Source: a virus. From it: DNA of 25,923 nucleotides. The notes under the pieces were generated by a model that was not told the DNA's origin, searched no databases, and saw nothing but the letters and a program-made list of their open reading frames with translations. The translations under genes were made by a program, and so were the position numbers. This document shows, piece after piece, positions 1-25,923 of this stretch. Numbering within the stretch: the first letter of the stretch is position 1; the number at the start of each line of letters is the position of its first letter. Location of the stretch: positions 1-25,923 of IMG/VR virus record IMGVR_UViG_3300047478_000210. One strand, 5' to 3'.

Positions 1-654
1 TTCGTTCGTGTTGCCACTGAACAGTTGGGAAAAGTTACCAAAATACTCTTCGGTCATTGCTTGAATTTCTTCAGGCCGCTTGTCCGGATTCTTGGCCGTG
101 ATTCGTTCACGGATAGATTCCATCATCTGCTTGACCGCAGGATGTTCCAGTGCAGGATTGTTCGGCTTCTGGTTGCGTACCGTAAGCTCTTTGAACTTGT
201 TCGGCAGCGACTGGTTGAATCGTTCTCCGATTCGCTTGCCAGCTTGTTCCGTGGTTGCGGTTTGGAGTTGCAACGACAACCCCAGCGCTTGCCGGGTTGA
301 GTGTTGAATCAGATCCATCATCGACTGCATGTCGCCGCCAAGTGCTTTCTGCATCAGTTCCGGAGGAGCCGAACGCAGGAAGTCTTGTCCTTGTGCTGCT
401 TCAAGAATCTTTTGTGGATCAGAGTTGAACAGGGGGCTGGACCAGGGATCAGCGTTTTGGTTCTGCTGATTGGGATCATTCTGCCAAAGGTTGGAGAACG
501 CATCCATGGGGGAATTCTGTGGCTCTTGCTGCTGCTGGCCACCACCAGGCTGCATGGAAGATCCAGGAGTACCAGACGGCTGTTGCTGTTGCTGCGGAGC
601 TTGCTGTTGCGGCTTGGAAGCAAACGGATTCAGATTGGAAAGAAAATTGCTCAT
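1..654 (-). CDS. Gln-rich head-region protein, scaffold candidate (3' end outside window)
   Basis: The reading frame is open from the ATG at 652-654 to the left window edge (218 codons, no stop), so the C-terminus is missing. It starts MSNFLSNLNPFASKPQQQ and residues ~15-50 are low complexity, rich in Gln, Pro, Gly and Ser. The rest is mainly helical and charged, with a region near residues 100-120 (PELMQKALGGDMQSMMDLIQ) and another ending RPEEIQAMTEEYFGNF. It is the third gene after terL, behind the portal and an 82-aa gene. In tailed phages this slot before the major capsid gene often holds the scaffold or head-assembly protein; that is inference from position and composition only. The start lies 3 nt past the stop of the upstream gene, so translation is probably coupled; no strong Shine-Dalgarno is visible. 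It could also be a minor virion protein. Confidence 0.8.
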   Translation of the reverse strand, partial: MSNFLSNLNPFASKPQQQAPQQQQQPSGTPGSSMQPGGGQQQQEPQNSPMDAFSNLWQNDPNQQNQNADPWSSPLFNSDPQKILEAAQGQDFLRSAPPELMQKALGGDMQSMMDLIQHSTRQALGLSLQLQTATTEQAGKRIGERFNQSLPNKFKELTVRNQKPNNPALEHPAVKQMMESIRERITAKNPDKRPEEIQAMTEEYFGNFSQLFSGNTNE

Positions 655-657
655 GAT

Positions 658-906
658 TTATTGACCCAGTTGACTGTTGATGAGATTGTCGAAGTTGCTT
701 TGAGATGCTTGCGCGTTTGAACCTGCTTCGTCTAGAAGTTCTGCCAGTAGAGATACCTTTCCTGAGATTGCTGCGTGTTGACGGATTTTCATGTGATCCT
801 CGGCAGGATCATTGAATTGGAATCCTGCCAGAACATACACATATTCTTTGTGCAGTTCCGCCAGAATGAGCTTTTGGTTGTCACTGAGGTTGAGCGGGTT
901 GGACAT
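658..906 (-). CDS. 82-aa protein of unknown function between portal and Gln-rich gene
   Basis: An 82-residue acidic, mostly helical protein beginning MSNPLNLSDNQKLILAELHK. It has no cysteine and no membrane segment. Its start overlaps the last 26 nt of the portal gene and its stop is 3 nt before the next start, so it sits inside one leftward operon with the terminase and portal genes. The segment FQFNDPAEDHMKIRQHAAISGKVSLLAELLDEAG suggests a short helical bundle. I do not recognise the family. The tight packing between two head genes argues that it is real and virion-related. Confidence 0.75.
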   Translation of the reverse strand: MSNPLNLSDNQKLILAELHKEYVYVLAGFQFNDPAEDHMKIRQHAAISGKVSLLAELLDEAGSNAQASQSNFDNLINSQLGQ

Positions 907-2758
907 TTGCAGAGTTCACTTGGTTGATGTAAGTTTGTTGGGCGGCAGCATCTCGCTTGAAGTCGTCGATCCAAGTTGCACCACCCAGACGCATACCATA
1001 TGCCCAGATGCCGAGCACATCGTATTCTGCTGCTGCCTGCGGATTGGTCATTGCAAACTGCAGCACTTGACCAAACATTTCTGTAGACAGCAGTTTCTCC
1101 ACCGGCATCACACCATCAGCAACTTTGAGTTGCCAAGCAGTGGTGCGTAGATTGGCAGGATCAATTTTGATCGGTTGTTTTGTCTGGCGATTGTACAGTT
1201 CAGTAGGTGGCTGGTACTGCAGCACGTTGGTCTTCAGAATGTGCTTGATCGGCTGCATGAAGCTAGTCTCAACCAGAACTGCCATCATTCGCGGCCGAGC
1301 ATCACTGTTCTGCATCACCTCGCTGAATTCAAACCGCGATTTGTTGCCCTTTTGAAACTGACCCTGTTGTACCCTGTTGATGCCACTGGCAACGTTGGCC
1401 ATTTCAACCACTCGATCGCCGACAGCGAAAATTTCAGCAACACCATCGTCTCTGTACGGCAGCACATGGATGCCGTCAGTGATTGGTTTTCCGTATGCTT
1501 CAGTTTTCACTGCAATCCGAGAGACAGAATCAACCCTGTCAATGTCGCTTTTGTTGATTCTGCTGGGATCGTAGATGATGCGGTCGTAAACTTTGCGCCG
1601 TTGAGATGCAATGCCGGAAATGTACAGACCAGTAGCAATCTGTTGGTACGGAATTGCATTGTCCGCTACCGACTTGGTCTGATATCCTTGTCCATCCTCA
1701 ATCAGCTGACCAACAATGATTGGCAGCATGTTGTGCGCGTTGGACATGCGTTCTGCGTAGATGACGACAGTACGGTTGACAACGACAAACTTGTAGATTG
1801 CCGGTACACCGCCGTGGGAAGTTGCAATTCCCATCTCTCGCGGGATGACTCGCGCGTACAGGGTAGTGACTTCATACATGCTGGAATATCGGATTTTCTC
1901 TTCCGTCTCCAGCCGCGCCCAAGACAGCCAATTGAATCCGCCAGATCCGTCGGTGAGAAATACATCCGGATTGATTTGCGGCACGTAGAATGCATTGCTG
2001 CCACCAGGTGCAGTGGTGAACGAACAGTTTCCAGACTCGAAAGCCTTGGTACTGTTCATTGTGTTTTCAGCATCCAATTCCAGGAACAGATTCTTAAGCT
2101 GAATCTTGCTCATCAGTTCTGTATATCCTGCAAAATCTCCCTTGGTGTGAATCTCGCACGGCAGAACTCGAGTGTCCAGGATCAGATTGTACGGATCCAG
2201 ACGACGAATCTGGTTGCCCTGGTATGCTGTCTCAACTGGTACACCATTCAGCAGGTCTTTGGCAGGTTGATTGGTGACTGTATACACCTTCTTCCGCTTC
2301 CAGGCAACTTCCACTGCCATCAAATTGTATTTTGCTCCATCGCGGAACGCCATACCAAGATGTCGTGCCCATTGGAATTCGACAGCACTCTCGCCGAATA
2401 TGGTGTCAACTTGCAGTGCCAGCGGCTCCACTTCTGGCTTCGACACCACTGGAAAGATAGGGTAGCTGCTGAGATACAGGTCGGAAAAGTACGCTACAGT
2501 GGTCTCTACTTGTGGCCCGACAACGGGTACAATGGGATTTTGTATTTTGGTGGCCACTCCGTTGTCATTGGACTGCTTGGCAACCGCTTGCTCCGCACTT
2601 CTGTCCTGCTGTTCCCGGTAGTATGCCAAATCTCGCTTCAGCAGCTGATGACGCAGTGTGTATCCTGTACCCAGATTGGACAGTACATTGTTGAGATACG
2701 TCACAACAGCAGTTTGTGCATTCTGCGGCAACGACAGGGGAGTTGATCCGGTAGCCAT
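881..2758 (-). CDS. Portal protein
   Basis: A 625-residue protein directly downstream of terL, the canonical portal position. Portals form the dodecameric ring at one capsid vertex through which the terminase pumps DNA. Visible support: the length fits a large portal subunit. The N-terminal part (LLKRDLAYYREQQDRSAEQA) resembles the start of portal wing domains. The middle has mixed beta and helical segments. A basic stretch, GINRVQQGQFQKGNKSRFEF near residues 460-485, is followed by helices as in the stem/crown part. The C-terminus has AMTNPQAAAEYDVLGIWAYG and a Gln/Pro tail. The start has a good ribosome site (AAAGGAAAC, 7 nt upstream). The call rests on synteny and general form rather than an exact motif. 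A 523-codon open frame runs antisense through this gene and is treated as a shadow. Confidence 0.8.
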   Translation of the reverse strand: MATGSTPLSLPQNAQTAVVTYLNNVLSNLGTGYTLRHQLLKRDLAYYREQQDRSAEQAVAKQSNDNGVATKIQNPIVPVVGPQVETTVAYFSDLYLSSYPIFPVVSKPEVEPLALQVDTIFGESAVEFQWARHLGMAFRDGAKYNLMAVEVAWKRKKVYTVTNQPAKDLLNGVPVETAYQGNQIRRLDPYNLILDTRVLPCEIHTKGDFAGYTELMSKIQLKNLFLELDAENTMNSTKAFESGNCSFTTAPGGSNAFYVPQINPDVFLTDGSGGFNWLSWARLETEEKIRYSSMYEVTTLYARVIPREMGIATSHGGVPAIYKFVVVNRTVVIYAERMSNAHNMLPIIVGQLIEDGQGYQTKSVADNAIPYQQIATGLYISGIASQRRKVYDRIIYDPSRINKSDIDRVDSVSRIAVKTEAYGKPITDGIHVLPYRDDGVAEIFAVGDRVVEMANVASGINRVQQGQFQKGNKSRFEFSEVMQNSDARPRMMAVLVETSFMQPIKHILKTNVLQYQPPTELYNRQTKQPIKIDPANLRTTAWQLKVADGVMPVEKLLSTEMFGQVLQFAMTNPQAAAEYDVLGIWAYGMRLGGATWIDDFKRDAAAQQTYINQVNSANVQPAQPQ

Positions 2759-2772
2759 TTGGATTGTTTCCT

Positions 2773-4260
2773 TTAGAACGGAAGTGCTAGGTCTGCTTCG
2801 TGAGAAGAAGAGGAGTGATCTGCCAGCATGTCAATTGCGATGAGTATTTCCCACTTGAACTTGACGATGACCTTCTGCATGTACGCTGCGATGTCAAGAA
2901 CGTCATCTTTGTTCTTGGTTTTCAGCGGGTCATAATACACAGCTTCGTGCAGCAGTTCTGTACGGGCATCCTGGTGCACCCAGACACGTTCAATTGCTGC
3001 TGTCATTTGTTTAAACAGCTGCAAGATACGTGAGGACTTAGACTCTCCTTCTGGATTTATCAGCAATACCTTGATGCTGTTGGTCAGTCCGAGCTGTGCC
3101 AGCCTCAGATCCATCCAGAATTTCAATGTACTCTGATATGCCACGTCCTCGATGACAATTGCTGACAGCCCGTACTTCGCTGCCAAGCTGATTGCTTCAT
3201 TTATTGTTTGCCCGGGATTGAATTTGCCGGCCCTGACTTCTCGCAGCACTGGTTCTGTGTCGTATACCAACATAGCGCCAATTGCCACATTGTCCGATTT
3301 CTTTTTAGCTGCGCTTGGATCAATGATGACAGCTCCAGCTGATGCAAATTGCGGCTTGTGTGGATCGTCTCGCCAGATGTTGACTTTGGAAAAATCCAGA
3401 CCGGACCTGCTACCTGCGACATCATCATTCATCACCTCTGAAAAGAAGATTTCCGGGTGCCCCATGTCCATGTCGTGTGACAGCTCGTCCAGAATGGCAT
3501 CTACACTCTGCAGTTCCGGCCAAATGGATTCACCGTCATCAAGAATTGCACCAGTAACGAAGCTGGTCCACATGCTGTTGTGTTCCAGTTTCTTCAAAAT
3601 CGTGCCTTCGTAGGGATATTTGTTGCCTACAAAGATTGTCAAACAGTTGATTTTATCCGCTGCCTTGAGCAGAGTTGCCATCATCCACTGGAGAACACTG
3701 TCTGCTTCAGTTTGGCTCTTGGCCTGTTCTCTGGATTGCATGTCATCCATGATGATTACATCAGGACGAACGTATTTGATGTTCAATCCTCGCGGTGAGC
3801 CACCTTGGCCCAGTCCTGCAAGAATGATTGGCCTACCTCTGAATGTGAACTTCTTCAGCTCTTGTCTTTCCATCTCTGCTGTCATTCTCCAGTCGCCAAA
3901 TACTCGGAGAAAGTTGATGCTGTTCATTACATCGCATACGTCAGCGATGAAGTTTTCAGCCAGCGGATGGGTGTTGCAAACAATCAGTATGAACTTCCTG
4001 TGTGTAAACAGGATGATCCAGATGACTAGCAGCTTCAACAACACTGTCTTGCCGAATCCGCGCGGAATGCCTATTGCGAATCTTGCAATTCCTGTTGTTT
4101 TCTTCGCTGCTTCAGTGAGCATCTGCCAGATGGCATGAAAAACGGGCGGAAACATGAACTTGAACATATCCGGCACACAGAACATGCCGAGAAAGTTCAG
4201 ATTGTTCTCGCAGTAGTTTACTGCCTCTTCCCGTTGGACACTTGTGTCTAGACTGCTCAC
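2773..4260 (-). CDS. terL: Terminase large subunit (packaging ATPase and nuclease)
   Basis: The DNA-packaging motor: an N-terminal ATPase drives DNA into the prohead and a C-terminal RNase H-like nuclease cuts the concatemer. Walker A is GIPRGFGKT at residues 64-72, with the Arg-containing P-loop common in phage terminases. Walker B is VIIMDD at 168-173. Candidate nuclease acidic residues are D314 in VIIDPSAAKK, E371/D372 in IVIEDVAY, and D452-D456 in KDDVLDIA. The length of 495 aa is normal for the family. The start overlaps the terS stop by 4 nt (ATGA), which indicates translational coupling; the portal follows 14 nt downstream. The three acidic sites and both nucleotide motifs are intact, so the enzyme should be active. 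Confidence 0.95.
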   Translation of the reverse strand: MSSLDTSVQREEAVNYCENNLNFLGMFCVPDMFKFMFPPVFHAIWQMLTEAAKKTTGIARFAIGIPRGFGKTVLLKLLVIWIILFTHRKFILIVCNTHPLAENFIADVCDVMNSINFLRVFGDWRMTAEMERQELKKFTFRGRPIILAGLGQGGSPRGLNIKYVRPDVIIMDDMQSREQAKSQTEADSVLQWMMATLLKAADKINCLTIFVGNKYPYEGTILKKLEHNSMWTSFVTGAILDDGESIWPELQSVDAILDELSHDMDMGHPEIFFSEVMNDDVAGSRSGLDFSKVNIWRDDPHKPQFASAGAVIIDPSAAKKKSDNVAIGAMLVYDTEPVLREVRAGKFNPGQTINEAISLAAKYGLSAIVIEDVAYQSTLKFWMDLRLAQLGLTNSIKVLLINPEGESKSSRILQLFKQMTAAIERVWVHQDARTELLHEAVYYDPLKTKNKDDVLDIAAYMQKVIVKFKWEILIAIDMLADHSSSSHEADLALPF

Positions 4261-4814
4261 AGCGATTCCAGCAGAGACACAGTGTCAGGAGCAATGAGAT
4301 GTTTGAGATGGCTGGTATCTTCCAGCAGCTCTACTGTCTTCTGCTGTTCCGCTTTGCGCCTGACCAGCAAATCTTCTACCGTTTTTGCTTGCATCGTCAG
4401 CATCGACCGGCCGGCTACTTCGATCACCTGATTGTTGCTTGTCACTTTGATTGCCACCCTCGCCACTTCTGGCAGTTCCAGTGTCACAATTGTTGCCGGC
4501 GCTGCAGCCGCATTGGCCGCTTCCGACCGCCGTTTAGCACCATTCAGTACCTTAAACACTGCCAGTGCTTTCATTGGATCAGTTACTGTATCCAGCAGTC
4601 TGCCTACCTTCTGCAGACTCCTGTCCTCCATACTATCCAACGTCACATCATGCTCTACATGATTGACAGCTCTGCGTCCCAGACCTTCTTTGATCTGATC
4701 TTCGTGTTCCGCTGCTATCTGACTGACGTAACTGGCTTCGACCCCCACTGCGGCCGCTACATTTACCGGCTTCACTCCGGCTGCCAACAGTTGGATAATT
4801 CGCTCTTTGCTCAT
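4257..4814 (-). CDS. terS: Terminase small subunit
   Basis: A 185-residue protein just upstream of, and overlapping by 4 nt, the large terminase gene. Residues ~3-33 (ERIIQLLAAGVKPVNVAAAV then GVEASYVSQI) form the helix-turn-helix typical of small terminases that recognise the packaging site. A helical, oligomerising middle follows with an Ala-rich linker around residues 95-110. Then comes a Val-rich segment (TIVTLELPEVARVAIKV) that could form the C-terminal beta barrel contacting TerL. It is the first gene of the leftward packaging operon. AGGAG is present upstream but about 17 nt from the ATG, so initiation may be modest. The operon promoter must lie in the repeat-rich region to the right; no convincing -35/-10 pair was found. 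Confidence 0.88.
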   Translation of the reverse strand: MSKERIIQLLAAGVKPVNVAAAVGVEASYVSQIAAEHEDQIKEGLGRRAVNHVEHDVTLDSMEDRSLQKVGRLLDTVTDPMKALAVFKVLNGAKRRSEAANAAAAPATIVTLELPEVARVAIKVTSNNQVIEVAGRSMLTMQAKTVEDLLVRRKAEQQKTVELLEDTSHLKHLIAPDTVSLLESL

Positions 4815-4849
4815 GGTATCTACTCTACTCTCTCCTGCTCTGTTTCTGA

Positions 4850-4863
4850 CACATAGTAATGTG
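4850..4863. other. Hairpin with AGTA loop upstream of terS
   Basis: CACAT-AGTA-ATGTG, a perfect 5-bp stem with a 4-nt loop, 36 nt upstream of the terS start. The loop sequence recurs in three other hairpins of the non-coding hub. Confidence 0.6.
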
Positions 4864-5107
4864 GCGGCCGAAAGTATTTTGATATTGTGTGGTTGGAATT
4901 GGCTGTTGGTGGAGGATAGATTGAAAAATTTAGAAATTTTGGAGAGATGCTATAGGTATGTGCCCAGGCCCAAACGCGAAAAAGAGTCCCCACCCCCGTC
5001 AACGAAAGAGCGAAGCGAATGAGTCATCGTCAAACTGGATAGCGAACGAAGTGAGCAGCGTAGCGATAGCGAAGCAGAGAGAGCGGAGCGAACGATCAAC
5101 TGTCTAG

Positions 5108-5127
5108 CTGCATGGCGCAGCACATCA
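5108..5127. repeat. 20-bp repeat, copy 1 (18 of 20 identical to copies 2 and 3)
   Basis: CTGCATGGCGCAGCACATCA. It contains the small inverted repeat CTGC...GCAG and differs from the other two copies at two positions. It is preceded by ATCAACTG, as is copy 3. Confidence 0.75.
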
Positions 5128-5164
5128 GTGAACGAACGAAGTGAGTGAGCGAGAAACAAACTGA

Positions 5165-5184
5165 CTGCGTGGCGCAGCACACCA
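5165..5184. repeat. 20-bp repeat, copy 2
   Basis: CTGCGTGGCGCAGCACACCA, identical to copy 3 at 6716-6735. CTGCG-TGG-CGCAG can form a 5-bp stem with a 3-nt loop. It lies between two GAACGAAGTGAG-type repeats. Confidence 0.8.
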
Positions 5185-5203
5185 ACGTAGCGCAGGAGCG
5201 TGC

Positions 5204-5232
5204 ATGTATTGAATCGTTCAGATTCAATACAT
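5204..5232. other. Perfect 12-bp hairpin
   Basis: Arms 5204-5215 (ATGTATTGAATC) and 5221-5232 (GATTCAATACAT) are exact reverse complements around a 5-nt loop, GTTCA. No T-run follows on either strand, so it is not a standard terminator. A GCGAGAAGCGAAGTG repeat follows directly. Confidence 0.85.
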
Positions 5233-5265
5233 CAGCGAGAAGCGAAGTGTTGTCCGACTAGCCAT

Positions 5266-5281
5266 CAGAGCAGTAGCTCTG
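5266..5281. other. Hairpin with AGTA loop
   Basis: CAGAGC-AGTA-GCTCTG, a perfect 6-bp stem. It shares the 12-bp core GAGCAGTAGCTC with the hairpin at 6654-6669 and is followed by GTGAGCGAGAGCGGAG. Confidence 0.75.
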
Positions 5282-5298
5282 CTGTGAGCGAGAGCGGA

Positions 5299-5352
5299 GA
5301 TATTCGCGGCTAATAGCCTAATGTACTCATTAGGGTATTAGACGTGAATATC
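5299..5352. other. Long 25-bp hairpin with TACT loop
   Basis: Arms 5299-5323 and 5328-5352 are 25 nt each and complementary at 22 positions; one of the three mismatches is a G-U wobble in plus-strand RNA. The loop is TACT, i.e. AGTA when read on the minus strand. No T-run follows. It is followed by GTAGCGGAGCGAAC. This is the most stable structure in the hub. Confidence 0.85.
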
Positions 5353-5437
5353 GTAGCGGAGCGAACATTCGTCTGTCTGTTATAGCGAGCGAAGCGAGCG
5401 GAGAAATTGTAACAAAATGTAACAGCAAGTAGACAAC

Positions 5438-5468
5438 AAAAAGCCCAGCACTGTGAAAGCTGCTGGGC
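5438..5468 (-). terminator. Rho-independent terminator of the 219-aa/49-aa unit
   Basis: Read on the minus strand: GCCCAGCA, a 10-nt loop, TGCTGGGC, then TTTTTGTTG. It is a perfect 8-bp GC-rich stem with a U-run, starting 8 nt after the stop of the 49-aa gene, and it separates this unit from the terS operon. Confidence 0.9.
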
Positions 5469-5476
5469 GGCGGAAG

Positions 5477-5626
5477 TTAGCAGTATGCGATGCGGAAGAC
5501 AGCACGGAATGTGCGTCTGTCTCTCTTGCCCCATCTGCGCCAGTGGTAGCGGACAGCCCAGTGCAGTCCGTGCACTGCGATATCGCTAGCCACTCGCTCG
5601 GTTAGCGGAAAGTCAACTGAGCCCAT
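5477..5626 (-). CDS. 49-aa Arg/Trp-rich small protein, coupled to the 219-aa gene
   Basis: A 50-codon frame whose ATG overlaps the stop of the 219-aa gene as TGATG, the usual sign of translational re-initiation. The protein begins MGSVDFPLTERVASDIAVHG. It continues with a strongly basic, aromatic half containing HWAVRYHWRRWGKRDRR and ends FRIAYC. The stop is followed within 8 nt by the terminator, so the gene fills the whole space left in this transcript. I do not recognise the family. Its charge suggests nucleic-acid or membrane contact, which is inference only. The tight fit between overlap and terminator is the main reason to believe it. Confidence 0.65.
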   Translation of the reverse strand: MGSVDFPLTERVASDIAVHGLHWAVRYHWRRWGKRDRRTFRAVFRIAYC

Positions 5627-6285
5627 CAGATTTCACCATCAGCGGCGAACGCCAGCGTTTGCTGTGCCTTCAAGCTGGCGATACGGTTACGCAAGCGCGC
5701 GGCCATCTGCTTCAAGATGGTGTGCTCTTGATCTACCTCTGCGTCCAGTCGGCGAAGCAAAGCGGTGCATTCTTCCTCATTGAACTCGATCACCGGCGCT
5801 GCCAGTTTGGCAAAGCCATTGTCTCGGTACAGCTTGATTGCGCCCGGACGCTTGGATTCATCAGCGGCCTGAATCTTGCCCATCAGCGTGGAAGTGTCGA
5901 ACCAGGAAACAATGCTGGCATTGTTCAGCCGGCCACCTTCGGCGCGCTTCGCTGCATACATCAGCAGCGAGTCAACAGAGAACAAAGCGGCAGGCACTTC
6001 TGACAATTGCGGGTTGTCAGTCCACAGCGAATCGAACTGATCGCGAGCGATCTTGTACAGCGTGTCCAGCACAAGAGAGGTGAACGCGGACGGAACCGAC
6101 GGCACAGACAGTTCCTGCATCACGATCCAGCGTGAGCGATCCTTCTCCGGGATCGGATTCTTCTCGGTGCTGTTGCGGCGGCATTGCAGGATGACGCGGT
6201 GAGTCGTTGCCAGTTCCTTATCGGTGATGGCGGGCGCGACGGTGGAAACGGGAACCATGGTGACAGTAGCTTCGGTGGTAGACAT
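5626..6285 (-). CDS. 219-aa protein of unknown function, separate leftward transcript
   Basis: A soluble 219-residue protein. It has a flexible Thr/Val/Ala-rich N-terminus (MSTTEATVTMVPVSTVAPA) and a central alpha/beta part (DRSRWIVMQELSVPSVPSAF ... FSVDSLLMYAAKRAEGG ... IVSWFDTSTLMGKIQAADE). The helical C-terminus at ~165-210 could form a coiled coil (CTALLRRLDAEVDQEHTILK). The start has AGGAG 9 nt upstream. It has its own promoter region (6300-6480) and its own terminator with a single small partner gene, so it is expressed apart from the head genes. By eye its codons are more GC-ending than the small early genes, as in the 235-aa gene at 15695, which hints at high expression. I do not recognise the family; size and separate expression would suit an abundant early DNA- or RNA-interacting protein, but this is a guess. 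Confidence 0.85.
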   Translation of the reverse strand: MSTTEATVTMVPVSTVAPAITDKELATTHRVILQCRRNSTEKNPIPEKDRSRWIVMQELSVPSVPSAFTSLVLDTLYKIARDQFDSLWTDNPQLSEVPAALFSVDSLLMYAAKRAEGGRLNNASIVSWFDTSTLMGKIQAADESKRPGAIKLYRDNGFAKLAAPVIEFNEEECTALLRRLDAEVDQEHTILKQMAARLRNRIASLKAQQTLAFAADGEI

Positions 6286-6335
6286 TTCGAGTAACTCCTA
6301 GTTGGTTGAACGGGCACAGCGCCCATCTATATAGT

Positions 6336-6352
6336 AGCAAGCGGTGTGCCAG
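6336..6352 (-). promoter_or_regulatory. Sigma-54-like promoter upstream of the 219-aa gene
   Basis: Minus-strand sequence CTGGCACACCGCTTGCT matches the sigma-54 -24/-12 consensus (TGGCAC-N5-TTGCW, GG-N10-GC) with the exact spacing. It would give a leader of about 40 nt before the ATG at 6285. A weaker sigma-70 reading overlaps it (TACTAT as -10). No activator site was identified. Confidence 0.45.
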
Positions 6353-6463
6353 GATAAACAGGTGGTTTTAGTGGTGAAAACAACGGATAACAGGGAGTTA
6401 TTCTCAGCAGTGAGAAACCTGCATTCCCAATTCCGAGAAGTGGGAAAGGTGGTTATATATTGT

Positions 6464-6480
6464 CTGGCATGAAAATTGCA
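6464..6480 (+). promoter_or_regulatory. Second sigma-54-like element, facing right
   Basis: CTGGCATGAAAATTGCA has the same GG-N10-GC spacing and lacks only the C of TGGCAC. It faces the opposite way from the element at 6336-6352, 111 nt away. No coding gene lies within 1.4 kb downstream, so a transcript from here would be non-coding or a primer. Confidence 0.35.
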
Positions 6481-6653
6481 CTGTCCCATTCAAGGCCTCG
6501 TGTATTCATTATGTGAGCGAAGCGAACCTGACTATTCGTCTACCGAAGGGGACGAATCAAGAGCAAAGGCTGTGCCAAACAACAGGAGGTGGAACTGGCG
6601 GGTAGCCATGAGTAATGTCAGCACGCAGCGAAGCGGTTCAACTCACTGACTAT

Positions 6654-6669
6654 ACGAGCAGTAGCTCGT
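6654..6669. other. Hairpin with AGTA loop
   Basis: ACGAGC-AGTA-GCTCGT, a perfect 6-bp stem. CACTG/CAGTG flank it and can extend the stem across a bulge. A GGAACGAAGTGACGAATGAA repeat follows at 6681-6700. Confidence 0.75.
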
Positions 6670-6715
6670 CAGTGAATGATGGAACGAAGTGACGAATGAA
6701 CTATCAACTGACATA

Positions 6716-6735
6716 CTGCGTGGCGCAGCACACCA
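6716..6735. repeat. 20-bp repeat, copy 3
   Basis: CTGCGTGGCGCAGCACACCA, identical to 5165-5184 although 1.5 kb away across the 219-aa gene. It is followed directly by the small hairpin ACCAC-GAA-GTGGT. Confidence 0.8.
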
Positions 6736-6772
6736 CCACGAAGTGGTACAGCAATAGACTAGATTGGATGTG

Positions 6773-6787
6773 ATCGAGTGACTCGAT
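6773..6787. promoter_or_regulatory. 15-bp palindrome, operator-like
   Basis: ATCGAGT-G-ACTCGAT: two perfect 7-bp arms around a single base. The form fits a dimeric repressor site or a very tight hairpin; no regulator is identified. Confidence 0.45.
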
Positions 6788-6934
6788 TCGTCTGACTGGT
6801 GAGAGCGGTAGTGGTAGACAGATGTCGTTACTCGCATGAGGGGGAAAATTTTTTACATAAACAAGCACAAGATAGTAAGTTAGATATTGGGTGGCTGAAA
6901 AATGACCGAGCCGGATGTGGGCACATTGGTACAG

Positions 6935-7034
6935 TATAGTAGCAGCTAGACTCTATTGTGTGAGAGAAATTTAATTGTTGCTGTTACATTTGGTTACTGT
7001 CTTATTTAAGTGCACGGGGGTATTGTATAGTAGC
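6935..7034. repeat. Repeated GTATAGTAGC motif with upstream GGGCAC/GTGCAC
   Basis: GTATAGTAGC occurs at 6934-6943 and 7025-7034, each with GGGCAC or GTGCAC ending 9 nt upstream. TATAGTAGC recurs at 6330-6338 with GGGCAC 11 nt upstream in the 219-aa promoter region. Read on the minus strand it resembles a -10 (TACTAT) context; its role is unknown. Confidence 0.5.
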
Positions 7035-7089
7035 TGATATATGATGGTTTGTGACTATATATGCTAGAGTAAACAGCTTCAAGTGGACA

Positions 7090-7138
7090 TTATTCCTTAT
7101 GTATTCAATTGTGCTATTGTGCGATTGTGTTCAATCAG
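7090..7138. repeat. Long inverted repeat, left arm with three ATTGTG iterons
   Basis: This arm and 7387-7435 are reverse complements at 44 of 49 positions, including a perfect 21-bp core (7101-7121 against 7404-7424). It contains ATTGTG three times at 8-bp spacing (7108-7113 region, 7116-7121 region, 7124-7129). A further ATTGTG lies near 6954. Confidence 0.85.
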
Positions 7139-7386
7139 GGGGTGCACGGGTGACCGGTCAGGATAGTAACTTACTCATTCTGTATCTCACATACTCTCAT
7201 ATCCTGTTATTCTCTCTATCTCTCTATATCTGGTATATATACTCTATCTTTGTTTTTATATTTTAAGTGAGGGGTAGGTATAAAAGACATCAATTATGTA
7301 TCATGAACAATACACTAGCAAAGGAAACAACAAGGAGAGAGACAGAATAAGATAGCAACAAACACAACTCGGGAGGGCATGAGGGG
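7139..7386. other. AT-rich core between inverted iterons, origin candidate
   Basis: 248 bp enclosed by the inverted arms. It contains a GACCGGTC palindrome, then a very AT- and pyrimidine-rich stretch (about 7180-7265, repeated TCTCTA/TATATA) that should melt easily. A purine-rich GGAGAGAGACAGAATAAGAT side lies near 7332. AT-rich DNA flanked by iterons is the standard form of a replication origin; the function here is inferred. Confidence 0.45.
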
Positions 7387-7435
7387 CTGTTTGAGCACAA
7401 TGACACAATAGCACAATTGAATACATGAGGAATAA
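7387..7435. repeat. Long inverted repeat, right arm with three CACAAT iterons
   Basis: Reverse complement of 7090-7138 at 44 of 49 positions. It contains CACAAT three times at 8-bp spacing (7396-7401, 7404-7409, 7412-7417). Confidence 0.85.
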
Positions 7436-7495
7436 CAGGGGGATGAAGAGTCTAACATATACGGCTAACAAACACTACTCTCCTCCGCCCTCAAT

Positions 7496-7616
7496 GCGTG
7501 AACCCGCTAAGTGAGCGTACAAATAGCTCCTTCCCCATGTCAAGGCTAAACGCTTCGCGCTCACTGCGTTCGGCCTTGACAAGTGGGCCCTGTATCTATT
7601 TGTTCCGTTCACACGC
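7496..7616. ncRNA. Candidate structured RNA or DNA element with four nested stems
   Basis: Nested complementary pieces: GCGTGAAC (7496-7503) with GTTCACACGC (7607-7616, 2-nt bulge); a side hairpin CGCT-AAGTG-AGCG (7505-7517); ACAAATAG (7519-7526) with CTATTTGT (7596-7603); TGTCAAGGC (7538-7546) with GCCTTGACA (7573-7581); and AACGC (7549-7553) with GCGTT (7566-7570). The order is consistent with one three-way-junction fold about 120 nt long. The strand cannot be decided. The apical loop, read on the minus strand (7551-7572), contains the CGAACGCAGTGAGCG repeat theme. No open frame covers it. It does not match an RNA class I can name. Confidence 0.5.
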
Positions 7617-7683
7617 GGTCACGGCATCGCGGGCTGCGGACAGAACAATAGCTGACAAATAACATAACTGACAGAGTGTCTCT

Positions 7684-7759
7684 CTCATCTTATCCGGGCC
7701 CGCGAAACCATCCCGCGAAACTCTCTCGACCTGCAATCGCCGCGCAACAGCAAGATGAG
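7684..7759. other. Second stem-enclosed GC-rich block
   Basis: CTCATCTT (7684-7691) pairs exactly with AAGATGAG (7752-7759). Inside are GGGCCC and two copies of CCCGCGAAAC about 13 nt apart. It lies between the structured element and the early promoter and may be part of the same structured transcript or a regulator-binding block. Confidence 0.4.
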
Positions 7760-7806
7760 CAGCCAGCAGCAATATAGTATAAACATTTACTTAGGGTTTA
7801 CCCCTA

Positions 7807-7834
7807 TTGACGGGGCGGGCAAAACAACTATACT
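7807..7834 (+). promoter_or_regulatory. Early promoter, sigma-70 type
   Basis: TTGACG (7807-7812), a 16-bp spacer, then TATACT (7829-7834): five of six consensus bases in each box. It lies 68 nt upstream of the first early gene. The preceding bases CCCTATTGAC are shared with the promoter at 15607. Confidence 0.7.
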
Positions 7835-7902
7835 TAAACGGTGCGCCAGGAGCGTCACGGAAGATAGTATGTTTGGAAACAAAGTAAGTTAGGAAACAAA
7901 CC

Positions 7903-8166
7903 ATGACAACTTCTCGCAAAATCATCAACACAGTCCACTGTTCCAGTTCCGACTGGCCCAATCTACTGGCGTCTACCAAATCCATTGCAAATGTTGAGAT
8001 GGACAAAACCATCCAAGCCATTCTGCATCATCCGCTGAAGGATTTGGTGTCGGTTCCATTCATGTTCTCATTCGCATATCGTCAGGCCAGGAAGTGGCAT
8101 AACCCTGAGAAGGCGGCAATGATTGCATGCAAGGAAGTGGAAGAGAAACTGAGTTATTTGTACTGA
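7903..8166 (+). CDS. 87-aa early protein of unknown function
   Basis: First gene behind the early promoter, so it is expected to be expressed immediately after infection. It has AGGAAA 8 nt before the ATG. The protein starts MTTSRKIINTVHCSSSDWPN and is mostly helical. A middle segment with clustered hydrophobics (KDLVSVPFMFSFAYRQARKW) is not long enough for a clear membrane span, and the tail is charged (ACKEVEEKLSYLY). I do not recognise the family; first-position early genes of phages often act on host functions, which is only a contextual hint. Confidence 0.8.
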   Translation: MTTSRKIINTVHCSSSDWPNLLASTKSIANVEMDKTIQAILHHPLKDLVSVPFMFSFAYRQARKWHNPEKAAMIACKEVEEKLSYLY

Positions 8167-8188
8167 ACAAGGAAAGGAAACAAACACC

Positions 8189-8422
8189 ATGTCAACTTCC
8201 GCGCCCGCAAAACCCATCTGGGCTGGCAACTATGTCTACTACATTCAACCAGCACCAGGACATGAGGTCATCAAACTTGACATCCGCATTGCAAACTACA
8301 GCGGTCAAGAAGAAATGTGCAAGATGCAAGCTGAACAAGAGTTTTTCAGTCTCCGCTCGGCACTGCCAGCACAGGTAGTTCTGGAAATGTGTCTCAATGG
8401 AAAAACCATTTGTAAGGAGTAA
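8189..8422 (+). CDS. 77-aa early protein of unknown function
   Basis: Starts MSTSAPAKPIWAGNYVYYIQ with a strong purine-rich ribosome site (AGGAAAGGAAAC). It is a small soluble protein with alternating hydrophobic residues typical of beta strands in the first half (HEVIKLDIRIANYSG), and ends MCLNGKTICKE. It has three cysteines without a metal-binding spacing. Part of the early operon; no family recognised. Confidence 0.78.
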   Translation: MSTSAPAKPIWAGNYVYYIQPAPGHEVIKLDIRIANYSGQEEMCKMQAEQEFFSLRSALPAQVVLEMCLNGKTICKE

Positions 8423-8427
8423 AGAGC

Positions 8428-8589
8428 ATGCAATCTTTCATTCTGTCTAACTGGCACAGATTCGATTCTGAGTTCCGTATGGCCATGATTGGTCTTGGAA
8501 TTCAGTTTGAAGCTGACAACCTTGTTTATGCAGATTCAGAGACGGAAGAGGACTCCGACTGCATGATGTTTATGGGAGGTGAGCTGTAA
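8428..8589 (+). CDS. 53-aa acidic early protein
   Basis: A short frame filling the space between two confident genes. The ATG is 5 nt after the upstream stop, whose TAAGGAGTAA supplies the ribosome site, and its own stop overlaps the next start (TAATG). The protein runs from MQSFILSNWHRFDSEFRMAM to an acidic segment (ADSETEEDSD) and ends MMFMGGEL. Unknown function; the gene is supported by packing on both sides. Confidence 0.75.
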   Translation: MQSFILSNWHRFDSEFRMAMIGLGIQFEADNLVYADSETEEDSDCMMFMGGEL

Positions 8590-8867
8590 TGCTTCATCTT
8601 GCCCCATTTACTCTCAACCCCGCGATTTGGGCACCGTATGAAATACAGTTGTCTGCAAACACTGTATTCGCGGGCCTGAGTGTCTATGCTGCCACATTCA
8701 GACACGCCGACGCACAGATGGTGATTTGTGATGAATACTCGCTGGTTACCTACTACTGCGTAACCGATGACTTTGGCAATCTCATTCTCTCCTGTCCCAT
8801 CTGCAAAGCAATCAGCAATTTGCAAACCTATTTCAACTTCATGGCCGAAGCGCGGCAAACAGTGTAG
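8589..8867 (+). CDS. 92-aa early protein of unknown function
   Basis: Overlaps the 53-aa gene by one base (TAATG). It begins MLHLAPFTLNPAIWAPYEIQ. The middle is beta-rich (MVICDEYSLVTYYCVTDDFG) and two closely spaced cysteines occur in LILSCPICKA, a C-x2-C pair that could bind metal but has no clear second pair. Not recognised. Confidence 0.78.
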   Translation: MLHLAPFTLNPAIWAPYEIQLSANTVFAGLSVYAATFRHADAQMVICDEYSLVTYYCVTDDFGNLILSCPICKAISNLQTYFNFMAEARQTV

Positions 8868-8879
8868 GAGGAAACAGCA

Positions 8880-9347
8880 ATGACCACCAAACAATTGATG
8901 ACTTCTCTGGCTGAGATTCGCGGGCACAATCCGTGCGCAGATGGCTGGAAAAGACTACTTGAAGCTCACGGACGCAGACAATATGAAGACCAATTTCCAC
9001 TCGCAGATTGTCTGGTCAGTAATTCGGTGGCTGATGTGCTGTGGTTGATTGGCAAACGAAAAGTGGAAATTGAAATTGCAGTAAAAGCGGCGAGGAAGTT
9101 TGCGGATAGTGTGGCAAAGTATGACAATAAGTGGAGCGAGAGAGCTGCTGCTAATGCTGCTGCTTATGCTGCTGCTGCTGCTGCTGCTTATGCTGATGCT
9201 GCTGCTGCTTATGCTGCTGCTGATGCTGCTGCTGCTGCTGATGCTGCTGCTGATGCTGATGCTGATGCTGCTGCTGATGCTCAACGAGAAATCAACAAGC
9301 AACTACTTCTTGCCGCCATTCGTGAATACGAGGAATCTCACCAATGA
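8880..9347 (+). CDS. Imm5-like phage protein with Ala-rich repeat tract
   Basis: Residues ~8-60 (LAEIRGHNPCADGWKRLLEA ... LVSNSVADVLWLIGK) match the consensus I recall for the Imm5-like putative immunity family, common in phages and prophages. Its members start with a CADGW-type motif and carry Ala-rich tracts farther on. Residues ~89-134 consist only of Ala, Asp, Tyr and Asn, encoded by GCT, GAT, TAT and AAT. The C-terminus returns to ordinary sequence (REINKQLLLAAIREYEESHQ). AGGAGGAAA precedes the ATG. The function of the family is not established; the name does not prove an immunity role. The tract should form a long helix and its DNA is prone to length change by whole codons. Confidence 0.85.
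   Translation: MTTKQLMTSLAEIRGHNPCADGWKRLLEAHGRRQYEDQFPLADCLVSNSVADVLWLIGKRKVEIEIAVKAARKFADSVAKYDNKWSERAAANAAAYAAAAAAAYADAAAAYAAADAAAAADAAADADADAAADAQREINKQLLLAAIREYEESHQ
9144..9281 (+). repeat. GCT-based trinucleotide repeat inside the Imm5-like gene
   Basis: 138 bp made almost only of GCT codons interrupted by GAT, TAT and AAT. It stays in frame throughout and is likely to vary in length by slippage. Confidence 0.9.
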
Positions 9348-9526
9348 TCGCAACTCTCGCAGTCTCTATCTTTGCTGCCGTCTTACTCTACTGGGTTCTG
9401 GATATGTTTATAGACGCACTAGTCTACGAACATCAGGCAGCCCGTGACGCAGCAGTAATCCTTTCTCTGGCCGCGGCAGCATTCTTTGGAGTTGCTGTGT
9501 TTTTGATGTTGAAGGAGTACATGTAA
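9344..9526 (+). CDS. Small inner-membrane protein, two membrane segments
   Basis: A 60-residue protein overlapping the upstream stop by 4 nt (ATGA). Two hydrophobic stretches, residues ~3-24 (ATLAVSIFAAVLLYWVLDMF) and ~38-56 (AVILSLAAAAFFGVAVFLML), are joined by a charged loop (DALVYEHQAARD). A helical hairpin in the membrane is predicted. No lysis genes are nearby, so a holin role is not supported; an early superinfection or host-takeover membrane role is possible. Family not recognised. Confidence 0.75.
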   Translation: MIATLAVSIFAAVLLYWVLDMFIDALVYEHQAARDAAVILSLAAAAFFGVAVFLMLKEYM

Positions 9527-9718
9527 ATGGCGATGATCTACCACACCACTGAACAGCAACGTGCATTCCAACATGCACGGCAAGAGATGGAAGCAACACC
9601 GGAAAAAGAGGTAACAAAGTATACAGTGTTTGGCGAGAAGCCGCCGAAAGTGGAGTTCGAATACAGCGATGGGAGTAAGAAAGTGTTTGACGGCCGCAAC
9701 TGGCACAACGTCAAGTAA
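9527..9718 (+). CDS. 63-aa early protein of unknown function
   Basis: Starts directly after the stop of the membrane-protein gene. The N-terminal half is helical and charged (TTEQQRAFQHARQEMEATPE). The second half is likely a small beta sheet with alternating residues (KVEFEYSDGSKKVFDGRNWH). Soluble and without Cys. Not recognised. Confidence 0.72.
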   Translation: MAMIYHTTEQQRAFQHARQEMEATPEKEVTKYTVFGEKPPKVEFEYSDGSKKVFDGRNWHNVK

Positions 9719-9742
9719 CTGACGATCAACAGGAGAATCGAA

Positions 9743-10054
9743 ATGACCGGAACTCGCAAGAATTGCAACAAGCTCAAGATGGCTGAGCAATTTCAGCTAA
9801 TCAACTATGTCCAGACCCACTATGTGGTCGCCGACATGCACGACCCAGAATTTGCAGAGAAAGCAACTGCCGAACTGGGATTCCAAGTGACTGCTGGAAA
9901 CATTCAAGGGGTACGAGCAGAGTTTGGAATTGAAGCCACCAAGCTCAAGCGGCTGAATGCGACTCCAGAACTGATAATTGACAGACTGGAGAAGCTGGAA
10001 GCGCAGATGGGGAAAGTGAAAGAAATCCTGGCAAAGTTGGGAGAGAAGGTGTAA
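9743..10054 (+). CDS. Putative DNA-binding early regulator (helix-turn-helix plus coiled coil)
   Basis: A 103-residue protein with AGGAG 8 nt before the start. Residues ~33-62 (DPEFAEKATAELGFQVTAGN then IQGVRAEFGI) look like a helix-turn-helix or small winged helix. Residues ~75-103 (LIIDRLEKLEAQMGKVKEIL) form a leucine-heptad coiled coil that could dimerise it. The N-terminus is basic (TGTRKNCNKLKMAEQ). A terminator follows the stop at once, so this ends the first early sub-operon. The DNA-binding call is from visible sequence form, not from a known family, so moderate confidence only. Confidence 0.8.
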   Translation: MTGTRKNCNKLKMAEQFQLINYVQTHYVVADMHDPEFAEKATAELGFQVTAGNIQGVRAEFGIEATKLKRLNATPELIIDRLEKLEAQMGKVKEILAKLGEKV

Positions 10055-10063
10055 GTGCAGAGT

Positions 10064-10085
10064 GGAGACTTCGCGTCTCCCTTTT
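10064..10085 (+). terminator. Terminator after the putative regulator
   Basis: GGAGAC-TTCGC-GTCTCC followed by CTTTT. A 6-bp stem with a short U-run, probably allowing partial read-through into the next early genes. Confidence 0.65.
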
Positions 10086-10130
10086 ACTGTGCATAGAATA
10101 GTTCTGTGTGCAGTGAATAGGAGAAATGAA

Positions 10131-10367
10131 ATGGCAAATGCAGTTACAGTTGAACAAGTTGACATGTGGGAAGTGCTGTGTGATTGGTCAGAGCAGGTAG
10201 CGGATGGAAAATCCAGTTTTGGTTCCATCATTCCAGTGATGGGTCCGGGAGCTGATTATCTTTGGCTCACTTACTTCACGGACTGTCACAAGCTGATACC
10301 GAACGTGCAGGATAGATTCATGTACCTGTGTTTTCTGCACGAAATGCAACTCACTGGAGATTTGTAA
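10131..10367 (+). CDS. 78-aa early protein of unknown function
   Basis: Start chosen at MANAVTVEQVDMWEVLCDWS because TAGGAGAAATGAA sits just before it; an in-frame upstream ATG at 10062 lies inside the terminator hairpin. The protein is aromatic-rich (DYLWLTYFTDCHKL, DRFMYLCFLHEMQL) and helical. Small early protein with no recognised family; four cysteines or histidines do not form an obvious metal site. Confidence 0.75.
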   Translation: MANAVTVEQVDMWEVLCDWSEQVADGKSSFGSIIPVMGPGADYLWLTYFTDCHKLIPNVQDRFMYLCFLHEMQLTGDL

Positions 10368-10370
10368 ATC

Positions 10371-10577
10371 ATGTACTACATCCGATCTGAATCCCGTGGC
10401 TGGTTTCAAGGCTACCAAATACAGGGAGGCAAGATGCTGCCAAAATTTACAACAACTCTGGAACCTACTGGAAGTGTTGTGTTTTTCACAGAAGCAGCAC
10501 TTGCCTCAGAAACAGCACTTCAGCTTGGGCTGGATTGTTACGCATACCACATCAGCAGGCTGACTGCCCGCACGTAA
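10371..10577 (+). CDS. 68-aa early protein of unknown function
   Basis: Starts 3 nt after the upstream stop. MYYIRSESRGWFQGYQIQGG followed by a second half rich in Ala and Leu (FTEAALASETALQLGLDCYA). The layout, a beta hairpin then a helix, is like the many short phage proteins that take a strand-strand-helix fold. Not recognised. Confidence 0.72.
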   Translation: MYYIRSESRGWFQGYQIQGGKMLPKFTTTLEPTGSVVFFTEAALASETALQLGLDCYAYHISRLTART

Positions 10578-10587
10578 GGAATTCATC

Positions 10588-10875
10588 ATGGCAAATAACA
10601 AATCAGTAACCAATCCCAATCAAATCCGGGCCGCCAATTGGCAAAAAGCTGCCAAGGCGATATTGAATGATGAAAAGACTCTGTATTACTACAGAGCGAC
10701 CACGGCAGAAGATACCGGAGAATTGAATCCGTATCGTTGGTACCAAAACTCAGAGCTCGGCGCAATGAATGATTTTGCGCACAGTCGGCGGGTTCCGCTG
10801 GACATTCAAGCTCTGTTCTGTCTGTTCATTGCAGAGTTCATTCTTACCGATGGAGAGATTGACAATGGAAACTGA
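10588..10875 (+). CDS. 95-aa early protein of unknown function
   Basis: Ribosome site AAGGAATTC before the ATG. The N-terminal half is basic and helical (NQIRAANWQKAAKAILNDEK), followed by an aromatic YYYRATTAEDTGELNPYRWY segment and a hydrophobic helix (DIQALFCLFIAEFILTDGE). Its end overlaps the next gene by 11 nt. Not recognised. Confidence 0.75.
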   Translation: MANNKSVTNPNQIRAANWQKAAKAILNDEKTLYYYRATTAEDTGELNPYRWYQNSELGAMNDFAHSRRVPLDIQALFCLFIAEFILTDGEIDNGN

Positions 10876-11065
10876 AATCGACTTTTGGTGGAACAATCTC
10901 AATTTCATGCAGCAAGAATTCTTTACTTGCCAGATCAACAAAGACCCGGAATACTTGGCGATGAAAGTAGCCAAGCAAACTTCGCTGCAGAGATACGCAT
11001 ACGAACATCAAATTCTGTACGTGAATCATCCCGACTTTCCTCCCACAATCTACCGTAAGGTGTAA
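10865..11065 (+). CDS. 66-aa early protein of unknown function
   Basis: Start at the ATG of METEIDFWWNNLNFMQQEFF, with GGAGAG 11 nt before it and an 11-nt overlap with the upstream gene. The same frame is open further upstream but without a ribosome site. Aromatic-rich helical protein ending NHPDFPPTIYRKV. Not recognised. Confidence 0.72.
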   Translation: METEIDFWWNNLNFMQQEFFTCQINKDPEYLAMKVAKQTSLQRYAYEHQILYVNHPDFPPTIYRKV

Positions 11066-11070
11066 ACAAC

Positions 11071-11358
11071 ATGCAATCTCCAGATCAGATGAAGTGGCAC
11101 CTGGATAACTACCCGATCCAGTGTTTGACTGCCCGCAATATCACAAAGTCAATTACCGGAGTAGAGCCTACGCTGAGAAACCACACTGGCCTGTGGCAGG
11201 CAGTTTGGGATATGCTGTACGAACAGATAGCTGAAACCATGGCGCGGTCGTATTCGGATGAAGTTCACAACCGCCGAATGCTGTTCTGCTGTTTCCTTCT
11301 CACAGCACCTGACGAATTTCTCATTCCGTTTATCGAAGAATGGAGCAACAAGCCGTGA
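11071..11358 (+). CDS. 95-aa early protein of unknown function
   Basis: Upstream sequence GTAAGGTGTAAACAAC supplies a ribosome site. Helical protein with Trp and Met spread through it (LWQAVWDMLYEQIAETMARS). The hydrophobic FCCFLLTAPDEFLIPFIEEW near the end resembles the LFCLFIAEFILTDGE and MYLCFLHEMQL tails of neighbours 10588 and 10131. This could mean distant paralogy among these small early proteins. No family recognised. Confidence 0.75.
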   Translation: MQSPDQMKWHLDNYPIQCLTARNITKSITGVEPTLRNHTGLWQAVWDMLYEQIAETMARSYSDEVHNRRMLFCCFLLTAPDEFLIPFIEEWSNKP

Positions 11359-11876
11359 ACATTTTCGCTCTACATCCTGATCCTGCAATCGCCGCTGCTT
11401 GGCACTGCGACCAACACATCCACAAAATGATTCTGGAAACAGCTCAGATGCTGTCAACAATCGCCAGACTCAAACATCCAGGACATGACAACAACAAGTA
11501 CCTGTACCAACCGACACACAGAAACCATCCCTGTACAAAATGGATCAGCGAAAGCATTGACAATCTCCGATGGGTGGTTGACTTGGCTGCACAGCTAGAG
11601 TACACTCGACAAGTTTGTCATGCTAGCGCACAGCACAATAGTGTAGCAGTGATTCATATTGCTGTTGCCATACTGGTTCCGGAAGAGATTGAACAACAGT
11701 TTTGGGACATGACTGGCCGCCCAAAGGACTTTGCGTTAGCTATGCCAGACGCAATCATTCAGAATCCAGCATTTCCTGATGTACACAGCAAGTACCAGGA
11801 ATACTACAGACTTAAACAACGACAATGGAAAGGACAAATGACATGGAAAAACAGGCAGAAACCAGAGTGGATGTGA
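11355..11876 (+). CDS. Widespread phage protein of the MNIF / HxxKMILETAQ family
   Basis: The GTG at 11355 is preferred as start. It forms the 4-nt GTGA overlap with the upstream stop, has GGAG 9 nt upstream, and gives MNIFALHPDPAIAAAWHCDQ, the usual N-terminus of this family; the ATG at 11340 would add five residues. The family signature is complete: HCDQHIHKMILETAQMLSTI, then THRNHPCTKW, an EYTRQVCHA-type segment, AMPD, a YQEYYRLKQ stretch and a terminal W..RQKPEWM. Homologues occur in many unrelated phages; their biochemical function is not known to me. The conserved His, Lys, Glu and Gln along one helix suggest an enzyme. Length (173 aa) is normal. Confidence 0.85.
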   Translation: MNIFALHPDPAIAAAWHCDQHIHKMILETAQMLSTIARLKHPGHDNNKYLYQPTHRNHPCTKWISESIDNLRWVVDLAAQLEYTRQVCHASAQHNSVAVIHIAVAILVPEEIEQQFWDMTGRPKDFALAMPDAIIQNPAFPDVHSKYQEYYRLKQRQWKGQMTWKNRQKPEWM

Positions 11877-11884
11877 GGTAACGC

Positions 11885-12928
11885 ATGTCACAACTTACTC
11901 ACAACCTGATTTGTAAATACTCAGGCTTACGAGTTGGGCAGCTGACGTTTTCTACTGTTGCAGGTGCGGTTCCGTATCTCATGCAATGGTCAGAACTTGT
12001 CCCACTTCATCCTGTGTTCAGTCTCAACTACCAGAAACTGCTGGAGTTTAGTAAATCTGAATGGAACCGATTGGCGGCACGAACTGTCAACGATGAACTG
12101 ACAGATGCGGAAGAAGATATTCTGCGAGTCTGTTATCTGGCGCTGCTGCACAAGCTGGATTGTATCAAACAAGACTGTGAAGCACTGCCACCGATAGCTA
12201 CTGTACAAGCTACCATCCAACAACTGTTTGCACTGGCGTACTGGAAGTTTCATCTAGAATCTGCCCGCTTCAGATTTCCAACTCTACATATCAGCAAGTA
12301 CAATGACAATGCAGATTTCAAGTACATCAAAGACTATCTGGACACATGTTTCAGCATCAAGAAAGAGTATGAAACCAAAGTCAACGAAGTAGTTGAAGCT
12401 GAGAAACTGAAGATCGCCGAAGAGGCACTGAAGAAACTGTCGGGTGAGTGGATAACACCGACAAGCAAGAAGTTGCTGTGGAAATGGGTGCGCGCCAATC
12501 TGCCCGAAAAGTATCAACCCGATGCAATCGGCTGGCTTGGCACTTTATTTCTTGGATCAAACAGCACCATACTGGAGTTCGACAAAGACGATCTGGCACT
12601 GGCTGAAGAGATTATTGTGTCCTCTTGTCCGGGCGGCAACAGTATCATGTTCGCAGTCAGAACCAGGCTGGACAATATATCCAAAGTCTGGGAACAGCAT
12701 CACGAGAGTTTCGAGATTCAATTGGACGAACTGGATGAGAGAAGCGGTACACTGGTTAACGGTGTGCAAATGGATATCCCGCATCCAGGTAATCAGCCAC
12801 AGCAGAAAGAGTTTGACAGCAAAGGCAAGTATTACGTAGCAGTCGCCAAGTGGGAAGTAGCAATGGCGGCATGGAAGAAACACGGTAAGCAAGAAGGAAC
12901 ACAAAGTGAGCAACATTCTCAACTCTAA
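11885..12928 (+). CDS. 347-aa protein of unknown function upstream of the helicase
   Basis: Starts MSQLTHNLICKYSGLRVGQL with GAGGTAACGC upstream. It is large for this region and almost wholly helical. A charged coiled-coil stretch lies near residues 155-185 (EYETKVNEVVEAEKLKIAEE, ALKKLSGEW). An aromatic segment LLWKWVRANLPEKYQPDAIG follows, and the tail is Gln/His/Lys-rich (KKHGKQEGTQSEQHSQL). The N-terminal Cys in LICKYSG has no clear metal-binding partner. It ends inside the next gene. The position before the helicase suggests a replication accessory role, such as a loader or initiator, but no motif proves it. Confidence 0.82.
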   Translation: MSQLTHNLICKYSGLRVGQLTFSTVAGAVPYLMQWSELVPLHPVFSLNYQKLLEFSKSEWNRLAARTVNDELTDAEEDILRVCYLALLHKLDCIKQDCEALPPIATVQATIQQLFALAYWKFHLESARFRFPTLHISKYNDNADFKYIKDYLDTCFSIKKEYETKVNEVVEAEKLKIAEEALKKLSGEWITPTSKKLLWKWVRANLPEKYQPDAIGWLGTLFLGSNSTILEFDKDDLALAEEIIVSSCPGGNSIMFAVRTRLDNISKVWEQHHESFEIQLDELDERSGTLVNGVQMDIPHPGNQPQQKEFDSKGKYYVAVAKWEVAMAAWKKHGKQEGTQSEQHSQL

Positions 12929-13106
12929 AGCCAAGCTGCAAAAAGCACTGGGAGAAGTTACCCGGCGACTGGCAATTGCGGTTTCCGTACTGGAACAAAT
13001 CAGGGCTGCACCGCATCCATCCACATGGACAGAAGCGGACAGGGAAAAGTTGAAACAGATTGTAGATTCTGCAATCGCTGAAGCACGAAAGGATCTGAAG
13101 GTATGA
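12906..13106 (+). CDS. 66-aa helical protein, GTG start
   Basis: The GTG start lies 23 nt inside the preceding gene. MSNILNSKAKLQKALGEVTR then RLAIAVSVLEQIRAAP: a likely helical hairpin or coiled coil with a Pro break (APHPSTW), ending IAEARKDLKV. The stop overlaps the next ATG. Not recognised. Confidence 0.7.
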   Translation: MSNILNSKAKLQKALGEVTRRLAIAVSVLEQIRAAPHPSTWTEADREKLKQIVDSAIAEARKDLKV

Positions 13107-13360
13107 GCAACACAGACACTTACTGGACTTTGTTCGTTACCATCTCCTGGATGAACGGCAAAGTAATCTACGGCTACATGCGCATGAATAAAAGTGCAGA
13201 CATACCGAACTGGGAAGCACAGATAGCTCGCGGAATATCTTCTGCAGCTGCTGCCCAGATATTCATGCTGTCTCCGTCATTGACAGACTGGAAACCGACC
13301 ATGGTGCTGTTGCCGTCTGAGACTTTCAATACTGCACTGTTCCAGATCGAGGAAGCATAA
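13103..13360 (+). CDS. 85-aa protein of unknown function
   Basis: Overlaps the previous stop by 4 nt (ATGA). The N-terminal half is beta-rich (DTYWTLFVTISWMNGKVIYG) and a helix follows (AAAAQIFML). No Cys. Directly precedes the helicase with a 3-nt gap, so it is co-translated with it. Not recognised. Confidence 0.75.
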   Translation: MSNTDTYWTLFVTISWMNGKVIYGYMRMNKSADIPNWEAQIARGISSAAAAQIFMLSPSLTDWKPTMVLLPSETFNTALFQIEEA

Positions 13361-13363
13361 AAC

Positions 13364-15052
13364 ATGAGCAACATGCAAGATGTGATGGCGCGAGCACTGG
13401 CTGCGGCGAAAGAGAAGCAGCTACCAAAGACTGGTCCGACCATTCAAGAGTTACTGGCAAAACCTGTAGCAGTCGCAGCGCCAGTAGTGACAAGCGGCGA
13501 ATGGCTGTGGAATACTGAACAGGATTCTGCAATCAAGAAGGGCATCTTCGGAGAATCATTTTGCTTGATCGGCGCAGCAGGTACTGGCAAGACAACCACA
13601 CTACGCGGGATGCTTTTGCGTATGCTGCAATCTGGTCGCATTCCAATGCTACAGTCAGCTACACAATGGCTGTCAGCTAATACACCTGGTGTTGTGTTGC
13701 TGTCCTATACCCGTCGGGCGGTGCGAAACATTGCACGGCAAATGCCGAAGGAGTTGCAAGCACATTGTCTGACGATTCACAAGCTGCTGGAGTTCGCACC
13801 TGAAAAATACTTTGAAACCGACAGCGAGGGTAATCAAGTTACCAAAATGCGATTCGTGCCGCAAAGAAACAAACAATATCCGCTGCCAAGGGATTTGAAA
13901 ACCATCATCATCGACGAATCATCAATGGTCAGTACAGACTTAATGGAGTTGTTGCTTGATGCGCTGCCGAATAGACACAATGTGCAGTTCATATTTCTGG
14001 GAGATTTGAATCAGTTGCCGCCGGTGTATGGTAATGCTGTTTTAGGTCGCAGTCTATTGGAACTTCCAATCGTAGAGCTGACACAAGTATATCGTCAGGC
14101 TCTGGAATCTCCAATCATTGCACTGGCATTGAGTGTCAAGAACAACAACTTCAAACAGTTCAACATAGATGCTGCTGAACTGTGGGGAGCAGAGAAAGGA
14201 TTCGATGTCAGAGAGGTGAAGAAGAAGATCACACTGGACAAACCTGGGCGCGGCAAAGTAACTCTCCAGCCGTGGAAGGGGAAGTATGAAATGGAAGATG
14301 CGCTGCACATGATGTGCGGACAACTGCACAAATGGATTGAGACAGAAGAATACATGCCCGACGAAGACATGGTACTTTGTCCGTGGAACAAAGCATTCGG
14401 TGCAGATGAGATGAACAAATCCATCGCACAGAAACTGTCAAAGATCAGAGACTTGCCGGTGTTTGAAGTCATCGCAGGATACAACAAACATTACTTCTCA
14501 ATTGGCGACAAGCTGTTGGTGGACAAGCAAGAAGCGTTCATCAAGGATATCTATCCCAATCCAAAGTATGTGGGTAAGAAGCCCGCGAAAGCAAGCAAGA
14601 ATCTTACTCGCTGGGGTGCTGGTGCGGAACTGGATATGGACGGTGCAACCAGTGTGGACATTGACGAACTGTTGCAGAATCTGGCTGACGTTGAAGATCG
14701 TACAGCAGAATGCAGCCACGTCATTAAAGTGTTGATGGTCGATACAGACACTGAAGAGTTGATTACCAAATCAGCAACCATCAACAATGCACTGTTCGCG
14801 TATGTGATTACAGTTCATAAGGCACAGGGCAGTGAGTGTCGGAAGGTATTCTTTCTCACCCACAACTGTCACAGCAAGATGTTGTTCAGAGAGTTGGTAT
14901 ATACAGGAGTGACTCGTGCGGCCGAAGAGCTTCACGTTATCTGCTCGCCGATGATGTTTCAAACAGCAGCAAATCGTCCACGAATCAAAGGAGATACCCT
15001 GGCAGCTAAACTGGAGTTCTACGCTGAACGTCTGAAGGAGGAAATGCGATGA
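13364..15052 (+). CDS. SF1 DNA helicase, RecD/Dda-like
   Basis: An ATP-driven DNA-unwinding enzyme of superfamily 1 (RecD2/Dda type). Motif I (Walker A) is GAAGTGKT at residues 70-77. Motif Ia lies in VVLLSYTRRAVRNIA (~110-124). Motif II (Walker B) is IIIDESSMV at 181-189. Motif III is GDLNQLPPV at 213-221. Near the C-terminus motif V is AYVITVHKAQGSE and motif VI is YTGVTRAAEEL. Upstream of motif I, residues ~35-60 hold the Q-motif-like sequence (WLWNTEQDSAI). Length 562 aa with an insertion between motifs III and V. It lies in the replication arm and overlaps the next gene by 4 nt. In phages such helicases support fork restart or recombination-dependent replication. All catalytic motifs are intact. 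Confidence 0.93.
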   Translation: MSNMQDVMARALAAAKEKQLPKTGPTIQELLAKPVAVAAPVVTSGEWLWNTEQDSAIKKGIFGESFCLIGAAGTGKTTTLRGMLLRMLQSGRIPMLQSATQWLSANTPGVVLLSYTRRAVRNIARQMPKELQAHCLTIHKLLEFAPEKYFETDSEGNQVTKMRFVPQRNKQYPLPRDLKTIIIDESSMVSTDLMELLLDALPNRHNVQFIFLGDLNQLPPVYGNAVLGRSLLELPIVELTQVYRQALESPIIALALSVKNNNFKQFNIDAAELWGAEKGFDVREVKKKITLDKPGRGKVTLQPWKGKYEMEDALHMMCGQLHKWIETEEYMPDEDMVLCPWNKAFGADEMNKSIAQKLSKIRDLPVFEVIAGYNKHYFSIGDKLLVDKQEAFIKDIYPNPKYVGKKPAKASKNLTRWGAGAELDMDGATSVDIDELLQNLADVEDRTAECSHVIKVLMVDTDTEELITKSATINNALFAYVITVHKAQGSECRKVFFLTHNCHSKMLFRELVYTGVTRAAEELHVICSPMMFQTAANRPRIKGDTLAAKLEFYAERLKEEMR

Positions 15053-15345
15053 CATCTACCGGAGAGAGCAAAGTTATCTCTCTGTTCTATGCGCAAGAAT
15101 CAATCTGGTCACTAATGCGGAGAGTAACAGCAGAGTTCGAAGAGAAACACAGATTCAAACCGACCCATGGATTATTGCACAGTAGATACGCAGCAGTGTT
15201 GACACAGACAGAAGTTGAAACTTGCGGAGGATTCGAATACAAAGGAGTTCACTGGCACATAGTTCACTTCGGCGATACCGACCCGCACAATCTCACAGAA
15301 CTGTGTGTGGCGGATAGCAATCTCAAAATCTTTCACGGAATCTAG
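15049..15345 (+). CDS. 98-aa protein of unknown function coupled to the helicase
   Basis: The ATG overlaps the helicase stop (ATGA). The upstream AAGGAGGAAATGCG is a strong ribosome site inside the helicase end, so expression is tied to it. MTSTGESKVISLFYAQESIW begins a mixed alpha/beta protein with several His (HSRYAAVL, GVHWHIVHFGD). A metal site is possible but no standard motif is seen. Not recognised. Confidence 0.78.
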   Translation: MTSTGESKVISLFYAQESIWSLMRRVTAEFEEKHRFKPTHGLLHSRYAAVLTQTEVETCGGFEYKGVHWHIVHFGDTDPHNLTELCVADSNLKIFHGI

Positions 15346-15354
15346 GAGTACATC

Positions 15355-15585
15355 ATGGCAAAAACCAAAATCACCATCAACGAAGAAGATGTTGGCAAGC
15401 TGGTAGATCTGAAAATGGATCTCCGTGCCGTGGAATCAGCCTGTAAAACATCTGCAATGGGAGGAACTCTTACTGTACTGGGAGGTCCGACGCTGGCGAT
15501 CCCTGCCAATGTGATGTATTTTCTACTATCCTCCTATCGAGATAAACTGAAAGGAGACATTGCCACTCTTATTTCTGCCCCGTAA
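15355..15585 (+). CDS. 76-aa protein of unknown function
   Basis: AGGAG 6 nt before the ATG. MAKTKITINEEDVGKLVDLK, a helix (KMDLRAVESACKT), a Gly-rich turn (AMGGTLTVLGGPTLAIPANV) and a final helix. It is the last gene before a promoter-containing gap. Not recognised. Confidence 0.75.
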   Translation: MAKTKITINEEDVGKLVDLKMDLRAVESACKTSAMGGTLTVLGGPTLAIPANVMYFLLSSYRDKLKGDIATLISAP

Positions 15586-15606
15586 ACAGCGCGCCCATGC
15601 ACCCTA

Positions 15607-15635
15607 TTGACAACGGTGTGCGCCTCCTGTACCAT
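15607..15635 (+). promoter_or_regulatory. Promoter for the 235-aa cassette
   Basis: A perfect -35 TTGACA (15607-15612), 17-bp spacer and TACCAT as -10 (15630-15635, four of six). The preceding CCCTATTGAC is shared with the early promoter at 7807. Confidence 0.6.
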
Positions 15636-15642
15636 CGCTGTT

Positions 15643-15659
15643 CCCTTGGTGTTCAAGGG
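15643..15659 (+). other. Leader hairpin in the 5' UTR of the 235-aa gene
   Basis: CCCTTG-GTGTT-CAAGGG, a perfect 6-bp stem near the expected transcript start. At the mRNA 5' end it could protect the transcript. No T-run follows. Confidence 0.6.
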
Positions 15660-15694
15660 TTCCGCAACCAACTCATTCACTGAAAGCAAACCAA

Positions 15695-16402
15695 ATGTCT
15701 GAAGACCAAACCAACCAAGCCGCCGAACAAACCACTCAAGTTCTGCCGCCGAACGCGCGCAAGATCAAGTTCTTCTACAAGACCATCGACATCAAGGACG
15801 ATGAAGGCAATGTGATTGCCAAAGACTTCAAGCATCCTGATGTGGAAGGTGTTCTGCAAGTTCCGACGAAAGAAGAAATCGTCACTTCGCTGAACAGCAC
15901 TGACACTGAAGGAAATCCCACGAAGGTCGCAGCAATGCTGATTGACTGGGTGCATGAACTGGTGGAACGTGCGGCAAAGGCACAAGTTCTGGGCTGGCGC
16001 GAAGATCAGCCGCCGAAGTCTGTGTTCAAGTTCACTGACTTTGACTTTTCCAAACTGACTCTGGAAGCAATCAGCAACATTCCGAAGGGCCAACGTGGTG
16101 CTTGGGCTCCTGGTGATGATGACCTGAAGGCGTTCAATGAAGTGTACGCTGATGTCATGATCAACAAGGTGAGCTACGACGAAAAGAAAGTCAAGGTTCA
16201 CACTGCCCACTTCGCGAAGGGCCTGATGAAGATGAAGACTGACAAGGCAGCTCTGGCCAAGATGGTGGAACTGCTGACGGCTTTCGCATCTGCAACTTCG
16301 GAAGAAGCCATGGAAGAAGTGGCTGACACCTACAACTGGCTGCGTGAAAAGGCCAAGAAGTACATGGAGTACACGCCGAAGAACTTCGCTGAAGGTCTGT
16401 AA
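15695..16402 (+). CDS. 235-aa abundant-type protein in its own cassette, function unknown
   Basis: A soluble 235-residue acidic protein. It has a disordered N-terminus (MSEDQTNQAAEQTTQVLPPN), then a beta-rich part (RKIKFFYKTIDIKDDEGNVI ... GVLQVPTKEEIV) and helices (KVAAMLIDWVHELVERAAKA). The segment FTDFDFSKLTLEAISNIPKG lies near 105-125, and a long helical C-terminus (~150-225) follows. The ATG lacks a strong ribosome site (GAAAG), but the gene has its own promoter with TTGACA, a leader hairpin and strong downstream terminators. Its codons are visibly enriched in AAG, ATC, TTC and GAA compared with neighbours, which suggests high expression. It has the size and acidity of phage ssDNA-binding or recombination accessory proteins but no recognisable motif. 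A 244-codon antisense frame is a shadow of this codon bias. Confidence 0.88.
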   Translation: MSEDQTNQAAEQTTQVLPPNARKIKFFYKTIDIKDDEGNVIAKDFKHPDVEGVLQVPTKEEIVTSLNSTDTEGNPTKVAAMLIDWVHELVERAAKAQVLGWREDQPPKSVFKFTDFDFSKLTLEAISNIPKGQRGAWAPGDDDLKAFNEVYADVMINKVSYDEKKVKVHTAHFAKGLMKMKTDKAALAKMVELLTAFASATSEEAMEEVADTYNWLREKAKKYMEYTPKNFAEGL

Positions 16403-16651
16403 AGAACACAATCAGGGAGCATACATTCAACTCTGGTGTGTGACGAAGACTCCCTGATGTTCCAGTTTTTCTGACAATGGTTTCCTGTGATAAACCTATG
16501 TCGCCAGCGGAAAGCAGATACTCTCTTGTCTCTTTTCCGCTGACGCAAGTTGGCATTTCGTTTGTCTCCTCCTCTGGCAGCCATTGCCAGTTAACAAGCA
16601 GGATAGTGGCAGCAATGTAACTATCCTGCTTTCTTTTTCACCCATCCCTCC
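16403..16651 (+). terminator. Block of four consecutive hairpins, last one a strong terminator
   Basis: Non-coding. ATCAGGGAG (16411-16419) pairs with CTCCCTGAT (16450-16458), followed 8 nt later by TTTTT. CAGCGGAAA (16505-16513) pairs with TTTCCGCTG (16534-16542). CTGGCA-GCCAT-TGCCAG lies at 16574-16590. AAGCAGGATAGT (16596-16607) pairs perfectly over 12 bp with 16620-16631, followed by TCTTTTT, a classic plus-strand terminator. No open frame of note. Confidence 0.8.
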
Positions 16652-16909
16652 ATGTCAACAGTCAAAGAGATATACAAAACTCTCTTGATTGGAGAGGGTA
16701 AAGTGAAACTCAGAATAGGAGACAGGAAAGAGTATGATACTGTACGAACTGGACTGTGCAAAGAGCATAGAACACCAGCAGCAATTGGACTGACAGATGG
16801 ATCGCTCTGTTCTAGCTGGTCAGAGGAAACAGGAATAGCAGAGTTCTGGATTGGCGAATCAAGGAAGAAGAAGGCACGAACATGGGAAGTTGTCGATGAC
16901 GGAGAATGA
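16652..16909 (+). CDS. 85-aa basic protein without a visible ribosome site
   Basis: MSTVKEIYKTLLIGEGKVKL, followed by basic patches (RIGDRKEYDTVRTGLCKEHR; SRKKKARTWEV). Unlike every neighbour, the ATG is preceded by a pyrimidine tract (TTTTTCACCCATCCCTCC) with no Shine-Dalgarno and lies 13 nt after the terminator U-run. Translation could be leaderless or start further in; coding is still likely because the next gene overlaps its end. Not recognised. Confidence 0.62.
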   Translation: MSTVKEIYKTLLIGEGKVKLRIGDRKEYDTVRTGLCKEHRTPAAIGLTDGSLCSSWSEETGIAEFWIGESRKKKARTWEVVDDGE

Positions 16910-17165
16910 GGAAGTTGAAGTTACTTTTCGCAAGTACGAACAGGTTTGGCAGCAGATTGCAAAAGCTGTCAGACCTGTTCGCATTCGTGTGCCCAAAAAC
17001 TTTCAACGCACGTTTATACAAGCGGTAAGAAAAGAAAAGACCATTGCCAATGTCCGGAGAAAATCTCTAGGCATGCCAAGTTACGGCAGGATGGCAACAG
17101 TGGTGGATGAAAAAGATCCACTGATTTTGATTTTCAGTTTGGAATACAATGGAGATTTGCTGTGA
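16896..17165 (+). CDS. 89-aa basic protein of unknown function
   Basis: Start chosen at MTENEEVEVTFRKYEQVWQQ, 14 nt inside the upstream gene; the frame is open to 16851 but that start has no ribosome site. It is strongly basic in the middle (RPVRIRVPKNFQRTF, RKEKTIANVRRKSLGM), suggesting nucleic-acid contact, and ends in a hydrophobic strand (DPLILIFSLEYNG). It overlaps the next gene by 4 nt. Not recognised. Confidence 0.72.
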   Translation: MTENEEVEVTFRKYEQVWQQIAKAVRPVRIRVPKNFQRTFIQAVRKEKTIANVRRKSLGMPSYGRMATVVDEKDPLILIFSLEYNGDLL

Positions 17166-17629
17166 GCCACATCATCATCCCTGATGGAAAAGAATACAGG
17201 CGGAAGAATGCGTTCGATCAGGACAAGGAAGCAACTGACGAACGAGCGCAAAAGATTGCCAGCTCTGAGCATGATGCGGGCATTCTTGCCCCTGATGCTG
17301 CGCTGCCAAAGAATCAACAGCATGAATACAGTGGTGACAGCGCGGCGAAACAGAAGAATTTTGACCAGAAGGTTTACCTGTTTCCTGAGTCATTCAACGC
17401 CCTGCGACGTGAGCTAGAAGACAACTGGCCCAATCTGTTCAACGAATTCAATCCAGAGATTGGCATGTCCATTGGCTACGCAATGGCGTTCAATTCTGAA
17501 GTGTTCATTGGTGCGATGAATGGCGCACTGGACATGGCAGAACAGTATGACAGTGGCAATGTGGATGCCATCTGCAAAGCGTTTCTTAATGCTCTGCGCG
17601 CGAAGCGTGGGGTGAGTAAACTGCAATAA
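17162..17629 (+). CDS. 155-aa protein of unknown function, GTG start
   Basis: GTG start overlapping the previous stop (GTGA). The N-terminal third is polar and probably disordered (RRKNAFDQDKEATDERAQKI). From residue ~65 an ordered helical domain follows (FPESFNALRRELEDNWPNLF ... GMSIGYAMAFNSEVFIGAMN), with a C-terminal helix (AICKAFLNALRAKRGVSKLQ). Soluble, acidic then basic at the end. Not recognised; it sits in the recombination part of the operon. Confidence 0.8.
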   Translation: MSHIIIPDGKEYRRKNAFDQDKEATDERAQKIASSEHDAGILAPDAALPKNQQHEYSGDSAAKQKNFDQKVYLFPESFNALRRELEDNWPNLFNEFNPEIGMSIGYAMAFNSEVFIGAMNGALDMAEQYDSGNVDAICKAFLNALRAKRGVSKLQ

Positions 17630-17642
17630 GGAGTAAACAACG

Positions 17643-17939
17643 ATGATCGAATCCGCCGCACCCGAAGTTACCCAACTGGAGTTTCAAAAGCTAGATGTTC
17701 TCGAACGCCTTTCCAAAGTTGAAACCATGTTGACTGGCACTGACCCCATGCTGCCAGTGCACATGAAACACATCCACAAGAATCTTCAAACCTACGAAGA
17801 GCTAGTACATATTCTGACTGACGATCAGATTCACACACTGATGGCTGGCATGGCGCGGTTCAGGGGTATCAGCTTGGCAAAAGAAGTTGCCAGCAAGAAG
17901 CGAGTCAGTCTCAAGAACACCACGGTAGATGATCTGTGA
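17643..17939 (+). CDS. 98-aa phage protein with VHILTDDQI motif
   Basis: AAGGAG 11 nt upstream. A helical protein: FQKLDVLERLSKVETMLTG then HMKHIHKNLQTYEELVHILT and DDQIHTLMAGMARF, ending in a basic tail (KEVASKKRVSLKNTTVDDL). The segment ELVHILTDDQI is a pattern I have seen in small unnamed proteins of many phages; no function is known to me. It overlaps the next gene by 11 nt. Confidence 0.8.
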   Translation: MIESAAPEVTQLEFQKLDVLERLSKVETMLTGTDPMLPVHMKHIHKNLQTYEELVHILTDDQIHTLMAGMARFRGISLAKEVASKKRVSLKNTTVDDL

Positions 17940-18252
17940 GCGCAAACTGTTTGTCAGCAATGCAGTGTTCCTTGTTGCACAGTGTCTGCGTAATCCGTAC
18001 TCACCGTACTTTGCATCAAGCATACTGATTGACTGGGAAACAGTACAACAGGCACAGAATCATTTCGTAGAATGGACGCCCGGAGTTGACGAATATGTGC
18101 AGCAGTTTCGTCACTGGGTCTGGGGCAGAAGAAAAGACAAAGTCCATTACACATCAACCATTAGATTGTTGAAGTCGCTGTCACACGATTTCACACTGTT
18201 CGACTGGCAGTACGCAGTCCACATACTGAATACATACTATGTTAACCACTGA
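17929..18252 (+). CDS. 107-aa protein of unknown function upstream of the RecB-like nuclease
   Basis: Overlaps the previous gene by 11 nt and the next by 14 nt. MICERKLFVSNAVFLVAQCL starts a compact helical protein, rich in Trp and Tyr (FRHWVWGRRKDKVHYTSTIR; DWQYAVHILNTYYVNH). Tight overlap with the nuclease gene suggests joint expression. Not recognised. Confidence 0.75.
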   Translation: MICERKLFVSNAVFLVAQCLRNPYSPYFASSILIDWETVQQAQNHFVEWTPGVDEYVQQFRHWVWGRRKDKVHYTSTIRLLKSLSHDFTLFDWQYAVHILNTYYVNH

Positions 18253-19258
18253 TATACAAACAGCCATCTTTGCTTTTCTCGGCGATGCAGATGTAGGTTC
18301 TTCCGCCGATCTGTCGTACACATCTACGGCAAAGAAAGAGTATGCCAAACTCAAGCGCTACTCTAACGTCACTTCCTATTCCCAGCTGACTGAACTGCAT
18401 CGCTGTCCGCGTAAGTTCCAGCTGATGAAGCAACAGGCAGATGTGCAATCTAGCCTAGATGCTGTGGAAGAAAATCTCAACTTCGCATTCGGCCATGCTG
18501 TAGGTGCGGGCATCCAATCTTGGTTGGCAACTAAGAACATGGATGCTGCGCTGTTCAATTGTTTCATGGCCTGGAATGCTGGGTTCGATGAGAGAGATCG
18601 TTACGGTTCCAAATCTATCTGGGAAGCGCACATGGCGGTGGAGAAGTTCATTCCATTTGCCATGGAAGAGCTTGCCGACTATGAGATTCTGACTCTCGCA
18701 AATGGTAAGCCAGCAATTGAAATTGCATTCTCTATCCATGCAGAGCGCGGCAACAAACACTATGGCCACATGGATATTGGGCTAAGAAACATAAGGACGG
18801 GTAAAGTCGCAGTCGGAGAGTGTAAAACTACAAAGTACAAAGAGGCAGAGGAAGCATTCTACGCAAACAGCGGGCAGGGAGTATCTTACTCTACCATGCT
18901 GGAGACTCTGTATCCTGGCATCACAGAATACGAGGTACTGTACCTTGTCTATTCCTCTTCTGCCCGCAAGTGGCAGCTCATGCCATTTACAAAGTCGGTA
19001 AAACACAAGGTCGAATGGATCAAAGATTTGTTGCTCGATCACAGTCTGATTGAGACGTATGAGAGAATCCACTTCTACCCCAAGCGCGGCGAAGCATGCT
19101 ATGACTTTGGTCGCAGATGCCAATACTACGGAGAGTGCAATCTAGTCTCAGATGTACCGCTGCCGCGATTGGCAGAAGCAGATGAAGCTGAGAATGTGGA
19201 TTACATACTGAAGCTGGAAGACATCATCACTGTGCAACGACAAAGGAATGAAGAATGA
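18239..19258 (+). CDS. RecB/Cas4-like PD-(D/E)XK exonuclease, probable iron-sulfur type
   Basis: A 339-aa nuclease. SYSQLTELHRCPRKFQL (46-62) is the N-terminal Cys motif of the Cas4/AddB group. GHAVG (85-89) carries the motif I His. GHMDIG with D179 and GECKTTKY with E194 and K196 are the catalytic Asp and E-x-K. QGVSY (213-217) is the Q-xxx-Y motif of RecB nucleases. Cys287, Cys294 and Cys300 near the C-terminus, with Cys56, form the four-Cys set that holds a 4Fe-4S cluster in relatives; the 6/5 spacing differs from the usual CxxC. The next gene, a Sak4-like ATPase, overlaps by 4 nt. In phages, the pair of exonuclease and strand-exchange or annealing protein does recombination-linked replication, which is likely here. 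Confidence 0.9.
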   Translation: MLTTDIQTAIFAFLGDADVGSSADLSYTSTAKKEYAKLKRYSNVTSYSQLTELHRCPRKFQLMKQQADVQSSLDAVEENLNFAFGHAVGAGIQSWLATKNMDAALFNCFMAWNAGFDERDRYGSKSIWEAHMAVEKFIPFAMEELADYEILTLANGKPAIEIAFSIHAERGNKHYGHMDIGLRNIRTGKVAVGECKTTKYKEAEEAFYANSGQGVSYSTMLETLYPGITEYEVLYLVYSSSARKWQLMPFTKSVKHKVEWIKDLLLDHSLIETYERIHFYPKRGEACYDFGRRCQYYGECNLVSDVPLPRLAEADEAENVDYILKLEDIITVQRQRNEE

Positions 19259-20058
19259 AAGCATCTGAATATAAAGAGTCCATGTCACCGGCTCGCCATA
19301 TCTGTATCTATGGCGCACCGAAGACTGGCAAGACAGAGTTGGTTGGCGCTCTGGCACAGCATTACAAACTCTGGGTACTTGATCTTGACGGTGGCGGCAA
19401 AACTTGGTTCAAAGCTTCTTCTCCTGCTGCCAAGTATCTGGACAACATCGAATACTTCCGTCTGCCGGATACGCAACTGATGCCCATTGGAATTGAGACA
19501 GTTCTCAAGGTCATCAAGGGCGGTCCGTGCAACATCTGCTACGACCACGGCAAAGTGGACTGCCCAAAATGCAAGGCCGGCAATCGCCCCAGCTCTGTCA
19601 TCAATGTGTCGGACTTCAAAACTGACAAAGACATTCTGGTCATTGATCCCTACTCGCAGGTGATGGACAGTGCAATCAACTGGATAAAGCGAGATGCAAT
19701 CCAGAAGGATGACTTCTCTACTGAGTGGGCTGACTGGCGCAAACAAGGTGGACTGTCAGACAGAATTTGTTCAACTCTCCAGAATGCCGCATTCAATGTC
19801 ATCATCACGTCACATGAAATTCTCTCTCCGCAAGAGGATGGCACAAAAAAGATCTCTCCCATTGGAGGTACTCGCAATTTTTCTACTGACTTCGGTAAGT
19901 ACTTTGACGATATTGTCTATTGCGATCTTCTTGCTGGAAAGTACAGAGCATTCTCTGACGCAGGGGACAAAACCAGAATTGTCATTGGCTCCCGGACGGG
20001 AAAGAAACTGCAAGACGACAAAGGCAATCAGCTGGGCCTGATTGAGTTGTTCAAATGA
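19255..20058 (+). CDS. Sak4-like RecA-fold ATPase with zinc-knuckle insert
   Basis: A 267-aa ATPase of the phage AAA_24/Sak4 type, considered single-strand annealing or recombinase proteins of the RAD51 branch. Walker A is GAPKTGKT at 20-27. VLDLDGGGKTWF (41-52) follows in the usual place. Walker B is ILVIDPYS with D131, and a sensor-like segment VIITSHE lies near 182-188. Between the P-loop and Walker B there is a C92-x2-C95 ... C103-x2-C106 knuckle (CNICYDHGKVDCPKCK), a likely zinc site. It overlaps the RecB-like gene (ATGA) and the next gene by 4 nt, so all three are coupled. The family function as an annealing protein is known for phage members; its role here is inferred. Confidence 0.88.
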   Translation: MKASEYKESMSPARHICIYGAPKTGKTELVGALAQHYKLWVLDLDGGGKTWFKASSPAAKYLDNIEYFRLPDTQLMPIGIETVLKVIKGGPCNICYDHGKVDCPKCKAGNRPSSVINVSDFKTDKDILVIDPYSQVMDSAINWIKRDAIQKDDFSTEWADWRKQGGLSDRICSTLQNAAFNVIITSHEILSPQEDGTKKISPIGGTRNFSTDFGKYFDDIVYCDLLAGKYRAFSDAGDKTRIVIGSRTGKKLQDDKGNQLGLIELFK

Positions 20059-20432
20059 ATCTCAAACCTGGAGAATATCGTATGGCAATGTCATCTGATG
20101 GTCCGTATCCAATCCCTGAACATCTGCGAGCATTGGTGGAAGCTCAACAAGACACTGTGTCCGCTACTCTCGAATCTCGCGGTACACAGTATGGCGAATT
20201 TGTTGACGGCGCAATTGTCATGCAAGAACTGAAGATGGTGATTGCATCGCAACTTGGACAGCGCGGCAAAGCACTGTTGCCAATTCAGCAAGAAGCATTG
20301 GATATGATCTGCCACAAGATTGGTCGCATCATCAACGGCAATGCCAACAACATCGACAGCTGGCTTGACATCGCAGGATATGCTCGGCTAGTATACGATC
20401 ATCTTGTAAAGGAGAGCAAAAGAACCAGGTAG
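20055..20432 (+). CDS. DUF6378-like phage protein
   Basis: A 125-aa protein. The central part SRGTQYGEFVDGAIVMQELK, then LPIQQEALDMICHKIGRIIN and NANNIDSWLDIAGYARLV, matches the pattern I recall for DUF6378: RG..YGdF, then a QxEALdMI.HKIaRIlnG and DSW.DIAGY signature. Homologues are frequent in phage nucleotide-metabolism and replication regions; the all-helical form with clustered Glu, Asp and Lys suggests a MazG/dUTPase-like nucleotide hydrolase, which is inference. It overlaps the Sak4-like gene (ATGA) and is the last gene before a gap of 89 nt. Confidence 0.82.
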   Translation: MNLKPGEYRMAMSSDGPYPIPEHLRALVEAQQDTVSATLESRGTQYGEFVDGAIVMQELKMVIASQLGQRGKALLPIQQEALDMICHKIGRIINGNANNIDSWLDIAGYARLVYDHLVKESKRTR

Positions 20433-20521
20433 CAAACACACCATCGTGCCTCAACATGCATACAAACTGTTATCCAATCCGACTGACATCTCTCTTTTCA
20501 TTTTCCAAGGAATCATTCATC

Positions 20522-20986
20522 ATGTCTGACAACAACACTGTTTCCATTGACGACATCGACTTGCTGGACAAGGACATCACCGAAATTGCAGACCTTGCTG
20601 GCTTTGACGTTCCTGTCAATGGCGAGTATGTTCTGGGTTTCTCCATCGACCTGAAGAAGGTGAATGGCAAGAACTCTGTCTGCCCGCAGTACCGTGTGAT
20701 TTCTTGTGTCAAGCAAGACAGCGAAGAAGATACCCCGACACCGGCCGAAACCAAGTTCGGGCAACTCTTCATGTTGGAAGGCGAGAAGGCAGATACGGCT
20801 CTGTCTGCACTGAAGCCTCTGCTGGCACCGATTGGTGAAGCAATTGGCAAGGGCAAGGTTTCCGAAATCATCAAGTACGTGCAAGAGCAGGGCGAAATCA
20901 TTGTCGGTGCCACTGTCAAGCGGCGCTATGACAAGGAAGACAAGGAAAAGATTTACGCCAATGTGAAGAATCTGCGGATGCAGTAA
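20522..20986 (+). CDS. Probable ssDNA-binding protein (OB-fold-like)
   Basis: A 154-aa acidic protein. Start chosen at MSDNNTVSIDDIDLLDKDIT because AAGGA lies 10 nt upstream; the same frame is open to 20456. The pattern is an acidic N-terminus (DIDLLDKDITEIADLAGFDV), then beta strands (NGEYVLGFSIDLKKVNGK, YRVISCVKQ), an acidic loop, and helices. The end is TVKRRYDKEDKEKIYANVKN, with a conserved-looking R-x-DKEDK. I associate this pattern with small phage proteins believed to be SSB-like. It sits between the recombinase block and the DNA polymerase, with its own leader and a hairpin after it, and its codon use looks like a highly expressed gene. No classic SSB motif proves the call. Confidence 0.8.
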   Translation: MSDNNTVSIDDIDLLDKDITEIADLAGFDVPVNGEYVLGFSIDLKKVNGKNSVCPQYRVISCVKQDSEEDTPTPAETKFGQLFMLEGEKADTALSALKPLLAPIGEAIGKGKVSEIIKYVQEQGEIIVGATVKRRYDKEDKEKIYANVKNLRMQ

Positions 20987-21015
20987 AGCACAGTGGGGCA
21001 GGTCAGGACGACTGC

Positions 21016-21062
21016 TCCTATTTCAAATGGCACGAGATTGGCTTGTGTCATTTGCAATAGGA
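21016..21062 (+). promoter_or_regulatory. 18-bp hairpin next to the ribosome site of the following gene
   Basis: Arms 21016-21033 and 21045-21062 pair at 16 of 18 positions, one of the two mismatches being a G-U wobble, around an 11-nt loop. The 3' arm ends in AATAGGA and runs into AGGAAGGAAACA, the ribosome site of the gene at 21073. No U-run follows, so an mRNA-stability or translation-control role is more likely than termination. Confidence 0.65.
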
Positions 21063-21072
21063 AGGAAACAAT

Positions 21073-21303
21073 ATGATTCGAGCGACACCGACATTCTGGC
21101 CAGGCACCAAAGAGTTGCAGAGTATATCTCTGCTTGTCACTGGCGGTTCACTTGAGAGACTCAAGACTCTCGTTGACCGCGCACTGAACACTTGGGACTC
21201 TGCCCATCCAGAACTGAAAGAACTTGGTGATATGCTGACACATGGCAAGGTCACACAAGATTACTACGGCCAGACAGGGATGGTGAAAAATGAGAACGAA
21301 TGA
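21073..21303 (+). CDS. 76-aa protein of unknown function
   Basis: Strong AGGAAGGAAACA ribosome site after the hairpin at 21016-21062. MIRATPTFWPGTKELQSISL; helical middle (LERLKTLVDRALNTWDSAHP); tail ends TGMVKNENE and overlaps the next gene by 14 nt. It opens the polymerase sub-operon. Not recognised. Confidence 0.75.
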   Translation: MIRATPTFWPGTKELQSISLLVTGGSLERLKTLVDRALNTWDSAHPELKELGDMLTHGKVTQDYYGQTGMVKNENE

Positions 21304-21517
21304 AACAACCACGCAATCCCTTAACCTGTTCATCCACAACAATGAAATATGGATGCGCATCATTCCTGGCAAAGCGCTGTTTCAATCGTCCATGGTGCAC
21401 AGTGTTGTTAACCGTGGTGATGTGTTTGCTGTCCGCCTTCGTGATGGTTTGTTTTCCATCGTGAGCGGTAAAGAGCAAGTAGAACAGATCAAAGGTCAGC
21501 TGACAGTCTCGCAATGA
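21290..21517 (+). CDS. 75-aa beta-rich protein of unknown function
   Basis: Overlaps both neighbours (14 nt and 4 nt). MRTNETTTQSLNLFIHNNEI then alternating hydrophobics (WMRIIPGKALFQSSMVHSVV; GDVFAVRLRDGLFSIVSGKE), as in a small beta barrel or SH3-like fold. Co-translated with the DNA polymerase. Not recognised. Confidence 0.75.
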   Translation: MRTNETTTQSLNLFIHNNEIWMRIIPGKALFQSSMVHSVVNRGDVFAVRLRDGLFSIVSGKEQVEQIKGQLTVSQ

Positions 21518-23751
21518 AACTCCTCCTTCTCTGCACCACTGCCGATCAATCATACTTCGAGCGCTTCTCGCGGCTCGCAGCATTGGTTGGCCACAAGGTC
21601 GTACAAACTACAACATCACATATCAACCCTGTGACTCTGGATGTGGTGGCAGAGAAGCACGGTGTTGACGCCATTCTCTGTGCACAGCAGCCGGCGCTGG
21701 AAGCAATCCTCAGAGATACTGTAGATTGGATTCCGCCGGCTAGCAAAACAAAGAAAATAACTCTCGACGACTACGCTGGCAGCATGTTGAAGCTGCGAAG
21801 CGGCAGAGAAGTTGTCGTACTCAATCCCCTCGAACGGCTGCGAACTATTCCGTTCGAGAAGTTCGTTGTCAATCGCTATGTGTCCAAGCTGACAAAACCT
21901 GATGCTTGGTTTAAACAGACAGCATTTCAATGGAAGCGAGTAACCAGTGAGAACCAACATGATGTACTTGCGCGGCTATCTTTGGCTCGTCTCGTTGCCA
22001 TTGATATTGAAACGCCATGGCCGCAAGATGATCTACGCACTATGCGTTGTGTCTCTTATACTGCATATTTCCCTGACACTCATACTACTGAATCGTTTGT
22101 TGTCGGGTTCGACAATGTGTGGGAGTGGCAGTTCATCCGCGCGGCCAATGCTAATCCTGTAGCCAAGGTATTTCAGAATGGACTATTTGACAACGCTTAT
22201 TTCCTACGTTGGGGATGCCCAGTTAACAATTGGCTCCACGACACTTTCCATCTATTCCATTCTTGGCTTTCTGAGCTACCTAAGCGGCTGGATTTTATCG
22301 CTCCGATGGTACTCAGAAATGTTCGCTACTGGAAAGATGACGGCAAAGCAGGCGGTGAGATGGATTTACACCGCTATTGCGCTCTTGACGGTTGGTCTAC
22401 TGTTAATGGCTTGCTCGCTATTCTAGCAGAGTGCCCGCACTGGGCAGTGAACAACTATGCACTGCACGAATTTCCAATGATCTTTCCCTCTATTCATGCT
22501 GCCATGGAAGGGTGGAAAGCGGATGAAGCGATAGCCACCAAGGTGCGAGAGCAGAAGACCAAAGAGATTGCAGCGTTAAAATCGCGCATCCAATATCTGG
22601 TCGGTGAGCCACTGTTCAATCCTGGCTCTCCCGATCAGATGGCAAATCTGTTTCGCATTCTTGGAGTGGACGCATCCAATGGTACCGGCAAAATTCCAAC
22701 TCTCAAAGCCATGGCGGCTAGTCCCCTGGCTGGTAAGATACTCGAACTCTGCACTCTCTACAAGGGAGAGGTCAAGTTACTTTCCAATTACCTTGATCCC
22801 TCTTGCATTTGGCAAGGCAGAGTCTTTTACTCTCTCAATCCAGGGAAGACAGATACACTTCGAGCGGCAAGCGAAGCATCCGCTTTTGACTGCGGAAACC
22901 AAATACAAAACATCCCTCGCGGCGATGCTATCAAACAGTTCTACATGGCTGATGACGGATGGCTCTTGTGTGAGCCAGACAAAGCTCAGTCAGAAGCCAG
23001 GTGTGTCGGCTATCTCTCTGGAGAAGAAGCGTTAATCAGCTTAGTAGAGTCCTCCCACGACTACCATGCGTGGAATGCAGCAGCGTTTTTCGGAGTACCG
23101 TATGAGCAGATATATGACGAGATTGGTCGTAAAACTCTCGACAAAATCCTACGTGATTTGGCCAAGCGTACTAATCATGGCGCAAACTACAACATGGGTG
23201 CCGGTGTTATGCTGGATACTATGGGACCAGCGTTAGTTGCCAAAGCAAAGATCAGTCTGAAACTTCCTGCTTCCTGGTCACTGCGTATGGTGTGCGAACA
23301 TCTGCTGCGACAGTATGACAAGACATACCCCGCTGTACGTGGCCGCTGGTATCAACATACAATCACTCAGGTGGAAACCACGGGCATGTTGGTTTCTCCG
23401 TTTGGTTGGGTCCGCAAGTGCTTTGGTTCGCCCAGAGATAACAAGCCGCAGTTGAACTCTATCGTTGCTCACGCGCCGCAGAATCTCTCGGTGGCATGTG
23501 TGAATAGAGAGTGGTACAAGATTTGGCGCGCCACAGTTTACGGCGACCTCGTTGGCCGCGTCCGAGTTAAAGCACAAATCCACGACAGCATACCATTCCA
23601 GTATCGTATTGGTGATTATGCTGCCGCACAACAGGTACAGGCAATGATGAACACAAGAGTCAAAGTTACAGGGTCAGATGGAAAGACAAGAGAGATGTAC
23701 ATTCCAACTGATCTGGGTGAAGGCAAACAATACTGGAGTGAGCTCAAGTGA
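21514..23751 (+). CDS. Family A DNA polymerase with 3'-5' exonuclease
   Basis: The replicative polymerase (745 aa). Residues 1-150 are an N-terminal extension I cannot assign. Exonuclease: Exo I D164-I-E166 (LVAIDIETPW), Exo II D226 (QNGLFDNAYF), Exo III Y288-xxx-D292 (RYCALDGW). Polymerase: motif A D489 (EPDKAQSEARCVGYLSG), motif B R547-D-L-A-K551 ... H555-G-A-N-Y559, motif C H690-D691-S692 (QIHDSIPFQ). Exonuclease residues are complete, so proofreading is expected. Motif C has Ser where Pol I and T7 have Glu (HDE). Motif B has His at the site of Pol I Phe762/T7 Tyr526, which discriminates dideoxynucleotides. The stop overlaps the next gene (4 nt). Priming and helicase loading probably come from neighbours. 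Confidence 0.95.
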   Translation: MKLLLLCTTADQSYFERFSRLAALVGHKVVQTTTSHINPVTLDVVAEKHGVDAILCAQQPALEAILRDTVDWIPPASKTKKITLDDYAGSMLKLRSGREVVVLNPLERLRTIPFEKFVVNRYVSKLTKPDAWFKQTAFQWKRVTSENQHDVLARLSLARLVAIDIETPWPQDDLRTMRCVSYTAYFPDTHTTESFVVGFDNVWEWQFIRAANANPVAKVFQNGLFDNAYFLRWGCPVNNWLHDTFHLFHSWLSELPKRLDFIAPMVLRNVRYWKDDGKAGGEMDLHRYCALDGWSTVNGLLAILAECPHWAVNNYALHEFPMIFPSIHAAMEGWKADEAIATKVREQKTKEIAALKSRIQYLVGEPLFNPGSPDQMANLFRILGVDASNGTGKIPTLKAMAASPLAGKILELCTLYKGEVKLLSNYLDPSCIWQGRVFYSLNPGKTDTLRAASEASAFDCGNQIQNIPRGDAIKQFYMADDGWLLCEPDKAQSEARCVGYLSGEEALISLVESSHDYHAWNAAAFFGVPYEQIYDEIGRKTLDKILRDLAKRTNHGANYNMGAGVMLDTMGPALVAKAKISLKLPASWSLRMVCEHLLRQYDKTYPAVRGRWYQHTITQVETTGMLVSPFGWVRKCFGSPRDNKPQLNSIVAHAPQNLSVACVNREWYKIWRATVYGDLVGRVRVKAQIHDSIPFQYRIGDYAAAQQVQAMMNTRVKVTGSDGKTREMYIPTDLGEGKQYWSELK

Positions 23752-25037
23752 AGTCTCCTGACTTCTTCGACCTTTATCTGGACTACCGCGCCCAGACAGA
23801 GCCGCCTGTAATCTTCAATCGCTGGGCAGCAATTGCTGTTGTCTCAGCCTGGCTTGGCCGCTCTGTCTGGTTTCCGTTCGGTTCTACCAGAATCTTTCCA
23901 AACCAATATGTGATGTTCGTTGGCGATCCTGGCAGTCGTAAATCCACAGCAATCAAAAACGCTGTCAAGGTGATACGAGAAGCAGGATACGATACGTTGT
24001 CAGCACAAAAGACCAGCAAAGAGAAGTGGCTGCTAGACTTGGCAGGTGAGGGTCTGGAAGATGACAAGATCAAGCGCCCCGGTAAGCGAGCCGCAAACTA
24101 CGATCCGCTGGAAGACATATCGGTGATCGACGGGATACTGGATACGTCATCGCCACACGAGATGCTGATTCCTGCTGACGAGTTCAACAACTTTGTCGGT
24201 AACGGCAATCTAGAGTTTCTGTCTATTCTTGGTGAACTATGGGACTGGGATGACGAACATGACGGATACAAATACCGACTCAAAAACTCCAGATCAATCA
24301 ACATATTCCAGCCAACCATCACCATCTTGGCTGGCAATACGCCTACTGGCTTTGCAGAATGCTTCCCGCCTGCAGCAATTGGACAGGGATTTATGTCTCG
24401 TCTTATCCTTATCCATGGCGAGTCAAGCGGTAAGAAGATCACAATACCCCCAGTGCCTGCTCAGGAAGACACCGATCGACTTGTTGCCATGTTACTCCAG
24501 ATGCGACAGAAATACTCTGGACCAGTTGGTATCACAGAAGATGCAATGTCTGCACTGGATCTCATTTACAAAACCTGGCCCGATCTTGACGATCCCAGAT
24601 TCAAACATTACTCTACACGCCGCTTTACCCACCTTATCAAACTCTGCCTTATCCACATGGTTGGCAGATTGGGGGCCAGGATAGACATTGACGATGTGAT
24701 CCGGTCAAATACAGTATTGGCACATGCAGAGACGATGATGCCAAAGGCGCTGGGAGAGCTGGGAAAAGCAAGAACATCGGAGGCGGCCAACAAAATCATG
24801 CAGATGCTGTACGCTGCCAAAGAGCCGATAACTATGAAGCAGCTGATGAAAGCTGTTCACCAGGATTTGGACAAGATTTCTGACATCCATGCAATTTTGC
24901 AGACACTGATAGGAGTAGAAAAGATCCAGGCAGTAGCACTTGAAAGTGGACAACAGGCGTATCTACCCAAGGTCAATGTGGTCAGTAGAAAGCTGATGTA
25001 CATCGACATGAAACTTCTCAGAGGACGAGAGCTATGA
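23748..25037 (+). CDS. DUF3987-like phage helicase/ATPase
   Basis: A 429-aa RecA/DnaB-like ATPase. Walker A is VGDPGSRKSTAIK (58-70, K65). Walker B is LIPADEF with D144 and E145. ITILAGNTP with N197 resembles sensor 1, and GFMSRLILIHGE with R218 offers an arginine finger. The N-terminal WAAIAVVSAWLGRSVW (~26-41) is the typical DUF3987 entry segment. The C-terminal ~130 residues are helical with a winged-helix-like part (AAKEPITMKQLMKAVHQDLD). It overlaps both the polymerase and the dUTPase by 4 nt. Such proteins replace DnaB-type helicases in many phages; no primase domain is seen in the window. Confidence 0.88.
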   Translation: MKSPDFFDLYLDYRAQTEPPVIFNRWAAIAVVSAWLGRSVWFPFGSTRIFPNQYVMFVGDPGSRKSTAIKNAVKVIREAGYDTLSAQKTSKEKWLLDLAGEGLEDDKIKRPGKRAANYDPLEDISVIDGILDTSSPHEMLIPADEFNNFVGNGNLEFLSILGELWDWDDEHDGYKYRLKNSRSINIFQPTITILAGNTPTGFAECFPPAAIGQGFMSRLILIHGESSGKKITIPPVPAQEDTDRLVAMLLQMRQKYSGPVGITEDAMSALDLIYKTWPDLDDPRFKHYSTRRFTHLIKLCLIHMVGRLGARIDIDDVIRSNTVLAHAETMMPKALGELGKARTSEAANKIMQMLYAAKEPITMKQLMKAVHQDLDKISDIHAILQTLIGVEKIQAVALESGQQAYLPKVNVVSRKLMYIDMKLLRGREL

Positions 25038-25468
25038 AAGTAAAGTTCAAGAAGCTGACACCAGGAGCAGTGACTCCGATGAAAGCAACTGACGGTTCTG
25101 CGTGTTTCGATCTATACGTAGCTACCGATGCAGAGGCGCGAACTGTATTCAAGGGCGCCCCAGGAGTTTTGCACACAGGTTTGGCAGTGGAAGTTCCTGC
25201 TGGCCACGTGATGCTGGTTTTTTCTCGCAGCGGACATGGTTTTCGTGATGGCATTCGTCTAGTCAACTGTGTTGGAGTTATTGACTCTGACTATCGCGGC
25301 GAGTTGCTTGTCAAACTTACTTCTGACATGCACACAAACAGTTTCCTTCCTGGCGATCGTATTGCTCAGGCAATGATTCTTCCTGTACCTGAAGTTACCT
25401 GGGAAGAAACTCACCAACTTGCTGCTACTGTGCGCGGCGATGGCGGTCTTGGATCTACAGGAGCGTGA
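25034..25468 (+). CDS. dut: dUTP diphosphatase (dUTPase)
   Basis: Hydrolyses dUTP to dUMP, limiting uracil in DNA and feeding thymidylate synthesis. All five trimeric-dUTPase motifs occur: I DGSACFDLY (20-28), II FSRSGHGFRDG (63-73), III GVIDSDYRGE with D84 (81-90), IV GDRIAQAMILP (107-117), V RGDGGLGSTG (134-143). Motif V has Leu instead of the usual Phe that stacks on uracil. The length of 144 aa is normal. It overlaps the DUF3987-like gene by 4 nt, and the following small gene starts 1 nt after its stop. Confidence 0.95.
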   Translation: MKVKFKKLTPGAVTPMKATDGSACFDLYVATDAEARTVFKGAPGVLHTGLAVEVPAGHVMLVFSRSGHGFRDGIRLVNCVGVIDSDYRGELLVKLTSDMHTNSFLPGDRIAQAMILPVPEVTWEETHQLAATVRGDGGLGSTGA

Positions 25469-25469
25469 G

Positions 25470-25691
25470 ATGAAATTCAAATTCGTATCTGTTGACGCCG
25501 ACCACTATCTGTGGGGCACCAATGACGAAGAGAAAGCCAAGAAAGTCGCAGCCACCTCGCTGGTGTGGAATGTGGAAACTGGCGAGTACCTGTTTGGCGA
25601 GAGCGAAGTGAAGCCAGAGAATCCGGAAGTGATGAATCTGTCAGAGATTCCGGGTCACTGGCTGGAAGAGTCGCAAGCGGAAAAGCTGTAA
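25470..25691 (+). CDS. 73-aa protein of unknown function
   Basis: Start chosen at MKFKFVSVDADHYLWGTNDE with CAGGAG upstream, directly after the dUTPase stop; the frame is open further upstream inside dut. A small acidic protein with a likely beta hairpin (TSLVWNVETGEYLFGES) and tail (NLSEIPGHWLEESQAEKL). Not recognised. Confidence 0.75.
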   Translation: MKFKFVSVDADHYLWGTNDEEKAKKVAATSLVWNVETGEYLFGESEVKPENPEVMNLSEIPGHWLEESQAEKL

Positions 25692-25710
25692 ACCAACTGG
25701 AGAAAGCAAT

Positions 25711-25923
25711 ATGGAAACAATGATTCAACCGAAAGTTACTGGCTATCGTCAGCTCAGCGAAGCAGAAGTTGCGCTGATGAATGAAGGCAAAGCGCTGGCA
25801 GAGAAGTGCGGCGAATACATTGCCAAGCTACGAGCAATTACGCCAACAGTATCCCACAACGGACTGGATCAGCGCTGGGTATCCATCGGCGCCACCGATC
25901 TTCAACGTGGATTCATGGCAGTG
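25711..25923 (+). CDS. Acb2/Tad1-type anti-CBASS sponge (3' end outside window)
   Basis: 71 codons to the window edge; GGAG 8 nt before the ATG. Phage Acb2 (T4 Vs.4-like) proteins form hexamers that sequester cyclic di- and trinucleotides made by CBASS or signals of related systems, thereby blocking abortive infection. Match by eye: GYRQLSEAEVALMNEGKALA is the family N-terminal helix, and LDQRWVSIGATDLQRGFMAV is the family signature (RW.sI..TdLQ.GFMA). Tyr12 and Lys27 lie 15 residues apart, the spacing I recall for the ligand-binding Tyr/Lys of PaMx33 Acb2. The missing C-terminus normally holds only about 10-20 residues (RAVARP-type), so most of the domain is visible. Confidence 0.88.
   Translation, partial: METMIQPKVTGYRQLSEAEVALMNEGKALAEKCGEYIAKLRAITPTVSHNGLDQRWVSIGATDLQRGFMAV

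Follow-up and report, generated by a model that had tools for sequence, protein, structure and literature searches.

A conserved element of mirrored short-period iterons as a candidate replication origin of PaP2-like phages and their uncultured relatives

Introduction

In the lambda-type origin, tandem phage iterons adjoin an easily melted stretch within the replication region, and the locus described here shares this arrangement. Lambda has four 18-bp iterons, which are located on one side only and inside gene O. A second likeness exists to the origins of Rep_3-type iteron plasmids, which combine direct iterons with an AT-rich melting region and support episomal maintenance; in such plasmids an iteron usually measures about 20 bp, and DnaA boxes accompany the iterons. 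In archaeal ORB-type and in SV40-type origins, opposed initiator sites flank or surround a melting element and loading is bidirectional. A further likeness is found in the Fredfastierviridae (PaP2, 119X), which have the same genome plan as the phage analyzed here and a non-coding hub with mirrored CAAGGT iterons around an AT-rich core. The PaP2 record does not label this hub as an origin. In the literature searched we found no description of the mirrored-array architecture for PaP2-like phages, and the text passages found for phage Tiera discuss no origin.

For podophages that have neither a phage RNA polymerase nor a known initiator, the origin is in most cases unmapped. Episomal persistence without integration has been reported for a phage with 98.6% identity to PaP2 (PMC13348215), and this lifestyle needs an autonomous replicon. 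The Shea paper, which reports this persistence, names no replicon (PMC13348215). Here we analyzed a stretch of 25,923 nucleotides of viral DNA (IMG/VR record IMGVR_UViG_3300047478_000210, positions 1 to 25,923), in the following called the window, together with related phages and contigs. It contains a mirrored iteron element which is a concrete replicon candidate for the episome of a PaP2-like phage.

Results

Genome organization of the window phage

The window phage is a podovirus-like relative of PaP2 with a large terminase (TerL) identity of about 34%. Its parent genome is a contig of 43,303 bp, which covers all of the window sequence from position 62 on and closes on itself by a 127-bp end repeat; the length of this repeat is possibly an artefact of the assembly. 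Left of the hub are located the genes for the conserved protein p219, the small and the large terminase, the portal, the scaffold and the capsid. To the right follow the early genes, p347, a Dda-like helicase, a PD-(D/E)XK-like nuclease and a Sak4-like annealing ATPase, and this arm additionally encodes a family-A DNA polymerase and a primase/helicase. On the circular map the gene arms diverge only at the hub, and they converge about 19 kb to its right.

Some further features of the window were recorded. A short open stretch at about 7783-7892 (plus strand), which precedes the first early gene, reads TPIDGAGKTT; it resembles the P-loop of a nucleotide kinase and looks like a gene remnant. Positions 8880-9347 (plus strand) encode a protein of 155 amino acids with a long low-complexity run of alanine, aspartate and tyrosine. 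The non-coding stretches 5119-5184 and 6663-6735 are about 74% alike in inverted orientation and contain many CGAAG- or TGACGAA-like fragments.

Table 1. Positions of the mirrored element and of neighbouring features within the window
Feature	Position	Strand	Description
Left iteron arm	7090..7138	+	ATTGTG x3 at 7108, 7116, 7124; 8-bp period
Right iteron arm	7387..7435	-	mirror of left arm; CACAAT x3 at 7396, 7404, 7412
Core	7139..7386		left half pyrimidine-rich, centre AT-rich, right half purine-rich
Predicted unwinding element	7207..7266		least stable 60 bp of window and parent genome (nearest-neighbour duplex energies)
Sigma-54-type -24/-12 promoter sequence TGGCACAGCCTTTGCT	6562..6577	-	0 mismatches; points left, away from hub
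Second sigma-54-type promoter sequence TGGCACACCGCTTGCT	6336..6351	-	0 mismatches; just upstream of p219
p219	5626..6285	-	conserved, hub-adjacent; candidate iteron-binding protein, inferred from position only
p347	11885..12928	+	conserved, unknown function, beside helicase gene; second candidate initiator or loader
Dda/RecD-like helicase gene	13364..15052	+	replication arm; phrog_325, E = 1e-60

Mirrored arms around the least stable duplex of the genome

The two arms of the element, each 49 nt long and separated by 248 nt, are complementary at 44 of 49 positions, and the whole element spans 346 bp from arm to arm. In both arms the start-to-start spacing of the iterons is exactly 8. With a score of 39 the hub arms are the top inverted pair of the parent genome, the second-best pair reaching 16, and 100 dinucleotide shuffles of the hub gave a mean of 11.3 and a maximum of 15. 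In the unrelated control phages T7, LUZ24 and lambda the best inverted pair anywhere in the genome scored at most 14-15. A DNA search with the window hub against annotated phages gave no match, and a search of Rfam found nothing. A 21-bp hairpin (81% complementary, 12-nt loop) is located directly to the right of the right arm, at 7533-7586.

Within the core of the window phage the purine content is 0.40 in the left and 0.68 in the right half, and the AT content over the central 80 bp is 0.74. For 17 of 24 contigs, including the window phage, the 60-bp stretch with the lowest duplex stability anywhere in the contig is located in the core between the two arms, whereas the arm-to-arm span accounts for only about 1.1% of the contig sequence. 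Alignment of the hubs at their centres yielded an average AT content of 0.76 at the midpoint versus 0.46 near +-100 bp, and a purine content rising from 0.37 to 0.62 across the centre; 26 of 30 hubs agree in the direction of this change. It is possible that this switch of the purine strand stems instead from divergent transcription. Many hub centres of relatives (for example G005, G014, L029 and L036) contain a recurring CTTTAAATT-like element in either orientation, which adjoins a G or C run of four or five nucleotides.

These results can be compared with a first-pass annotation made from the sequence alone. It had described arms complementary at 44 of 49 positions with three ATTGTG copies each, 8 bp apart, which held at the coordinates given in Table 1, and had placed them in a divergent non-coding hub just before the replication arm, which the gene layout confirmed. 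It had also called the core AT-rich and pyrimidine-skewed; the first is correct for the centre and the second for the left half only.

Conservation of the layout in related phages

Relatives were drawn from an alignment of TerL, which provided 80 loci; a scan of bacterial genomes with TerL gave a single weak and irrelevant match. Where a locus provided sufficient sequence, an iteron-blind search upstream of the terminase almost always revealed a single dominant inverted pair, with a span of mostly 200-480 bp. Mirrored arrays are common to 31 related contigs, including the cultured Pseudomonas phage PaP2 (Fredfastierviridae) and Polaromonas phage Tiera, and their position is constant, in the non-coding hub between the terminase side (terS/p219) and the helicase/p347 side. 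Of 24 long contigs, 18 have the hub pair as their highest-scoring inverted pair, and in one more it is tied for the top.

When hubs were compared with shuffled sequences, 31 of 32 scored above all 100 shuffles (one of the 32 is a duplicate contig), with a narrow margin in the weaker hubs of G009, G015, G019, G023, L029 and Tiera. Because the hubs had been located by their arms, this test is not blind, and we regard the genome-wide ranking and the stability test as the stronger evidence. The ungapped arm score of PaP2 is not above its shuffles because the PaP2 arms contain indels; the CAAGGT units themselves are plainly mirrored around the AT-rich core and are kept in four other cultured PaP2-like phages. 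A low-scoring pair in L030 was rejected as not being the hub; the full contig (G024) gives the hub pair with a score of 31. In two relatives, Aeromonas phage P5 and G010, no arms were detected, and the hub of G010 was possibly lost at a contig break.

The first-pass annotation had regarded mirrored iteron arrays as unusual in a phage of this type, which failed for this group, where they are the rule. It had also named a recent insertion lacking in functional relatives as a finding that would refute an origin. This is mostly contradicted by the occurrence of the arrays in 31 contigs at the same place with diverged sequence.

Iteron words, period and turnover

The iteron word varies by lineage (ATTGTG, TGTAAC, TGTACC, TGTTC, GTGAC, CAAGGT), and the period is always short, 7-10 bp and mostly 8-9 bp. 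Most hubs have a TGT core with constant polarity (TTGTG, TGTAAC, TGTACC, TGTTC, TGTGTA); exceptions are GTGAC (G004), AACACAGA (G012), ATAAC (L057) and CAAGGT (PaP2). Tandem pairs of the local unit occur 2-8 times per hub and, in 15 of 16 genomes checked, nowhere else. They therefore define a single cis site rather than a regulon. In comparison to its close relatives L068, L069 and L072, L052 is one 8-bp unit short in both arms. This paired loss reads as if the symmetry of the arms is maintained, which we can only offer as a possibility. A comparison of iteron similarity with ten proteins, with TerL allowed for, gave at most a weak hint of a link, for the helicase alone (p = 0.019, uncorrected for the ten proteins).

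Candidate initiators

The annotation had also proposed a search for a phage protein binding the ATTGTG repeats. No known initiator was found, and p219 and p347 remain as candidates whose binding is inferred. Protein p219 is present in 32 loci, adjoins the hub wherever both are seen and is 14-32% identical to the window copy; both p219 and p347 are conserved in 16 of 16 closer near-complete genomes examined. In three lineages (G004, G020 and G023) p219 is flipped relative to the terminase genes. Searches with p219 and p347 against Pfam, PHROGs and PDB sequence profiles gave nothing usable, and fold searches with models of both proteins revealed no match below E 0.9. A PDB match of p219 to 7uek (labelled OT3, E = 2e-4) was discounted, since no fold match backs it.

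Among 15 relatives neither a Rep_3 initiator (positive controls were detected) nor a lambda O-type protein (Phage_rep_O) was found. Searches for RepA_N and for a single-subunit RNA polymerase (PF00940) gave no match in the relatives, and no match in any control either. In 17.4 kb of hub sequence there is one DnaA box, and none in the window hub; IHF boxes do not stand out in the hubs.

Discussion

We consider it likely, with a probability of roughly 0.72, that the 346-bp element is a bidirectional replication origin on a circular genome. The mirrored arrays, their conservation in spite of sequence turnover, the stability minimum, the switch in strand composition, the divergent/convergent layout and the restriction of the arrays to a single locus are shown. 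The origin reading of the first-pass annotation is thus supported by the conserved layout, the genome-wide stability minimum and iteron pairs confined to a single locus, although initiation is not proven and there are no replication data. Genome-wide GC skew, which had been suggested as a check, tracks gene direction and cannot separate replication from transcription. Against an origin speak the lack of a recognized initiator and the failure to find the arms in P5 and G010.

In the proposed mechanism, a phage-encoded protein would occupy the iterons of each array, with their 8-bp period, by cooperative binding. Together, the mirrored arrays would strain and open the AT-rich centre, and each would send one helicase/replisome outward. 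With one outward replisome per array, forks would therefore leave to the left, into the structural arm, and to the right, into the replication arm, and may come together close to the boundary where the gene arms converge, some 19-24 kb away. All of this is inferred, from the binding of a protein and the melting of the centre to helicase loading and fork direction.

The main rival is a role in transcription, given the accumulation of outward-facing sigma-54-type promoters next to the hubs. The hub would then be a divergent transcription control region and the arrays operator or enhancer sites for a regulator of the promoters of both arms. This is supported by the hub being the map's only divergence point and by a 28-fold enrichment of strict sigma-54-type sequences within 1.2 kb of hubs (p = 3e-8). 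Nine strict sites are located near hubs versus four elsewhere, and 8 of the 9 face outward. Perfect, outward-facing -24/-12 sequences were also seen near the hubs of G005, G008, G009, G012, G014 and L027, and a scan for sigma-70 promoters and terminators remained at chance level. As the sites are enriched at hubs and directed outward, transcription control is very probably part of the hub in some lineages, including the window phage.

As the sole function of the arrays, however, transcription control appears unlikely. Strong arrays without a nearby sigma-54 site occur in G004, G011, G018, L002, L023, L039 and L057, and a sigma-54-type activator (PF00158) was found in 0 of 21 records, although a host activator is not excluded. 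In the window phage the promoters are located about 500-750 bp outside the left arm. Moreover, transcription control alone leaves unexplained that the weakest duplex of the genome lies exactly between the arms. Since the hubs without sites are equally strong and no phage activator was found, we treat the arrays as an origin and the promoters as its neighbours. The sites may point to a host activator and RpoN acting on one or both gene arms.

The other alternatives fare worse. A centromere-like partition site of the episomal form, with short repeats of the ParR or omega type, would agree with the persistence of a PaP2-like phage as an episome (PMC13348215), and a period of 7-9 bp resembles the short repeats bound by ribbon-helix-helix proteins. 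We regard it as very unlikely, because a ParA-type ATPase (PF13614) was found in 0 of 15 relatives and partition sites need no melting-prone core. Similarly improbable is a packaging start or genome terminus recognized by terminase. The terminase genes are nearby and several GenBank records of PaP2-like phages start or stop inside the hub, but such record ends reflect a shared convention and vary among relatives (Tiera, FBPa48, 20Aug470), and pac or cos sites are not known to contain mirrored arrays around a melting core. We consider least likely that the element borders an invertible or mobile segment, as could be suggested by inverted arms flanking a segment and by the flipped p219 next to it in G004, G020 and G023; 15 relatives revealed no serine or tyrosine recombinase (integrase, resolvase), and the arms are tandem iterons with varying sequence and constant layout instead of recombination sites.

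If the element is an origin, a bolder reading would be a distinct class of phage origin common to PaP2-like phages and uncultured relatives. Its layout would consist of a melting centre between mirrored arrays whose iterons measure 8-9 bp and mostly share a TGT core; its initiator, p219 or p347, would have a previously unseen fold and a DNA specificity shifting fast between lineages; and it would serve both lytic replication and episomal persistence. Taken as a joint claim, we hold this to be tentative, with the balance tipping slightly against it. In any case, one recognizable layout in about thirty genomes shows where to look, can be tested in cultured phages and leads to the prediction that one of two or three conserved genes encodes an unknown initiator.

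Compared with lambda, this phage group has arrays with an 8-bp period on both sides, in non-coding DNA and without an O-like protein. In contrast to Rep_3 plasmids the period is 7-10 bp, and there are no DnaA boxes in the window hub and no Rep_3 protein. The ORB- and SV40-type origins have other initiators (an Orc/Cdc6- or T-antigen-like protein was not seen among the families matched), and here the sites are short, reiterated 8-bp units. The Fredfastierviridae differ from the window phage in the iteron word, with a TerL that is only about 34% identical. Taken together, iterons and an unwinding element are already known from other origins; new are the missing initiator, the mirrored short-period form and its conservation throughout the group.
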